This document shows, in pieces, positions 1 through 64,000 of a stretch of 64,000 bases of DNA. The position numbers were made by a program, and so were the translations under genes. The notes below the pieces were generated by a model that saw only the letters and a list, made by a program, of their open reading frames with translations, did no database searches and was not told the DNA's origin. Positions within the stretch are counted from its first letter, which is position 1. The number at the start of each line of letters is the position of its first letter. Source of the DNA: Sphingomonas sp. LC-1 (lineage in GTDB: Bacteria > Pseudomonadota > Alphaproteobacteria > Sphingomonadales > Sphingomonadaceae); assembly GCF_025371035.1 (NCBI RefSeq), contig NZ_JANZXB010000005.1:186001-250000 (forward strand). The letters run 5' to 3'.

Positions 1-983
1 AGCAGGCGATTGCCCGCCAGGGCACCGAGCGGAGCGCGGCTTATATCATCGCGCGGGCGTTCGTGCCGCAAAAGCCCGATAGCCCGAAGAAGATCGTCTA
101 TGGCGGTGGCGGCCTGTTGGCGGCGCTGCTCGCCGGGGCGCTTGTCCTCGCCGGCCTGGAAATGGCGGAGAACGGCTTCACCACCCGCCGTCAGGTCGAA
201 CGCGCGCTGGGCCTGCCGGTGCTGGCCTCGATCCCCGATCTTCGAACGCTCGATCGTCACCGGATCAAGTCGCCGACCCCTGCCACGATCAGCCATCATT
301 TGGTCGAGCATCCCGGAAGCGTCTTCAGCGAGGCCTATCGCTCGATCCGCACCGCATTGAAGGTCGGACGCGAGGAGCAATCGGTGAAGGTCGTCGCGAT
401 CTCCTCCGCGCTTCCGGGCGAGGGCAAGACCTCGACTTCCTTCTCGCTCGCACGCTCTTCGGCGCTGGCTGGCATCACGACCGTCCTGGTCGATTGCGAT
501 CTTCGCCGTCAGGCGACCAGCCGTCAGATGGAAGGGGCGATTCAATATGGTCTCGCCGATCTTCTGCGTGGTGAAGCGACGCTGGATCAGGTCCTGGTCC
601 GCGACAGCGCAAGCGGCGCTTTCCTGTTGCCGCAGCGGCCGACCAATGCCGACACCTCGTACGATCTGATCGCCTCCAGCGCGATGCAGCACCTGGTCGA
701 ACAACTGCGCGAGCGCTTCGATCTGGTCATCCTCGACACCGCACCGCTGCTGGCAATCGCGGATTCGCGCGCTATCGCCTCGATGGCCGATGTCGCGTTG
801 CTGGCGGTACGCTGGCGCAAGACGCCCGCTCCGGCGGTGCGGCTGGCGCTGGACCATCTGTCGATGGCGGACGCGCAAATCGGCGGCATCCTGATGACCA
901 TGGTCGATCTCAAGGTGCAGCGCCGTGCCGGAGCAGGCGACGAGATGCGCTACTATAATCGCTATTCCAGCTATTATAGCTGA
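1..983 (+). CDS. Polysaccharide chain-length/BY-kinase tyrosine autokinase, C-terminal part (5' end outside window)
   Basis: The reading frame is already open at base 3, so the true start lies upstream; 326 residues are visible. A hydrophobic segment (GGLLAALLAGALVLAGLEM) follows a Pro/Lys-rich stretch, as in the second membrane helix of Wzz/GumC-type proteins. The cytoplasmic kinase domain has Walker A (LPGEGKTS), Walker A' (VLVDCDLRR) and Walker B (LVILDTAPLL). The C-terminus is a tyrosine cluster with five Tyr in the last eleven residues, the usual autophosphorylation tail of BY-kinases. These proteins control polymerisation and export of exopolysaccharide at the inner membrane. An EPS cluster presumably lies upstream. 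A strong hairpin terminator follows the stop. Confidence 0.9.
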   Translation, partial: QAIARQGTERSAAYIIARAFVPQKPDSPKKIVYGGGGLLAALLAGALVLAGLEMAENGFTTRRQVERALGLPVLASIPDLRTLDRHRIKSPTPATISHHLVEHPGSVFSEAYRSIRTALKVGREEQSVKVVAISSALPGEGKTSTSFSLARSSALAGITTVLVDCDLRRQATSRQMEGAIQYGLADLLRGEATLDQVLVRDSASGAFLLPQRPTNADTSYDLIASSAMQHLVEQLRERFDLVILDTAPLLAIADSRAIASMADVALLAVRWRKTPAPAVRLALDHLSMADAQIGGILMTMVDLKVQRRAGAGDEMRYYNRYSSYYS

Positions 984-1018
984 AACGCAGCAGCTTCCGA
1001 TCCACCATGATCCTTCCG

Positions 1019-1054
1019 AAAAGCCGCCGATCCCAATGGGACTGGCGGCTTTTT
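1019..1054 (+). terminator. Rho-independent terminator after the BY-kinase gene
   Basis: A 10-bp stem (AAAAGCCGCC / GGCGGCTTTT) encloses a 15-nt loop and ends in a T run. The loop can fold further (TCCC/GGGA). It lies 36 bases after the kinase stop and well before ndk, so it should separate the two transcription units. Confidence 0.85.
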
Positions 1055-1194
1055 AGCATGGCTTGGTTGCCAAATCGGCCGAACGGGCCTCATCCGGGAC
1101 GTCGACCGCCGCATAAGGCGTTGCAATGCGCCCAAGCCCCGATTAGGGCGACGCCACTTCCAGCCAACCCCCTATCAGGAGCTGCGTGACCATC

Positions 1195-1617
1195 ATGGCC
1201 GCGAACCGTACCTTTTCGATCATCAAGCCCGATGCGACCCGTCGCAACCTGACCGGCGCCGTCACCAAGATGCTGGAGGAAGCCGGCCTGCGCGTCGTTG
1301 CTTCGAAGCGTATCCAGATGACCCGCGAGCAGGCCGAGGGCTTCTATGCGGTCCATAAGGAGCGCCCCTTCTTCAACGATCTGGTCGAATTCATGATTTC
1401 GGGCCCGGTCGTCGTGCAGGTGCTGGAAGGCGAGAACGCCATGCAGCGCAACCGTGACATCATGGGTGCGACCAACCCCGCCAATGCCGAGCCGGGCACG
1501 ATCCGCAAGGAATTGGCGGAGTCGATCGAGGCGAACACGGTCCATGGTTCGGACTCGGACGAGAATGCGGCGATCGAGATCGCCTATTTCTTCAAGCCGG
1601 AAGAAATCGTCGGCTGA
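1195..1617 (+). CDS. ndk: Nucleoside diphosphate kinase
   Basis: The 140-residue product has the standard NDK length. It transfers the gamma phosphate of ATP to NDPs and balances the (d)NTP pools. The N-terminus TFSIIKPDA holds the conserved nucleotide-contact Lys. The catalytic His lies in NTVHGSDS near residue 117, and the MGATNP loop is present. The ATG giving [14 protein letters not shown] is chosen because NDK begins almost directly with that strand; an in-frame GTG nine bases upstream is possible. AGGAG lies upstream. The stop overlaps the next start by one base. Confidence 0.97.
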
Positions 1618-2135
1618 TGGAATGGCGGCTGCGGCGGGCGGATGCGGGCGATGCGCCCGTCTTGTCGCTCGTCGCGGCCGCGACCTTCCTGGAAACGTTC
1701 GTCGGGGTCATCGCCGGTCCCGACATGATCCGCCACTGTTCGCGGAACAGCTCGCCGACGCGGTTCGAGCAATGGATCGCCGATCCGCACTGCGTGGCGA
1801 CGCTTGCCGAACATCGCGATGGCGCCGCGCCGATCGGCTATACACTGCTGACCCCGCCGGATCTTCCCGTCGAAACCGATGCGCGCGATATCGAGCTGCG
1901 TCGCATCTATACGCTCCTGCCTGCTCGCGGCACCGGGCTCGGCCACGGCTTGATGGCAAGAGCTGTCGATGACGCGCGCGCTTTGGGTCGGCGTCGGATG
2001 CTGCTCGGGGTGCTGGGCATCAATCATGTTGCTCGCGCCTTTTACGAGCGGGAAGGGTTCCAAGTCGTGGGGGCGCGGCGTTTCCAGGTCGGGACCGCCG
2101 TGTTCGACGACGCCATCTACGCCCGCGCGATCTGA
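1617..2135 (+). CDS. GNAT-family N-acetyltransferase
   Basis: The 172-residue protein has the GNAT fold pattern: an N-terminal alpha/beta half, then the acetyl-CoA loop RRIYTLLPARGTGLGHGLM (R/Q-x-x-G-x-G/A type) near residues 95-113, then NHVARAFYEREGFQVVG, the typical motif B end. The acceptor substrate cannot be told from sequence. Its ATG overlaps the ndk stop, so the two genes are probably cotranscribed. Confidence 0.85.
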   Translation: MEWRLRRADAGDAPVLSLVAAATFLETFVGVIAGPDMIRHCSRNSSPTRFEQWIADPHCVATLAEHRDGAAPIGYTLLTPPDLPVETDARDIELRRIYTLLPARGTGLGHGLMARAVDDARALGRRRMLLGVLGINHVARAFYEREGFQVVGARRFQVGTAVFDDAIYARAI

Positions 2136-2139
2136 ACGA

Positions 2140-2739
2140 TCACGGGCGGGCGCTCGCCCAGGCCGCCGCAAGCTTTGCCGGCGTGCCGTTCCGATCCCGC
2201 AGACGAAGCCCCTCCAGGCGAAGCGTTCGCCCGCGCAGCACCCGACCCTCGGTCCGCCAGACGATGTCGTAAAGCCCCGTAGCGGTTCGGGCCGTATCCC
2301 CATCCCAATATCTGGCGGTGATGAGCACCGGCAGCCGCCCTTCGCGATCATCCGCGCCGCCATCGGTCAGCGCGAGTAGGGGGCCCGCAATCGGCTCCGC
2401 CTCGATCGCGGGGGCGGAGAGGGGCGTTTGTCGTTCGATGCTCGAGCCCTTGGGAAAATCGATCGTCATGTCCGAAAGATCATGTCGGGGATCGCGCAAC
2501 GCGATCCGTCGCCCACCCTGTTCGACACTGGACAACAAATCCAGCCGACCGCGCTCATGTCGCTGGGCGCTAGCCGTCGCCGCCTTGTCGGCCGCGTCGC
2601 TACGGCGCTGCGACCAGTTGAGATACAGGGTCAGCGCGGCGACCAAAAGGCCCGCAACCGCCACGAACTCCGCCAGCGTCAACAGCCGCCGCCGCGACCG
2701 GGCGCCCGGAGACGATGCGTCCCCGGTCTTGTCGCTCAT
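2140..2739 (-). CDS. Hypothetical single-pass membrane protein
   Basis: The product has 199 residues. After a basic N-terminus it has one clear membrane helix (residues ~20-42, LAEFVAVAGLLVAALTLYLNW), followed by a polar, Arg/Asp-rich region of ~150 residues predicted to form a soluble domain. I recognise no catalytic motif. It is the last gene of the purM-purN-YjbR-like-orf operon, and its ATG overlaps the preceding stop by four bases. The function is unknown; the purine neighbourhood is context only. Confidence 0.7.
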   Translation of the reverse strand: MSDKTGDASSPGARSRRRLLTLAEFVAVAGLLVAALTLYLNWSQRRSDAADKAATASAQRHERGRLDLLSSVEQGGRRIALRDPRHDLSDMTIDFPKGSSIERQTPLSAPAIEAEPIAGPLLALTDGGADDREGRLPVLITARYWDGDTARTATGLYDIVWRTEGRVLRGRTLRLEGLRLRDRNGTPAKLAAAWASARP

Positions 2740-3023
2740 CGCCCGCCCGCCTCCAGCAATTGCGTCGGGGCGACCAGCTCCCAGCTTCGTGCGATCCGAT
2801 CCTCAACCAGCGTCCAGTCCGTCTCGTCGTCCAGCCGGATCTCGGCCCAGCAAGGCGCGTTGCTGGGATCGGCGGTGCAGATGTTCAGCACCGTACCGTC
2901 CCCCACCAGCTTGGCGAAAGTCTCGCCTTCGACCAAGAAACGGGCCTCGCCATCGGCGCTTTGCTCCGCCGTGCCGGGCAGCAACATGGCGATGTCGCGA
3001 ATGCGGGTCAGGTGATCGGTCAT
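2736..3023 (-). CDS. MmcQ/YjbR-like small protein
   Basis: The 95-residue protein matches the YjbR/MmcQ pattern: an N-terminal helix ending in a LPG turn (IAMLLPGTAE), a strand pair around ARFLVEGETFAKL, and a terminal SWELVAPTQLLEAG, compared with the family's SYxLVAPK ending. The family fold resembles a DNA-binding CyaY-like fold, but its cellular role is poorly known. It overlaps both neighbours by four bases, which suggests translational coupling in the purine operon. Family assignment is by eye. Confidence 0.65.
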   Translation of the reverse strand: MTDHLTRIRDIAMLLPGTAEQSADGEARFLVEGETFAKLVGDGTVLNICTADPSNAPCWAEIRLDDETDWTLVEDRIARSWELVAPTQLLEAGGR

Positions 3024-3595
3024 CGACGCACAAACTCCGTCAAGATTCGGGGATATAGCCCATGCTCTTCGGTCAGCACGCGCGCCGCCAAAGTATCGGC
3101 ATCGTCACCGGGCAAGATCGGCACCTCGGCTTGGCCCAGCACTTCGCCGTCATCCAATTCCTCGGTCACGATATGGACCGAGCATCCCGCCTTGTCGTCG
3201 CCCGCGGCGATCGCCCGAGCATGGGTATCGAGCCCCTTATAGAGGGGCAATAACGACGGATGGATGTTGACGATCCGACCGCTCCATTTGGTGACGAAAT
3301 CACCGGACAATAGCCGCATGTAACCCGCGAGCGCGATCACCTCGACACCCGCATCGCGTAGCGCCGCATCGATCGCTGCTTCATAAGCGGCTTTGCCGAT
3401 ACCCTTGGGCGAAAGGGCAAAGGTCGCAATGCCCTGATCCGCCGCCCAGGCCAATCCGGCCGCCTCCGGCTTGTCGGAGGCGACCAGGGCCACGCTATAG
3501 GCCGCGTCCGGTGCCCGCGACGCCATGACCAGGGACTGCATGTTGGAGCCGCGACCCGAGATCAGGACGCCGACCTTTACCGGCGTGTCAGCCAT
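3020..3595 (-). CDS. purN: Phosphoribosylglycinamide formyltransferase
   Basis: The 191-residue GAR transformylase catalyses the third step of purine synthesis using 10-formyl-THF. Visible signatures are [10 protein letters not shown] for phosphate binding, [12 protein letters not shown] with the catalytic Asn/His pair, and [10 protein letters not shown] with the conserved Asp. The reading frame stays open upstream to 3661, but the ATG giving [16 protein letters not shown] fits the family start, so that is used. It overlaps the purM stop by eight bases, a tight coupling of two consecutive purine enzymes. Confidence 0.95.
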
Positions 3596-4721
3596 TATGG
3601 GTGGCCGTCCAGTCCGCTTTGGCGCTCCAGGTACCGGCCGAGCCCTTGACAGTGCAGCCACGCTGCCCAGCTTCGACGCGACCGATCGTCACGACCGTCT
3701 CGCCGGCCTCGCGCAGCGTCTGTGCCAGCGTGTCCGCCTGTTCGGCAGCGACGATCACCGCCATACCGATCCCGCAGTTGAAGGTGCGGGCCATTTCCTC
3801 GGGTTCGATCCCGCCCTGCGCCTGGAGGAAGGCCATGAGGCGCGGTTGCTCCCAGCCGTCGGCGTCGACCACGGCATGGGCGCCGACCGGCAGGACACGC
3901 GGAATGTTCTCGAGCAGGCCGCCGCCCGTGATATGGGCGAGCCCCTTGATCGTCCCCGCCTTGATCGAGGGGAGCAGCGAGCGGACATAAATCCGAGTCG
4001 GGGCCATCAGCGCCTCGATCAGCAACCGTTCCTGATCGAACAGCGCGGGCCGATCGAGCTTCCATTGCTTGTCGCTGGCCAGACGACGAACGAGCGAAAA
4101 GCCGTTCGAATGCACCCCCGATGAAGCCAGGCCCAGGATCACGTCACCATCGGCGATCGTCGCGCCGGTCAGGACTTCCGTCCGCTCGACGGCACCGACG
4201 CAGAAGCCCGCCAGATCGTAATCGCCCGGAGCATACATGCCTGGCATCTCAGCGGTTTCACCACCGATCAAGGCGCATCCGGCGATACGACATCCCTCCG
4301 CGATCGAAGCGATGACACGCTCCGGCACATCGCCTTCCAGCTTGGCGGTCGCGTAATAATCGAGGAAGAACAAGGGCTCGGCGCCCTGAACGACCAGGTC
4401 GTTGGCGCACATGGCGACCAGGTCGATACCAACCCCGTCATGGCGGTCATGTTCGATCGCGAGCTTCAGCTTGGTGCCCACGCCGTCATTGGCCGCAACG
4501 AGCAACGGATCGGAAAAGCCAGCCGCCTTGAGGTCGAAGAAGCCGCCAAAACCACCCAGGTCCGCATCGGCACCCGGCCGCCGCGTCGCCTTGGCCAGCG
4601 GGCCGATCGCACGGACCAGCGCATTGCCTGCGGCAATCGAAACGCCCGCATCGGCATAGGTGTAGGACGCGCCCGAACCGGCGGGCGATGGAGTGGTGGA
4701 CGGCGTGCTAATGTCGGTCAT
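3588..4721 (-). CDS. purM: Phosphoribosylformylglycinamidine cyclo-ligase (AIR synthetase)
   Basis: The product has 377 residues. AIR synthetase closes the imidazole ring with ATP. Visible motifs are the N-terminal YADAGVSI, the ATP/metal loop [11 protein letters not shown], the signature [11 protein letters not shown], the [13 protein letters not shown] segment and [13 protein letters not shown]. The start is the only well-placed ATG. The Ser/Thr/Pro-rich leader of about 18 residues before YTYADAG is typical of alphaproteobacterial PurM. It is first of the purMN operon and divergent from the DUF2066 gene across 59 bases. Confidence 0.96.
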
Positions 4722-4780
4722 GTTTGCCCGTTAGCTATATCGCGCTTGGATTTCCACGCCTGCTTCGCCAAAAGGCCGCG

Positions 4781-6040
4781 ATGCGTTTGCGATTGCCATC
4801 CATTATATTCGGTCTGGCCGCTCTTGCCGGCTTAGGCGTCGGTGGCGGCGCGGTGCTCGCCCAGATCGAGGGTCAGCCACGCGGCGTCGCGCCGATCGAC
4901 AGTGGTGGCGCTTATGAGGTGACCGGCGTTTCCGTCGACGTCGCGGGCAAGACGGCCGAGGCGGCACGGCTGGGCGGCTGGCGGATCGCGCAGCGCAAGG
5001 CCTGGGCCGTTCTGGCACAGCGCCTGGGTCGTGGCGGGGTCGGGGCGTCCGACGGCCTGCTCGATTCGCTCGTCAGCGGTATCGTCGTCGAGAACGAGCA
5101 AATCGGCCCGAATCGCTATGTCGCCCGACTGGGTGTGCTGTTCGATCGGGTTCGCGCAGCGGGGGTGCTGGGCGTTTCCGCCTATGCCGACCGGTCGCCG
5201 CCGATGCTGGTCATGCCCCTCCAAATTTCGGGTGGTGTGTCCCAGATGTTCGAAGCGCGCACCCCCTGGCAACAGGCCTGGGCCCGCTTTCGGACGGGCA
5301 ACAGCTCGATCGACTATATCCGGCCGTCTGGCACCGGCACGGATCCGCTCTTGTTGAACGCCGGGCAGATCGGGCGGCGGTCGCGCGGCTGGTGGCGAAC
5401 GATCCTCGACCAATATGGCGCATCGGATATTCTGATCCCGGTGGTTCGCCTCTATCGCCAATGGCCCGGCGGCCCGGTGATCGGCGTCTTCGAGGCGCGG
5501 CATGGCCCCGACAACGCCCTGATCGGCACGGTGACCCTGCGCGTCGGCAGCACCGATAGTATCAACCAGCTGCTCGATACCGGCGTGGGACGCCTGGACG
5601 GCATGTACCAGCGTGCGCTGGCGAGCGGTACGCTGCACCCGGATGCGACGCTGAACCCGCCGCCCAAGCCCGAGGAAGCGGTGATCGACGATACCACGCC
5701 GGGCGAGGAGCCGATCACGGGGCTGGATTCCGCCATCGCCTCGACCGGCGCGGGAATCGCCGTCACGCTGCAATATGACGCGCCCAGCGCCAGCGCGGTG
5801 GCCAATGCCGAAAGCCTGATCCGGTCCATCCCGGGCGTCGTCCGCGCCGGTACGACCAGTCTGGCGCTGGGTGGCGTTTCGCTGATGGCGGTCACCTATG
5901 ACGGTGATCCAGAGCAGCTTCGCCGTGCGTTGGAACAACGCGGTTTGCAGGTGTCCGGCTCGGGCACCACTTTGCGCATCCGGCGCGCGGCTCCACAGCC
6001 CGCGCCCGCGCCTCAATCGGATAATGTGACGACCGGATGA
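4781..6040 (+). CDS. DUF2066-type exported protein
   Basis: The product has 419 residues. A signal peptide runs from MRLRLPSIIFGLAALAGLGV to about AVLAQ. The start is placed at this Met because the in-frame codons upstream would bury the signal. Residues ~45-260 carry the DUF2066-like pattern (VDVAGKTAEAARLGGWRIAQRKAW, then a Gly-rich strand region). The C-terminal ~90 residues look like a small alpha/beta heavy-metal-associated-type fold (IAVTLQYDAPSASAVANAESL). No enzyme motif is visible. It overlaps the Hda-like gene by four bases, a linkage I remember from other sphingomonads. The role is unknown, probably periplasmic. Confidence 0.75.
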   Translation: MRLRLPSIIFGLAALAGLGVGGGAVLAQIEGQPRGVAPIDSGGAYEVTGVSVDVAGKTAEAARLGGWRIAQRKAWAVLAQRLGRGGVGASDGLLDSLVSGIVVENEQIGPNRYVARLGVLFDRVRAAGVLGVSAYADRSPPMLVMPLQISGGVSQMFEARTPWQQAWARFRTGNSSIDYIRPSGTGTDPLLLNAGQIGRRSRGWWRTILDQYGASDILIPVVRLYRQWPGGPVIGVFEARHGPDNALIGTVTLRVGSTDSINQLLDTGVGRLDGMYQRALASGTLHPDATLNPPPKPEEAVIDDTTPGEEPITGLDSAIASTGAGIAVTLQYDAPSASAVANAESLIRSIPGVVRAGTTSLALGGVSLMAVTYDGDPEQLRRALEQRGLQVSGSGTTLRIRRAAPQPAPAPQSDNVTTG

Positions 6041-6645
6041 ACCAGATGGCGCTGCCGCTGCAATGGCCGGCGGACCCCCGATCAGATGCCTTTCTGCTGA
6101 CCGATTCGAACCGGATGGCGGCGAAGATGCTCGACCAGTGGGAGGCGTGGCCGACCATGGCCTCGATCCTGACCGGACCGCGAAAGTCGGGACGGTCGCT
6201 GCTCGCACGGATATTCGCAGCGCGAAGTGGCGGCACGATCATCGACGATGCCGAGCGTGTGCCCGAGGTCCAGATCTTCCACGCGTGGAACAATGCCCAG
6301 GCGGAGCGCCGACCGCTGCTGATCGTCGCGGATGCGCCGCCGCCGCGCTGGCAGGTCAAGCTGCCCGACCTTCGCTCGCGACTCGCGAACAGCAGTCTGG
6401 CAGAGATTGCCGCACCAGATGACGAATTGGTCGCGGCGCTGTTTGAGCTTTTGTTTCAACGGCGCGGGCTTGATGCCCGTCCTGATCTGATCGAGTGGCT
6501 GACGCTTCGAATCGAACGTAGTCACCTTTCTGTCATGCGAGCAGTGGATATGCTGGATCAGGGGGCGATGGAACGGCGTGCGCGCTTGTCCATTCCCTTG
6601 GCACGATCCACCCTGACCGCGGCCGGCCTGATCGCCGAGCCGTAA
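6037..6645 (+). CDS. hdaA: Hda/DnaA-family replication regulator
   Basis: The 202-residue protein is an AAA+ remnant related to DnaA domain III without the origin-binding domain IV. The N-terminus has a beta-clamp-binding motif (QMALPLQW, residues 3-10), which in Hda proteins recruits the protein to the sliding clamp to stimulate DnaA-ATP hydrolysis. A degenerate P-loop (GPRKSGRSLLAR) and Walker B-like IIDDAER follow; the arginine-finger region lies near IERSHLSVMRAVDMLD. It lies in an operon before ppk and ppx, with start overlap to the DUF2066 gene. Confidence 0.88.
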   Translation: MNQMALPLQWPADPRSDAFLLTDSNRMAAKMLDQWEAWPTMASILTGPRKSGRSLLARIFAARSGGTIIDDAERVPEVQIFHAWNNAQAERRPLLIVADAPPPRWQVKLPDLRSRLANSSLAEIAAPDDELVAALFELLFQRRGLDARPDLIEWLTLRIERSHLSVMRAVDMLDQGAMERRARLSIPLARSTLTAAGLIAEP

Positions 6646-6662
6646 GCCGCAAGCGAGTAACG

Positions 6663-8828
6663 ATGACCCGTCCTGCCCATATCGCGCAAATGTCCGAGCC
6701 GGACGACGATCATTTCGCAGCGGAGCCGAACGGGCGGTATTTCAATCGCGAACTCTCTTGGCTCGCCTTCAACCGGCGCGTGCTGGAGGAGGCGTGCAAC
6801 ACCGCGCATCCCTTGCTCGAACGATTGCGCTTCCTGTCGATTTCCGGATCGAACCTGGACGAGTTCTTCATGGTCCGCGTCGCCGGGCTGAAGGGGCAGC
6901 AGGCACAGGACGTCGAACAGCGCTCGGTCGACGGCCTCACCCCGGCACAGCAGCTCAGCGGGATCATCGCCGAGGCCGATCGCCTGATGGCCAGCCAGCA
7001 GGAAGTCTGGGGCGATCTGCGCATCCTGCTCGATGAGGCAGGCATCTTCGTCCTGCGGCGGGACGCGATCGACCCGGAGGCCAGCGCCTGGCTGGAAACG
7101 CATGTCCGTGACCAGATTTTCCCGATCCTGACGCCCCAGGCACTGGACCCGGCGCATCCCTTTCCGTTCATCCCCAACAAGGGCTTGTCGATGATCTTCG
7201 ACCTGACCCGCGTGTCGGACAAAGCGCCGATCCGCGAGTTGGTGATGATCCCCGCGACCATGCCGCGCTTCGTCCGCCTGCCGGGCGAGGGGGCCCGCTA
7301 TGTCGCGATCGAGACGATCTTGCGCCGCTTCTCCGGGCTGCTGTTTCCGGGATATATCGTCAACGGCGCAGCGACCTTCCGCGTCCTGCGCGACAGCGAT
7401 ATCGAAATCGAGGAAGAGGCGGAGGATCTGGTCCGTTACTTTGCCAATGCCATCAAGCGGCGTCGGCGCGGGCGGGTCATCCGGCTGGAGCTAGAAACCG
7501 GCATGCCCGACGAGCTGGCCGATGTGCTGCGAGGCGAACTCGGCGGATCGGACGCGATCATCACCGAGAGCGGCAACCTGCTCGGCATCGGCGATCTCGA
7601 CATGCTGGTCGACGAGAATCGCCCCGACCTGAAATTCCCGCCTTATGCCCCGCGCTTCCCCGAGCGGATTCGCGAATTCGCGGGGGATTGCTTTGCCGCG
7701 ATCAAGGCGAAGGACATCGTCGTCCACCATCCCTATGAGACGTTCGAGGTGGTGATCGCCTTTTTGAAGCAGGCCGCGGTCGATCCGGACGTGGTGGCGA
7801 TCAAGCAGACACTGTACCGCGCGGGCAAGCAGTCGGCCGTTATCAACGCCCTGATCGCGGCGGCCGAAGCAGGCAAGTCCGTTACCGCCATCGTCGAGCT
7901 GAAGGCCCGCTTCGACGAAGAGCAGAATCTTTATTGGGCCTCCGCGCTGGAGCGGGCGGGCGTACAGGTCGTCTATGGCTTCATCGACTGGAAGACCCAT
8001 GCCAAGGTGTCGATGGTCGTCCGGCGCGAGGGAAGCGACTTCCGCACCTATTGCCACTTCGGCACGGGCAATTACCACCCAGTGACGGCGCGCATCTATA
8101 CCGACATCAGCTTTTTCACCGCTGATCCGCTGATCGGGCGGGATGCGGCGCAGATGTTCAATTACATCACCGGCTATGTCGAACCGGCCGCGATGAGCCG
8201 GGTCAGCCTGTCCCCACGCGACCTGCGGCCCAATTTGATGGCGCTGATCGATGCGGAGATTGCCCATGCGCGGGCCGGTCGTCCGGGCAGCCTCTGGGCC
8301 AAGGTCAACTCGCTGGTCGATCCGCTAGTTATCGAGAAGCTCTATGATGCGAGCGGCGCCGGCGTGGAGATCGACCTGATCGTTCGCGGCATCTGCTGCC
8401 TGCGTCCCGGCGTGCCGGGCATGTCCGAGAATATCCGCGTAAAGTCGGTGGTCGGCCGCTTCCTGGAGCATAGCCGCATCTGGGCATTCGGCGATGGCAA
8501 GGCGCTGCCCCATGATGCGGCCAAGCTGTTCATTTCCTCGGCCGATTGGATGCCGCGCAATTTCGATCGCCGTGTCGAATATATGCTCCCCATCCTGAAC
8601 CCGACGGTTCACGACCAGATCCTCGACCAAGTCATGGTCGCCAACCTGCTCGACAATGAACAGAGCTGGGAATTGGAGCCCGACGGCAGCTATGTGCGCG
8701 ATCAGCCTGGGGATCGCCCCTTCAACCTGCATCGGTATTTCATGACCAATCCATCCCTTTCGGGGCGCGGGGCCGCGCTCGACAGCAGCAAGGCGGTGCC
8801 GACCCTGTCGCTCCGGCGGCAACGATGA
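6663..8828 (+). CDS. ppk: Polyphosphate kinase 1
   Basis: The 721-residue PPK1 polymerises the ATP gamma phosphate into polyphosphate. Domain order fits: an N-terminal helical domain (RYFNRELSWLAFNRRVLEEA), a head domain (PHQ-like ALDPAHPFPFIPNKGLSM), and two phospholipase-D-like C-terminal domains. The autophosphorylated His is in FGTGNYHP, with supporting VAIKQTLYRAG and KTHAKVSMVVRREG. The start ATG follows the Hda-like stop by 17 bases. Together with ppx it forms a synthesis/degradation pair. Confidence 0.97.
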   Translation: MTRPAHIAQMSEPDDDHFAAEPNGRYFNRELSWLAFNRRVLEEACNTAHPLLERLRFLSISGSNLDEFFMVRVAGLKGQQAQDVEQRSVDGLTPAQQLSGIIAEADRLMASQQEVWGDLRILLDEAGIFVLRRDAIDPEASAWLETHVRDQIFPILTPQALDPAHPFPFIPNKGLSMIFDLTRVSDKAPIRELVMIPATMPRFVRLPGEGARYVAIETILRRFSGLLFPGYIVNGAATFRVLRDSDIEIEEEAEDLVRYFANAIKRRRRGRVIRLELETGMPDELADVLRGELGGSDAIITESGNLLGIGDLDMLVDENRPDLKFPPYAPRFPERIREFAGDCFAAIKAKDIVVHHPYETFEVVIAFLKQAAVDPDVVAIKQTLYRAGKQSAVINALIAAAEAGKSVTAIVELKARFDEEQNLYWASALERAGVQVVYGFIDWKTHAKVSMVVRREGSDFRTYCHFGTGNYHPVTARIYTDISFFTADPLIGRDAAQMFNYITGYVEPAAMSRVSLSPRDLRPNLMALIDAEIAHARAGRPGSLWAKVNSLVDPLVIEKLYDASGAGVEIDLIVRGICCLRPGVPGMSENIRVKSVVGRFLEHSRIWAFGDGKALPHDAAKLFISSADWMPRNFDRRVEYMLPILNPTVHDQILDQVMVANLLDNEQSWELEPDGSYVRDQPGDRPFNLHRYFMTNPSLSGRGAALDSSKAVPTLSLRRQR

Positions 8829-8845
8829 TGCGCGCGGTCTGAACG

Positions 8846-10318
8846 ATGGCGGCAGCACGCGCACCACGCACGGCGATCATCGATATCGGGTCCAACTCGG
8901 TCCGGCTGGTCGTGTATCAGGGACCGGCACGACTGCCCGCGATCCTGTTCAACGAAAAGGTCATGGCCGGTCTGGGTCGCGGATTGGCCGCGACCGGTGC
9001 GATCGACCCCGCCGCACTGGCCAAGGCGCAAATCGCCCTGGCACGCTTTGCCAGCCTGGCGCGGGAGATGGGCGTGACCGGTCTGCGCACCGTGGCGACG
9101 GCTGCCGTCCGTGACGCGGCGAATGGCGGCGATTTGATCGCCTGTGCCGAGGCGCTGGGCTTGAAAGTCGAACTGCTGTCGGGCGAGCAGGAAGCCAAGG
9201 CGGCAGGTGAGGGAGTGCTATCCGCAATCCCGGATGCCGATGGCATTGTCGGCGATCTGGGCGGTGGCAGTCTGGAACTGGTTCGTGTCCGTGACGGCAA
9301 CGTCGAAGATCGGGTGTCCTTTCCACTCGGCGTGCTGCGCATTCCTGCCCTGCGCGAGCGTGGCGGCAAGGCGTTCGAGCGGCATATTGCGCGGCTCATC
9401 GAGGAGGCGGGCTGGGAAGGGCGGGGACGTGGCCTTCCCTTCTACATGGTCGGGGGGTCGTGGCGGGCGCTGGCGCGGCTGGACATGACGCTAGCCGATT
9501 ATCCCTTGCCGATCATCCATCATTACGAACTGACGCCGGTCGATATCCTTCGCCTGTCGCGCACCATCCCCCATCTGGGCAAAGCGCGACTACGCGAGGT
9601 GCAGGGCCTGTCCTCAAGCCGCGCCGCCACGCTGGGCGACGCGACCGCCTTGCTCAGCGTCCTGCTCAAGCATCTGGGCAGCAGCACGACGGTCGTCTCC
9701 GCCTTCGGCTTGCGCGAGGGATTGTTGTTCGGCGCGCTGGACGCCCGTACCCGTGCGCTCGATCCTCTGATCGTCGGCGCGCGCGAGGAGGGCCGGTTGC
9801 TGGGGCGTTTTCCAGAGCATGGCGATTTGCTGGACCGCTGGATTGCGCCCCTATTCGACGAGGAGGCCGTTGGTGATGCGCGGCTCCGCCACGCATCGTG
9901 CCTGCTGGCCGATGTGGGCTGGCGCGCCAATCCGGAGTTCCGGGCCGAGCGCGGGGTCGAGATCGCGTTACACGGCAATTGGGTGGGGATCGACGCAACC
10001 GGCCGGGCGATGCTGGCGCAGGCGCTGCATACCAGCCTTGGCGGGGGACTGGACGTGCCGGCGCCACTGGCGGAACTGGCGACCCCCGCACAGTTGAAGC
10101 GCGCAACGGCCTGGGGCCTGGCGATCCGCCTCGGCCAGCGGCTAAGCGGCGGGCTGGCGGGACCTTTGGAGCGGACCGAACTGATCGTCGAGGGATCGAT
10201 GCTCGGCCTGGCGATGCTCGACGCGGACCGGGGCTTTTACGGCGAGGCGGTGGAGCGCCGCCACAACGCACTCGCCACCGCCCTCGGGCGCACGCCGAGC
10301 CGGATCAGCCGCACCTGA
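8846..10318 (+). CDS. ppx: Ppx/GppA exopolyphosphatase
   Basis: The 490-residue protein has the ASKHA/Ppx-GppA architecture: phosphate loop 1 IIDIGSNSVRLVVY at the N-terminus, TVATAAVRDA, phosphate loop 2 DGIVGDLGGGSLELV, and a C-terminal helical domain. It removes terminal phosphates from polyphosphate, or from pppGpp in GppA-type members; sequence alone does not separate these, but adjacency to ppk favours polyphosphate. It lies 17 bases after ppk. Its 3' end overlaps the convergent I78-like gene by 14 bases. Confidence 0.93.
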   Translation: MAAARAPRTAIIDIGSNSVRLVVYQGPARLPAILFNEKVMAGLGRGLAATGAIDPAALAKAQIALARFASLAREMGVTGLRTVATAAVRDAANGGDLIACAEALGLKVELLSGEQEAKAAGEGVLSAIPDADGIVGDLGGGSLELVRVRDGNVEDRVSFPLGVLRIPALRERGGKAFERHIARLIEEAGWEGRGRGLPFYMVGGSWRALARLDMTLADYPLPIIHHYELTPVDILRLSRTIPHLGKARLREVQGLSSSRAATLGDATALLSVLLKHLGSSTTVVSAFGLREGLLFGALDARTRALDPLIVGAREEGRLLGRFPEHGDLLDRWIAPLFDEEAVGDARLRHASCLLADVGWRANPEFRAERGVEIALHGNWVGIDATGRAMLAQALHTSLGGGLDVPAPLAELATPAQLKRATAWGLAIRLGQRLSGGLAGPLERTELIVEGSMLGLAMLDADRGFYGEAVERRHNALATALGRTPSRISRT

Positions 10319-10592
10319 CGCGGAGGATCCGGCGCTCGGCATCGACCTCGACATTCAGCCGGTCGATACGGTAATCCATCGTCACGACCGTGTCGGGACC
10401 GATGACCCGCAAGGTTCGTGAGCCCGATCGCTTTAACGCCTCGGGACGCATCGAATCGGTCCAGACCTTGCCAATCAAGGGCGCCACCCCGGCATCGCCG
10501 CAGCTGGCCCCGGCCGATATATCGGCCGCCTTCGGCGTCGGCGCGCAGGCCGCGACACCCATCAGCGCGCTGATGGCAAGCCCCTTCATCAC
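10305..10592 (-). CDS. Peptidase inhibitor I78-like lipoprotein
   Basis: The 95-residue protein has a short hydrophobic leader ending in a lipobox-like GVAAC, so it is probably lipidated. The mature part carries the I78-family layout: a Cys plus LIGKVW near the N-terminus, RVIGPDTVVTMDYRIDRLNV and a terminal Cys-Gly (ILRVRCG). I78 members inhibit serine peptidases in a few studied cases, so function here is by family only. It overlaps the rnd stop by four bases and is probably cotranscribed with it. Confidence 0.75.
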   Translation of the reverse strand: MMKGLAISALMGVAACAPTPKAADISAGASCGDAGVAPLIGKVWTDSMRPEALKRSGSRTLRVIGPDTVVTMDYRIDRLNVEVDAERRILRVRCG

Positions 10593-11767
10593 GCAGCCTC
10601 CTCGGTATCGCGGACCATCTTCAGCTTGCCGCCCTTGACCACGAAACCCAGCCGCCCTTCGACCAGATCGAGTGCATCGCGACCGAATTGCTCGAACCGC
10701 CAGCCATCGAGCACCGAAAGACCGGTCCGTACCCCTGCGGCCAGCATCTCCAGATCATCGGCCCGTGCGAGCAGACGCGGCGCCACGTCGATGTCCCGCG
10801 CTCGAATCTTGAGCAACAGCTTGAGCAGGTCGGCCACCAGCGCGCCTTCACGGCCCAGGCCCGGCTTGCGATCATCGCGCGCGGGCAATTCGTCGGCTCC
10901 GAGCGGCACGGCATTGTCGAGCGCGTCCATCAGGCGGCTACCAATGTCGTTGCTCGCCCAGGTCGCCGAGAGCCCGCGAACCTTGGCCAGGTCCGCCTGT
11001 TTGCGCGGCGGATGACCGGCAAGATCGGCCAGCGTCTCGTCCTTGACGATACGGCCGCGAGGCAGATCCTTCGCCTGTGCCTCCAGTTCGCGCCACCGCG
11101 CAAGAGCCTTGAGACGGCCCAGCATGTCCGGCTTGCGTCCCGAGACGCGAACGCGTTTCCACGCGCAATCGGGATCGTTCGCATAGTGCGACGGATCGGC
11201 CAGCCGCTCCATCTCCTGATCCAGCCACGCCCCACGTCCGGTCTTGCGCAGCCGTTCGAGCATCTTGGGGAAGATTGCCGACAAATGGGTCACGTCGCCG
11301 ATCGCATAGTCGACCTGGCGTTGGTCGAGCGGCCGGCGCGACCAATCGGTAAAGCGTGCGCCCTTGTCCACCTGAATGCCCAGCCAGCTATCGACGAGGT
11401 TGGAATAGCCGATCTGCTCGCCTTGCCCCAGCGCCATCGCTGCGATCTGCGTATCGAACAGTGGGTGCGGGGTCTTGCCGGTCAGATTATAGATGATCTC
11501 GATGTCCTGCCCACCGGCATGGAAGACCTTGAGCACCTCGTCATTGTTAACCAACAGGTCGAGCAGCGGCGTCATGTCGAGCCCCGGGGCGTTGGGATCG
11601 ATCGCGGCGGCCTCTTCGGTGTCGGCGATCTGGATCAGGCAGAGTTCCGGCCAATAGGTGCTCTCGCGCATGAACTCGGTATCGACCATGACATAGTCGG
11701 CTTGCGAGAGGCGGGCGCAGAGGTTGGCGAGCGTGGCGCTGTCGGTAATCAACGGATGGACGTGCAT
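10589..11767 (-). CDS. rnd: Ribonuclease D
   Basis: The 392-residue 3'-5' exoribonuclease acts in tRNA maturation. DEDDy catalytic motifs are visible: DTEFMRE (Exo I), HAGGQDIEIIY (Exo II) and DYAIGDVTHL with Tyr and Asp (Exo III). An HRDC-type helical region follows (LKALARWRELEAQAKD). The open frame extends to 11833, but that part has no RNase D character; MHVHPLITDS is the plausible start, with a second Met one codon upstream. The gene is divergent from aspS across ~140 bases. Confidence 0.95.
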   Translation of the reverse strand: MHVHPLITDSATLANLCARLSQADYVMVDTEFMRESTYWPELCLIQIADTEEAAAIDPNAPGLDMTPLLDLLVNNDEVLKVFHAGGQDIEIIYNLTGKTPHPLFDTQIAAMALGQGEQIGYSNLVDSWLGIQVDKGARFTDWSRRPLDQRQVDYAIGDVTHLSAIFPKMLERLRKTGRGAWLDQEMERLADPSHYANDPDCAWKRVRVSGRKPDMLGRLKALARWRELEAQAKDLPRGRIVKDETLADLAGHPPRKQADLAKVRGLSATWASNDIGSRLMDALDNAVPLGADELPARDDRKPGLGREGALVADLLKLLLKIRARDIDVAPRLLARADDLEMLAAGVRTGLSVLDGWRFEQFGRDALDLVEGRLGFVVKGGKLKMVRDTEEAA

Positions 11768-11886
11768 CATCTGCACATAGCGGCAGCTGTGCAGCTTGAC
11801 AAAGAGGAACGCGAGCGACCCCGCTTTGGGCACAATGGGATTGACAAAAGGGGGGCTGGCGGGGAAGCGGCTGGGCTTTCCCAGAC

Positions 11887-11901
11887 GTTCAGAGAATGTT
11901 C
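11887..11901 (+). promoter_or_regulatory. GTTC-N7-GTTC LexA-box-like match at the aspS start
   Basis: GTTC-AGAGAAT-GTTC matches the alphaproteobacterial LexA direct-repeat operator exactly and overlaps the region of the aspS start codons. aspS is not a usual SOS gene and such a match could arise by chance. Confidence 0.3.
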
Positions 11902-11904
11902 GCC

Positions 11905-13719
11905 ATGCACGCCTATCGTACTCATAACTGCGCCGCGCTGACGGCCGAAGCCGTGGGCCAGACGGTCCGCCTGTCCGGCTGGGTCCATCGCAAGCGCGAT
12001 CATGGCGGCGTTCTCTTCGTCGATCTGCGCGACCATTATGGCATTACCCAGATCGTCGCGGACAGCGATACGCCCGCGCTCGCGATCCTGGAAAGCGTGC
12101 GCGTCGAATCGGTCGTGACGATCGACGGCGTGGTAAAGGCACGGTCGGCGGGCACGGTGAACCCCAACCTTGCGACCGGCGAGATCGAGGTGTTCGCGCG
12201 CGGAGCCACGGTGCTTTCCGCCGCCGAGGAACTGCCGATGCCGGTCGCGGGTGAGCAGGAATATCCGGAAGATATTCGCCTGCGCTACCGTTTCCTCGAC
12301 CTGCGCCGCGAGACGCTGCACGCCAATATCGTGCGTCGGACCCAGGTGATCTCGGACATGCGTCGTCGCATGGAGACGGCAGGCTTCACCGAATATTCGA
12401 CCCCGATCCTGACCGCATCCTCGCCCGAGGGCGCACGCGACTTCCTGGTGCCCAGCCGCATCCATCCGGGCAAGTTCTACGCTCTGCCCCAGGCGCCGCA
12501 GCAATATAAGCAACTGCTGATGGTCGCGGGCTTCGACCGCTATTTCCAGATTGCCCCCTGTTTCCGTGACGAGGATCCGCGCGCCGATCGTCTGCCCGGC
12601 GAATTCTACCAGCTCGACCTCGAAATGAGCTTCGTCACCCAGGAAGAGGTTTGGGAGACGATGGAGCCGGTGATCGGCGGCATCTTCGAGAAGTTCGCCG
12701 ATGGCCGTACCGTCACCCCGATCGGCCAGTTCCCGCGCATCCCCTATTCCGAGTCGATGCTGAAATATGGCAACGACAAGCCCGACCTGCGCAACCCGCT
12801 GATCATCACCGACGTCTCCGAGCATTTCACGACCTCTGGCTTCGGGCTGTTCGAGAAGATCGTCGGCTCGGGCGGCGTGGTCCGCGCGATCCCCGCACCG
12901 GGCACCGCCGAGAAGAGCCGCAAGTTCTTCGACGAGATGAACGAGTGGGCCCGCGCCGAAGGTCATGCAGGCCTGGGCTATGTCACCCGCAAGGGCGGCG
13001 AGTTCGGGGGCCCGATCGCCAAGAACCATGGCACCGAGGGCATGGAGGCGATCTATGCCGCGCTGGGCCTCGGCCCCGATGACGGTCTGTTCTTCGCGGC
13101 AGGCAAGGTGGAACAGGCGGCAAAGCTGGCGGGTCTGGCGCGCACCCGCGTCGCCGAACAGCTTGGCCTGATCGAGGAAGGTGCGTTCCGGCTGTGCTGG
13201 ATCGTCGACTTCCCCTTCTACGAGTGGGACGAGGACGAGAAGAAGGTCGAGTTCGCCCACAACCCCTTCTCGATGCCGCAGGGTGGCATGGAGGCGTTGA
13301 CCACCGCCGATCCGCTGTCGATCAAGGCCTATCAATATGATCTGGTCTGCAACGGCTATGAGATCGCGTCGGGTTCGATCCGCAACCAGTCGCCAGAGCT
13401 CATGGTGAAGGCATTCGAGCTTGTCGGCCTGTCCAAGTCCGATGTCGAGGAGCGCTTCGGCGGCCTGTACCGCGCGTTCCAATATGGCGCTCCGCCGCAT
13501 GGCGGGATGGCCGCCGGCGTCGACCGGATCGTCATGTTGATCTGCGGCGCGCAGAATCTGCGTGAAATCTCGCTGTTCCCGATGAACCAGCGCGCCGAGG
13601 ATTTGCTGATGGGCGCGCCGAGCTTGCCCGAGCCACGCCAGATGCGCGAACTCCACCTGCGCACGACCGCCGAACCCAAGAAGGACGGCGATCAGGTCGT
13701 GGTGGCGGCGAGCCACTGA
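11905..13719 (+). CDS. aspS: Aspartyl-tRNA synthetase (probably non-discriminating)
   Basis: The 604-residue class II synthetase has bacterial layout: an OB-fold anticodon domain ([13 protein letters not shown]), motif 2 around [19 protein letters not shown], a GAD insertion, and motif 3 [16 protein letters not shown]. The His in RDHGG equals the position that distinguishes non-discriminating (His) from discriminating (Leu) bacterial AspRS. This implies that it also charges tRNA-Asn, which GatCAB would then amidate. An in-frame ATG nine bases upstream is an alternative start. Two hairpins follow the stop. Confidence 0.96.
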
Positions 13720-13733
13720 ACTCCATGACAAAA

Positions 13734-13763
13734 GGGGCGGGTGTCATCATCGACACCCGCCCC
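13734..13763 (-). terminator. Terminator of the carbonic anhydrase gene
   Basis: A perfect 12-bp stem (GGGGCGGGTGTC / GACACCCGCCCC) with a 6-nt loop is followed on the minus strand by TTTT. This fits a Rho-independent terminator for the leftward gene. Confidence 0.8.
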
Positions 13764-13773
13764 CGAAAGATAC

Positions 13774-13807
13774 CGCCCGCGCAGGTCTTCACCCGCGCGG
13801 GCGTTTT
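13774..13807 (+). terminator. Terminator of aspS
   Basis: A 9-bp stem (CGCCCGCGC / GCGCGGGCG) around a 12-nt loop is followed directly by TTTT. It faces the carbonic anhydrase terminator, so the convergent pair is insulated in both directions. Confidence 0.8.
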
Positions 13808-13810
13808 GAT

Positions 13811-14461
13811 TTACGCCGTTGCGACCGCAGCAGCCGCCGGCTTGAATTCGCCCTCTTCGTCCATCAGGTGCAGCACGCCATCCGCAATCGCGAAATAGGC
13901 GCCGCGCAGCTTGAGCGTGCCCGCATCTTCACGCTTCGTGACGAAGGGGAAGGTGCGCATATTGGCGATCGACGTACGAACCGCTTCCAGTTCCATCTCG
14001 CGCATCGCATCCGGGCCGTCGCCATGCTTGGCGACAACCTTCTCGCGCGCACCGTCGAGCAGATGCACCCAGTCCGAAATGAAGCCGCCTTCGCCCTGCG
14101 GCGCATGGGCGAAACCTTGCGTCAAAGCGGCCTTGCAACCGCCGCATGCGCCATGCCCCATAACAACGACATCGGTCACCTCGAGCTGCGTCACCGCGAA
14201 TTCGAGTGCGGCCGACACGCCGTGATGGCCGCCGCCGGTTTCGAAAGGCGGGACGAGGTTGGCGACGTTGCGCACCACGAAAATCTCACCCGGCAGCGTG
14301 TCGAAGATCTGAGCCGGATCGACGCGGCTGTCCGAGCACGCGATCACCATCACCTTGGGGCTCTGGCCTTCCTTCAGTTCGGCCCAGCGGTCGCGCTGGC
14401 GACGCCAATCGGAGGTCCGAAAGCGCTGATAGCCATCCACGAGGTCGTTAAAGTCGGTCAT
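13811..14461 (-). CDS. Beta-class carbonic anhydrase
   Basis: The 216-residue enzyme hydrates CO2 to bicarbonate. Zinc-ligand motifs of beta-CAs are visible: ACSDSRVDP (Cys, with the Asp/Arg dyad) and GHGACGGCKAAL (His and Cys). RNVANLVPP and the GVSAALEFAV segment are also conserved. The open frame continues to 14944, but that region has no CA similarity; MTDFNDLVDGYQRFR is the natural family N-terminus and is preceded on its strand by AGAGAG. It is monocistronic and divergent from lipA. Confidence 0.95.
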   Translation of the reverse strand: MTDFNDLVDGYQRFRTSDWRRQRDRWAELKEGQSPKVMVIACSDSRVDPAQIFDTLPGEIFVVRNVANLVPPFETGGGHHGVSAALEFAVTQLEVTDVVVMGHGACGGCKAALTQGFAHAPQGEGGFISDWVHLLDGAREKVVAKHGDGPDAMREMELEAVRTSIANMRTFPFVTKREDAGTLKLRGAYFAIADGVLHLMDEEGEFKPAAAAVATA

Positions 14462-14612
14462 TGCTCTCTCTTGTCCAGTTTGGAAACCACGCTCTAGCAG
14501 GCGAACCCGACCATGGCCGTTTCGGTTCCATATCAAATTGTGTCTGTGCCTGATATAGGTCAGGGCGCCGGGGGCATTGTGTCCGACGAGCAGCATCGCT
14601 ATTTCGCGGGTC

Positions 14613-15536
14613 ATGAACGAGTTGACACCGTTGGTCGCGCCGGTGCGCGCGCGTAAGCCCGATTGGATCCGCGTCAAGGCTCCGACCAGCGCCGGTTTCG
14701 CCGCGACCCGCGAGTTGATGCGCGCGAAGAGTTTGACGACGGTCTGCGAAGAAGCGGCCTGCCCCAATATCGGGGAGTGCTGGTCGAAAAAGCATGCGAC
14801 CGTCATGATCCTCGGCGACACCTGCACACGTGCCTGTGCCTTTTGCAACGTCAAGACGGGCATGCCGCGCAAGGTCGACGCGATGGAGCCCCAGAATGTG
14901 GCCGACGCCGCGGCGCAGATGGGCCTGAAGCATATCGTGGTCACCTCGGTCGATCGCGACGACCTTCCCGATGGCGGCGCGTCGCAGTTCGTGAAGGTGA
15001 TTCAGGCTCTGCGCCGAACGACGCCGGACACGACGATCGAAATCCTGACTCCGGACTTCCGCAACAAGGCGCAAGCTGCAATCGAGTCGATCGTCGAGGC
15101 GCGGCCTGACGTCTACAACCATAATCTGGAGACGGTTCCCCGGCTCTATCCGACGATCCGTCCGGGTGCGCGCTATTATGCGTCGCTTCGCCTGCTCGAG
15201 AGCGTCAAGCGCCACGATCCGTCGATCTTCACCAAGTCGGGCGTGATGCTGGGCCTGGGCGAAGAACGGCTCGAGGTCCATCAGGTGATGGACGACATGC
15301 GCTCCGCCGACATCGATTTCCTGACCATGGGCCAGTATCTCCAGCCGACGCCGCGCCATGCCAAGGTCGCGGAGTTCGTAACGCCCAAGGCATTTGACGC
15401 CTATGCTTCGATCGCCCGGGCCAAGGGCTTTCTGCTGGTGGCCAGTTCGCCGCTGACGCGTTCCAGCTACCATGCGGGCGACGATTTCGAGCGGCTGCGG
15501 TCGGCGCGCGAGGCGAAGCTGGCTGCCACGCGCTGA
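14613..15536 (+). CDS. lipA: Lipoyl synthase
   Basis: The 307-residue radical-SAM enzyme inserts sulfurs into protein-bound octanoyl groups. The auxiliary cluster motif [12 protein letters not shown] and the SAM cluster motif CTRACAFC are both complete, and the C-terminal [11 protein letters not shown] provides the Ser ligand of the auxiliary cluster. The ATG giving [18 protein letters not shown] is chosen over an upstream GTG (14577) because it matches the usual start. The stop overlaps the ratA ATG. Confidence 0.97.
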
Positions 15537-15994
15537 TGCCCAAGCATAGCGAAACACGGCATCTGCCCTATACGCCGGAGCAGATGTTTGATCTCGTCGC
15601 CGACGTTGCGCGCTATCCGGAATTCCTGCCCTGGGTGTCGGCGATGCGCGTGCGCTCGGACTCGGACACCGAGACGGTGGCCGACATGATCGTCGGCTTC
15701 AAAGGACTGCGTGAGACCTTCACCAGCCGAGTCACCAAGACGCGGCCGGAAGCGATCGACGTCGATTATCTCGACGGACCGCTGAAATATTTGCGCAACA
15801 ACTGGCGCTTCCGCCCGGAGGGGCAGGGGTGCGCCGTCGACTTCACCGTCGACTTCGCGTTCAAAAACCGGGTGTTCGAGATGCTGGCGGGGCAGGTGTT
15901 CGGCACCGCGCTCCGCCGCATGATCGGCGCGTTCGAGGATCGCGCCGCCAAGCTTTACGGCAATAGCAGTTCCAGCGCCAACAGCGCCGCCTGA
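15536..15994 (+). CDS. ratA: RatA/Coq10-family START-domain protein
   Basis: The 152-residue polyketide-cyclase/START-like protein has the family opening HSETRHLPYTPEQMFDLVADVARYPEFLPW and the conserved GFKGLRETFTSRV. Homologues bind ubiquinone (Coq10) or were described as RatA, which affects ribosome association; the ubiquinone role is more likely in alphaproteobacteria. It is coupled to lipA by a TGATG overlap. Its last 40 bases run into the convergent cinA-like gene. Confidence 0.88.
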   Translation: MPKHSETRHLPYTPEQMFDLVADVARYPEFLPWVSAMRVRSDSDTETVADMIVGFKGLRETFTSRVTKTRPEAIDVDYLDGPLKYLRNNWRFRPEGQGCAVDFTVDFAFKNRVFEMLAGQVFGTALRRMIGAFEDRAAKLYGNSSSSANSAA

Positions 15995-16455
15995 AGCCGA
16001 ATCGCACCCCGGCCGATATCGCCAAACTCATGGCGTTCGGCCTTCACATCCTCGGGATCGCCGTCACGTAGCGCCTGAGCGAAGACGACGGTCCCGACCG
16101 GCTTCTTCGCCGTCCCGCCACCCGGACCCGCCACGCCGGTGATCGCCACCGCCACATCCGCTTCGCTGGCGGCCAACGCACCCTGTGCCATGGCCCATGC
16201 GGTGGCGGTCGATACCGCGCCGAACGTCTCGATGACTTCGGGATTGACCTTGAGCAGACCGATCTTGGCCTGGTTCGAATAGGTCACGAACCCCGCCTCG
16301 ACCACATCGGACGAGCCCGGAATTTCGGTCAGGGCAGCCGAGACGAGCCCCCCGGTGCAACTCTCGGCGAGCGCGACTCGGCGACCGGCTGCACGGTTTT
16401 CGGTGACGACCCGATCGGCGAGTTCGACCAGTTCACGGGGCAGGAGCACGTCCAT
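15955..16455 (-). CDS. pncC: CinA-like C-terminal domain protein (nicotinamide-nucleotide amidase)
   Basis: The 166-residue stand-alone CinA C-terminal domain has the markers AESCTGGLVSAALTEIPGSSD and AVAITGVAGPGGGTAKKPVGTV. PncC-type members deamidate NMN to NaMN in pyridine nucleotide recycling. The open frame extends upstream to 16752, but MDVLLPRELVELA is the family start and sits exactly on the stop of the preceding gene (one-base overlap). The 3' end overlaps ratA convergently by 40 bases. Confidence 0.9.
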   Translation of the reverse strand: MDVLLPRELVELADRVVTENRAAGRRVALAESCTGGLVSAALTEIPGSSDVVEAGFVTYSNQAKIGLLKVNPEVIETFGAVSTATAWAMAQGALAASEADVAVAITGVAGPGGGTAKKPVGTVVFAQALRDGDPEDVKAERHEFGDIGRGAIRLQAALLALELLLP

Positions 16456-16985
16456 CAGCGGTTTCCGTTGGCGCAGAGCGGCAGGTCGGGCACGGCCACC
16501 TGCCGTCCTCGCGCCTTTTCCGTCTTGAGATATTGAAGCGCGGTCACGACGACCGAGGCCATGTTGCGCGGTGGGAGGGGGGCAAGCTGGGTCACCAGCC
16601 GGTCGATCGTTCCGCAATCCTCCAGCCCAATCCGCCCGACAATGAACGGGACGAGCAGCGAGGTCAGCAGCGGCCGGGCATAGTCCGACTGTAGCAACGT
16701 GTCGATCGCCGGGTCGGACAGCTTGACGATCGCCGCGCGCGCGGCCGGCCAAGCCTGATCGGCCGCCCCTTCATATTTCGAGATCAGCGTGCCGCCACCC
16801 CGGATCAGGCTGGTGGCGGGCAGACGGCCCGCGCAGACGCGCCCGGTCTCGCGCAATATGTCGGGCATGGCGACGAGGGTCATCGCCTCGGCTTCCGGCG
16901 CGGTGATGCAGGCGCGCTGCTGGGCGCCGGCCACTTCCGGGGCGGCCAAGCCCAGAAGGGCGACGATCAGGCCGAAGCGCCTCAT
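16455..16985 (-). CDS. Hypothetical exported protein
   Basis: The 176-residue product starts with a Sec signal peptide ([22 protein letters not shown], cleavage probably after AGA or AQ). The mature part has three Cys (CITAPE, VCAGR, EDCGT) and a fourth near the C-terminus (LCANGNR), which could form disulfides. Helical segments with many Leu/Ile follow. I recognise no family. It lies between ispDF and the cinA-like gene with overlaps on both sides (4 and 1 bases), so it belongs to that operon. Confidence 0.7.
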   Translation of the reverse strand: MRRFGLIVALLGLAAPEVAGAQQRACITAPEAEAMTLVAMPDILRETGRVCAGRLPATSLIRGGGTLISKYEGAADQAWPAARAAIVKLSDPAIDTLLQSDYARPLLTSLLVPFIVGRIGLEDCGTIDRLVTQLAPLPPRNMASVVVTALQYLKTEKARGRQVAVPDLPLCANGNR

Positions 16986-18154
16986 GCCGTCGCTCCGCTG
17001 GGCAGCCGCACCGTCGCGACCGCCTGGGTGGCGATTCCCTCGCCGCGTCCGGTGAAGCCCAGACGTTCCGTCGTCGTCGCCTTCAGACTAACGCGGCCCT
17101 CCTCGATATTCAGAAGCCCCGCGATACGCTCGACCATGGCGACGCGATGCGGGCCGATCTTGGGGGCTTCGCAGATGATGGTCAGGTCGACGAAATCGAT
17201 CCGCCCACCCTTTTCGGCGATCAGCTTGGCAGCATGTTGCAGGAACTGGCCCGACTCCGCACCCTTCCATTGCGGATCGCTGGGCGGAAAATGCGTCCCG
17301 ATATCGCCCGCCGCGATCGTGCCGAGCAACGCATCGGTCAGGGCGTGAAGCGCGACATCGGCATCGCTATGCCCTGACAACCCCTGATGATGGGGGATCA
17401 GCACCCCGCCCAGCCACAATTCCTCGCCATCTTCCAGCCGGTGGACGTCAAAGCCCATCGCGGTCCGGGTCTCCCATGACAGTCGCATATCGGCTCCGGC
17501 AAGGTCGTCGGGATAGGTGATTTTCTCGAGCATGGCATCGCCCTGCACCAAAGCGACGCGTCCGCCAAGACGTCGCACCATCTGGGTATCATCGGTCGCC
17601 TCCGCATCGGCAGGCCAGGCGGCATGGGCGGCGATGACCGATTGCAGGTGGAACCCCTGAGGGGTCTGGACCCGAACGACGCCATCGCGGGGCACTACAT
17701 CGCCAAGATAGAGGCCGTCCGCCCGGTCATCCGTCCTCGCCAGCGTATCGGCCACCGGCAGGACCGGCATGGCACCGTCCGCTGCTCCCAAACCGGCGAG
17801 CACGCGATCGATCACGTCGGCGGACAGAAAGGGACGCGCGGCGTCATGGATCAGCACCTTCGTGACGCCCGCTACCGCCAGGTGGCGAAGTCCGTTCGCC
17901 ACCGACTCGCGACGGCTGACCCCACCGACCTCGAACCAGGCATCCGGCAGCATGTCTCGGACCGTCTCTATCTGGTCCGGCGCGACCATGGTCAGAACGA
18001 GGTCGACCGCCGGGTGGCGGACCAATGCCGCTTGGCTCCAGGCGAGCATGGGCCGACCGCCCAGATCGCGGAACTGCTTCGGGACGCCACCGCCCATGCG
18101 GCTGCCGCCCCCCGCCGCGACGATCAGGGCCGCGACCTTTTCATTTTCGCTCAT
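16982..18154 (-). CDS. ispDF: Bifunctional IspD/IspF (MEP-pathway isoprenoid synthesis)
   Basis: The 390-residue fusion carries out two non-consecutive steps of the MEP pathway. Residues ~1-225 are IspD (CDP-ME synthase): the nucleotide loop [19 protein letters not shown] and the [10 protein letters not shown] and PVADT motifs. Residues ~230-388 are IspF (MEcPP synthase): [10 protein letters not shown] with metal ligands Asp and His, [14 protein letters not shown] and [18 protein letters not shown]. The fusion is common in alphaproteobacteria. It is divergent from dusB. Confidence 0.97.
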
Positions 18155-18241
18155 GCCCGGTGTCTAGCCGCTTTTCGCCACGCCCGCCAACCTTGCCTCC
18201 TGGCCCGTGTTCGCGTACAGGCTGCTCATTTTTCAGGCAGT

Positions 18242-19246
18242 ATGATGCGTAATCTCGCCCCCATTCAGGTCGGTCCGGTGACGATCGACAGTCCCGTGGT
18301 CCTGGCACCGATGACCGGTGTCACCGACATGCCGTTTCGGACCCTGGTTCGCCGTTACGGATCCGGGCTGAACGTCACCGAGATGATCGCGAGCCAAGCC
18401 GCCATCCGCGAAACGCGCCAGTCGATCCAGAAGGCCGCATGGCACCCTTTGGAAGAGCCGGTGTCGATGCAGCTCGTCGGTTGCACCCCGCGCGAGATGG
18501 GCGAAGCAGCGAAGCTGAACGCGGATCGCGGCGCGGCGATCATCGACATCAACATGGGCTGCCCGGTCCGCAAGGTCGTCAACGGCGATGCGGGCTCGGC
18601 TTTGATGCGCGACCTGAAATTGGCCTCGGAGATCATTCGAGCGACGGTGGAGGCGGTCGATGTGCCCGTGACGCTCAAGATGCGGATGGGCTGGTGCCAT
18701 GACAGCCTGAATGCTCCGGAACTGTCGCGGATCGCCGAGGATATTGGTGTCAAGATGATCACCGTCCATGGCCGGACCCGCAATCAAATGTACAAGGGGC
18801 AGGCGGATTGGGCCTTTATCCGCCAGGTCAAGGATGCGGTCTCGATCCCGGTCATCGCCAATGGCGATATTTGCTCGATCGACGATGCGGACATGGCGCT
18901 GGACCAGTCGGGTGCGGACGGGGTGATGATCGGGCGTGGCGCCTATGGGCGGCCCTGGCTGCTCGGGCAGGTCATGCACTGGTTCGCAACGGGCGAACGG
19001 CGCGAGGACCCGCCGCTCGACGAGCAATATCGCGCCGTGACCGAGCATTATGATGCGATGCTCGATCATTATGGGACCGAGACGGGCGTCAACATGGCCC
19101 GCAAGCATATCGGCTGGTACACGCGCGGCCTCCATGGCTCGGCGGAATTCCGGAACAAGGTCAATCAGGAAGCCAGCGCGGATCGCGTAAAGGCGATGCT
19201 GTACGACTTCTATATGCCGCAGATCGAGCTTGCAGCCGCAGCCTGA
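18242..19246 (+). CDS. dusB: tRNA-dihydrouridine synthase B
   Basis: The 334-residue FMN enzyme reduces uridines in the tRNA D-loop. Signatures are [14 protein letters not shown], the catalytic Cys in [31 protein letters not shown] and [13 protein letters not shown]. The open frame runs far upstream to 17624, opposite ispDF, but similarity begins at [12 protein letters not shown]; either of two adjacent ATGs could start it. This is the NifR3 position upstream of ntrB, and it overlaps the ntrB start by 17 bases. Confidence 0.95.
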
Positions 19247-20297
19247 GCCGACGCGCCACGGCAGGCCGGGCTTTGGGGCGCTGTTCGCCGCATTGCCGGT
19301 TGCGGTCGTGGTCGTCGATCCGGAGGATCGGATCGCCCACGCGAACGGTCTGGCGGAACAGTTGCTCAACCTGTCCGAGCGCCTGATGGTCGGACAGCCG
19401 CTGGCTGCGATCCTGCCGCCGCCGGATGCACCGCGCAGCCGCGACGGGCATGGGTTCGCCGTCTACGACACGGTCATCGCCACCCCACGAGGCCCCAAGA
19501 TCCGCGTGGATTTCGTCGAGGCCCAGATTCCCGATCATCCGGGCTGGCGCGCGATCACGCTGCACAGCGCAGGCCCGTCGCGCCGTCTGGCCCATTCCTC
19601 GGAGCGCTCGGCCGGTGCAAGGGCGGCGGTGGGTGCGGCCGCGATGCTGGCGCATGAGATCAAGAACCCCTTGTCGGGGATCAGAGGCGCGGCACAATTG
19701 TTGAATGGCGGTGAGTTGACCACGCTGATCACGACCGAGGTTGATCGGATCGCCGCCTTGATCGATCGCATGCAGGATTTCAGCGATACCAGACCCTTGC
19801 CGCTCGCATCGGAGAATATCTATCCGCTGCTGACCCATGCGCGAAGCGTCGCGCTGGCGGGTTTCGCAAGGGGTATCCAGATCGAGGAGCGGTTCGATCC
19901 CTCTCTGCCGCCCGCGCGGATCAATCGCGACGCTCTGTTACAGATCGTCATCAACCTGCTGAAAAACGCCCGCGAAGCGGTGCGTGCAGTTCGCAATCCT
20001 CGGATCATCCTCACCACCGCCTATCGGCATGGCATGTCGGTCAGCATCGGCGACGGACAGGAGCGCCTGCCATTGCCGATCGAGATTTGTGTGATCGACA
20101 ATGGACCAGGCGCTCCACCCGACATCGCCGACCATTTGTTCGACCCCTTTGTGTCTGGCCGGCATGAAGGGCAGGGCCTGGGCCTCGCGCTCGTCGACAA
20201 GCTGGTTCGCGACATGAGCGGAATGGTTCAATATGCAAGAGAGGGTTCTCCCGAAATGACGGTCCTGCGCCTTTTGCTTCCCAGGGCCGTCCTATGA
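19230..20297 (+). CDS. ntrB: Nitrogen-regulation sensor histidine kinase NtrB
   Basis: The 355-residue cytoplasmic kinase phosphorylates or dephosphorylates NtrC according to PII status. A PAS domain (residues ~10-110, [19 protein letters not shown]) precedes the H-box [19 protein letters not shown], then the N-box LLKNAREA, the G1 region IDNGPGAPP and the G2 region [12 protein letters not shown]. No membrane segment is visible. The start appears to be a TTG inside the dusB end, as no other start lies close to the PAS domain. The stop overlaps ntrC. Confidence 0.93.
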
Positions 20298-21736
20298 GCC
20301 ATGTTCTGGTCGTCGATGACGATGCCGCCATCCGTACCGTGGTGGGTCAAGCGCTGCGCCGCGCGGGCCATGAGGTCACGGCGGTGGAGACGCTGGCCCG
20401 GCTGGACCGCGTATTGGCGGGCGGCGCGCCGGACATTCTGGTCACCGACGTCATCCTTCCCGATGGCGACGGCATCGACCATATCCGCAGCGTCGCCGAT
20501 CGGTTTCCGGCGTTGCCGATCATCATCCTGTCGGCCCAGAATACGCTGACCACCGCCGTTCGTGCAGCGGAGGTCGGTGCGTATGAGTATCTACCCAAGC
20601 CCTTCGATCTGGACGCACTGACCAATGCGGTAGCGGGCGCGCTGGCGCGAGGGGGCGTGCTGGTGGAGGACGGGCTGGCGGACGATGACCGCGCCCTGCC
20701 ATTGATCGGCCGGTCGCAAGCGATGCAGAGCGTCTACCGCGTCATCGCTCGTGTTGTTTCGACCGACCTCACGGTGCTGATCTCGGGCGAGTCGGGGACA
20801 GGCAAGGAACTGGTCGCCCGCGCGATCCATGATCTCGGCCCACGCCGCGCCGCGCCTTTTGTGGCGATCAACATGGCCGCCATCCCACGCGAATTGATCG
20901 AGGCCGAACTGTTCGGCCACGAACGCGGCGCATTCACGGGCGCTGCACAACGCAATGCCGGGCGGTTCGAGCAGGCGGCGGGCGGCACGCTGTTTCTCGA
21001 CGAGATCGGCGACATGCCGATGGAGGCCCAGACCCGGCTTTTGCGCGTTCTTCAGTCGGGCGAATTCACCACTGTGGGCGGCGCCCGGACGATCCGCACC
21101 GACGTTCGCATCGTTGCGGCGACCAACCGGGATCTCGCTCAGCAGGTTACATCCGGCCAGTTTCGTGAGGACCTGTTCTATCGCCTGAACGTCGTGCCGA
21201 TCGCCTTGCCGGCCCTGCGCGAACGGCGGCAGGATATTCCACTGCTCGCGCGCCACTTCCTGGAGAATGCGGCGCTGCAAGGTCTGCCCAAGCGGCGGAT
21301 CGACATGCAGGCGATCGATGCACTGGTAGCGCATGATTGGCCCGGCAATGTTCGCGAGTTGGAGAATATGATGCGTCGCCTCGCCGTGCTGGCGCGCGAC
21401 GAGGTTATCGATGCCGACGCGATCCGCGCCATGATGGGCGAGGCTCGCCCGTCTCATAGCAGTGCGGCAGGATCGAACGAAGGCGATCTCGCCACGGCGG
21501 TGCGTAGTTACCTGGCGCGACTTGCGGTAGAGCGACCAGCGATCCTGGATGACGGCTCGCTCTATGACCGGGTCATCGGCGAAGTCGAACGGCCGCTGAT
21601 CGAGGCGATGCTCGCCCGACACGGCGGCAATCAGTTGCGCACCGCCCGTGCGATGGGGATCAATCGCAACACGCTGCGCAAACGCCTGGACACGCTGAAC
21701 ATCATGGCCAGCGGTGGCGATGAGGCTGGCGACTGA
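20294..21736 (+). CDS. ntrC: Nitrogen-regulation response regulator NtrC
   Basis: The 480-residue sigma-54 activator has a receiver domain with phospho-acceptor Asp in ILVTDVILPDGDG and Lys in PKPFD. The AAA+ domain has Walker A GESGTGKE, the intact sigma-54 contact loop GAFTGA (ERGAFTGAAQRN) and Walker [14 protein letters not shown]. The C-terminal Fis-like HTH is HGGNQLRTARAMGINRNTLRKR. Between the AAA+ and HTH regions lies a ~60-residue linker. The start overlaps ntrB by four bases. Confidence 0.96.
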   Translation: MSHVLVVDDDAAIRTVVGQALRRAGHEVTAVETLARLDRVLAGGAPDILVTDVILPDGDGIDHIRSVADRFPALPIIILSAQNTLTTAVRAAEVGAYEYLPKPFDLDALTNAVAGALARGGVLVEDGLADDDRALPLIGRSQAMQSVYRVIARVVSTDLTVLISGESGTGKELVARAIHDLGPRRAAPFVAINMAAIPRELIEAELFGHERGAFTGAAQRNAGRFEQAAGGTLFLDEIGDMPMEAQTRLLRVLQSGEFTTVGGARTIRTDVRIVAATNRDLAQQVTSGQFREDLFYRLNVVPIALPALRERRQDIPLLARHFLENAALQGLPKRRIDMQAIDALVAHDWPGNVRELENMMRRLAVLARDEVIDADAIRAMMGEARPSHSSAAGSNEGDLATAVRSYLARLAVERPAILDDGSLYDRVIGEVERPLIEAMLARHGGNQLRTARAMGINRNTLRKRLDTLNIMASGGDEAGD

Positions 21737-21797
21737 CCAACCAAATTTTTACGAATTGTGGCTTGCAGGTCACGCTTCACGTTGTACGATTGCAACG

Positions 21798-24044
21798 ATG
21801 TTGGCGTTCTTAAAGCCTGCTGTTCCTGCCGAACCACCGCGATCCCGCTTCGCGGTGACGCCGGTGATGGAGATCGCGATCATCATCGGCGCGGTGGCGA
21901 TCGCGGCAGGGACCTATTGGTTCATCGAACAGCGGCACGATGCGCAGGGACTGATTGCGCCGCCGGTCATCGCGGGGCTGCTGGCGCTTAACCTGGTTCC
22001 GGCAATCTTGTTGCTGATGCTGCTCGGCCGGCGGGTCGCGATGCGACGTGCGGCGGAGTCCGCCGTGGGCGGGGGCGGAAGGCTGCATGTCCGGCTGGTC
22101 GCCATCTTCTCGCTCACTGCCAGCGTCCCGATCCTGCTCACGGTCGTCACCGCGTCGATGATGTTCCAGTCGTCCGCCGAATTCTGGATCTCGGATCGGG
22201 CGCGCAAGGCGTTCAGCGACGCGATGGACATTGCCCGCCAATCGCAGCAGCAGATCATCAACCGCTGGGTCTTCGCCGGGCGCGCCATGTCTCAGGACCT
22301 GGGCCGCAATCTTCCCGTGCTACGCGAAAATCGGCGCGACTTTCACGACTATCTGGTTCAGCAGACCATCGTGCGGGACATGGAGGAAGCGGTGCTCTTC
22401 TCCTATGATCCCAAACAAGGCTTTAAATTCTACGACTTCTTCAATCAGCCGACCGACGCCAGCTTTCGTGAGCTGGTGACGCCGGAAATGATGGGCCAGG
22501 CCGGCCGTTCGAACCGCCCAGAGGTCGGCATCAACGAACAACGCGTCTGGGTGGTCACCCCCTTGCCCGACAGCAGCGGTATCATGCTGTATGTCGGGAC
22601 CAGCGTGAATGCCGCGTTCCTCAGCAAACAGCATTTCGCCGCCGAGGATGTGGTCGAGGGGTATCGGGCGCTTCAAGGACGAGCACGGTCGCTCCAGCTC
22701 AAGTTCAACATCGCCCTGTTCTTCGTCGCCCTGCTGATCGTCGGAATTGCCGTCTGGATCGCGCTGGCGGTTGCCGATCGCCTGGTGCGCCCGGTGGGCG
22801 AATTGGTCGACGCGGCGCGACGCATCGCAGGCGGTGACCTGACCGCGCGCGTCCCCGACCCCCGGACCCGTGACGAGGTCGGTACGCTGGCGAATGCCTT
22901 CAACCAGATGACGGGACAATTGGAGCAGCAAAATACCGAGCTGGTGACCGCGAACGCGCAGCTCGACAATCGTCGCGCGCTGATCGAGGCGGTGATGGCA
23001 GGCGTGTCCGCGGGCGTCGTCGCCATCGGCGCCAATCGGCAGGTCCGCATCGCCAACAGTTCCGCCGACATGTTGCTGGGCACCGAGCCGGGCGGGCTGA
23101 TCGGCCACCGGCTGGTCGAGGTCGCGCCCGAACTCGATGCGCTGCTTGATCAAGGCCGCCGTGAGGCGACGGTTCAGGTGGCGCTACACGGCGACATGCG
23201 AACTCTGGCGGTTCGTATTGCACAAACCGCCGACGGACCGATCCTGACCTTCGATGACATCACCCAGCAACTGCTCGACCAGCGCCGGGCCGCCTGGTCC
23301 GACGTGGCGCGTCGTATCGCGCATGAGATCAAGAACCCGCTGACGCCCATCCAGTTGGCGGCCGAACGGCTTCAGCGCCGCTATGGCAAGGTCATCGATC
23401 CCGAGGATCAGACATTCGGACGCCTCACCGAGACGATCGTCCGCCAGGTCGGCGACCTGCGCCGCATGGTCGATGAATTCTCATCCTTCGCCCGGATGCC
23501 GAAGCCGGTATTCCGCGAAGAGGCGATTGCCGACATCTGCGCCCAGGCCATGTTCCTCCACGAAGTCGCGCACTCCGAAATCCGCTTCGAAATGGATCAG
23601 GACGATCCTGCACCGATGATGGTGTGCGACCGTCGCCAGATGAGCCAGGCACTGACCAACATCGTCAAGAACGCGGTCGAGGCGATCGAGGCGCGCCCCG
23701 AGGGGATGAAGGGCGGGCACGTCATGATGACCGTGGGGCAGCAGGGCGGCATGGTAACGATCACCGTCGCGGACAATGGCGTCGGCCTGCCGCCCGAGCG
23801 CGATCGGATCATCGAACCCTATATGACGACGCGGGCGCGGGGCACGGGGCTGGGCTTGGCCATCGTCAACAAGATCATCGAGGAACATGCCGGCACGATC
23901 GGCTTTTCCGACAATCCTACCGGCGGCACCATCGTTTCGATGATGTTCGATGCCGGCGCCCTGGCGGCGCTGGATCAGGGTGGCGCCGAACCCGAACTGG
24001 CTGGGGAGGGCCAGCTCACCGCTTTGACTCGTACTCGGACGTAA
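21798..24044 (+). CDS. ntrY: Membrane sensor histidine kinase NtrY
   Basis: The product has 748 residues. N-terminal membrane helices (about residues 20-95) are followed by a ~190-residue extracytoplasmic region and another helix (FNIALFFVALLIVGIAVWIAL). Then come HAMP (RPVGELVDAARRIAGGDLTARV), PAS, the H-box [21 protein letters not shown], the N-box IVKNAVEA and the G2 box GTGLGLAIVNKI. It pairs with NtrX and senses nitrogen or redox/envelope signals in other alphaproteobacteria. The Met at MLAFLKPAVPAEP is chosen since the 28 codons upstream overlap ntrC and lack family character. Confidence 0.94.
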   Translation: MLAFLKPAVPAEPPRSRFAVTPVMEIAIIIGAVAIAAGTYWFIEQRHDAQGLIAPPVIAGLLALNLVPAILLLMLLGRRVAMRRAAESAVGGGGRLHVRLVAIFSLTASVPILLTVVTASMMFQSSAEFWISDRARKAFSDAMDIARQSQQQIINRWVFAGRAMSQDLGRNLPVLRENRRDFHDYLVQQTIVRDMEEAVLFSYDPKQGFKFYDFFNQPTDASFRELVTPEMMGQAGRSNRPEVGINEQRVWVVTPLPDSSGIMLYVGTSVNAAFLSKQHFAAEDVVEGYRALQGRARSLQLKFNIALFFVALLIVGIAVWIALAVADRLVRPVGELVDAARRIAGGDLTARVPDPRTRDEVGTLANAFNQMTGQLEQQNTELVTANAQLDNRRALIEAVMAGVSAGVVAIGANRQVRIANSSADMLLGTEPGGLIGHRLVEVAPELDALLDQGRREATVQVALHGDMRTLAVRIAQTADGPILTFDDITQQLLDQRRAAWSDVARRIAHEIKNPLTPIQLAAERLQRRYGKVIDPEDQTFGRLTETIVRQVGDLRRMVDEFSSFARMPKPVFREEAIADICAQAMFLHEVAHSEIRFEMDQDDPAPMMVCDRRQMSQALTNIVKNAVEAIEARPEGMKGGHVMMTVGQQGGMVTITVADNGVGLPPERDRIIEPYMTTRARGTGLGLAIVNKIIEEHAGTIGFSDNPTGGTIVSMMFDAGALAALDQGGAEPELAGEGQLTALTRTRT

Positions 24045-24050
24045 AGAATC

Positions 24051-25427
24051 ATGGCTTTGGACATTCTCGTCGTCGATGACGAACTCGATATCCGCGAACT
24101 CGTCGCGGGCGTGCTGGAGGATGAGGGCTATGACGCCCGCGTCGCGGCGGACAGCGATTCCGCGCTGGAGGCGGTGGCGGTTCGCCGTCCGTCTCTCGTG
24201 CTGCTCGACGTTTGGCTGCAAGGCTCCAAGCTGGACGGCCTCGAACTGCTGGACGAGATCAAGCGTCGCGATCCCTCGATCCCCGTTCTGGTGATTTCGG
24301 GCCATGGCAATCTGGACACGGCCGTGGCCGCGATCCGCAAGGGCGCTGCGGACTTTATCGAAAAGCCGTTTGAGGCCGAACGCCTGCTGCTGATGGTGGG
24401 TCGCGCGACCGAGACGGAGCGGTTGCGGCGGGAGAACGCCTCGCTGCGGGCCAGCGCTGGACGCGAGACCGATCTGACTGGTTCGTCCAGCGCCATCAAT
24501 GGCATCCGCGCTACCCTGAAGCGGGTGGCCGCCACCGGCAGCCGCGTGCTGATCATGGGGGCGGCCGGGGTCGGCAAAGAGGTAGCGGCGCGGCTTCTGC
24601 ATGGCTGGAGCAATCGATCCAGTGCGCCGTTCGTCGTCGTCAGCGCGGCGCGGATGACGCCCGAACGCGTTGACGAGGAATTGTTCGGGGTGGAGGAGGG
24701 GGGGGACCTCGTCCGAACCGGACTGCTCGAACAAGCGCATGGCGGCACGCTGTTCCTCGACGAGATCGCCGACATGCCGATCGCGACCCAGGCCCGCATC
24801 CTGCGCGTGCTGACCGACCAGAGCTTCACCCGTGTCGGGGGAACGCGCGTCGTCAAGGTCGATGTCCGCGTCGTCTCGGCCACGGCACGCGACCTGACTC
24901 AGGAGATCGCCGAGGGGCGGTTCCGCGAGGACCTCTACTATCGCCTCAACGTCGTGCCCGTCACCATCCCTTCGCTCTCCGAGCGGCGCGAGGATATCCC
25001 GCCGCTCGTCGAGCACTTCATGGCGCACTACGCCACCGAACGTCGCGTCCGCACGCCCGAAATCGCACCTGACGCGATGGTGGCGATGCAGTCCTATGAT
25101 TGGCCGGGCAATGTCCGTCAGCTACGTAACGTCGTCGAGCGTACCATTATCCTGGCGCCAGGGGACCGGGTTGGCCGGATCGACCTCGACCTTCTGCCCG
25201 CCGAGGTACTGGGCGAGGGGGCCGACATGGGGGGTGGGGGCGCCACCGCGATCATGGGGGCGCCGTTGCGCGAGGCGCGGGAGAGTTGGGAACGCGAATA
25301 TCTGCGCGTCCAGATCCGCCGCTTTTCGGGCAACATTTCCCGTACGGCGAGCTTCATCGGTATGGAGCGCTCGGCGCTCCATCGCAAGTTGAAGCTGCTG
25401 GGGATCAGCGAGACGCGCGACGAATGA
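24051..25427 (+). CDS. ntrX: Response regulator NtrX, AAA+ type lacking GAFTGA
   Basis: The 458-residue NtrC-like regulator has a receiver Asp in [15 protein letters not shown], a AAA+ Walker A GAAGVGKE and Walker [14 protein letters not shown], and a C-terminal HTH ([24 protein letters not shown]). Where NtrC has GAFTGA, this protein has a short [12 protein letters not shown], so direct sigma-54 activation is unlikely. That is a known trait of alphaproteobacterial NtrX, which can act with sigma-70 promoters. It starts six bases after ntrY. A GC hairpin lies downstream, before hfq. Confidence 0.95.
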
Positions 25428-25483
25428 TCGACATGCCCACCCCATCGCCTCTGGACGAATGGGTGCCGAAACCATAGATATTG

Positions 25484-25549
25484 GCCGCGCCCGGTCCACG
25501 GGCGCGGTTCCGACGCCGGGAAACGGCGCTATTCGCGGGCACGGACCCG
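25484..25549 (+). promoter_or_regulatory. Three consecutive GC-rich hairpins in the hfq leader
   Basis: Hairpin 1 pairs CCGCGCCCG with CGGGCGCGG (25484-25506, 5-nt loop). Hairpin 2 pairs CGCCG with CGGCG (25513-25527, loop GGAAA). Hairpin 3 pairs GCGGG with CCCGC (25534-25549, 6-nt loop). None is followed by a T run, so an intrinsic terminator is doubtful. They could end the ntrX message by another route or structure the hfq 5' leader. A weak TAGATA (-10-like) lies just before the first. Confidence 0.45.
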
Positions 25550-25569
25550 CCAAGAACAAGGGCTCGACC

Positions 25570-26061
25570 ATGGCCGACAAGACGGGTTCGCTCCAGGACC
25601 TCTTTCTCAACGCGCTGCGCCGTTCCAAGGCGCCCGTTACCATGTTCCTCGTCAAGGGTGTGAAGCTCCAGGGCATCGTAACCTGGTTCGACAACTTCTC
25701 CGTGCTGCTACGCCGGGATGGGCAGTCGCAGCTGATCTACAAGCACGCCATTTCCACCATCATGCCGTCCGGTCCTCTGGATGTCGCCGCGATCGTAGAC
25801 GGCGTCAACGAACAGCAGCGCAAGAACCCACTTTTGCAGGAAATCTTCCTGAACGCGGTGCGGAAGTCGGAAGACCCCGTCACCATGTTCCTGATCAATG
25901 GCGTGATGTTGCAGGGGCAGATTGCGGGTTTTGACCTGTTCTGCATGCTGCTCCAGCGTGAAGGTATGGCGCAACTCGTCTACAAACATGCCGTTTCGAC
26001 CATTCAGCCGGCACGTCCGCTGAACCTGGCCGAAGAGCAGGCAGGATCGGCCGAGGATTGA
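25570..26061 (+). CDS. hfq: Tandem two-domain Hfq RNA chaperone
   Basis: The 163-residue protein holds two complete Hfq/Sm domains, whereas ordinary Hfq is 70-100 residues with one. Domain 1 (about residues 7-70) keeps [26 protein letters not shown] and YKHAISTI. Domain 2 (about 86-151) keeps [11 protein letters not shown] and YKHAVSTI but has Met for distal-face Lys31 and Leu for Gln41 (E. coli numbering). A ~15-residue Asp/Gln-rich linker joins them. Three chains would give the six Sm folds of a ring. The ATG giving [10 protein letters not shown] is chosen because AAGG lies ten bases upstream and the preceding codons form structured leader. It overlaps hflX by four bases. Confidence 0.95.
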
Positions 26062-27350
26062 GCACCGGTTTCGATCGCGATCGCGGTGAATTCACGCGTG
26101 GCGCCCGCACCGTCATCGTCCTGCCGGATCAGGGCGACGCGGCGCGGGACGCCGATGCACGCCTCGATGAGACGGCGGGGCTCGCCATGGCGATCGGTCT
26201 GGATGTGGTGGAGCGTATCGCGCTACGCGTCCGCGCGCCTAAGCCCGCGACCCTGATCGGTAGCGGCCAAGTCGAACAGGTCGCGCAACAGGTGCGGATG
26301 GAAGAGGCACAGCTTGTCGTTTTCGACGGCGCGCTCACCCCCGTACAGCAGCGCAATCTGGAGACCGCGCTTGAGGCCAAGGTCATCGACCGGACCGGTT
26401 TGATCTTGGAAATTTTTGGCGAGCGTGCGGCGACGGCGGAGGGGCGGCTCCAGGTCGAACTGGCGCATCTGGACTATCAGGCGGGCCGTCTGGTTCGCAG
26501 TTGGACCCACTTGGAGCGTCAGCGGGGTGGCTTCGGTTTCCTGGGCGGTCCTGGCGAAACGCAGATCGAAGCCGACCGTCGGATGATCCGCGACCGCATG
26601 GCGCGGTTACGGCGCGAACTCGATCAGGTAAGCCGGACGCGCGGCCTTCACCGTGACCGACGGCAACGCGCGCCATGGCCAGTGATTGCGCTGGTAGGCT
26701 ACACAAATGCCGGAAAATCGACGCTGTTCAATCGCCTGACGGGCGCTGACGTCATGGCGAAGGATCTACTGTTCGCAACTCTGGATCCCACATTGCGACA
26801 GATCAGCCTGCCGGGGATCGATAAGGCGATCCTGTCCGACACGGTCGGTTTCGTATCCGACCTGCCGACCCAGCTCGTCGCCGCGTTCAAGGCGACGCTG
26901 GAAGAGGTCGTATCCGCTGACCTGCTGATCCATGTCCGCGACATCGCACATCCGGATAGCGAGGCGCAGCGGGCGGATGTCGAAGCGGTGCTGACCGAAA
27001 TCGGCGTCGATCCCGAAACGCCGCGTTTTGAGGCCTGGAACAAGATCGACCTTGTTGAAGGCGATCTCCGCGACGATCTGCTCGTCGAGGCAGAGCGCCG
27101 TTCAAATATTGTCGCGGTTTCGGCCATGACGGGGGAGGGCATCGACGATCTGGTCGAGCAGGTGGCGGCGGCCCTGACTTCCGGGCATCGTCGTTACCGC
27201 GTCACGCTGGATGCGGGCGATGGGGCCGGGGCCGCCTGGCTACATGCGCACGGCGAGGTACTGGATCAGACGATCGAAGGCGAGCAGGCGGTTTATGATG
27301 TCCGCCTCTCGCCGCCTGATTATGACCGGTTCAGCCGTCGCGGCGCTTGA
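26058..27350 (+). CDS. hflX: Ribosome-associated GTPase HflX
   Basis: The 430-residue GTPase splits stalled or heat-damaged ribosomes in other bacteria. An N-terminal HflX domain ([30 protein letters not shown]) and the Gly-rich segment [16 protein letters not shown] precede the G domain: G1 [10 protein letters not shown]3 [11 protein letters not shown]4 NKID. Start is a TTG overlapping the hfq stop (TTGA), in line with hfq-hflX coupling seen widely in proteobacteria. The 3' end overlaps the convergent mazG by 20 bases. Confidence 0.95.
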
Positions 27351-28071
27351 CGCGCTGCCATAGGTCTTCCTTGCCTTCCAGATCGAGCGCCGCGAAGCCT
27401 TCACCCGCTTCCTGTTCCATGGCGCGGAACCGGCGCTCGAACTTGCGATTGCCCGCCTGCAGTGCCGCCTCGGCATCGACGCCGCAGTGGCGCGCCCAAT
27501 TAACCACCGCAAACAGCAGGTCGCCAAACTCTTCCCCGATCGTGTCGGGCGTGGCTTCGGCGATTTCCCGCATTTCCTCGTCGATCTTTGCACGGGGACC
27601 TTCGGCATCGGGCCAGTCGAAACCGACACGTCCAGCGCGCTTTTGCAGTTTCTCTGCCCGCATCAGAGCCGGCAGTCCCAAGGCAACACCGTCCAGCGTA
27701 CCGCCCGCCGCTTTGGCCTGACGCTCCTCCGCCTTGATCTGCTCCCATAGGTGATGGCCGCCCTCGGCCACGTCGCCGAAGATATGTGGATGGCGGCGCT
27801 CCATCTTGTCGCTGATCGCATTGACGACGTCCGCAAATGAAAATTGTCCCGTGTCTTCCGCGATTTGCGCATGGAACACCACTTGAAGGAGGAGGTCGCC
27901 CAACTCGTCCTTGAGGTCCGCCATGTCGCCACGTGCGATCGCATCCGCGACCTCAAAGGCTTCTTCGATCGTGTAGGGCGCAATGCTTTCGAAGCTTTGT
28001 GCAACGTCCCATTCGCAACCCGACTGGGGATCGCGCAGGCGTTTCATGATCGTCAGAAGGCGGTCCACCAT
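27331..28071 (-). CDS. mazG: Nucleoside triphosphate pyrophosphohydrolase MazG
   Basis: The 246-residue two-repeat MazG hydrolyses NTPs to NMPs and PPi. Both metal-binding repeats show E-E...E-x-x-D patterns: EEAFEVADAI with DELGDLLLQVVFHAQ, and EEMREIAEA with EEFGDLLFAVVNWAR. The ATG giving MVDRLLTIMKRL is preferred over one five codons upstream because AAGGAG sits five bases before it. The gene follows the dusB-hflX block but on the opposite strand. Confidence 0.94.
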   Translation of the reverse strand: MVDRLLTIMKRLRDPQSGCEWDVAQSFESIAPYTIEEAFEVADAIARGDMADLKDELGDLLLQVVFHAQIAEDTGQFSFADVVNAISDKMERRHPHIFGDVAEGGHHLWEQIKAEERQAKAAGGTLDGVALGLPALMRAEKLQKRAGRVGFDWPDAEGPRAKIDEEMREIAEATPDTIGEEFGDLLFAVVNWARHCGVDAEAALQAGNRKFERRFRAMEQEAGEGFAALDLEGKEDLWQRVKRRDG

Positions 28072-28089
28072 CCATGCTCCTTGCATTCG

Positions 28090-28103
28090 ATAATATATAT
28101 TAT
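28090..28103. promoter_or_regulatory. AT-only palindrome upstream of mazG
   Basis: ATAATATATATTAT is a perfect 14-bp palindrome made only of A and T, lying between the protease stop and the mazG start in otherwise GC-rich DNA. It could supply a -10 element or an operator for mazG; no clear -35 hexamer is seen. Confidence 0.3.
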
Positions 28104-28690
28104 GTAAAACTACGTCGCTTAGGAGCGTTGAGGATGAGCACCCCTTGCTCCACCTTCCAAGATCGAAGCCGACGCAGGACGTTCATCCCGATCACATCCT
28201 GATCACCGAAACTGGGCGATACGATTGCCCCCACATCGTTCAAGGTAATCGGTCCGATGGCGAGATGTTGGACGGTGACATGGTCGGCGATGACTCTGCC
28301 ATTGGCCGTTTCCACCATGCTGGCGAACGGGCTTTCGCCCAAGTCGAGCCCGGCGGCTTTGGCCGTCGCCTCGGACAAAGCGGTCGTCGTCGCGCCGCTG
28401 TCGACCAGCATGTGGCGCTCAACGCCATTGATGCGGACATCCACCCAGAAATGTCCGTCGGCGCCGATCGCGATCCTGACCGTTCCGTCTGGCGCCGCAT
28501 TGGCTGGCATCATTCTCACGAGCCGATCGCGTTGCGCGATGACGAGAAATGCGACGCCGAAAATACCAACCCAGATCAGCCCCATGCGCAGCGTCCGACC
28601 GATCGGGATGCGTCGCGCGACCAAGGCGCTGAGCGGCAGCAACAGGATCAGGCCATAATAGAGGAAGTCCATGGCCTGATCGCCGCTCAT
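28100..28690 (-). CDS. Retroviral-type (clan AA) aspartic protease, membrane-anchored
   Basis: The 196-residue protein has two N-terminal hydrophobic helices (residues ~8-25 and ~35-52), then a single pepsin-like half domain with active-site motif MLVDSGATTTALS and a conserved GPITLNDVGAIVSPSF segment, ending near DVIGMNVLRRL. This matches the TIGR02281-type aspartyl proteases of alphaproteobacteria, which should act as dimers on the periplasmic side. The natural substrate is unknown. Its start overlaps the MBL gene stop by four bases. Confidence 0.85.
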   Translation of the reverse strand: MSGDQAMDFLYYGLILLLPLSALVARRIPIGRTLRMGLIWVGIFGVAFLVIAQRDRLVRMMPANAAPDGTVRIAIGADGHFWVDVRINGVERHMLVDSGATTTALSEATAKAAGLDLGESPFASMVETANGRVIADHVTVQHLAIGPITLNDVGAIVSPSFGDQDVIGMNVLRRLRSWKVEQGVLILNAPKRRSFT

Positions 28691-29451
28691 GGCGCGACTT
28701 CCATCCCGTCATAGCCCGGCCGAACGCCATTGGGGAGTTCTTGACACAAAGTGGTATAATCCATCGACTGATCCATATGGATCAGCACGCTTTCTCGGGG
28801 CCCTAACTCTTCGATCCAAGTCAGAACGGCCGGGAGATCGGCGTGGGCCGGATGCGGATAGCGGCGAAGCGCGTCGACCATCCACAAATCCACGCCGCGA
28901 TACAGCTCAGCCATCTCCGGTGTTAAATCATGAAAATCCGTGGCATAGCCGACACTTTTATCACCGCAATCAAAGCGTAGGCCGGCGGAAAATAGCCGCC
29001 CATGCGGCTGGTCAACCGATCGGATGCGGATGTCCCCGATGACGAGTTCGTCTCCCAACGTGGTCATCGTCGCGGTCGGCGGATAGCCGGTCTTGCCCTG
29101 AAACACATATCCGAAGCGACGTTCCAGCGCCTCCGCGGTACGCGGCCGCGCATAACCGGCTACGGGATGTCCGAGTGCGTGATAAATCTGCCGTACATCG
29201 TCGATGCCGTGGCAATGGTCGGCATGATCATGCGTCCAGATGATCGCATCGACCGTACCGATATTCGCCGCGAGCAATTGTTCACGCATATCGGGCCCCG
29301 TATCGATGAGAATGCGGGTCCCCGCATGCTCGATCAGGGCGGAGCAACGCATCCGTCTATTTCGCGGATCGCTCGGATCGCACAGGCCCCAGTCATTACC
29401 GATCCGGGGAACGCCCGACGAGGTTCCGCAGCCCAGGATCCGGATCTTCAC
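28687..29451 (-). CDS. MBL-fold metallo-hydrolase (PhnP-like)
   Basis: The 254-residue protein opens with KIRILGCGTSSGVPRIG and has metal-ligand motifs THDHADHCHGIDD and ATDFHDL, with a later HMDQS. A Cys pair (GLCDPSDPRNRRMRC) resembles the zinc site of PhnP-type phosphodiesterases. PhnP cleaves cyclic ribose phosphates, but the protein lies outside any phosphonate cluster, next to tatD and metG, where it is commonly found. So the substrate is not assigned. It overlaps tatD by four bases. Confidence 0.85.
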   Translation of the reverse strand: MKIRILGCGTSSGVPRIGNDWGLCDPSDPRNRRMRCSALIEHAGTRILIDTGPDMREQLLAANIGTVDAIIWTHDHADHCHGIDDVRQIYHALGHPVAGYARPRTAEALERRFGYVFQGKTGYPPTATMTTLGDELVIGDIRIRSVDQPHGRLFSAGLRFDCGDKSVGYATDFHDLTPEMAELYRGVDLWMVDALRRYPHPAHADLPAVLTWIEELGPRESVLIHMDQSMDYTTLCQELPNGVRPGYDGMEVAP

Positions 29452-30224
29452 GCGAGGGTCTTGGCGAACAGACGGTGAAAATTCTCGGCGGTCGCACGGG
29501 TCAGTGCGTCCAGCGATTCCCCTCGCAGGTCAGCCAGAAAAGCGGCGGTGTCCGCCACGAAAGACGGCTCGCCGGTTTTGCCACGATGCGGCACGGGCGC
29601 GAGGAAGGGCGCGTCCGTCTCGACCAGCAATCGGTCCAGCGGCAACCTTGCCGCCGTCGCCTGCAGCTCCTTGGCATTCTTGAATGTCACGATACCCGAA
29701 ATGGATATATAAAAGCCTAATGACAGGGCCTTATCGGCAAAATCTCCACTGGCGGTGAAACAGTGGATGACGCCGGGAAAGGCCCCCTTCCCCATCTCGT
29801 CGGCAAGGATCGCAGCCGTATCTTCCTCGGCATCACGCGTATGCACCACCAGCGGCAGGCCTGTTTCCCGACAGGCGGCGATATGTGCGCGAAAGCTCGC
29901 CTGTTGGCGTTCGCGGTCGCTATGGTCGTAATAATAGTCCAGCCCGCTTTCGCCGATGCCGACGACGCGGGGATGCGCGGCTCGCTCGACCAGCTTGGCG
30001 GTGTCGACATGGCTATGCGCATCGGCTTCGTGCGGGTGAATGCCGATCGTGGCCCAGACATCTGCTTCGCGCTCGGCGGTGGCGATCACCGCATCCCATT
30101 CGCTTTCGCGCGTCGAGATGTTCAGCATCGCGGTGACCCCACGGTCCCGGGCGCGGCTCAAGATCGCAGCCTGGTCCTCAACCAGTCCCTTGTAATTGAG
30201 GTGGCAGTGACTGTCGGCGAGCAT
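29448..30224 (-). CDS. tatD: TatD-family metal-dependent hydrolase
   Basis: The 258-residue TIM-barrel protein has the family signatures: N-terminal DSHCHLNY, IGIHPHEAD, GIGESGLDYYYD, VVHTRDAEED and LLVETDAPFLAPVP. TatD-like enzymes are DNA exonucleases or deacylases; YcfH-type members are encoded next to metG, as here. Its ATG shares one base with the metG stop. Part of the metG-tatD-MBL-protease chain of overlapping genes. Confidence 0.93.
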   Translation of the reverse strand: MLADSHCHLNYKGLVEDQAAILSRARDRGVTAMLNISTRESEWDAVIATAEREADVWATIGIHPHEADAHSHVDTAKLVERAAHPRVVGIGESGLDYYYDHSDRERQQASFRAHIAACRETGLPLVVHTRDAEEDTAAILADEMGKGAFPGVIHCFTASGDFADKALSLGFYISISGIVTFKNAKELQATAARLPLDRLLVETDAPFLAPVPHRGKTGEPSFVADTAAFLADLRGESLDALTRATAENFHRLFAKTLA

Positions 30225-31780
30225 CAGGCTTCCGCCTCGGCGGGAATTTCCAGACGCGGGAAAGCCGGCGTAGGGGGCGAGAGTGCGATGCCGCTCGCCG
30301 CTCGCCGCGCATACCAGCCGTCATCATCGATGGCGGCATGATCGCGCTCGTCGACGCCCAGCGTATCGAGCACGAGCCCTGCCCCACGCGGCGTGACCGG
30401 CAAGATCGCGATCGCCAGCATTCGGATGGCGCGCACCAGCGTGCCCAATACCGCATGCATCCGCTCGGGATCGGTCTTGCGCAACGACCACGGTGCCTGC
30501 AGGTCGATATACTGGTTGCAGGCATAGACGCCGCGCATCCAGGCTTCGATCCCCTGGCTCAGCATCAGGTCCTCGAACGCCGACTTCAAACCGGCACAGG
30601 CGACCACGACTTCCTCGATCAACACCGCATCCGCGGGGTCGCTGCGCCCCGGCTCGGGAAGAGCACCCTCCAAGTTCTTCGCAATGAACGACAATGTCCG
30701 TTGGGCCAGATTGCCGAAGCTGTTCGCCAGTTCCGCATTGACGCGGGTCACGATCGCCTCTGCGGAATAGGAGCCGTCCTGGCCGAAGCTGACTTCGCGC
30801 AGGAAGAAGTAACGCAGGGCATCTACGCCGAACGCATCCGCCAGACCCATCGGATCGACGACATTGCCGACCGACTTCGACATCTTCTCGCCCCGGTGCA
30901 GCAGGAAGCCGTGGCCGAAGACCGATTGCGGCAAGGGCAAGTCCGCCGACATCAGGAATGCGGGCCAATAGACCGTGTGAAAGCGCACGATGTCCTTGCC
31001 GATCAGGTGCAGATTGGCTGGCCAGAAGCGCGCCAATTCGCTGTCCTTATTCGGATAACCGGTACCGGTCAGATAGTTGGTCAGCGCATCGACCCAGACA
31101 TACATGACATGGCCAGGACTGTCGGGAACCGGCACGCCCCAGTCGAAGCTCGTGCGCGAGACGGACAGGTCGGATAGCCCGCCCTCGACAAAGCGCATCA
31201 CTTCGTTCCGCCGGCTTTCCGGACGGATGAAGTCGGGATTGTCGCGATACAGGTCGAGCAAAGGCTGCTGATATTTCGACAGGCGGAAGAACCAGGTCTC
31301 CTCGGCCGTCCATTCCACCGGCGTTCCTTGCGGCGACAGCTTGGTGCCGTCTTCGCCGGTCGTCAGTTCAGCCTCGTCGTAGAAAGCTTCGTCGCGGACC
31401 GAATACCATCCTTCGTACCGGTCGAGATACAGGTCACCCTTGTCCTGCATCGCCTTCCAGATCGCTTGGCTCGCCGCATAATGATCGGCGTCGACCGTGC
31501 GGATGAAGCGATCGTACGAGATATCAAGACGATCGGCCATCACATGAAAATGGCTGGACATTTCGTTCGCGAACTCGCGCGTCGAAATGCCGCGCGCGCG
31601 CGCCGCCTGCGCCATTTTCAGGCCGTGCTCGTCGGTTCCTGTCTGGAACAGCACGTCACGCCCTGCCTGACGCTGAAAACGCGCGATGACATCCGCCGCG
31701 ACCATTTCATAGGCATGGCCGATATGCGGACGGCCATTGGGATAGTGGATTGCGGTGGTGATATAGAATGGATCGGCCAT
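30224..31780 (-). CDS. metG: Methionyl-tRNA synthetase
   Basis: The 518-residue class I synthetase has the HIGH-like motif NGRPHIGHAYE and the KMSKS motif EKMSKSVGN. The connective peptide has no Cys knuckle in the segment WYSVRDEAFYDEAEL, so this is a zinc-free subtype. The C-terminal dimerisation EMAP-like domain of E. coli MetRS is absent, as expected at this length. The anticodon-binding helix region includes WMRGVYACNQYIDLQAPW. Start by strong family N-terminus MADPFYITTAIHYPNG. Confidence 0.96.
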   Translation of the reverse strand: MADPFYITTAIHYPNGRPHIGHAYEMVAADVIARFQRQAGRDVLFQTGTDEHGLKMAQAARARGISTREFANEMSSHFHVMADRLDISYDRFIRTVDADHYAASQAIWKAMQDKGDLYLDRYEGWYSVRDEAFYDEAELTTGEDGTKLSPQGTPVEWTAEETWFFRLSKYQQPLLDLYRDNPDFIRPESRRNEVMRFVEGGLSDLSVSRTSFDWGVPVPDSPGHVMYVWVDALTNYLTGTGYPNKDSELARFWPANLHLIGKDIVRFHTVYWPAFLMSADLPLPQSVFGHGFLLHRGEKMSKSVGNVVDPMGLADAFGVDALRYFFLREVSFGQDGSYSAEAIVTRVNAELANSFGNLAQRTLSFIAKNLEGALPEPGRSDPADAVLIEEVVVACAGLKSAFEDLMLSQGIEAWMRGVYACNQYIDLQAPWSLRKTDPERMHAVLGTLVRAIRMLAIAILPVTPRGAGLVLDTLGVDERDHAAIDDDGWYARRAASGIALSPPTPAFPRLEIPAEAEA

Positions 31781-31831
31781 ACCCGGTCCCTAGAACATCG
31801 CTTCGTGCAGGTGAAGCCCGGCTTGCTTCGC

Positions 31832-32161
31832 TCAGCCGCGAAGCGTCCATGCCAGCCACAGCCAGCCGAGGATCAGGATGGTGCCGCCCAACGGCGTCAC
31901 CGCCCCCAGCCAACGGGGTGCACCAAGCGCCATGGCGTAAAGCGTGCCCGCGAAAATGGCGGCACCGATGACGAAAGCCCAGGCCACACCGCGCGTATCC
32001 AGCCGAAGCGCGACGAGCGCGGCGACGGCATGGATCAGTTGATACTGCCCGCCGGTCCGCAACCACTCGACCGCGACCCCCTCCGCCCGGTGTGCGCCGA
32101 ATGCCCCCGCCATGATCGCGATCGCACCCGACAGCGCCGCCAATACTCCCAGCAACCCCAT
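31832..32161 (-). CDS. DUF423 small membrane protein
   Basis: The 109-residue protein has four hydrophobic helices. The segment AGAFGAHRAEGVAVEWLRTGGQYQLIHAVAAL is the DUF423 hallmark (AFGAH...A.YQ..H), and the C-terminus is GGTILILGWLWLAW. The role is unknown in any organism I can recall. It lies two bases after the CPA2 antiporter stop and 51 bases before metG, so it may be cotranscribed with the antiporter. Confidence 0.88.
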   Translation of the reverse strand: MGLLGVLAALSGAIAIMAGAFGAHRAEGVAVEWLRTGGQYQLIHAVAALVALRLDTRGVAWAFVIGAAIFAGTLYAMALGAPRWLGAVTPLGGTILILGWLWLAWTLRG

Positions 32162-32163
32162 GG

Positions 32164-33912
32164 TCAGCCCTTTCGTTCGTCCTGCGTGATGATCCGATCA
32201 TTGGCGGCACGCAGATCGCCGGACGCCGCCTGCGCCGCCAGTCGTTCCTTGTCTCGCGAACGGTACATGGTCTCGACGCGATCGATCTCTGCGCCGTCGA
32301 TCTGCAGGCTTCCCAACGCCAGCCGCGCCATCTTCACCGCGGATTCGAGGACCTCTCGGACGACATAGGACGCCGGACCGCCCTTTAACCTCAAGACCGC
32401 ACGGCGATCATAGGCACGCACGAAAAGCGAGGCCTTGGGAAAGGCCGCATGGACGCTTTCCAGCAGCTCCAACGAAATCTGGTCTTCATCCAGGCAGAAC
32501 AGGATCAGTTCCGCCTCCGCCGCGCCGGCCTGTCGTAACAGGTCCAGACGGGTACCGTCGCCATAATAGACTTTCGCCCCGAACTCGGCGGCGATGTCGA
32601 TCATCTCGATGTCGCGGTCGATCAGGGTCACCGGAATGTCGCTGGCGATCAGCATCTGCGCCACCGTCTGGCCGAAGCGGCCATAGCCGACGATCAGGGC
32701 GTTGGCGCCGTCGGTGACGGGCCCTTCCCGCTTTTCGCCGCGCATGATGACCGGCTCTTCGCGAATACGGCGGGTCGCGCGCATCAGGAACGGCGTGGTC
32801 GCCATGGACAAGGTGATGATCGCCCCGAACAGGCTCGCCGCCTCCGGTGCGACCAGATAGCCCGCCTGCGCTTGCGCGAACAGCACGAAGCCGAACTCAC
32901 CGCCCTGGCTCATCAGCAGACCCAGAGCGAAGGCAGAGCGCCAGTTCATCCGAAAGGCCAGCCCGATCAAAAAGATGACCAGCGTCTTGGTCGCGATCAG
33001 GGCCAGCGCCATTACCGCCACGAAGACCGGCCGCTCAATGATCGCCGGCAGGTTGAGCATCATGCCCACCGCCAGGAAGAACAGGCCGAGCAGGATCGAG
33101 CGGAACGGCTCCACATCGGCCTCGAGCTCGTGGCGATACGGACTATCGGCCAGCATTACTCCCGCGATGAAAGCGCCCAGCGCGGTGGATAGGCCCAGCA
33201 ACTCCATCACTGCCGCACTGGCAATGACCGTGAACAGCCCGGCGAAGACGAACATCTCCCGCTCGCCCATATTGCCAATCAGGCGGAACAGCGGCCTCAG
33301 GAGGAACCGCCCCGCCACGATCAGACCGACGATCGCTCCCACCGTCTCCAGCGCCAGGATCCATCCCGGCGGCCCGGCATGATCTGCGGGATTGCGCGAC
33401 ATGGCGGCGACGATGGTGATCAGCGGGACGATCGAAAGATCTTGAAACAGCAGGATCGAAAAGGCCCGCTCGCCAAAGGGCGTGCGCAACCGGCCCGAGG
33501 ATTGCAGCATCGGCAGCACCTGCGCCGTCGAAGACAAGGCCAGCGGCAGGCCGAGCGCCAGGGCAGCCTCCATCGAGAAGTGCGCAAGCAGCACGATACC
33601 GCTGATCGCCAGGCCGCAAGCCGCGACCTGGAGCAAGCCTAGGCCGAAAATCTCATGCTTCATGCGCCAAAGCCGGGCCGGATTGAGTTCCAGCCCGACG
33701 ATGAACAGCAGAAGCGTAATACCGATCTCGGCGATACCCAGCTTCGACTCGGCGTCGCCGACCAGCCCCAGCACATGGGGGCCCACCGCCGCACCCGCGA
33801 CGAGATAGCCCAGCGTCGCGCCCAGGCCCAGCCGACGGAAGACGAGGACAAAAGCCAGTCCGAAGCCGAGCAGGATCGCCCCGTCCCGCAACAGCGAGAT
33901 TTCACCGTGCAT
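32164..33912 (-). CDS. CPA2-type cation:proton antiporter with TrkA-N domain (Kef/YbaL-like)
   Basis: The 582-residue protein has about twelve N-terminal membrane helices (residues ~1-380) with the CPA2 exchanger pattern (GYLVAGAAVGPHVLGL, ALSSTAQVLPML, LGAFIAGVMLADSPY). A cytoplasmic RCK/TrkA-N domain follows (ALIVGYGRFGQTVAQML, a GxGxxG nucleotide fold). It probably exports K+ or Na+ for H+. Start at MHGEISLLRDGAILLG because the upstream frame overlaps the IscU-like gene, with which it then shares 11 bases. Confidence 0.92.
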   Translation of the reverse strand: MHGEISLLRDGAILLGFGLAFVLVFRRLGLGATLGYLVAGAAVGPHVLGLVGDAESKLGIAEIGITLLLFIVGLELNPARLWRMKHEIFGLGLLQVAACGLAISGIVLLAHFSMEAALALGLPLALSSTAQVLPMLQSSGRLRTPFGERAFSILLFQDLSIVPLITIVAAMSRNPADHAGPPGWILALETVGAIVGLIVAGRFLLRPLFRLIGNMGEREMFVFAGLFTVIASAAVMELLGLSTALGAFIAGVMLADSPYRHELEADVEPFRSILLGLFFLAVGMMLNLPAIIERPVFVAVMALALIATKTLVIFLIGLAFRMNWRSAFALGLLMSQGGEFGFVLFAQAQAGYLVAPEAASLFGAIITLSMATTPFLMRATRRIREEPVIMRGEKREGPVTDGANALIVGYGRFGQTVAQMLIASDIPVTLIDRDIEMIDIAAEFGAKVYYGDGTRLDLLRQAGAAEAELILFCLDEDQISLELLESVHAAFPKASLFVRAYDRRAVLRLKGGPASYVVREVLESAVKMARLALGSLQIDGAEIDRVETMYRSRDKERLAAQAASGDLRAANDRIITQDERKG

Positions 33913-34348
33913 CGGCGCAGGCCTTTGCGGCGGCTTCGTCGACGGCCTCGGCCGCGGCCTCGAATGCAAGGCGGATCGAGGGGTGACGAGCGCTATAGGT
34001 CAGAGCCGGTGCGAAGACATCCAGACCGGGCCATTCGGGCGCTTCGCCCCGCGTGCCCGCCAGCCAGCCGGCCAGAGCGTCGCGCGCTGCCGCCAATTCG
34101 CGAGCGTCACGCCCAATGATATGGTTCGACAGCAACGCCGCCGACGCTTGGCCCAAGGCACAGGCCCGGACGAGCATCCCGACCTCGCTCACCCGCCCGT
34201 CCGCATCCAGATTGACGTCGACCGTCACCCGGCTACCACAAATGGGTGAGCGTCGCTCGATGCTGCCCATCGGGTCGGCCAGACGCCGATCATGGGGAAT
34301 GGCCGTGGTGAGACGCAGGATTTCGGCATTATAGAGGGGAGCGTTCAT
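33902..34348 (-). CDS. IscU-like iron-sulfur scaffold protein, third cysteine missing
   Basis: The 148-residue protein resembles IscU/NifU N-domains: LYNAEILRL at the start, SPICGSRVTVDVNLDADG and VRACALGQASAALLSNHI, giving two of the three cluster ligands. In the region where IscU has the third Cys (P-x-R-x-x-C-A), this protein reads YSARHPSIRLAF without Cys. It may not assemble clusters alone. The ATG giving MNAPLYNAEIL overlaps the cvpA stop by four bases; the longer frame to 34501 lies inside cvpA and is not used. Confidence 0.82.
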   Translation of the reverse strand: MNAPLYNAEILRLTTAIPHDRRLADPMGSIERRSPICGSRVTVDVNLDADGRVSEVGMLVRACALGQASAALLSNHIIGRDARELAAARDALAGWLAGTRGEAPEWPGLDVFAPALTYSARHPSIRLAFEAAAEAVDEAAAKACADAR

Positions 34349-34911
34349 GATGGGGTCTCGCTGGCATTGGCGGGGCCGCTGTCCGTGGAGGGGGTCGGCG
34401 CGCCGAACACCGGCAGGCCGCGACGGCGACGATCGACAAAATCGGCAATGCCCGCACTGGTTGCGTTGAGCAGCTTGTAGGTCCGGCTCTTCACCATCCA
34501 TTCGGGCCGCCGCGCCGGGCCGCCGCCGACCGTGTCGATCATCAGCGCGACCACGAGGAAGACGAGGCTGGCCAAGATCAGCCCCTTGAGCGCGCCGAAG
34601 CCGAAGCCGAGCGCCCGGTCGACCGGCCCGAGGATTGAGGTCCGCGTCCGGCTGCCGATCGCGCGGGCGACCATGCGGCCGCCGAGATAGGTAACGGCGA
34701 CGATCAGGGCAAAGGCAAGAACGGCCGCGCCCGAGACCGTCCCGACGACCCCCGTCAGCGCTTGCGCCAAAGGAATATGGAATAATTTGAGCGCCGCGAC
34801 GATCGCGATCCAGGCGAATAGCGCCAGAACCTCGGTCACGAAGCCACGCAGGAAGCCCTGAATGGCTGCTCCGAAAACCGCAATGAGGACAAGTATATCG
34901 AGGGCGGTCAA
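34345..34911 (-). CDS. cvpA: CvpA-family membrane protein
   Basis: The 188-residue protein has four hydrophobic helices and the CvpA motifs DILVLIAVFGAAIQGFLRGFV and GPVDRALGFGFGALKGLI. The C-terminal ~40 residues are Pro/Ser/Gly-rich and presumably cytoplasmic or periplasmic tail. CvpA is linked to envelope stress, bile resistance and colicin V production in enterobacteria; the mechanism is not settled. First gene of the cvpA-iscU-like-antiporter chain. Confidence 0.9.
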   Translation of the reverse strand: MTALDILVLIAVFGAAIQGFLRGFVTEVLALFAWIAIVAALKLFHIPLAQALTGVVGTVSGAAVLAFALIVAVTYLGGRMVARAIGSRTRTSILGPVDRALGFGFGALKGLILASLVFLVVALMIDTVGGGPARRPEWMVKSRTYKLLNATSAGIADFVDRRRRGLPVFGAPTPSTDSGPANASETPS

Positions 34912-35003
34912 TGCTTTATGTCCAATACCTTATCCCAAGCATGACGAGCGGCCATGTTCGCCATCAGGCGAGGGACGGACATGGCGGCACGCGCCCCTCT
35001 TCG

Positions 35004-36377
35004 CTACCCCCGCCCCAGCATATGGTCAACGAACTCGGCCAAGGTCCGAAACCCGGTCATTCGTAGCCCCCCTTCGTCCCCAGCCATTGCGCGCGGGACC
35101 ATCGCCTTTTCGAAGCCGAGCTTGCCCGCCTCCTTCAAGCGCAGCGGCCCATGCGCGACGGAGCGGATTTCACCCGACAACGCGATCTCGCCGAAGACGA
35201 TCGCATCGGCCGGCACTGGACGCTCCGACAGGGCGGATATCAGCGCCGCCGCCACCGCCATATCGGCGGCGGGGTCCTGCACGCGATAGCCGCCCGCAAT
35301 GTTCAGATAGACTTCCGCAGAGGAGAAGCTCAGCCCGCATCTCGCCTCCAGCACTGCCAGGATCATGGCGAGGCGACCATTGTCCCACCCCACGACCGCG
35401 CGTCGCGGTGTCGCGCCCGATGCGAGCCGGACGGTCAGCGCCTGGATTTCCACCAGCACGGGCCTTGTGCCCTCGAGCGCGGGGAAGACGGTGGCTCCGG
35501 TCACCCCCTCTTCCCGGTTGGTCAGGAACAGAGAGGACGGGTTGCCGACCTCGGTCAAACCCTCGGTCTGCATGGCGAACACGCCGATCTCGTCGGTGCC
35601 GCCGAAACGGTTCTTGATCGCACGCAGGATACGATATTGATGGCTACGCTCACCCTCGAAGGCGAGGACCGTGTCCACCATATGTTCCAGCACCCGAGGA
35701 CCGGCGATCGATCCGTCCTTGGTAACGTGGCCGACCAGCACGACGGCGGTTCCACGTTCCTTCGCAAAGCGGATCAGTTCCTGACCCGACGCTCGGACCT
35801 GACTGACGGTGCCGGGCGCACCCTCGATCAGGTCCGAGTGCATCGTCTGGATGGAATCGATGATAAGCAGCGCAGGCGGCGTGCCGATCGATAGCGTGGT
35901 CAGGATGTCGCGAACCGATGTCGCCGCCGCCAACCGGACCGGCGCTTGCCCCAGCCCCAGCCGCCGGGCGCGCAGCCGGACCTGATCCGCCGCCTCTTCG
36001 CCCGACACATAGGCGACAGGCTTTCCCGCCATCGCCAGCTTCGCCGCCGCCTGGAGCAGCAACGTCGATTTGCCGATGCCCGGATCGCCGCCGATCAGTG
36101 TTGCCGATCCCTCGACAAAGCCTCCGCCCAGCGCACGATCGAGTTCGGCTATCCCCGTGGCCATCCGATCGGGCAGCGGAATATCCGCATCCAGCCCGAC
36201 CAGTTGGATCGCACGGCCGCCGCCCTGAAGATTATGCTTCGCGGCAAAGGGCGTGACCTGCACCGGCGCTTCTTCCAACATCGTGTTCCATTCGGAGCAA
36301 TCGGGGCATTGCCCCTGCCAGCGAGAGGAAACCGATCCGCAGGATTGGCAGACATAGCGCTTTTGAACCTTGGCCAT
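35004..36377 (-). CDS. radA: DNA repair protein RadA
   Basis: The 457-residue branch-migration helicase of recombination has an N-terminal zinc finger (CQSCGSVSSRWQGQCPDC), a RecA-like core with Walker A GGDPGIGKSTLL and Walker B LLIIDSIQTM, the RadA signature KNRFG (AIKNRFGGTDEIG), and a Lon-like C-terminal domain. The ATG giving MAKVQKRYVCQ is chosen; an ATG three codons upstream (MHV) is possible. A LexA-type direct repeat lies 22 bases upstream, which suggests SOS control. Confidence 0.96.
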   Translation of the reverse strand: MAKVQKRYVCQSCGSVSSRWQGQCPDCSEWNTMLEEAPVQVTPFAAKHNLQGGGRAIQLVGLDADIPLPDRMATGIAELDRALGGGFVEGSATLIGGDPGIGKSTLLLQAAAKLAMAGKPVAYVSGEEAADQVRLRARRLGLGQAPVRLAAATSVRDILTTLSIGTPPALLIIDSIQTMHSDLIEGAPGTVSQVRASGQELIRFAKERGTAVVLVGHVTKDGSIAGPRVLEHMVDTVLAFEGERSHQYRILRAIKNRFGGTDEIGVFAMQTEGLTEVGNPSSLFLTNREEGVTGATVFPALEGTRPVLVEIQALTVRLASGATPRRAVVGWDNGRLAMILAVLEARCGLSFSSAEVYLNIAGGYRVQDPAADMAVAAALISALSERPVPADAIVFGEIALSGEIRSVAHGPLRLKEAGKLGFEKAMVPRAMAGDEGGLRMTGFRTLAEFVDHMLGRG

Positions 36378-36398
36378 GACGTGCATCTAATAGCCGTG

Positions 36399-36413
36399 GA
36401 ACGAAAATGGAAC
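36399..36413 (-). promoter_or_regulatory. LexA (SOS) box upstream of radA
   Basis: GAAC-GAAAATG-GAAC on the plus strand reads GTTC-N7-GTTC on the radA strand, an exact match to the alphaproteobacterial LexA operator. It lies 22-36 bases before the radA start, where it would block transcription. It also sits before the divergent glycosyltransferase gene. Confidence 0.7.
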
Positions 36414-36475
36414 ATCGTTCATGGACAGGCAGTGGGATAGTTTTTGAGCGCCATGCCCGCTATGGGCCGACCGCC

Positions 36476-37621
36476 ATGACCCCAGACCCGTTTCGCGTCG
36501 CCCTGTTCAGCGGCAACTATAATTATACGCGCGACGGCGCGAACCAGACGCTGAACCGGCTCGTCGGGCATTTGCTCGATCGCGGAGTGGCGGTGCGCGT
36601 CTATTCGCCGACCTCTTCCACGCCCGCATTCCCACCTGTCGGCGACCTGGTCGATGTGCCCGCGATCCCGCTGCCCTTCCGGGCCGATTATAAGCTGGCG
36701 CGCGGGCTACCGGCCAAGGTCCGGGCCGATCTGGAAGCGTTCGCGCCCAATATCGTCCATGTCTCCGCTCCGGAATTTCTGGGCCATGCCGCGGTTCGCT
36801 GGGCGCGGGAAAATGGGGTCGCGTCGATCGCCTCGGTCCATACGCGGTTCGAGACCTATCCCGCCTATTACGGGCTGGGCTTCCTCGAGCCCGCCATCAT
36901 CCGGTTGCTGACGCGCTTCTATAACAAGTTCGACCGTGTCGTGGCCCCCAGCCCCAGCATGATCGCGCTACTTCGTGGATGGGGCGTGACGCCACCCATG
37001 GGTATTTGGTCACGCGGGATCGACCATGACCGGTTCCGCCCCTCGCGTCGCAGTGTCGAATGGCGGCGTGCGCTGGGGATCGCGGACGACGAGGTTGCGA
37101 TCGGCTTTTTGGGAAGGCTGGTCAAGGAAAAGGGCCTCGACGTCTTTGCGGATGCGCTGGCCGAGCTTCGTCGGCGCGGGGTTCCGCACAAGGTGCTGGT
37201 GGTCGGCAAGGGCCCCGCTCAGGACTGGTTCGCCAAGGCGACCCCGGATGCGATCTTCGCGGGCTATCAGACCGGCAACGATCTGGGCCGGGCGGTCGCG
37301 TCGATGGACATCTTCTTCAACCCCAGCGTCACCGAAACATTCGGCAATGTCACGACAGAGGCGATGGCGGCGGGCGTTCCCGTGGTCGCGGCCCATGCGA
37401 CGGGCGCGATGGATCTCGTGGTGAATGGGGAAACGGGCTATCTGGTCGGCGCACGGGACATTCGCGGCTATGCCGACGCACTGGAGCGGATTGCCAGCGA
37501 TGCCGCGTTGCGCCGCCGGTTCAGCGAGGCGGGACATGCCCGCGTCGCCGATTACCGCTGGGACAAGGTAAACGACGCGGTGCTCGAGGCGTATCGCGCG
37601 CTCTTTACCGGAAACTCCTGA
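36476..37621 (+). CDS. GT4-family glycosyltransferase
   Basis: The 381-residue GT-B enzyme has an N-terminal acceptor domain opening with RVALFSGNYNYTRDGANQTL and a C-terminal nucleotide-sugar domain with IGFLGRLVKEKGLDVFADAL and the E-x7-E motif ETFGNVTTE. It resembles the MgtA/SqdX-like alpha-glycosyltransferases that act on lipids, but donor and acceptor cannot be read from sequence. The ATG giving MTPDPFRVALF is used; the longer frame covers the radA promoter. Monocistronic, divergent from radA. Confidence 0.9.
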   Translation: MTPDPFRVALFSGNYNYTRDGANQTLNRLVGHLLDRGVAVRVYSPTSSTPAFPPVGDLVDVPAIPLPFRADYKLARGLPAKVRADLEAFAPNIVHVSAPEFLGHAAVRWARENGVASIASVHTRFETYPAYYGLGFLEPAIIRLLTRFYNKFDRVVAPSPSMIALLRGWGVTPPMGIWSRGIDHDRFRPSRRSVEWRRALGIADDEVAIGFLGRLVKEKGLDVFADALAELRRRGVPHKVLVVGKGPAQDWFAKATPDAIFAGYQTGNDLGRAVASMDIFFNPSVTETFGNVTTEAMAAGVPVVAAHATGAMDLVVNGETGYLVGARDIRGYADALERIASDAALRRRFSEAGHARVADYRWDKVNDAVLEAYRALFTGNS

Positions 37622-37622
37622 C

Positions 37623-37913
37623 CTAAGCCTCGCGCCAGTCGAAGGTCAGCGGTGCTTCGCGAAAGGCGAAGCGGTCGAGATGGCTCGAAACGACTTCGCG
37701 CACCCGCTCGATGTCCTCAGCTTCCGGCACCGTCAGCACGATGTCGAGCGTGTCGCTGTCGGCACGCATTTCCAGCTTGGAGCCGTTGGGAAACAGGATC
37801 GTCCCATCCTCCGGTGTAAAATCCACCTCCATTTTGTGCGACCAATGTTTGGCGAGTTGCTGAAGATAGCGGCTGGCCGAGTGGGTCGGCACGCGGGCGA
37901 CGGACTGGTTCAT
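37623..37913 (-). CDS. DUF2218 family protein
   Basis: The 96-residue protein has the DUF2218 layout: SASRYLQQLAKHWSHKMEV with conserved His residues, GTILFPNGSKLEMRADSDTLDIVL, and the ending HLDRFAFREAPLTFDW. Members are encoded next to siderophore-interacting or YqjH-type genes and PadR regulators, which hints at metal or iron homeostasis. Here it overlaps the PadR gene by four bases and ends two bases from the convergent glycosyltransferase stop. Biochemical role unknown. Confidence 0.88.
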   Translation of the reverse strand: MNQSVARVPTHSASRYLQQLAKHWSHKMEVDFTPEDGTILFPNGSKLEMRADSDTLDIVLTVPEAEDIERVREVVSSHLDRFAFREAPLTFDWREA

Positions 37914-38539
37914 TTCAGGCGCTCCACTTTCTGGGCAAGTTCATCGATCATCGCGGCGATGTCGTGCAGACTCTCCTGCGACAGATCACTCCGGGCGAAG
38001 CGTTGGCCGAGGGCGACCTTCAGACTGCCCATCGCACGGCGGATCGGCGCGGCGTCGATGCGATCCCGATGCTCGCCCAACGCCCGCAGACGGGCGATCA
38101 GGGCCTCGACCCGTTCGCTATTCTCCGTCAGGTGCGCGCGGCCCTCGTCAGTCGCGGCGAACCGTTTCTTGGACCCTTCGGAATGCTGCTCCGCGATGAA
38201 GCCCATCTCGTCGAGAAGGGTCATGGTCGGATAGATGACGCCCGGGCTCGGTGCATAGGCGCCGCCGGTCATGGCCTCGATCTCGCGGATCAGATCATAC
38301 CCATGCCGGGCCTCGTCGGCGATCAGCTTGAGCAGGACGAGGCGAAGCTCGCTTCCGTCAAACATCCGAGAGCGACGCCCGCCGCCGGGACGTTCTCCGC
38401 CTGCAAACCAGTCGCCGCCAAACGGGCCTCGTCGCCCTCCGCGCGGACCCTGCATCCCAACGTCTAGGTCGTCCCAGCCGAAGCCGGACGATCCCGAATG
38501 CCTGTGGCCGTGCATCCGGCCCAAATGATGATGTCGCAT
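37910..38539 (-). CDS. PadR-family regulator, YqjI-like with His-rich N-terminus
   Basis: The 209-residue protein has a His-rich leader (His at 3, 4, 5, 10, 12 and 14 in MRHHHLGRMHGHRHSG), a Gly/Arg/Pro-rich linker to ~residue 55, then a PadR winged helix (LRLVLLKLIADEARHGYDLIREIEAMT, APSPGVIYPTMTLLDEMGFI) and a C-terminal dimerisation helix. The layout closely parallels E. coli YqjI, a nickel-responsive repressor of a ferric reductase gene. Repeated AAGATA/GATATATC motifs lie just upstream. It heads a two-gene unit with DUF2218. Confidence 0.88.
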   Translation of the reverse strand: MRHHHLGRMHGHRHSGSSGFGWDDLDVGMQGPRGGRRGPFGGDWFAGGERPGGGRRSRMFDGSELRLVLLKLIADEARHGYDLIREIEAMTGGAYAPSPGVIYPTMTLLDEMGFIAEQHSEGSKKRFAATDEGRAHLTENSERVEALIARLRALGEHRDRIDAAPIRRAMGSLKVALGQRFARSDLSQESLHDIAAMIDELAQKVERLK

Positions 38540-38563
38540 GAAATCTCCTATTGCGATAGCATC

Positions 38564-38611
38564 AAGATATATCGCAGAGGGCCTAAGTCAAGATAGATTG
38601 AGATATATCTT
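38564..38611. promoter_or_regulatory. Candidate PadR operators (GATATATC repeats)
   Basis: GATATATC occurs at 38566-38573 and 38602-38609, 36 bases apart. AAGATA occurs at 38564 and 38590 and inverted (TATCTT) at 38606-38611. The second copy forms the palindrome AGATATATCT. They lie between the PadR gene and rarA, directly before the PadR start, as expected for autoregulation. Confidence 0.55.
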
Positions 38612-38657
38612 AAGACGGGTTGGTGACGATCGAGCTTCGATCTCCTACATGATGGGC

Positions 38658-40004
38658 ATGGCCGATCTCTTTGCGGGTATGGACCCCGCCCCTGTCGCTC
38701 CTCCCCTATCGCCGGACGCGCCGCTGGCGGATCGGCTTCGGCCGAACCAGTTAAGCGATGTCGTTGGGCAGGATCATCTCACCGGGCCGGAAGGAGCAAT
38801 CGGACGGATGGTCGCGGCACAGCGTCTATCGTCGATGATCCTGTGGGGACCACCAGGCACCGGAAAGACCACGATCGCCCGCCTTCTGGCCGCAGCAGTA
38901 GGCTTGCGGTTCTCGTCGATTTCGGCTGTGTTTTCGGGTGTGGCGGACTTGAAAAAGGTCTTTGCCGAAGCTCGCGACCATGCCCGACTGGGACAGCGCA
39001 CCCTGTTGTTCGTAGACGAGATTCACCGTTTCAACCGCGCGCAACAGGATGGGTTTCTGCCCTTTGTCGAGGACGGCACCGTAACGCTGGTCGGCGCGAC
39101 AACCGAGAATCCCTCCTTCGAACTCAACGCCGCGTTGCTCAGCCGTGCGCAGGTCCTGATCCTGCACCGTCTCGGTCAATCTGCGCTGGAGCAATTGCTG
39201 ACGAGGGCGGAGACGGAGATGGCCCGCCCCCTACCCCTCCAGTCGGCGGCGCGTGAAGCCTTGCTCGCCAGCGCTGATGGCGATGGACGGTTCCTACTCA
39301 ATCAGGCTGAGACGCTGTTTGCGGTCGATCTACCCGAACCGCTCGACGCCGCCGGACTGTCGGCGTTCCTACAGCGACGGGTCGCGGTCTATGACAAGGA
39401 TCGGGAGGGGCATTACAACCTCATTTCTGCGCTTCACAAGTCGATCCGGGGGTCGGACCCGCAAGCCGCGCTTTACTACCTGGCGCGGATGCTGACGGCG
39501 GGCGAGGAACCGCTCTATGTGCTGCGCCGGCTGACACGCGCCGCCGTCGAGGACATCGGGCTCGCCGATCCACAGGCCTTGAGCCAATGCCTTGCCGCGA
39601 AGGACGCCTATGACTTTCTCGGCTCACCGGAGGGTGAATTGGCGATCGTCCAGGCCTGTCTCTATCTCGCAACCGCGCCCAAATCGAATGCCGCATACAT
39701 GGCCCAGAAACGGGCTTGGCGGTCGGCTAAGGAAACGGGATCGCTGATGCCGCCGACCAATATCCTGAATGCCCCGACCAAGCTGATGAAGCAGATCGGC
39801 TATGGTGCGAACTATCAATATGATCACGATGCGGACGGCGGCTTTTCGGGGGCCAACTATTGGCCGGACGAACTGCCGCCCCAGAATTTTTACGAGCCGT
39901 CCGGGCGAGGGCTGGAAAAGCGCATCGCCGAACGGATGGCATGGTGGGAAGAGCGGCGGCGCGCTTTGCGCCAACAGGATGGAGAAGACAGCCATCGCGC
40001 CTGA
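38658..40004 (+). CDS. rarA: Replication-associated recombination ATPase RarA (MgsA)
   Basis: The 448-residue AAA+ clamp-loader-like ATPase acts at stalled forks. Visible features are DVVGQDHL, Walker A WGPPGTGKTTIARLLA, Walker B LLFVDEIHRFNRAQQD, sensor 1 GATTENPSFELNAALLSR, and the C-terminal tetramerisation domain (GLADPQALSQCLAAKDAYDFLGSPEGEL, ending in the RarA YKYPHD-like region as NYQYDHDADGGF). The ATG giving MADLFAGMDPAP is used; earlier in-frame codons overlap the PadR promoter. It overlaps the next gene by 26 bases. Confidence 0.95.
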   Translation: MADLFAGMDPAPVAPPLSPDAPLADRLRPNQLSDVVGQDHLTGPEGAIGRMVAAQRLSSMILWGPPGTGKTTIARLLAAAVGLRFSSISAVFSGVADLKKVFAEARDHARLGQRTLLFVDEIHRFNRAQQDGFLPFVEDGTVTLVGATTENPSFELNAALLSRAQVLILHRLGQSALEQLLTRAETEMARPLPLQSAAREALLASADGDGRFLLNQAETLFAVDLPEPLDAAGLSAFLQRRVAVYDKDREGHYNLISALHKSIRGSDPQAALYYLARMLTAGEEPLYVLRRLTRAAVEDIGLADPQALSQCLAAKDAYDFLGSPEGELAIVQACLYLATAPKSNAAYMAQKRAWRSAKETGSLMPPTNILNAPTKLMKQIGYGANYQYDHDADGGFSGANYWPDELPPQNFYEPSGRGLEKRIAERMAWWEERRRALRQQDGEDSHRA

Positions 40005-40848
40005 CCGCTTTACCGGCTTCGTCGCGATCGACTGGTCCGGCGCGCATGGCACGTCCCATCCGGGTATCCGCATGGCGATGTGCGGGAGTGGCCAGGCGCC
40101 GCCCGAACTCGTCATGCCGCCTGGTCGAGCCTGGTCGCGTGAAGGCGTCGCGGCCTGGTTGCTGGAACGCGCCGCCGAGCCGCTGTTGATCGGTTTCGAT
40201 TTCAGCTTTTCCGCCCCTTTCGTCTCCCGTGGTGCGCATCTGCCCGGCGACCGGCCGACCGTGGATGCGCGCGCGCTATGGGATTATGTCGATAAGAGCA
40301 GCGACGATCCCGACCTTGGCGCTCGCAGCTTTCTGGAGGCCCGGCGCGGGCGGCATTTCTATTTCGGGGTTGCGGATGGGCGAAAGGCCGACTTCCTTCA
40401 CTGGCGCGCATGCGAGATCGCGCCGGATGGCGGTCGCAAACCGTCGACCGTCTATGATGCGATCGGCGCGTCGCAGGTCGCCAAGGCCAGTTTCGCTGGG
40501 ATGCGCCTGCTTCGGCGGATCGATAGCCATGTCGCGATCTGGCCGTTCGATCCCATCCCCTCCACTGGAGCGCTGGTCGTCGAAATCTATACCTCGATCG
40601 CCGCGCGCGACGCCGGGCGACCGCGCGGGCGAAGCAAGATCAGGAGCGCCGAAGCTCTGGACGACGCCCTTATGACCTTGGGGAGCGAGCGGCATCGGCC
40701 CCTCGACCGCTACGACGATCATAGCACCGATGCGATCCTGACCTCGGCTTGGCTACGCAAGATGGCCGTTCGCGATGATCTATGGCACCCAGCCGGGCTT
40801 TCTCCGCTGATCGCGCGAACGGAGGGCTGGACCTTCGGCGTATCTTGA
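39979..40848 (+). CDS. Hypothetical protein, possible RNase-H-like (DUF429-type) nuclease fold
   Basis: The product has 289 residues. The N-terminus FVAIDWSGAHGTSHPGIRMAM looks like the first strand-turn of an RNase H-like fold with an acidic residue; LLIGFDFSFSAPF gives a second Asp and the C-terminal DRYDDHSTDAILTSAWLRK a third acidic cluster, as in DUF429 predicted nucleases. The assignment is by eye and tentative. The start overlaps rarA by 26 bases, so the two are probably cotranscribed, and a role in DNA or RNA handling is conceivable. Confidence 0.65.
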   Translation: MEKTAIAPDRFTGFVAIDWSGAHGTSHPGIRMAMCGSGQAPPELVMPPGRAWSREGVAAWLLERAAEPLLIGFDFSFSAPFVSRGAHLPGDRPTVDARALWDYVDKSSDDPDLGARSFLEARRGRHFYFGVADGRKADFLHWRACEIAPDGGRKPSTVYDAIGASQVAKASFAGMRLLRRIDSHVAIWPFDPIPSTGALVVEIYTSIAARDAGRPRGRSKIRSAEALDDALMTLGSERHRPLDRYDDHSTDAILTSAWLRKMAVRDDLWHPAGLSPLIARTEGWTFGVS

Positions 40849-40865
40849 CGCATGGGGACGGCAAT

Positions 40866-40941
40866 GCCGGTTTAGCACAGTTGGTAGTGCACCTGATTTG
40901 TAATCAGGGGGTCGGGGGTTCGAGCCCCTCAACCGGCACCA
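40866..40941 (+). tRNA. tRNA-Thr (anticodon UGU)
   Basis: A 76-base cloverleaf: acceptor GCCGGTT pairs with AACCGGC, discriminator A, CCA encoded. The anticodon stem is CCTGA/TCAGG with loop TTTGTAA, giving anticodon TGT. The T arm GGGGG TTCGAGC CCCTC is canonical. It lies alone between two protein genes, with no integrase or duplicated 3' end nearby. Confidence 0.95.
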
Positions 40942-41005
40942 TTTCCCGCCGGTCGCGCTTGATCCATGTGGCACCAAAGCCGTTGGGGTGCGTTACATTC
41001 GCGGA

Positions 41006-41701
41006 ATGATCAAGGTCGCCAGCTATAATATCCGGAAGGGGATCGGCGCCGATCGACGCCGCAATCCCGACCGCATCCTCGATGTCCTGCGCGAAGTCGA
41101 TGCCGACGTTATTGCGCTCCAGGAAGCGGATCGTCGCTTCGGTGACCGGGAGGGTGTGATTCCCCTTCACATGCTCGACGATCACAGCGACTGGAAGCCG
41201 ATCGTCTATGGTATGAAGGCCAGGTCCCTGGGCTGGCACGGCAATACGATCCTCGTCCGCAAATCGACCCAGATACTCGACTTCGAGGCGATCCACCTTC
41301 CGTCGTTGGAGCCGCGCGGGGCCGTGATGGCCGATTTGCGGACCGCAGGCGGCGTGATCCGCGTCGTCGGCATGCATCTGGACCTGTCCGGGCTATGGCG
41401 GCGACGCCAGGCGGCGGCGATCCTGTCCCATTTGGCGAGTTGCCTGCATCGCCACCCCACGGTGATGATGGGTGACCTGAACGAGTGGACCCGCGGTTCG
41501 GGCTGCCTGCGCGATTTCTGCCGTGACTTCACCATGGCCGATACCGGTCCGAGCTTCCATGCGCGTCGCCCGATCGGACGGCTGGACCGGATCATGGTGT
41601 CCCCCGATCTCCGCATTGCCGAATGCGGGGTTCATGCCAGCCCGACCTCTCGAAAGGCATCGGATCACCTGCCCATCTGGGCGAGGATCGGACCGCGCTG
41701 A
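41006..41701 (+). CDS. Endonuclease/exonuclease/phosphatase family protein
   Basis: The 231-residue protein has the EEP fold motifs: SYNIRKGIG at the start, VIALQEADRR (metal-binding Glu), VVGMHLDLSG, VMMGDLNEWTRG (catalytic Asp-x-Asn) and SDHLPIWARI at the end. Without extra domains it could be a phosphodiesterase or nuclease; substrate unknown. The ATG giving MIKVASYNIRKG is used. Its stop overlaps the patatin start by one base, so a two-gene unit with a lipase is likely. This pairing hints at a phospholipid-related activity, which is inference. Confidence 0.88.
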   Translation: MIKVASYNIRKGIGADRRRNPDRILDVLREVDADVIALQEADRRFGDREGVIPLHMLDDHSDWKPIVYGMKARSLGWHGNTILVRKSTQILDFEAIHLPSLEPRGAVMADLRTAGGVIRVVGMHLDLSGLWRRRQAAAILSHLASCLHRHPTVMMGDLNEWTRGSGCLRDFCRDFTMADTGPSFHARRPIGRLDRIMVSPDLRIAECGVHASPTSRKASDHLPIWARIGPR

Positions 41702-43983
41702 TGCGGGAAAAGGAGTTGCGGCTGGCGCTGGTCTGTTATGGCGGGATCAGCCTGGCCGTCTACATGCACGGCATCACCAAGGAGATCTGGCGCGTGGTAC
41801 GCGCCAGCCGAGCCTCGCATGAGGGGGATCCACCCGCCTCCGCCGTCGATGCGGTCTATCATGAATTGCTTGACGAAATGGCAGCGCGCGGCGGCGTGCG
41901 GGTTCGCATCCTGGCCGACATTATCGCGGGCGCAAGCGCGGGTGGCATCAACGGAATTTTTCTGGGGCAGGCATTGTCCACCGGCCAGTCGCTCGACCCC
42001 CTGACCGATTTGTGGCTGGAAGCAGCCGACATCGAGTCGCTGATCGCACCGGATGCCGCGCCGACGTCGCGCTTTTCCAAGATGTGGGCGCTCCCCATCG
42101 CCTGGATGGCCGCCGGGCGCAGCGGGGACAAGATCGAGGGGCTGGACGAGGAAACCCGCGAGGAGGTTCGCCGCAAGCTGGGCCATCTCATCCGCTCACG
42201 CTGGTTCGAGCCGCCCTTTGCCGCCGACGACTTTACCGGTCGGTTGCTGGAGGCGTTCGACCGGATGGCCGCAGCGCCAGCGGGCAAGCGGCTTCTGCCG
42301 CCCGGCCAGCCGCTCGACCTGTTCGTCACCGTTACCGATTTTACCGGCCAGCCGCAGCGGCTCCGGCTGCATTCGCCCGGCGAGGTGGTGGAGACCGAGC
42401 ATCGCATGGTGGTCGACTTTACCGACAGCGGAGACGGCAAGCTGGCGGCCGTCCCCGAACTCGTCTTTGCCGCGCGCGCGACCTCCAGTTTTCCGGGGGC
42501 CTTCCCGCCGTTCACTGTGGCCGAACTCGACCGCGTCCTCGAAGCACGCGATCAGTCCTGGCCCGAGCGGGACGCCTTTCTGCGCCGGGTGCTGCCACGC
42601 CATCATGCCGCCGGAGCAGCGGACAAGGCGGTGCTGATCGATGGTTCGGTGCTGGTCAACGCGCCCTTTCGTCCCGCTATCGACGCACTCGGCCGCCGCC
42701 CGGCGCGTCGGCAGGTCGATCGGCGTTTCGTCTATATCGACCCTTTTCCGGGCATGCATTTCCGCCTTCCCGGCGGCGGCGGTCATCCCGGCTTCTCCCA
42801 GACGATCATCGGCGCGATCAGCGAACTTCCCCGACAACAGCCTATCCGCGACAATCTGGAAGCGATCGCCGCCCGGTCCGGGCGGATCGACCGGATGCAG
42901 GCGATCGTCGCCGCGATCCGCGAGAATGTCGAGCAGGAGATCGAACAACTGTTCGGCGGCACCTTCTTCCTCGATCGCCCGACCGCCGCCCGTCTCGCCT
43001 CCTGGCGGGTGCGAGCGCAAGCGGCCGCCGCCGCGAAGGCTGGGTTCAGCTATGCCGCTTATGGTCATCTGAAGATCGCGGGCGTCGTCGATATGATTGC
43101 GACCATGCTGGCGGAGGCCACCGGCGACGACGGGACCGCGAGGCGCAGTCGGCTTCGCGCGATGGTCGAGCGGACGTTGGCCGCGCGAAGCGGCAATGGC
43201 GAAGCGATTGGCTTCACCGGCGGCCCCAGTGAAGGGGCAAAGGCATTCCTTCGTGGCTTCGACCTGGGTTATCGCATCCGCCGCCTGCGGCTGCTTGCCC
43301 GCCGCCTGACCGAACTCGAGGGTGAGCATAGCGAGACGGAACTCGCTCCCGTTCGCGACGCCCTCTACGAATCGCTTGCCGAATTTCTGGAACGGCAAAA
43401 TGGCGGCGCCTATGCCGACATGGCACATGACGTCCGTTCCGTACGGAGCGACGGCGGACGGGTCCTCGAGGAATTGCGGAAAAGGCTCGACCTGACACGC
43501 CTGGACGGCGAAACGGATGCGCGGTTGGCGAGCGCCTTTGCGGGCCTACCCCGCGCGGCGCGGCGCACATTGTTGCTGACCTATCTTGGCTTCCCCTATT
43601 TCGACGTGGCGACCCTACCGCTTCTGCAGGGCGAGGGTCTGGACGAGTTCGACCCGATCAAGGTCGATCGCATATCCCCCGACGACGCGACCGCGATCCG
43701 CTCGGGCGGCGCGGAAGCGACGCTGAAGGGCATTCAATTCCTGACCTTCGGGGCGTTCTTCAGTCGCAGCTACCGCGAGAACGACTATCTCTGGGGACGG
43801 CTGCATGGCGCGGAGAGGATGATCGACATCGCCGTTTCCACCCTCCCCCCGACCATCCGCCTCAAACCCGGTGCGGTCGCGGCCTTCAAGCGGCGAGCTT
43901 TCGTGGCGATCCTGAACGAAGAAGAGGATCGCCTCACCGCGATCGCACCGCTGATCGCCTCGCTTCGCCGCGAGATCGGCTGA
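41701..43983 (+). CDS. Patatin-like phospholipase, long (DUF3376-type)
   Basis: The product has 760 residues, far longer than a simple patatin. Catalytic Ser lies in ADIIAGASAGGINGIFL (GxSxG) and the dyad Asp in LIDGSVLVNAPF; the oxyanion-like loop is CYGGISLAVYMHGITKEI. The C-terminal ~400 residues are mostly helical with Arg/Leu-rich segments (YRIRRLRLLARRLTELEGEHSE) and match my memory of patatin-related proteins with DUF3376. It should hydrolyse acyl esters at a membrane. No signal peptide is visible. Confidence 0.9.
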   Translation: MREKELRLALVCYGGISLAVYMHGITKEIWRVVRASRASHEGDPPASAVDAVYHELLDEMAARGGVRVRILADIIAGASAGGINGIFLGQALSTGQSLDPLTDLWLEAADIESLIAPDAAPTSRFSKMWALPIAWMAAGRSGDKIEGLDEETREEVRRKLGHLIRSRWFEPPFAADDFTGRLLEAFDRMAAAPAGKRLLPPGQPLDLFVTVTDFTGQPQRLRLHSPGEVVETEHRMVVDFTDSGDGKLAAVPELVFAARATSSFPGAFPPFTVAELDRVLEARDQSWPERDAFLRRVLPRHHAAGAADKAVLIDGSVLVNAPFRPAIDALGRRPARRQVDRRFVYIDPFPGMHFRLPGGGGHPGFSQTIIGAISELPRQQPIRDNLEAIAARSGRIDRMQAIVAAIRENVEQEIEQLFGGTFFLDRPTAARLASWRVRAQAAAAAKAGFSYAAYGHLKIAGVVDMIATMLAEATGDDGTARRSRLRAMVERTLAARSGNGEAIGFTGGPSEGAKAFLRGFDLGYRIRRLRLLARRLTELEGEHSETELAPVRDALYESLAEFLERQNGGAYADMAHDVRSVRSDGGRVLEELRKRLDLTRLDGETDARLASAFAGLPRAARRTLLLTYLGFPYFDVATLPLLQGEGLDEFDPIKVDRISPDDATAIRSGGAEATLKGIQFLTFGAFFSRSYRENDYLWGRLHGAERMIDIAVSTLPPTIRLKPGAVAAFKRRAFVAILNEEEDRLTAIAPLIASLRREIG

Positions 43984-44081
43984 AGGCTGGTCATGCCGGA
44001 CCAACGCGGCTAGACCGCGTCGCGCAAGCGATGTCCGGCCGCCTCTTGGGCGGTTCGGTTATAGGTTAGGCGGAGAAGCGC

Positions 44082-44399
44082 ATGCAGTTCCTGAAAATGC
44101 TGTTCTGGTGCCTGCTGGCCTTCCTGGCCGCGGCCTTCACGCTGGGCAATTGGACGACTGTGCCGATCCGGCTGGTTGGCGGCCTGGTGGCGGATGTGAA
44201 CCTGCCGCTTCTGCTGTTCCTGACCTTTCTGCTCGGGCTGGTCCCCACGCTCATCTGGCAGCATGCGGCGCGCTGGCGCTTGCGGCAGCGGTTGAACGCA
44301 ACCGAACGCGCGCTGGCGACCGCCACCTCCTCGACCGAGACCGGCCTCTATGCCGCCCCGGTCGAGCCCGCCCCCCTTTCCACCCAGCCCATGGTCTGA
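44082..44399 (+). CDS. lapA: LapA/DUF1049-family membrane protein
   Basis: The 105-residue protein has two membrane helices (FLKMLFWCLLAFLAAAFTLGN and LLLFLTFLLGLVPTLIWQ) and a short helical, then Pro/Ser-rich cytoplasmic tail. This is the LapA/YciS layout, tied to lipopolysaccharide assembly control in enterobacteria. In many alphaproteobacteria it sits between ihfB and the pyrF/trpF cluster; here pyrF follows within eight bases. Confidence 0.85.
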   Translation: MQFLKMLFWCLLAFLAAAFTLGNWTTVPIRLVGGLVADVNLPLLLFLTFLLGLVPTLIWQHAARWRLRQRLNATERALATATSSTETGLYAAPVEPAPLSTQPMV

Positions 44400-44406
44400 T
44401 CCCCTT

Positions 44407-45081
44407 ATGAGCAATCGCATCTATGTCGCGATCGACACGCCCGATCTGGCCCGCGCGCAGGCGCTGGCGCAAAAGGTGCGTCATCATGTCGGCGGCCTGA
44501 AGCTCGGCCTGGAGTTCTTCTGCGCGCATGGCGCCACGGGCGTGCGGGAGATGGCGCATATCGGCCTGCCGATCTTCCTCGACCTGAAGCTGCACGACAT
44601 TCCCAATACCGTCGCTAAGGCGGTGCAGTCGCTGGGTCCGCTCGCGCCTGCGATCCTGACGGTTCATGCGGCGGGCGGTCGTGCGATGCTGGAGGATGCC
44701 AAGGCGGCAGCACCGACGGGAACCAAGGTCGTGGCCGTCACCATGCTCACCAGCCTGGATGCCACCGACCTGACCGATACCGGCGTGACCGGGAGCCCCG
44801 CCGATCATGTCCGTCGCCTCGCCGATCTGGCGGCGGAGGCGGGCGTAGACGGCATCGTCTGCTCCGGCGAAGAAGTCGCAGCGGCACGGAAAGCTTGGCC
44901 GAAGGGCTTCTTCGTGGTCCCGGGCGTCCGCCCGGCCAATGGCGTGGTCGGCGACCAGAAGCGGGTGGTTACCCCGCGTGCTGCGGTGGACGCGGGCGCG
45001 TCCATCCTGGTCATCGGTCGCCCCATCACCCAGGCCGATGATCCCGACGCCGCCGCACGGGCCATTGCCGCCACGCTTTGA
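44407..45081 (+). CDS. pyrF: Orotidine-5'-phosphate decarboxylase
   Basis: The 224-residue TIM barrel catalyses the last step of UMP synthesis. The catalytic K-x-D-x-x-D tetrad region is FLDLKLHDIPNTV, with an upstream lysine in GGLKLGLEFF, and the phosphate loop VVPGVRPANG and VIGRPITQADDP. Start follows the lapA stop after seven bases. It leads into trpF after a 40-base gap, the order typical of alphaproteobacteria. Confidence 0.96.
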   Translation: MSNRIYVAIDTPDLARAQALAQKVRHHVGGLKLGLEFFCAHGATGVREMAHIGLPIFLDLKLHDIPNTVAKAVQSLGPLAPAILTVHAAGGRAMLEDAKAAAPTGTKVVAVTMLTSLDATDLTDTGVTGSPADHVRRLADLAAEAGVDGIVCSGEEVAAARKAWPKGFFVVPGVRPANGVVGDQKRVVTPRAAVDAGASILVIGRPITQADDPDAAARAIAATL

Positions 45082-45121
45082 CGCCTTTCTCCGTCGATTT
45101 CCTCTCATCCCGGAACAGGCC

Positions 45122-45763
45122 ATGCCGACCACTGCCAAGATTTGCGGACTGACCACGACCGCGACGCTCGACGCGGCACTGGGCGGCGGGGCGAGCCATG
45201 TCGGCTTCGTCTTCTTCCCGGCCTCGCCCCGGCATCTGACCTTCGATGCCGCCGCCGGGCTCGCGGGGCGGGTGCCGGATCACGTCCGACGAGTCGGCGT
45301 CTTCGTCGATCCCGACGACCAATTGCTCGAAGCCGCCGTTCGGGCAGGGACTCTCGACGCCATCCAGCTTCATCGCACGGCCCCCGCCCGCGTGGCGGCG
45401 ATCCGTGCCCGGTTCGATAAGGAGGTCTGGGCCGCGGTCGCCATCAAGGTGCGTGACGATGTGGACAAGGCGCGCGACTATGCCGGTGCCGCCACCCTGA
45501 TCCTGTATGACGCGAAGACGCCGGACGAGGCCTCGCTGCCCGGAGGCATGGGATTGCGGTTCGACTGGAGCCTGCTCGACGGCGTTCGGCATCCCTTGCG
45601 CTGGGCGCTGTCGGGTGGACTGGATGCGGGCAACGTTGCCGAAGCCATACGCCGTACGGGCGCGCCGCTGGTCGATGTTTCGTCCGGCGTGGAAAGCGCG
45701 CCCGGCGTCAAGGATATGGACAAGATCGCCGCGTTCCTTAAAGCCGTTGCGACAAATCAGTGA
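45122..45763 (+). CDS. trpF: Phosphoribosylanthranilate isomerase
   Basis: The 213-residue TIM barrel isomerises PRA in tryptophan synthesis. The catalytic Cys is in AKICGLTTT, and the general acid Asp lies in [26 protein letters not shown] and [15 protein letters not shown] form the phosphate-binding strands 7 and 8. The frame is open upstream into pyrF, but [10 protein letters not shown] is the family start. trpB follows after 47 bases. Confidence 0.95.
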
Positions 45764-45810
45764 CAGGATCGTTTGCAGGGCTCGCCCCGCAGATGCTCAA
45801 GGGATACGAA

Positions 45811-47043
45811 ATGAACGCCCCCAACTCCTTCCGCGCCCAGCCCGACGAGCGCGGCCATTTCGGTGAATTCGGCGGCCGCTACGTCGCCGAGACGCTGATG
45901 CCGCTGATCCTCGACCTCGAACGCGAATATCGCGCGGCGCAGGTCGACCCGGCTTTCCAGGCCGAATTCGACGGCCTGATGACCCATTATGTCGGGCGTC
46001 CCAGCCCGATGTATTATGCGGAACGGCTGACCGCGATGCTCCGCGAGACCGCGCCCGAAGGCAAGGGGCCCAAGGTCTATTTCAAACGCGAGGAACTGAA
46101 CCACACCGGCGCGCACAAGATCAACAACTGCATCGGCCAGATCCTGCTTGCCAAGCGGATGGGCAAGACGAGGATCATCGCCGAGACGGGCGCCGGCCAG
46201 CATGGCGTCGCCACCGCGACGGTTGCCGCGCGTTTCGGCCTGCCCTGCACCATTTTCATGGGTGCACGCGATATCGAGCGGCAGGCGCCCAATGTCTTCC
46301 GCATGAAGCTGCTCGGCGCGGAAGTGCGCCCGGTGACGTCGGGCGCACAGACGCTCAAGGACGCGATGAACGAGGCGCTGCGCGACTGGGTCGCCAATGT
46401 CCATGACACGTTCTACATCATCGGCACAGCGGCGGGACCGCATCCCTATCCAGAGATGGTGCGCGACTTCCAGTCGGTGATCGGAACCGAATCGCGCCGT
46501 CAGATCATGGAGGCGGAAGGCCGCCTCCCCGACCTGCTCATCGCGGCGGTCGGGGGCGGGTCGAATGCGATCGGCCTTTTCCATCCGTTCCTCGACGATC
46601 CCGACGTCGCGATGCTCGGGATTGAGGCGGCAGGCCATGGCCTTGCCACCACGCAACACGCCGCCAGCCTGACCGGCGGCAAGCCCGGCATACTGCACGG
46701 AAACAAGACTTATCTGCTTCAGGACGAGGATGGCCAGATCACTGAGGCGCATTCGATCTCGGCAGGTCTCGACTATCCGGGCATCGGGCCCGAGCATAGC
46801 TGGCTGAACGATACCGGCCGCGTGGTCTATGAGGGGATCACCGATACCGAGGCACTGGAGGCATTCCAGCTTTGCTGCAAGATTGAGGGGATCATTCCCG
46901 CTCTCGAAAGCAGCCATGCGCTGGCGGGTCTGATCAAGCGCGCGCCGTCGATGGATCGCGACCAGATCGCACTCGTCAACATCTCGGGGCGTGGCGACAA
47001 GGACATCTTCACCGTTGCCGATGCCATGGGAGTGAAGATGTGA
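45811..47043 (+). CDS. trpB: Tryptophan synthase beta subunit
   Basis: The 410-residue PLP enzyme makes tryptophan from indole and serine. The PLP lysine lies in [18 protein letters not shown], the phosphate cradle in [13 protein letters not shown], and the substrate loop in [13 protein letters not shown]. The ATG giving [22 protein letters not shown] is used; two in-frame ATGs upstream are possible. The stop overlaps the trpA GTG start, an arrangement that helps equal subunit synthesis of the alpha2beta2 complex. Confidence 0.97.
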
Positions 47044-47852
47044 GCCGGATCGCCGACCGCTTCGCGCGCTGTGCCCAGTCTGGCCGCGCCGCGTTGGTGA
47101 CCTTCGTGACGGCGGGCGACCCGACGCCGGGCGATACTGCCGCGATCCTCGACGCCCTGGTCCAGGGCGGAGCCGATGTGATCGAACTCGGCATGCCCTT
47201 CACCGATCCGATGGCGGACGGGCCCGCCATTCAGAAGGCGAACATCCGCAGCCTGGGCGCTGGCACCCGCACCGCCGACGTCCTGTCGATCGCTTCGGCC
47301 TTTCGCGAACGTCATCCGGACGTGCCGTTGGTCCTGATGGGCTATGCCAATCCGATGACGGTGCGCGGCCCCGAGTGGTTCGCCAAGGCTGCGTCCGAAG
47401 CCGGAGTGGACGGCGTGATCTGCGTCGACGTTCCTGCCGAGGAAGACGATGCCTTGGGCGTCGCGCTGCGCGCCGAGGGTGTGGCGTCGATCCGGCTTGC
47501 CACCCCGACCAGCGACGCCGCCCGTCTCCCGACGATCCTGACCGGCGCCGATGGTTTTCTCTATTATGTCTCGGTCGCGGGGATCACCGGACAGCAACAG
47601 GCCGCGCAATCCTCGATCGAAGAGGCGGCTGCCCGGTTGAAGGCGGCGACGCAGTTGCCCGTCGCGGTCGGCTTCGGCGTCCGCACGCCTGAACAGGCCG
47701 CGGCGATCGGTCGCGTGGCGGACGGCGTCGTGGTCGGTTCCGCCATCGTCGATCTGGTCGGCGAACATGGTGCCGCTGCACCGGCACCGGTCCGGGCCTA
47801 TATCGAAACTCTGTCGTCGGCACTGGCCGATGCACGCAAGGAACTCGCATGA
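47040..47852 (+). CDS. trpA: Tryptophan synthase alpha subunit
   Basis: The 270-residue TIM barrel cleaves indole-glycerol phosphate. Catalytic Glu is in [19 protein letters not shown] and catalytic Asp in [12 protein letters not shown]; the phosphate site is [12 protein letters not shown] with VVGSAIVD. It starts with GTG overlapping the trpB stop, and its own stop overlaps accD by four bases. Confidence 0.97.
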
Positions 47853-48703
47853 GCTGGCTCAACAGCGTCCGTAACGTCATCCCCTTCGTCGCCAAGCGGG
47901 AAACGCCCGACAATCTCTGGCACAAGTGCAGGGGATGCGGGCAGATGGTCTTCACCAAGGAATTGGAAGACAATCTGAACGTCTGCCCCAAGTGCGACCA
48001 TCATGATCGTATCGGTCCCAAGGCACGCTTCCGTCACCTGCTGGACGAAGGGAGCTGCAACGAGCTTCCCGCCGCCAAGGTACCGGAGGATCCGCTCAAG
48101 TTCCGCGACTCAAAGCGCTATGCCGACCGGTTGAAGGCCGCCCGCGCCAATGCGGCGGAGAATGACGCGCTCGTCAATGCGCGTGGCACGATCCTGGGTC
48201 ACAAGGTCGTGATTGGGGTACAGGATTTCGCCTTCATGGGCGGCTCGATGGGCCTTGCGGTGGGCGAAGCCTTTGTGCGCGGGGTCGAGGCGGCGATTGC
48301 CGACCAATGCCCCTATGTCATCTTCACCGCATCGGGCGGCGCGCGGATGCAGGAGGGTATCCTCAGCCTGATGCAGATGCCGCGCACCACTGTCGCGATC
48401 CAGATGCTGCACGATGCGGGCCTGCCCTATATCGTCGTGCTGACCGATCCGACCTCGGGCGGCGTGATGGCCGCCTATGCCATGCTGGGCGACGTCCAGA
48501 TCGCCGAGCCGAAGGCGACCTTGGCCTTCACCGGCCGCCGGGTGATCGAGAACACGATCCGCGAAAAGCTGCCCGACGATTTCCAGACGTCCGAATATTA
48601 TCTCGACCACGGCATGCTCGACATGGTCGTCCACCGCCACGATCTGCGCGAGCGTCTGGCGACCGTCATCGGCTATCTGACGGGATCGCGCAAAGCCGCC
48701 TGA
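47849..48703 (+). CDS. accD: Acetyl-CoA carboxylase carboxyltransferase beta subunit
   Basis: The 284-residue protein has the N-terminal four-Cys zinc ribbon ([10 protein letters not shown] ... NVCPKCDHH) and the crotonase-like core with [19 protein letters not shown] and [17 protein letters not shown]. With AccA it carries out carboxyl transfer to acetyl-CoA for fatty acid synthesis. Linkage trpA-accD-folC is usual in alphaproteobacteria. A hairpin terminator lies before folC. Confidence 0.97.
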
Positions 48704-48749
48704 TCCGAACAGTCGCGAGCGTCGCCTTTGAAGGGCGATGTCTTTAGAA

Positions 48750-48775
48750 GGGCGGGCCGAGAGGTCCGCCCCTTT
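48750..48775 (+). terminator. Probable terminator after accD
   Basis: GGGCGGGCC pairs with GGTCCGCCC (one G-T pair) around the loop GAGA and is followed by CCTTT. The T tract is short, so readthrough into folC is possible. Confidence 0.5.
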
Positions 48776-48806
48776 CATATCCCCCGCCCCTATGCGAGAC
48801 CGGCCG

Positions 48807-50126
48807 ATGCCCGATCATGCCCGCTCCCAAAACCCGGCCGTACAGGCGCAGCTCGATCGACTGTGGTCGCTGTCGCCCGGAGCGGACATATTGGGGCTGG
48901 AGCGGATCACGCAATTGCTGGCACGGTTGGGCGATCCGCAGAACCATCTGCCCCCCGTCTTTCACGTTGCCGGTACCAACGGCAAGGGTTCGACCTGCGC
49001 CTTTCTGCGTACCGCGATCGAGGCGTCCGGTCGGCGCGTCCATGTCTATTCGAGCCCGCATCTGGTGCGCTTCAACGAGCGTATTCGCATCGCAGGCGAT
49101 TTGATCGAGGACGACGCCCTCGCCGCCCTGTTGGATGAGGTGCTTGGCCAGGCCGAGGGGATCGGGGCCAGCTTCTTCGAGGTGACGACGGCGGCGGCCT
49201 TTCTGGCCTTCGCGCGTACGCCGGCGGCTGCGACGATCATCGAGGTCGGTCTGGGCGGGCGTCTGGACGCAACGAACATCCTGCCTCCGCCCGCCGTCTG
49301 CGGGATCGCGGCGCTCGGCATCGATCATGAGGCGTTTCTGGGCCGCAGTCTGATCGGCATCGCGCGGGAGAAGGCGGGCATCGCCAAGGCCGGGACACCG
49401 CTCGTCACGATGGACTATCCACGATCTCTCCACGAGGCGATCGCGCAGGTGGCGGCAAACGCCGGTACGCCTTTGGTGTCGCGTGGTCGGGATTGGTTCA
49501 GTCGTTCCCGGCCGGGCAAGGTCGATTATCGCGACGAGCGGGGAGAGATCACCCTGCCCCGCCCCGCCCTGATCGGCGGGCATCAAGCGCGGAATCTCGC
49601 GCTGGCGACGGCGATGATCCGGCACCAGGACAAGCTGTCCATTCCCGACGAAGCTTTGCAGGCTGCGGCGACGCAAACCCACTGGCCCGCCCGCATGCAG
49701 CCCCTGGATGATGGCCCTCTGACCGCCCGCCTCCCCGGGGGGAGCAGCTGCTGGCTCGATGGCGCGCACAATCCCTCGGCGGCCGGCCCCGTCGCCCGTG
49801 CCATGATGCACTGGCAATCGCAGGGGCCGAGCGCTCTGGTGTTGGGAATGCTGGCGAACAAGGAAGCAGGGCCGGTCCTGCAGAAGCTGGGCGCGATGGT
49901 CGATTTCATCGTGACGGTACCAGTCCCCGATCACGCCACCCACGCCCCCGAGGAACTGGCAAGCCAAGCGCGGCAACTTGGTATCGAGGCGCTCGCGGCA
50001 GCCGATCCGGCAGAGGCTCTGAAGGTGATCGCCCATCGCTTTCAGAAGCCGGTCCGTGTTCTGATCGCCGGGTCGTTGTATCTCGCAGGGCATGTGTTGG
50101 CGCTCAATGACGAAGTGCCGCAATGA
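48807..50126 (+). CDS. folC: Bifunctional folylpolyglutamate/dihydrofolate synthase
   Basis: The 439-residue Mur-ligase-like enzyme adds glutamate to folates and also makes dihydrofolate. The P-loop is HVAGTNGKGSTCAFL, followed by VYSSPHLVRFNERI, the Ser-Phe-Phe-Glu metal region, VGLGGRLDATN and the C-terminal SCWLDGAHNPSAAGP. The ATG giving MPDHARSQNPAVQAQ is chosen, as the upstream codons run into the accD terminator; an ATG at 48792 is an alternative. Confidence 0.95.
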   Translation: MPDHARSQNPAVQAQLDRLWSLSPGADILGLERITQLLARLGDPQNHLPPVFHVAGTNGKGSTCAFLRTAIEASGRRVHVYSSPHLVRFNERIRIAGDLIEDDALAALLDEVLGQAEGIGASFFEVTTAAAFLAFARTPAAATIIEVGLGGRLDATNILPPPAVCGIAALGIDHEAFLGRSLIGIAREKAGIAKAGTPLVTMDYPRSLHEAIAQVAANAGTPLVSRGRDWFSRSRPGKVDYRDERGEITLPRPALIGGHQARNLALATAMIRHQDKLSIPDEALQAAATQTHWPARMQPLDDGPLTARLPGGSSCWLDGAHNPSAAGPVARAMMHWQSQGPSALVLGMLANKEAGPVLQKLGAMVDFIVTVPVPDHATHAPEELASQARQLGIEALAAADPAEALKVIAHRFQKPVRVLIAGSLYLAGHVLALNDEVPQ

Positions 50127-50157
50127 TGCGACGAAGCGCCGCAGCAAACCCCTTTAT

Positions 50158-50180
50158 TTGCGATTGACTATCAATAGCGA
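50158..50180 (+). promoter_or_regulatory. Fur-box-like palindrome upstream of the small Cys-cluster gene
   Basis: TTGCGATTGA-CTA-TCAATAGCGA is an imperfect palindrome with 8 of 10 arm positions paired. The central 19 bases share 12 positions with the classical GATAATGATAATCATTATC Fur box by hand alignment. It lies 40-62 bases upstream of the start, where a promoter is expected. Confidence 0.5.
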
Positions 50181-50219
50181 GCAATTAGCATGGGCTCCAT
50201 CATCACGGAGTCCCAGCCG

Positions 50220-50648
50220 ATGGCCGAAACCACGACCCTTTCCACCACGCTTCCCCACATGCTGCCGGCCTGCCCCTATGCGCGGATAGCGTTGTTCGCG
50301 GTACGTCGGATGGGCGCCCACGGCCTGGGGGATGCACGCGCCGCGCATACGCTGTTCACCGTCTTTGGCCAGGACTTCCGGCGGCCCTTGTTGCTCATGC
50401 GGACGTTGATGGCCGATCTCGCCGCGCATGCTTCGGGCCAGATCGCGATCGCGCCGTGCTGCTGCGCCCGAATGACCGCTGCCGAAGCCGCGCTCATCAC
50501 CATATTGGCGCAGATGGAAAGGGCGCCGGACAAGGCGCGCTATCTGATGAGCGACCTGCTCGGCGTGCGGCGGGTGGACGGCGTACTCGCCAGCGCGGCC
50601 GCCGTCAGCGCCGCCTTTGCCGATGAGGGGCGCCCGATCACTGGGTAA
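50220..50648 (+). CDS. Conserved small hypothetical protein with a Cys-Cys-Cys motif (DUF6628-like)
   Basis: The product has 142 residues. It contains PACPYARIALFAVRRMGAHGLGDARAAH near the N-terminus, a central LLLMRTLMADLAAHASGQIAIAP region, then a CCC triplet (APCCCARMTAAEAALI), with another Cys in PACPYA. I remember similar proteins in sphingomonads as DUF6628 but cannot confirm it. The ATG at 50220 is chosen because GGAG lies nine bases before it; the ATG at 50190 would add ten residues. The Fur-box-like site suggests iron control. Its end overlaps the convergent transporter by 11 bases. Confidence 0.7.
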   Translation: MAETTTLSTTLPHMLPACPYARIALFAVRRMGAHGLGDARAAHTLFTVFGQDFRRPLLLMRTLMADLAAHASGQIAIAPCCCARMTAAEAALITILAQMERAPDKARYLMSDLLGVRRVDGVLASAAAVSAAFADEGRPITG

Positions 50649-51966
50649 CGGGCACCTCGCGACGGGCGTCGCCCTCTCCTGCGACGCCCGCGCTACCGAT
50701 TGAGCGGTCGACCAGGCCGGAGCGCGCCATCCACCAGAACAGGATGACCCCCGGCACCGCGGCGATGGTCGTAAGTAGATAGAAGTCGACATAACCGAAC
50801 CGCTCGACCAATGCCCCGGCGGTCGTCCCACTGAGGATTCGCCCGACGATGCTAGCCGCCGCGGAGATCAGGGCATATTGCGCAGCGGTGAAACGCAGAT
50901 CGGTCAAGGCGGAGAAATAGGCCACTACCGTCACGCCGCCGATTCCACTGGAGAAATTCTCGAACCCGATCGCGCCCGCCATGCCCCAATTGGAATGGCC
51001 GAGCGCCGCGAGACCGGCAAAGGACAGGTTGGACACCGCCATCAGGATCAGGCTGATGATGACCGACCGCTTCATGCCCAGCCGCGCGTATAGAACGCCG
51101 CCGACGAAGACACCCACCAAGAGCGCCCAGAAACCGACCCCGACGTCATAGAGCGCAATCTCGTCCTTGCTGAAGCCCAAGTCGTTGAACAGCAGCCGAA
51201 ACGTCAGATTGGCCAACGTGTCGCCGATCTTGTGGACGAGGATGAACGCCAGGATGATGGCCGCGCCCTGACGCCGGAAGAATTCGGCGAATGGGCCCAC
51301 CACGGCCCGGACGATTCCTTCGGTCGGTCGTTTCGCCGTGATCTCGCTATGACGCGCGGGCTCACCCATGACGAGGGCGGTCAGGATCGCGGGCAAGGCG
51401 AAGGCGCAACTGACGAGATAGGCGACGCTCCATCCCGCCCGCGTTGCCACGACCAGCGACAGCGATGCCACCAGCGCAGAGCCGATGCGCCAGCCATATT
51501 GGCCCATGCCCGCCCCTACGCCGAGCTGACGGGGTTCGAGAAGTTCGATGCGATAGGCGTCGATCACGATGTCGAAAGTCGCGCCCGCAACCCCCAGTGC
51601 GATGGCGGCCAAGGCCGTTTGCGCTAGGGAAACGCGCGGATCGGTCAGCCCCAGGCCGACCGCCGCAAGACAGACCAGTGCCGCGACGACGAACAGCCAG
51701 GACACACGCTGGCCGAGCCGATGCAGCACGGGGATTTTCACGCCCTCGACGATCCAGGCCCAGAGAAATTTGAAATTATAGGCCAGGATGACGAGCGCGA
51801 AAGCCGTGACGCTCTTCTTCTCGATCCCCGCTTCCGCCAACCGGCTGGCCAGCGTCGCGTTGATCATCGTCAGCGGGAAGGCGGAGGATATGCCGAGTGC
51901 CAGAGAGGCCAGCGGGGCCGCCTCGACATAGGGCCGCACTCCGTCCAGCCAACGCGCACTCGCCAT
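50638..51966 (-). CDS. AmpG-like MFS transporter
   Basis: The 442-residue protein has 12 predicted membrane helices. N-terminal features match the AmpG/acetyl-CoA transporter group: YVEAAPLASLALGISSAFPLTMINATLASRLAEAGIEKKSV, AYNFKFLWAWIVEGVKIPVL, and ATFDIVIDAYRIELL. AmpG carries anhydromuropeptides into the cytoplasm for wall recycling and beta-lactamase signalling. No ampC, ampD or nagZ is in the window, so substrate is inferred from family only. Confidence 0.85.
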   Translation of the reverse strand: MASARWLDGVRPYVEAAPLASLALGISSAFPLTMINATLASRLAEAGIEKKSVTAFALVILAYNFKFLWAWIVEGVKIPVLHRLGQRVSWLFVVAALVCLAAVGLGLTDPRVSLAQTALAAIALGVAGATFDIVIDAYRIELLEPRQLGVGAGMGQYGWRIGSALVASLSLVVATRAGWSVAYLVSCAFALPAILTALVMGEPARHSEITAKRPTEGIVRAVVGPFAEFFRRQGAAIILAFILVHKIGDTLANLTFRLLFNDLGFSKDEIALYDVGVGFWALLVGVFVGGVLYARLGMKRSVIISLILMAVSNLSFAGLAALGHSNWGMAGAIGFENFSSGIGGVTVVAYFSALTDLRFTAAQYALISAAASIVGRILSGTTAGALVERFGYVDFYLLTTIAAVPGVILFWWMARSGLVDRSIGSAGVAGEGDARREVPVTQ

Positions 51967-52038
51967 ATGAAACAGACCCGCCCTATCGCAAAGCGCGGAC
52001 CGTAATGCGCTTGCCCTCGCCGGGCAACGGGGCGCGGA

Positions 52039-52470
52039 TCAGGCGCGGGCGAACAATCGGAAACCGGCGGGCAAGCGACTGGGCGCCTTGCCGGTCCGGC
52101 GTTCCTCGATCGCGGCAATGGCGCCAAGCAAGTCCCGCGCGCCATAAGGCTTCATCAATATCCCCTCGGCGAGATTTTCCACGCCATCCGGCGGCGTGCC
52201 CGTAAGGAACAGGACGGGAATATCGCGTTCGTGCGCCGCCCTGGCGACATCGACGCCACTGCCGTCCGCCAATTGCACATCGGCCAAGACAAGGTCGATC
52301 GCGGTACCGCCTTCGATGAGCGTGATGGCCTTGCTGACCCGGTCGACCGTCCCCACCACTTCGTAATCGGCATCGCTCAGCACATGCTCGGTGTCGAAGG
52401 CGACCAGCGGTTCGTCTTCGACCACAAGCAGCCTGACCAGCTGCCGCTTTTTCCGCCCGAAGAATTTCAT
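52039..52470 (-). CDS. Single-domain response regulator
   Basis: The 143-residue protein is a CheY-like receiver without output domain. The acidic pair VVEDEP, phospho-acceptor Asp in LVLADVQLADGSG, Thr in LFLTGTP and Lys in LMKPYG are all present. A basic N-terminal patch (MKFFGRKKRQ) precedes the domain. No kinase is nearby. Sphingomonads use several such orphan receivers in stress signalling; this one lacks the full FATGUY motif of the SdrG group, having FLTGTP at that place. Confidence 0.88.
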   Translation of the reverse strand: MKFFGRKKRQLVRLLVVEDEPLVAFDTEHVLSDADYEVVGTVDRVSKAITLIEGGTAIDLVLADVQLADGSGVDVARAAHERDIPVLFLTGTPPDGVENLAEGILMKPYGARDLLGAIAAIEERRTGKAPSRLPAGFRLFARA

Positions 52471-52579
52471 CCCTCTATCGGCCCGTCTTTCTTGCCCCAC
52501 TCATCGCCGTAACGCTTTGTCCGGCAGAAACGACGCAATTAATTTCCTTTGGCCTACACCCTATGTATCAGCGTCGATC

Positions 52580-53824
52580 ATGACATCAGATCAACGTATC
52601 GCCAAGCTGCTGGCCCGGGCCGGTGTCGCATCGCGTCGAGAGGTCGAGCGGATGATCGCCGAGGGGCGTATCGCCCTGAACGGCGTCGCGATCGACACGC
52701 CAGCGACCCTGCTTTCCTCGCTCGACGGCATCACCGTCGACGGACAGCCGGTCGCCGCGCCCGAGCCGACCCGACTGTTCCTCTATCACAAGCCTAACGG
52801 CCTGCTGGTGACAGAACGCGATCCCAAGGGGCGGCCGACCATCTATGACCGGCTGCCCGCGGACCTGCCCCGGCTGGTGCCGGTCGGACGGCTCGACCTC
52901 AATACCGAGGGGTTGTTGCTGCTGACCACCGATGGCGGCTTCAAGCGCCAGTTGGAGCTGCCCGCCACCGGCGTCGAGCGGACCTATCGCGCGCGCGCCT
53001 ATGGCGACATCACGCAGGCGCAGCTCGAGGAACTGATCCACGGGGTCGAGATCGACGGGATCCGCTATGGCCAGATCGACGCCAATCTGGAACGACGGAC
53101 CGGGGCCAATGTCTGGATCGAGATGACCCTGCGAGAGGGCAAGAATCGCGAAGTCCGCCGCGTTCTCGAACATCTGGGGTTGCAGGTCAGCCGGTTGATT
53201 CGGCTACGCTATGGCCCGTTCCTGCTCGGCGATCTCCCGGCCGGTGAAATCGGTGAGGTGAAGGGATACGAGATCGTCGAGTTCCGCAAGACGTTGGAGG
53301 GCGGCATCCCTGCCGATGCCGTACGGCCGGCACCACGCGCAGGCTTCCGCACGCCCCCGACACGAACCGCACCGGCGCGTGCCCGCACGGAGCGGGACGG
53401 CGAGGTACGCCGGGACGCCGTCCCCGCGCGCAGCCCACGCCCCTCCGCAAACCAGGGCGACCGGGCGAAACCCTTCGCTAAGCGCCCCCCACGGGCCGAT
53501 GATCGCCAGGACCGCAGCGAGCGTCCGGGACGCGCCGCCGCCTCGCCGAATGCACGTCAAGGGCGGTTTGCCCCGAATGAGCGCGGTGGCGACCGCCCGA
53601 CGGGCCGAGCAAATTCCGGCGAACGAAAGCCATACGGCAAGCGGCCGACCGAAGGTCGTATGGAGCGTGGGGACCGGACCGAGCGCGGCGCTTCCCCCAG
53701 CCCACGGGGTCCAGCGCGTCCCAGATCCGACGGGCGGAATGGCGATCGGCCTTCCGGGCGGCCTGGTGGTCGACCGGGCGGCGGCGGCGGATCGCGGCCC
53801 GGCCGCCCGCGGGGAGATCGTTGA
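52580..53824 (+). CDS. rluB: 23S rRNA pseudouridine synthase (RluB-type) with long basic tail
   Basis: The product has 414 residues. An S4 RNA-binding domain (RIAKLLARAGVASRREVERMIAEGRIALNG) is followed by the catalytic domain with Asp in VGRLDLNTEGLLLLT and REGKNREVRRVLEHLGLQVSRLIR. From about residue 260 there is a ~150-residue low-complexity tail rich in Arg, Pro and Gly, ending in repeated Gly/Arg/Pro. Tails like this occur in RluB of several proteobacteria and may bind RNA. The stop overlaps rsmD by one base. Confidence 0.93.
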   Translation: MTSDQRIAKLLARAGVASRREVERMIAEGRIALNGVAIDTPATLLSSLDGITVDGQPVAAPEPTRLFLYHKPNGLLVTERDPKGRPTIYDRLPADLPRLVPVGRLDLNTEGLLLLTTDGGFKRQLELPATGVERTYRARAYGDITQAQLEELIHGVEIDGIRYGQIDANLERRTGANVWIEMTLREGKNREVRRVLEHLGLQVSRLIRLRYGPFLLGDLPAGEIGEVKGYEIVEFRKTLEGGIPADAVRPAPRAGFRTPPTRTAPARARTERDGEVRRDAVPARSPRPSANQGDRAKPFAKRPPRADDRQDRSERPGRAAASPNARQGRFAPNERGGDRPTGRANSGERKPYGKRPTEGRMERGDRTERGASPSPRGPARPRSDGRNGDRPSGRPGGRPGGGGGSRPGRPRGDR

Positions 53825-54360
53825 TGCGGGTGATTGCTGGACAATGGCGGGGTCGCCCGCTCGTCGCGCCAAAGGGTGACGTCACCCGCCCGACCGCCGA
53901 TCGGACGCGGGAGGCGTTGTTCTCGATGCTGACGGCTCGGCTGGGTGATTTCGACGGCCTGGCCGTGGGCGATTTCTTCGCGGGCTCGGGCGCGCTGGGG
54001 ATCGAGGCCTTGTCGCGCGGGGCGGCGTCCTGTCTGTTCGTCGAGCAGGATCGCGGCGTGCTGGACGCCCTCCGCGCCAATCTCGAAAAGCTGGGTGCCA
54101 AGGCGGACGTCCGCGCCGCCTCGGTCATGGCGCTGGGGCCCGCTCGCCAGCCGCTGGACCTGATCTTGATGGACCCACCTTATGGCACCGGTGCGGGGAG
54201 CGTGGCGCTCGACAAGCTGGCGCGGCTCGGCTGGGTCGGTGCCGGAACGTGGATCAGCATCGAAACCGCCAAGCAAGAGGAAGTCGAACTGGCGGGCTTC
54301 ACCGTCGACGCCTCACGCGTCCACGGCAAGGCTCGGCTGACCCTGCTGCGTCAGGCCTGA
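53824..54360 (+). CDS. rsmD: 16S rRNA (guanine966-N2)-methyltransferase
   Basis: The 178-residue SAM methyltransferase has MRVIAGQWRGRPL at the start, PTADRTREALFSML, SAM loop FFAGSGALGIEALSRGA and the catalytic DPPYGTG motif (LILMDPPYG). It is coupled to rluB by a TGATG overlap, so two rRNA modification genes share a transcript. A TTG one codon upstream is an unlikely alternative. The 3' end overlaps the convergent MHS transporter by 10 bases. Confidence 0.95.
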   Translation: MRVIAGQWRGRPLVAPKGDVTRPTADRTREALFSMLTARLGDFDGLAVGDFFAGSGALGIEALSRGAASCLFVEQDRGVLDALRANLEKLGAKADVRAASVMALGPARQPLDLILMDPPYGTGAGSVALDKLARLGWVGAGTWISIETAKQEEVELAGFTVDASRVHGKARLTLLRQA

Positions 54361-55622
54361 ACGCTTTTCCCGCGCATCAGGGCAAGCCCGGCGAGGCTGA
54401 GCAGACCGGCGGCGACCAGATAGCCGCCGACAAAGTTCAGCCCGCCACGCTCGGTCAGAGCCTGCGCGGCGATGGGGGCGAGCGCGCCGCCGATGATCCC
54501 ACCCAGATTGAACGTCATCGACACCCCCGTATAGCGCACACCGGCTGGGAACAGCGCGGGCAGCCATCCGCCGAGCGGACCATAGGCAAAGCCCATTACG
54601 AACAGCGCGAGCGCGAGCCAAACGAACACCACGACCAGCGATCCTGCACCCAGCATCGGCCCCATGACGAGGCCGACCAGAACGCAACCCGCAAAGCCCA
54701 AGGTCAGCATGGCGGGGGCTCCGCGACGGTCCGCCATCACGCTGGAGATGATGACCCCCAGCGCCAGGAACAGGATCGCGATGAGCTGAATGCCTAGAAA
54801 TGCCTCGCGCGGATAGTTCAGGACGGTCGTGCCATATCCAAGCGCGAAGGCCGTCGCGAGATAGAAGATCGCGAAGCAGGCAACCACGCCGCCGGTCCCG
54901 GCCAGCAGCGCGCGGCCATGATCCTGCACCAATGTCGCGAAAGGAATACGGGGCAAGGCTTCGGACCGCTTGGCCTCGGTAAAGTCATGCGTTTCGGTCA
55001 GACGAAGCCGAACCCAAAGCCCCAGCATCACCAGCACCGCGCTTGCCAGGAACGGCAGCCGCCAGCCCCAGGCGCGGAACTGCGCGTCAGTCAGGACAAG
55101 GCCCAGCAACAGGAAGAAGCCATTGGCCAGGATGAAGCCTACCGGCGCGCCGAGCGGAGGAAACATGCCCCAGGTGTTGCGGCGCCCCGGCGGCGCGTTC
55201 TCGACGGCCAGCAGGGCAGCACCACCCCATTCGCCCCCCAGACCGAGCCCCTGCCCCAATCGCGCGATGCACAAGAGTAGCGGCGCGATCCAACCCGCCT
55301 GCGCATAGGTCGGCAGGAAGGCGATGGCGACGGTCGATCCCCCCATCAGCATCAGGCTGGCGACCAAGGTCGACTTGCGGCCCACTCGGTCGCCGAAATG
55401 ACCAAAGGCAATCGCACCCACGGGGCGCGCGACAAAGGCCAGGCCGAAGCTGGCATAGGATAGCAGCAACTGGGCGGTCGCGGATGACGCCGGAAAGAAT
55501 AGCGGTCCGAAGACCAGCGCCGCCGCCGTCGCATAGATGTAGAAGTCATAGAACTCGACCGCCGTACCGGTCAGGCTGGCCAGCAGGATATGGCGGTGCG
55601 ACGGTGGCGATGCGTGAGTCAT
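54351..55622 (-). CDS. MHS-family MFS transporter (metabolite:H+ symporter)
   Basis: The 423-residue protein has 12 membrane helices and the MHS hallmarks: GTAVEFYDFYIYATAAALVF in the first helix, FGHFGDRVGRKSTLVASLMLMGGSTVAIAFLPTY (the MFS loop 2-3 motif), and RLGQGLGLGGEWGGAALLAVE. Family members import osmolytes, dicarboxylates or citrate-like acids, and the substrate cannot be picked here. It lies 70 bases after the phosphate transporter stop on the same strand. Confidence 0.9.
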   Translation of the reverse strand: MTHASPPSHRHILLASLTGTAVEFYDFYIYATAAALVFGPLFFPASSATAQLLLSYASFGLAFVARPVGAIAFGHFGDRVGRKSTLVASLMLMGGSTVAIAFLPTYAQAGWIAPLLLCIARLGQGLGLGGEWGGAALLAVENAPPGRRNTWGMFPPLGAPVGFILANGFFLLLGLVLTDAQFRAWGWRLPFLASAVLVMLGLWVRLRLTETHDFTEAKRSEALPRIPFATLVQDHGRALLAGTGGVVACFAIFYLATAFALGYGTTVLNYPREAFLGIQLIAILFLALGVIISSVMADRRGAPAMLTLGFAGCVLVGLVMGPMLGAGSLVVVFVWLALALFVMGFAYGPLGGWLPALFPAGVRYTGVSMTFNLGGIIGGALAPIAAQALTERGGLNFVGGYLVAAGLLSLAGLALMRGKSVQA

Positions 55623-55691
55623 GCTTCGCCCGTGCAGAAACGAAACGAATACGTAAAGGCCTATCCCGACCAGAACGCCTCGATCGCGGAC

Positions 55692-57332
55692 TTAGTGCGC
55701 GACCACGCCAGCCAAACCCAGCAGCATCCAGTAGAGCAAGCCGGAAAGCAGCATCGCGGCCGGCAGGGTCAGGACCCAGGCCAGGATCATGTTGCGGATC
55801 GTACGAACCTGAAGCCCCGCTCCGTTGGCGACCGACGCGCCCGCCACGCCGGACGTCAGGATATGGGTGGTGGACACGGGCCGCCCCATAAACTCCGCGA
55901 TCATGATCGTCGCGGCGGTGGTCAACTCGGCCGCGGCTCCCATGCCATAGGTCAGATGCGTCTTGCCGATCCGTTCTCCGACCGTCGTCACGATCCGTTT
56001 CCATCCCACCATGGTGCCAAGGCCAAGCGCCAGCGCGACGGTCACCTTTACCCACAGGGGAATATACCGCGTGCCTCGCTCCAGCTGTGTGGCATAACCG
56101 TTGAGCGATTCGATCTCGGTTGCGGTGAAGCGGCTCTTGGCCGTCTCGCTCTTCGTGATCATGCGCGTCGTATCGAGGACGAGATACATGTCGTTGCGCA
56201 AATTGGGTACGATTGCGGCGGGCACGCGGCTGAGCGCCCCGTAATTGCCGATCCGCTCGCCAATGTCGCGGGAAAGGACGGAAAGGCCGGTATAGACTTC
56301 GGGCTTGTCTACCGCCTTGGCGCGGACGCCGGCGACGACGATCGCACGAGCCTGGTCGATGGTGGGATTTCCGCCCGCGCCATGGGCGGCATAGGCAGCG
56401 GAGCCGGTCTGCGCGCTTCGTACGAATGCGGGCATAGCGCTTTCCGGCAACGTCCGGTTCAACGCATAGGCGGTCGGCGCGCAGCCGATAAGGATGAGCA
56501 TAATGAGACCCATGCCCTTTTGCCCATCATTGCCGCCATGCGCGAAGCTGACCGCCGTACAGGTGAAGATCAACAGTGCGCGAATGCCACGCGGCGGCGG
56601 CGTATCGCCTTCGGGCTCGCGATACAGCCGTTCGTTGCGCAGGAAACGCTTCATGACAAGCAGAAGCAGCAGGGCAGCACCGAAACCGATCAGCGGACTG
56701 AACAGCAGCGCGGATAGCACCTTCTGCACCTGTGCCATGTCCACCCCCGACGTGCCGGGAATGGTGGACAGCATCTGGTTGGCGAGCCCTACGCCCAGGA
56801 TCGATCCGATCAGCGCATGGCTGGACGAATTGGGCAGGCCGACCGCCCATGTCGCCAAATTCCACAGCACTGCCGCCAATAGCAGCGCGAAGATCATCGC
56901 AAAGCCCGCCCCCGACCCGACGTGCAGCATCAGATCGATCGGCAAAAGCGTGATGATCGAATAGGCCACTGCTCCCGTCGAGCAGAGCACCCCAAGGAAA
57001 TTGAAGAAGCCGGACCAGACCACCGCCAGCGGCGCGGGCATGGAATGGGTATAGATCACCGTCGCGACCGCATTCGCGGTGTCGTGAAAGCCGTTCACGA
57101 ATTCGAACCCCAGCGCGATCAATAGCGCAAGGCCCAGGAAGGCGAAGACGCCGATCGCCATCGGCTCTCCGACCCGCGCCGTGTCCAGCGCGATGCTGTA
57201 GCCGGCATAGGCCAGCCCGCCGACCAACAGGCCCGCGAATATCCAGCGCCCCATGGGATGAAGGCTGGCATCGAGACGGGGACCACGAGCGCGCGATTCG
57301 GATTGGCCACCGGCGAGTGCAAAGGATGTCAT
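55692..57332 (-). CDS. pit: PiT-family inorganic phosphate transporter
   Basis: The 546-residue low-affinity phosphate:cation symporter has the two PiT signature repeats: LIALGFEFVNGFHDTANAVATVIYT near residue 65 and the inverted copy TAATIMIAEFMGRPVSTTHILTSGVAGA near residue 485. NSSSHALIGSILG and FAHGGNDGQKGMG are also typical. A large hydrophilic loop (~100 residues) splits the helices. The ATG giving MTSFALAGG follows GGGGGATCACC; the frame is open upstream to 57713 but runs into uvrD. A Pho-box-like site lies 26 bases upstream. Confidence 0.94.
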   Translation of the reverse strand: MTSFALAGGQSESRARGPRLDASLHPMGRWIFAGLLVGGLAYAGYSIALDTARVGEPMAIGVFAFLGLALLIALGFEFVNGFHDTANAVATVIYTHSMPAPLAVVWSGFFNFLGVLCSTGAVAYSIITLLPIDLMLHVGSGAGFAMIFALLLAAVLWNLATWAVGLPNSSSHALIGSILGVGLANQMLSTIPGTSGVDMAQVQKVLSALLFSPLIGFGAALLLLLVMKRFLRNERLYREPEGDTPPPRGIRALLIFTCTAVSFAHGGNDGQKGMGLIMLILIGCAPTAYALNRTLPESAMPAFVRSAQTGSAAYAAHGAGGNPTIDQARAIVVAGVRAKAVDKPEVYTGLSVLSRDIGERIGNYGALSRVPAAIVPNLRNDMYLVLDTTRMITKSETAKSRFTATEIESLNGYATQLERGTRYIPLWVKVTVALALGLGTMVGWKRIVTTVGERIGKTHLTYGMGAAAELTTAATIMIAEFMGRPVSTTHILTSGVAGASVANGAGLQVRTIRNMILAWVLTLPAAMLLSGLLYWMLLGLAGVVAH

Positions 57333-57357
57333 GGTGATCCCCCGTTGCGCTTCTCCG

Positions 57358-57375
57358 GTGACACTTTGATGACGC
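57358..57375 (-). promoter_or_regulatory. Pho-box-like site upstream of the phosphate transporter
   Basis: On the transporter strand the site reads GCGTCATCAAAGTGTCAC. Hand alignment with the PhoB box (CTGTCAT-A-W-A-W-CTGTCAY) gives 14 of 18 matches, with GTCAT and GTCAC spaced 11 bases apart as required. A short inverted repeat (ACGCCA/TGGCGT, 57372-57387) abuts it. Confidence 0.65.
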
Positions 57376-57527
57376 CAGACTTGGCGTATTCCCATCCCGG
57401 AACGTGTCGCGGAGTTTGCAGGTCGCATTCTGAAGCGGCAATGCCCAGAAGGATCGGGTTCGGTAAGGCTCGCAGCCGGGGAAACAATTCTTCCGATGCG
57501 CACTGGATGGTTGCCCCGCCTGCAAAC

Positions 57528-57542
57528 GTTCCCTAACTGTTC
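57528..57542 (+). promoter_or_regulatory. LexA (SOS) box upstream of uvrD
   Basis: GTTC-CCTAACT-GTTC is an exact match to the alphaproteobacterial LexA operator and ends three bases before the uvrD ATG, so bound LexA would cover the translation start region. Confidence 0.75.
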
Positions 57543-57545
57543 GCG

Positions 57546-59837
57546 ATGACTCCTGCCCACCCCGATACCGCCGCCCAGCTCGCCGATTATCCCTATCTGC
57601 GGACACTCAACCCGGCGCAGCGAGAGGCGGTCCTGACCACGGACGGACCGGTCCTGGTTCTGGCGGGGGCGGGTACGGGCAAGACGGCGGCGCTGACCGC
57701 GCGGTTGGCGCATTTGCTCTACACGCGCAAAGCCTGGCCTTTTGAGATCCTGTCCGTCACCTTCACCAACAAGGCGGCGCGCGAGATGCGGGAGCGGGTC
57801 GGTCGGCTGGTCGGCGACGCGGTGGAGGGGATGCCGTGGCTAGGCACGTTCCACGCCATCGGCGCGAAGATGTTGCGACGCCATGCCGAACTGGTCGGGC
57901 TGCAATCCAACTTCACGATCCTGGACACCGACGATCAACTTCGTCTGCTCAAGCAGTTGATCGTCGCCGCGGACATCGACGAAAAGCGCTTCCCCGCCCG
58001 CGCGCTGGGCGGCCTGATCGACGAATGGAAAAATAAGGGGCTGGTGCCCGGCGACATCGACGCGGGCGAGGCAGAGCGTTACGCCAACGGGCAAGGCGCC
58101 GAACTCTACCGGCAGTATCAGGAGCGGCTGCGCAGCGTGAACGCCTGCGACTTCGGCGATCTGCTGCTCCACATGTTGACCATATTGAAGACCCATCACG
58201 ACGTGCTGGAGCATTATCAGCAGCGTTTCCGCTACATCATGGTCGACGAGTATCAGGACACCAACAGCGTCCAATATCTCTGGCTTCGGATGCTTGCGCA
58301 GGCGCGCAAGAATATCGCCTGTGTGGGCGATGACGACCAATCCATCTATTCGTGGCGCGGTGCGCAGGTCGAGAATATCCTGCGGTTCGAGCGGGATTTT
58401 CCCGGCGCAAAGGTCATCCGGCTGGAACAGAATTACCGTTCCACGCCCCATATCCTGGGCGCAGCATCGGGCGTGATCGCCAACAATGGCGGGCGTTTGG
58501 GCAAGACCCTCTGGACTGAATTGGATGTGGGCGAAAAGGTTCGCGTGCTCGGCGTATGGGACGGTCCCGAGGAAGCACGGCGTGTCGGTGAGGAGATCGA
58601 GGCGGCGAAGCGCTCCGGCACATCCTATGGCGACATCGCCATTCTGGTTCGCGCGTCGCACCAGACACGCGAATTCGAAGATCGCTTCATCGCGATCGGC
58701 ATGCCGTACCGCATCGTCGGAGGCTTCCGCTTCTACGAACGCGCCGAAATCCGCGACGCGCTCGCCTATCTGCGCATCGTCAACCAGCCGTCGGACGATC
58801 TGGCGTTCGAACGGATCGTCAATGTCCCCAAGCGCGGCCTGGGTGACAAGGCTTTGGCAAAGATTCACCAACTTGCCCGAACGGAAGGATTGCCGTTGAC
58901 GATCGCCTCGGCCCGTATCCTCGACACCGACGAACTGACGCCGCAGGCGCGCCGCAGTCTGGGCAATCTGGTCGGCGACATCGCCCGGTGGCGCGACATG
59001 GCCCGCGACCTTGCCCATCCCGAACTTGCCCGGCAGATGCTGGACGAGAGCGGCTACACCGCGATGTATCAGAATGAAAAATCCGCCGAAGCGGCCGGGC
59101 GGCTGGAGAATCTTTCCGAACTCGTGCGCGCCATGGAGGATTACGAGTCGCTCGGCGCCTTTCTGGAGCATGTTTCGCTGGTCATGGACCGGGACGGCGA
59201 CCAACGGGAACCCGAGGTGACGATCATGACGATCCACGCCGCCAAGGGCCTGGAATTTGATACCGTTTTCCTGGCGGGATGGGAGGAAGGGCTGTTTCCT
59301 TCGCAACGCGCCATTGACGAAGGCGGCACCCGCAGTCTGGAAGAGGAACGACGGCTTGCTTATGTCGCCATCACTCGCGCGCGTCGCAAGGCGGTGATCC
59401 TGCATGCGGCCAACCGCCGCATCTATGGCCAGTGGACCTCCAGCCTGCCCAGCCGGTTCGTTGGCGAACTCCCGCCGGAGCACATCGACAGCGAAACCAG
59501 CATGACCGGGGGCGAAAGCCTGTGGCGGGCCAACTGGTCCGAACATGCCGATCCCTTTGCCGATGTTGCACGAGGGACCGGCCGGGGGCCGGGGTGGCAG
59601 CGCGCCGCCGCCAGCCCGCAGGGGGTGCCGGGCCGGAACGCGCGCGTGGTTGAGTCGCGGGCGCCCTCCGTGGGACTGGGCCAAAAGGGCCGCGACGACC
59701 TCAGCCTGGGCGAACGGGTCTTTCACCAGAAATTCGGTTACGGACAGATCGCGACGATCGAGGGCAACAAGCTGGAGATCGATTTCGAACAAGCGGGCCG
59801 CAAGCGCGTGATGGACAGCTTCGTCACCAAGGGATGA
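57546..59837 (+). CDS. uvrD: ATP-dependent DNA helicase UvrD/PcrA
   Basis: The 763-residue SF1A helicase unwinds DNA 3'-5' in excision and mismatch repair. Motifs in order: Q motif LNPAQREAV, Walker A AGAGTGKTAALTAR, motif Ia SVTFTNKAAREM, Walker B MVDEYQDTN, motif III GDDDQSIYSWRGA, motif IV EQNYRS, motif V TIHAAKGLEFD and motif VI VAITRAR. The C-terminus has the Tudor-like RNA-polymerase-binding segment (LGERVFHQKFGYGQIATIEGN). Divergent from the phosphate transporter. Confidence 0.96.
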   Translation: MTPAHPDTAAQLADYPYLRTLNPAQREAVLTTDGPVLVLAGAGTGKTAALTARLAHLLYTRKAWPFEILSVTFTNKAAREMRERVGRLVGDAVEGMPWLGTFHAIGAKMLRRHAELVGLQSNFTILDTDDQLRLLKQLIVAADIDEKRFPARALGGLIDEWKNKGLVPGDIDAGEAERYANGQGAELYRQYQERLRSVNACDFGDLLLHMLTILKTHHDVLEHYQQRFRYIMVDEYQDTNSVQYLWLRMLAQARKNIACVGDDDQSIYSWRGAQVENILRFERDFPGAKVIRLEQNYRSTPHILGAASGVIANNGGRLGKTLWTELDVGEKVRVLGVWDGPEEARRVGEEIEAAKRSGTSYGDIAILVRASHQTREFEDRFIAIGMPYRIVGGFRFYERAEIRDALAYLRIVNQPSDDLAFERIVNVPKRGLGDKALAKIHQLARTEGLPLTIASARILDTDELTPQARRSLGNLVGDIARWRDMARDLAHPELARQMLDESGYTAMYQNEKSAEAAGRLENLSELVRAMEDYESLGAFLEHVSLVMDRDGDQREPEVTIMTIHAAKGLEFDTVFLAGWEEGLFPSQRAIDEGGTRSLEEERRLAYVAITRARRKAVILHAANRRIYGQWTSSLPSRFVGELPPEHIDSETSMTGGESLWRANWSEHADPFADVARGTGRGPGWQRAAASPQGVPGRNARVVESRAPSVGLGQKGRDDLSLGERVFHQKFGYGQIATIEGNKLEIDFEQAGRKRVMDSFVTKG

Positions 59838-59952
59838 GCGATCGGCGTAGGTAATCTTCGGCGACCGGGGCGGAAGCCCGTTCAGGAACCATATCAATTC
59901 GCAGCCGTATCGGTCGCATCGCCCGATTGTCCGGGCATGGAGGATAGGATCG

Positions 59953-60513
59953 ATGGGCTTTCGTCATCTGGCCATCGCTGCAATCACGACCGCCGTCATC
60001 ACTACGGCCGTTCCCGCCGCCGCGCAATCTGCCGCCGACGATGCGCGGTTCCGCGCGGCGCAGGCCCGTTTCGATCGCGAATATCAAATCTATCGGCAAG
60101 AGGTCGACCTATACCAGTCCCGTCGTGAACGGGGCGGCTATGATGACGGCGACTATCGCCCCGCTCCGCCACCCGGCGGGCCCGGCGGCTATCGTGTCGC
60201 GCCCCCGATCCCGGCCGATGGTTATAACAGCAATGCCGAGCCCTATTATGATCCCGTGGGCGATTATCGCGACGGTCCGCAATATCGCGAACGTGTGCTG
60301 CAGCCGCAGGACCGTGTCTATGCAGGAACCGATGGACGCTATTACTGCCGCCGTTCGGACGGGACGACCGGCCTGATCATCGGCGGTGCCGCGGGCGGTA
60401 TCCTGGGCAATCTCGTCGGCGGGCGGAGCAGCACCATCGCGACGTTGCTCGGCGCGGCAGGCGGCGCGCTGGCCGGACGTTCGATCGACCAGAATCAGGT
60501 TCGCTGCCGCTGA
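59953..60513 (+). CDS. Exported glycine-zipper protein
   Basis: The 186-residue protein has a signal peptide (HLAIAAITTAVITTAVPAAAQS). A ~100-residue polar middle is rich in Tyr, Arg, Asp, Pro and Gly. Near the C-terminus is a glycine-zipper 2TM segment (GLIIGGAAGGILGNLVGG then LLGAAGGALAGRSI) like the 17-kDa surface antigen family. Such segments insert in or associate with the outer membrane. No lipobox Cys follows the signal. GGAGG precedes the ATG. Confidence 0.82.
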   Translation: MGFRHLAIAAITTAVITTAVPAAAQSAADDARFRAAQARFDREYQIYRQEVDLYQSRRERGGYDDGDYRPAPPPGGPGGYRVAPPIPADGYNSNAEPYYDPVGDYRDGPQYRERVLQPQDRVYAGTDGRYYCRRSDGTTGLIIGGAAGGILGNLVGGRSSTIATLLGAAGGALAGRSIDQNQVRCR

Positions 60514-60564
60514 CGGGATCGCCGCCGCTCCCATCATGTGTGGGGCGGCGCTGCCCGGAAAGGA

Positions 60565-60915
60565 TCAGGCGGGCTCTACCATCATCAGTGCGGCGTCACG
60601 ATATTTGTCCGCATCGCGCTCGAATAAGGCGCTGGCGGTGAAGCGGCGCGGTGTCAGCCGCAACGAGCCCAGCCCCGCCAGCTTGAAGGTCCCCATTTTT
60701 TCCTCGCGCGGTGGCTTTCCATCACGCTCGATGGTCGTCGCATCGACATATAGCTCATCGTGACGCGTAAAGATCACATGAGGCGCCAGCACCACTTCCC
60801 CGCGATTGTACATGGCAGACACTGCCTGCATCTTGACAATCGCTTCGAAGATGATGGCGGGAGCGCCTGCCGCCGGCTCAGCCGGACGGCGCTCGGTCGT
60901 CGTCATATCGGTCAT
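60565..60915 (-). CDS. Hypothetical protein with WYL-like domain
   Basis: The product has about 116 residues. The core AIVKMQAVSAMYNRGEVVLAPHVIFTRHDELYVDATTIE and the later MGTFKLAGLGSLRLTPRRF follow the WYL domain pattern (Y-N-R/G near the start, then a hydrophobic-P-H strand and a terminal F-x-L-x-x-I/L). WYL domains sense ligands such as nucleotides in transcription factors, but no DNA-binding part is present here. The start is uncertain; the ATG at 60906 is also possible. Assignment is tentative. Confidence 0.6.
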   Translation of the reverse strand: MTDMTTTERRPAEPAAGAPAIIFEAIVKMQAVSAMYNRGEVVLAPHVIFTRHDELYVDATTIERDGKPPREEKMGTFKLAGLGSLRLTPRRFTASALFERDADKYRDAALMMVEPA

Positions 60916-60980
60916 GCCTTGCATTTGCCCATCCTGCCGCACCGCAGCAAGACCTATATTTACGCATAGGTCATACAGGC

Positions 60981-61008
60981 AAAGGCCGGGCGGCACCAGC
61001 GCCCGGCC
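60981..61008 (-). terminator. Terminator after the prolyl oligopeptidase gene
   Basis: A perfect 9-bp stem (GGCCGGGCG / CGCCCGGCC) with a 7-nt loop is followed on the minus strand by TTT. It lies just past the peptidase stop. Confidence 0.6.
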
Positions 61009-61016
61009 TCCGGCCC

Positions 61017-63134
61017 TCACTGCTTGGGCGTATCCATCAGTTTTTGCGCGAAATAGACCATTTGCTGGGCGCTCAACCGGGCACCCTGCGCGATGTCGGC
61101 GTCGCCCGAATGACCACCCGCCGTATCCTCATAGAAAAGATAGGGGATGCCATATTCGGACAGGCGCGCGGCGAATTTGCGCGCATGCTGCGGCCCGACC
61201 CGGTCGTCCTTGGTCGTCGTCCAGATATAGGGCTCGGGATAGGCCACGCCTTTGCGGATATTGGCATAGGGCGAAATCTTGCGGAGGAACGCTGCTTCTT
61301 CGGGGACGTCGATCGAGCCATATTCGTCCTTCCACGAATCGCCCGCCGCAATCTTCTGGTACCGCACCATGTCGAGCAGCGGGACCTGGATGGTCACCGC
61401 CTTCCACAATTCGGGATGCTGGGTCAGTTCGACCCCCATCAGCAGGCCGCCGTTCGAGCCGCCATAGATACCCAGCTTTTGGGGACTGGTGATCTTCCGC
61501 GTGAACAGATCCTTCGCCACCGATGCGAAATCGTCATAGATGATCTGCCGCTTGGTCTTGCGACCGGCATCATGCCATTTGGGCCCGAACTCGCCACCAC
61601 CCCGGATATTGGCCAGCACATAGGCGCCGCCCCGCTCCGTCCAGATCTTGCCGGTCGATCCCAGATAGGTGGGCAGCCGCGCAATTTCGAACCCGCCATA
61701 GGCGGTCATCAGCGTCGGTGTGCTTCCGTCCAGCTTCGCACCCTTGGGCAGCACGACGAAGTAGGGGATTTTGGTCCCGTCGGTCGAGGTCGCTTCATAT
61801 TGGTGGACCGTGGTACCGGCCGCGTCGAAACGGGCAGGAAGAGTCTTCAACACCCGCGGTGCGCCAGGACGGCTGGCGTCAAAGCGTGATAGGACGGTCG
61901 GCGTGGTGAAGCCCGCCGTGGACAGGTAGACGATGTCGGAGCGGTCGCTGGTGCTGACCACATCAACTGCCATATTGTCCGGCACCTGTACCGTCGCCGA
62001 AGACCATCCGCTTTCCTGCGGCGCGAAGACGCTCGCCCGGCCGCGGACATTGTCGATATAGGAGACGACCACCCGATCCCTGGTGGTGGAGACGCCTTCC
62101 ACCGCCTGACGGTCGGTAGGCGTGAACAACGCCTGAGGTGCGATCGTCCCGGACTCCAGTTCCGACAGCGGCGCCCAGACGACCGACCCGGCGGGATGGT
62201 CACCCCAGGCGTCGCTAGTCTGGAAGATCACGCGGCCATCAACCATGCCTGCGGGGAACGCGCGCGCCGGCATCGTGAGCGGCTTGGCGCCGCCCTTGGG
62301 CGTCCAAAGCAGCTTGTCGCCGCCGAAGAAGGTCTGCCGCCGCTCAATCACCACGGCACGGTTGCCCTTGGCGTCGGTGAGCACACCCGCATAGGTGCCC
62401 AGTTCGTCCGTCGGCGCGCCCCGGAAGATTTCGGTCGCCTGCGACAGCGGCGTCCCGCGCTTCACCATCTTCACGACAAAGGGATAGCTGGACTTGGTCA
62501 GCGTGCCCTCTCCCCAGTCGCGGCTGACCAGCAGCGTATCCTTGTCGAGCCATGCCGCTCCTTGCTTGGACGTCGACAGGCGGAAGCCACCCGGCACGAA
62601 GTGCCCGGTCTGCATGTCGAACTCGCGATATTCGATCGCGTCCTCACCGCCTTCCGACAAGGCGACCAGGCACAGGCGATCTTCGGGACTGAGGCAATTG
62701 ACACCTTTCCAGACCCATTTCTTTCCCTCCGCCTTGCTGAGCGCGTCGAGGTCGAGCAACGTCGTCCAATGTGGATTGGCCGAGGCGTAATCCTCCTCCG
62801 TCGTCCAGCGCCACAGACCCTGCGGATGGTCCGCATCGCGCCAGAAATTGACGATCCGGCCATACATCTGGCCCGGCATTGGAATGCGATCCTTGGCGGA
62901 TGCGATGGCGAGCGCCTCGCCATAAAAGCTCTGGTAGCGCGGATCGTTCTGAAGACGCGGCAGGGTTTTGGCATTCTCAGCCTCCACCCAGGCGAGCGAT
63001 TTGGGCCCGTCCTTGTCCTCCAGCCAGATATAGGGATCATTCTCGGTCATCTGGTTCGTCTGCGCCATCGCCGCTCCCGTCACAAGCTGGCTGGCCAGCA
63101 TCGAGCCCGCCAGCATCCACCGCCATCCCCGCAT
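61017..63134 (-). CDS. Exported prolyl oligopeptidase family serine peptidase (S9A)
   Basis: The 705-residue protein has a signal peptide (MRGWRWMLAGSMLASQLVTGAAMAQ). The N-terminal region DPYIWLEDKDGPKSLAWVEAENAKTL is the S9 start motif, followed by a seven-blade beta-propeller. The C-terminal alpha/beta hydrolase domain has the nucleophile in GIYGGSNGGLLMGV, an Asp in WTTTKDDRVGP and the His in EDTAGGHSGD. It should cleave short proline-containing peptides in the periplasm. Confidence 0.94.
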   Translation of the reverse strand: MRGWRWMLAGSMLASQLVTGAAMAQTNQMTENDPYIWLEDKDGPKSLAWVEAENAKTLPRLQNDPRYQSFYGEALAIASAKDRIPMPGQMYGRIVNFWRDADHPQGLWRWTTEEDYASANPHWTTLLDLDALSKAEGKKWVWKGVNCLSPEDRLCLVALSEGGEDAIEYREFDMQTGHFVPGGFRLSTSKQGAAWLDKDTLLVSRDWGEGTLTKSSYPFVVKMVKRGTPLSQATEIFRGAPTDELGTYAGVLTDAKGNRAVVIERRQTFFGGDKLLWTPKGGAKPLTMPARAFPAGMVDGRVIFQTSDAWGDHPAGSVVWAPLSELESGTIAPQALFTPTDRQAVEGVSTTRDRVVVSYIDNVRGRASVFAPQESGWSSATVQVPDNMAVDVVSTSDRSDIVYLSTAGFTTPTVLSRFDASRPGAPRVLKTLPARFDAAGTTVHQYEATSTDGTKIPYFVVLPKGAKLDGSTPTLMTAYGGFEIARLPTYLGSTGKIWTERGGAYVLANIRGGGEFGPKWHDAGRKTKRQIIYDDFASVAKDLFTRKITSPQKLGIYGGSNGGLLMGVELTQHPELWKAVTIQVPLLDMVRYQKIAAGDSWKDEYGSIDVPEEAAFLRKISPYANIRKGVAYPEPYIWTTTKDDRVGPQHARKFAARLSEYGIPYLFYEDTAGGHSGDADIAQGARLSAQQMVYFAQKLMDTPKQ

Positions 63135-63372
63135 TCGTTATGCTCCGTCCTACACTCTGGTGGGCGGAATGTGACTTCATCACGCGGGGCTGGCAATGCT
63201 TCCCCAAGGCTTTTCCCAATTATGTCGCTCGCTGGCGTTCCGTTATTCCACAGGCGAAGCCGCTGAAATCGATGGCATTTGGGGCAGTGTGCTTCCGTCA
63301 CGCAGACGGAACGGCTTACCCACCGGTCCGTTCAGCCTGCTCATTCCCCGCACGAATGCTCAGGAGCAGACG

Positions 63373-64000
63373 ATGCCATATGTAAAAACCCGCGACGGTA
63401 CCGACATCTATGTCAAGGATTGGGGCGAAGGTCGTCCGGTCGTCCTCCTCCACGGCTGGCCTCTGTCCGCCGATATGTGGGATGCGCAGATGATGGCGCT
63501 TGCGGAAGCTGGTTTCCGCGCCATCGCCTATGACCGGCGCGGCTTCGGGCGCTCGGGACAGCCTTGGTCGGGCTATGACTATGACACGTTGTCCGACGAT
63601 CTGGCCGATGTTCTGGAAGCGACCGGCGCGCGCGACGCAGCGATCATCGGCTTCTCGATGGGCGGTGGCGAAGTTGCGCGCTATATGAGCCGTCATGACG
63701 GAAAGGGCGTCATCGCCGCAGGACTGATCGCCTCGGTCGTGCCCTATATGCCCAAGACCGACGATAATCCGCAGGGTACCGACCAGTCGGTGTTCGACCA
63801 GATCGGTCAGGGCCTGCGTGACGATCGCGCGCATTTCCTGCGCCACACCTTCTTCAAGCAGTTTTTCGGTGTCGGCTATATCACCAGCCCGGTGAGCGAC
63901 GAGGTGCTGGACTGGGCGACCAGCGTCGCGATGCAGGCGGGCCTGAAGCCTACCCTGGCCTGTGCCGAAGCGTTCAGCCAGACCGATTTCCGGCCGGACC
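63373..64000 (+). CDS. Alpha/beta hydrolase (chloroperoxidase-like), 3' end outside window
   Basis: The frame runs open to the window edge (209 residues visible). Nucleophile elbow is GFSMGGGE, the oxyanion His-Gly is VVLLHGWPLSADMW, and AYDRRGFGRSGQPW is typical of the cofactor-free haloperoxidase/arylesterase group (usual length ~275). AGGAG lies seven bases before the ATG. The catalytic Asp and His would lie beyond the edge. Substrate unknown. Confidence 0.9.
   Translation, partial: MPYVKTRDGTDIYVKDWGEGRPVVLLHGWPLSADMWDAQMMALAEAGFRAIAYDRRGFGRSGQPWSGYDYDTLSDDLADVLEATGARDAAIIGFSMGGGEVARYMSRHDGKGVIAAGLIASVVPYMPKTDDNPQGTDQSVFDQIGQGLRDDRAHFLRHTFFKQFFGVGYITSPVSDEVLDWATSVAMQAGLKPTLACAEAFSQTDFRPD

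Follow-up and report, generated by a model that had tools for sequence, protein, structure and literature searches.

Hfq chains carrying two Sm-like domains were described in Zymomonas mobilis and in six other species of Sphingomonadales in 2010 (PMC2877685), and the same two-domain chain is represented by the models NF010691 and PRK14091 (Z. mobilis ZMO0347). The accessible portion of that paper links the Z. mobilis protein to inhibitor tolerance, mentions the yeast Sm/Lsm heteroheptamers, raises a ring of three chains as a question and calls for structural work; half-specific residues and a pairing of tail and rim are absent from that portion. The accessible part of PMC9797736, on the same Z. 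mobilis protein, does not discuss the two domains, and no report on the divergence of the two halves was found in the open-licence literature, as judged from titles and the first lines of abstracts. The fusion itself, which the original prediction had mentioned for sphingomonads, is already known; a fixed reciprocal specialisation of its halves appears to be unreported.

Ordinary single Hfqs have one domain per chain and one tail per protomer. According to the accessible text of PMC6561178, the acidic tip of the C. crescentus tail packs on the rim residues R18/K19/K21 of the adjacent protomer, contacting R18 and K19 directly and not K21, and is proposed to act as a brake on annealing. For the distal face, the part of PMC6422490 available to us describes an A pocket made of Q33, Q52 and L32, and an R pocket spanning two neighbours (Y25 with L26', I30' and L32'), with residue 31 contacting the RNA phosphate via its backbone amide. 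In E. coli, as reported in the available part of PMC12262471, the K31A mutation is mild for regulation, yet RNA chimeras go down almost four-fold, and R16A nearly abolishes RNA-RNA chimeras with regulation partly kept.

The window analysed here is a stretch of 64,000 nucleotides from a 4.15 Mb Sphingomonas genome. The frame at 25570-26061 (+) translates into 163 residues without internal stop. PF17209 (Hfq) matched the product in two stretches, for a total of 192.6 bits against a cut-off of 27, and NF010691, the NCBIfam model of fused Hfq, matched with 285.5 bits against a cut-off of 270, covering model positions 16-173 of 176 and both domains, in agreement with the two Hfq domains in one 163-residue chain that had been predicted. 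No difference from the fused Hfq of Sphingomonadales (NF010691) was found in the gene itself. The two domains are the sole Hfq matches of the genome in the PF17209 search. The closest named relative found, in a search that may skip records very close to the window's genome, was that of Sphingomonas yabuuchiae (99% identity over 163 residues). In the following, domain 1 (half 1) is called half A and domain 2 (half 2) half B. The locus is organised as follows:

24051..25427, + strand: response regulator, ntrX type, upstream of hfq
25570..26061, + strand: hfq, two-domain (fused) form, 163 aa (ORF, PF17209 and NF010691 matches)
25591..25776, + strand: Hfq (Sm) domain 1, half A (PF17209, 104 bits)
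25768..25836, + strand: inter-core linker, following position 64 of half A and ending ahead of position 8 of half B (E. coli numbering)
25834..26022, + strand: Hfq (Sm) domain 2, half B (PF17209, 91.9 bits)
26011..26058, + strand: free acidic C-terminal tail (net charge -13 to -2 in 127/127 fused rows)
26058..27350, + strand: hflX, with a TTG start overlapping the hfq stop, directly 3' of hfq

The hflX frame starting at 26058 and overlapping the hfq stop codon places the gene in the standard hfq-hflX position, as originally proposed. In 193/193 loci, the hfq frame is followed immediately, or overlapped, by a relative of hflX in the same orientation (174 within the gap limits and 19 outside them owing to overlapping stop-to-stop frames; among the 193, L001 and L002 are the same gene and L113 is E. 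coli). At window positions 26058-26061 the letters TTGA combine the hflX start TTG with the hfq stop, an overlap that suggests translational coupling of the two genes. The frame at 24051..25427 is presumably of ntrX type, judging from its make-up and place, and a relative of this response regulator lies on the same strand in 141/143 fused loci, as compared by strand. Rfam retrieved nothing reaching the gathering scores between window positions 20000 and 32000; a single tRNA-Thr (anticodon TGT) at 40866-40941 is the only Rfam match above gathering score in the window.

To define the distribution of the fusion, Hfq matches were counted in 296 genomes of the order Sphingomonadales, 290 of which had at least one. 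Within the window's family, 202 of the 213 genomes sampled carry two Hfq matches and 11, from 7 genera, carry one; of the 202, 62 were read, and each of these has its two domains in a single frame. The remainder of the order contributed 83 genomes, 77 with an Hfq match, 76 of these with one. In another family of the order, a second, partial match (G001:C82:5520-5633, model positions 1-38, frame of 51 aa) occurs on a different contig in a genome that also has an ordinary single hfq, and is perhaps a contig-end fragment or contamination. The fused-Hfq cut-off was passed by 5 of 385 genomes drawn from the class, with the next best score at 147 bits, and by 6 of 200 drawn from the phylum, all of them in the window's family; the phylum search was run at an E limit of 1e-40, and its listed rows all belong to the same class, with 165 genomes unlisted, so that its reach beyond the class is uncertain, and a very diverged fusion could escape both searches. 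With this reservation, no wider or independent fusion was found outside the window's family in the class (385) or phylum (200) samples, and every fused Hfq sampled comes from that single family. A sequencing or assembly error or a frameshift is ruled out, the two domains being in one frame in 62/62 loci found by Pfam and 80/80 found by peptide pattern, two sets that share two genomes.

A quick HflX tree of 92 rows set the 60 fused rows on one side of a branch (SH-aLRT 93), requiring one change; ten single-domain rows from the same family fell outside the fused group. In a more careful tree of 76 rows, from which 16 were left out (12 of a fast-evolving genus of the window's family, here termed g12, three long and one short), the long-branched fused row L164 fell outside and the other 46 fused rows grouped together (100/94). 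None of 200 bootstrap trees set all fused rows on one side of a branch; constraining all 47 together was not rejected (p-AU 0.395). The placement of L164 is taken as a probable long-branch error, because positions 28 and 31 of L164_A and L164_B have their usual residues. When the domains of 24 fused proteins were placed in one tree, the A halves formed a clade of their own (100/95), as did the B halves (100/99), on stems of 0.13 for half A versus 0.7 for half B, and a sister relation of A and B was neither shown nor rejected (AU p 0.216). A single origin of the fusion is well supported by these trees, and it most likely arose once; the trees are best explained by a single duplication after which half B changed faster than half A. 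Gene conversion between the halves was not seen, A and B forming separate clades with an A-B DNA identity of 0.55-0.77.

The halves were aligned, with residues numbered according to E. coli Hfq (NC_000913), for 127 fused rows outside g12 (125 distinct sequences; two genomes occur twice), 15 rows from g12 and 48 single Hfqs, 10 from the window's family and 38 from other families; L019 and L002 were left out as duplicates of L114 and L001. The 127 rows comprise 80 named loci retrieved with peptide motifs of the window protein (one motif, AGFDLFCM, includes L41 of half B and is a source of bias at this position) and 47 loci, the window's own included, found by Pfam-domain searches and chosen to cover genera. 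In the latter, L41 is present in 42/47 and the combination K28/K31 with N28/M31 in 47/47.

The RNA-binding pockets are kept in both halves. Residues 8, 25, 26, 30, 32, 33, 52, 55, 56, 57, 60 and 61 are invariant over 127 A halves, 127 B halves and 48 singles, a set that comprises the A/R-pocket residues 25, 26, 30, 32, 33, 52 and 61, identical in both halves in 127/127. Residue 42 is conserved with a single exception, Y42 in one half B, and Q8, F/Y42, Y55, K56 and H57, which we take to form the proximal U pocket, are present in both halves of the window protein and in 127/127 rows. Residues 53, 55, 60, 61 and 64, on strands presumably involved in ring contact, are identical across all A halves, B halves and singles outside g12. 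Pocket residues are common to the fused protein and the sampled single Hfqs, including F for Y25 and V for I30. Half A also matched PDB 6gwk at 2.9e-30, an ordinary alphaproteobacterial Hfq that, as the fused protein, has an acidic tail; presumably this entry is the C. crescentus structure described in PMC6561178. Because all the A- and R-pocket residues are kept, six A-R sites should remain on a ring.

The two halves differ at the following positions:

25618..25629, + strand: basic rim of half A (R16, R17, S18, K19), +3 at 16/17/19 in 127/127
25654..25656, + strand: half A, distal position 28, K in 127/127
25663..25665, + strand: half A, distal position 31, K in 127/127
25861..25872, + strand: weakened rim of half B (R16, K17, S18, E19), +3 at 16/17/19 in 2/127
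25906..25908, + strand: M at distal position 31 of half B, M in 127/127
25936..25938, + strand: L at proximal position 41 of half B (L 121/127, Q 3, P 3)

The residues first read in the window protein, namely K31, F42, K56 and H57 in domain 1 and M31 and L41 with F42, K56 and H57 kept in domain 2, are all present, position 41 of domain 1 being N, and the survey across Sphingomonadales proposed with them found the fusion widespread in the family and the halves diverged in a fixed way. At position 28, single Hfqs have N (48/48), half A has K and half B has N (127/127 each); at position 31, K is found in 48/48 singles and 127/127 A halves and M in 127/127 B halves. Position 41 is N in 46/48 singles and 127/127 A halves. 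W38 is present in 48/48 singles and 127/127 A halves and in 0/127 B halves, and position 63 is M in 48/48 singles and in 125/127 A halves, and Q in 127/127 B halves. The distal charge at 28 plus 31 sums to 2 per chain in 127/127, the same as in two ordinary protomers, because M31 in half B is offset by the K28 gained in half A. As read from the alignment, the total of distal lysines is unchanged and they are located on alternate domains.

The rim charge at 16/17/19 is +3 in 48/48 singles and 127/127 A halves, and ranges from -2 to +2 in 125/127 B halves, the window protein having R/K/E. The basic rim expected on every protomer is found on half A of the window protein, not on its half B. Basic rims of Hfq vary between bacteria. 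The result for half B speaks against an ordinary rim, not against membership of the Hfq family. Half B keeps R16 in 98/127, R47 in 127/127 and an aromatic residue at 39 in 126/127, so the basic character of its rim is reduced rather than abolished. All tails that follow half B are acidic, within the range given above; those of single Hfqs have a net charge of -10 to -1 (49 rows, one duplicate). The near-neutral linker, which overlaps the edges of both Pfam matches and occupies the place of an ordinary acidic tail, has a median of 22 aa and a net charge from -3 to +4, median 0, in 127 rows. The asymmetry as first read stood for residues 31 and 41 and overlooked K28 of half 1 and the weakened rim of half 2; on the alignment, the larger difference between the halves is that of rim and tail. 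An independent start of translation for half B was considered and rejected: a scan of the linker for ATG and GTG found none that is conserved, and 56/127 rows contain neither codon in frame.

Mean identity between half A and half B is 0.60. In 27 loci from Sphingomonas and near relatives, dN/dS was 0.022 for half A and 0.111 for half B (345 and 349 of 351 pairs used, respectively), indicating purifying selection on both halves, weaker on B. On the HflX tree, residue 19 of half B changed between acidic and not acidic 16 times, versus one change between basic and not basic for residue 19 of half A.

In the reading we favour, to which we assign a rough probability of 0.57, three chains would form an alternating ring in which the charges are divided between the halves, the B tails lie on A rims and three regulated annealing sites result. 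The protein, the only Hfq of the cell, derives from an in-frame tandem duplication, most likely a single and ancient one within the family, and three chains would most likely close into the usual six-domain ring with A and B alternating. Sequence comparison shows the duplication, the fixed residues of each half, the retention of the pockets and the purifying selection on both halves, whereas the ring of three chains, the docking of tails on rims and the number of annealing sites are inferred. Distal A/R pockets would be offered by all six domains, and proximal U pockets as well, except at position 41. The two distal lysines, at 28 and 31, would be on half A together with the complete basic rim that drives RNA annealing; half B would mainly complete the ring, bear pockets and carry the free acidic tail, each B tail docking on the basic rim of the adjoining A. 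In this way the six lysines on the distal face of an ordinary ring would be redistributed as two per A and none on B, again six in sum, and regulated annealing sites would number three per ring instead of six. Tentatively, at somewhat less than even odds, we further propose that annealing is halved and paired, three basic rims being gated by three acidic tails and RNA still being held in six pockets per face.

The C. crescentus rim residues R18/K19/K21 align with E. coli positions 16/17/19. In an alternating ring, the free tails would meet only fully basic rims, because both neighbours of each A are B in either direction, and the half-B rims, which would face the linker instead of a tail, are those without most of their charge. 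The main argument for an (AB)3 arrangement is that tails and rims would no longer match if A6 and B6 rings formed separately. On these grounds it is plausible that three chains make up a ring whose alternating sites are non-equivalent. Such a ring would resemble the eukaryotic Sm/Lsm rings, which are likewise built from non-equivalent Sm folds; the latter consist of seven separate chains, whereas the fused Hfq has two domain types per chain and presumably six positions. In contrast, ordinary single Hfqs show N28/K31 and a +3 rim in 48/48 sampled. Covariation contributed little: the top pairs between the halves (A14-B14, A65-B65 and A44-B44) ranked below two within-B pairs, and no more than six independent pairs were left when the HflX tree was taken into account, too few to separate ring types. 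Given the E. coli outcomes of R16A and K31A, any functional effect would most likely be at the rim, its size being uncertain.

Fixed half-specific differences can also be held by neutral ratchets. The same alternating ring might work as an ordinary Hfq, its asymmetry being neutral and kept by a ratchet as proposed for other duplicated ring subunits, an alternative that we consider unlikely, if still the strongest competitor. All six domains keep their pockets and the distal lysine total is unchanged, as such neutrality would have it, and the mild effect of K31A and the partial function of R16A in E. coli (PMC12262471, in the text available) point the same way. Hfq-dependent regulation of the usual kind by the sRNA SuhB in Sphingopyxis granuli (PMC6563040, accessible part) would add to this if Hfq is fused there. 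However, half A is tightly held (dN/dS 0.022), the rim of B drifts and that of A does not (16 versus 1 changes at residue 19), and the near loss of chimeras in R16A, in the available account of PMC12262471, implies that fewer rim patches should be felt.

Alternatively, six chains might build two six-membered rings, one of A halves and the other of B halves, stacked on each other and serving different tasks. The linker, at about 22 residues, might be long enough for this, residues 53, 55, 60, 61 and 64 are kept by both halves, and the difference between A and B is strong (mean identity 0.60). But stacking would put the acidic tails on a mostly non-basic B ring and leave the basic A ring without a free tail, with 12 distal lysines on the A ring and none on the B ring, and we regard it as improbable. 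Last, confinement of A-rich RNA to three distal sites, the consequence that the original prediction drew from two diverged Hfq domains, agrees with M31 fixed in half B, K31 fixed in half A and the almost four-fold drop in chimera counts of E. coli K31A (PMC12262471, accessible part), but is very improbable. Of that interpretation, the two diverged domains are retained and a ring of three chains with alternating sites stays plausible, but the confinement to three sites is not supported: the A/R-pocket residues are the same in both halves in 127/127, residue 31 contacts RNA by its backbone amide (PMC6422490, available part) and M31 is offset by the K28 gained in half A.

Compared with this picture, the genus g12, for which 15 genomes of about 2.1-2.9 Mb were read (L168, L173 and L175-L187), shows unusually fast evolution in both halves of its fused Hfq. 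Six of the 15 keep the acidic tail together with W38 and the +3 rim in half A. The other nine, which form one clade in the quick HflX tree, have 1 to 5 residues past the last core position, i.e. have lost the acidic tail; half A reads G38 and R31 in all nine, and six of them lack a basic residue 19. K28 of half A is present in 15/15 and M31 of half B in 8/15; the net distal charge reaches 3 in two chains of 15, and Q33 is retained by five of the 15 B halves. This pattern agrees with a coupling of tail and rim, and other losses accompany it; since the losses of the tail, W38 and residue 19 share one clade, they may represent a single event. Relaxed or altered sRNA regulation in g12 is conceivable and worth a look.

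In an ordinary Hfq a point mutation strikes all six sites, which makes it hard to ask how many are needed for sRNA-mRNA pairing. In the fused protein, evolution seems to have produced and retained a ring in which one type of domain can be mutated without its neighbours, which offers experiments a clean handle on Hfq. If the alternating three-chain ring is true, the roles of rim, distal charge and tail could be probed at three of the six sites while the remaining three stay intact, and the family would possess a natural separation-of-function Hfq, in which the amount of RNA held would be uncoupled from the number of annealing sites.
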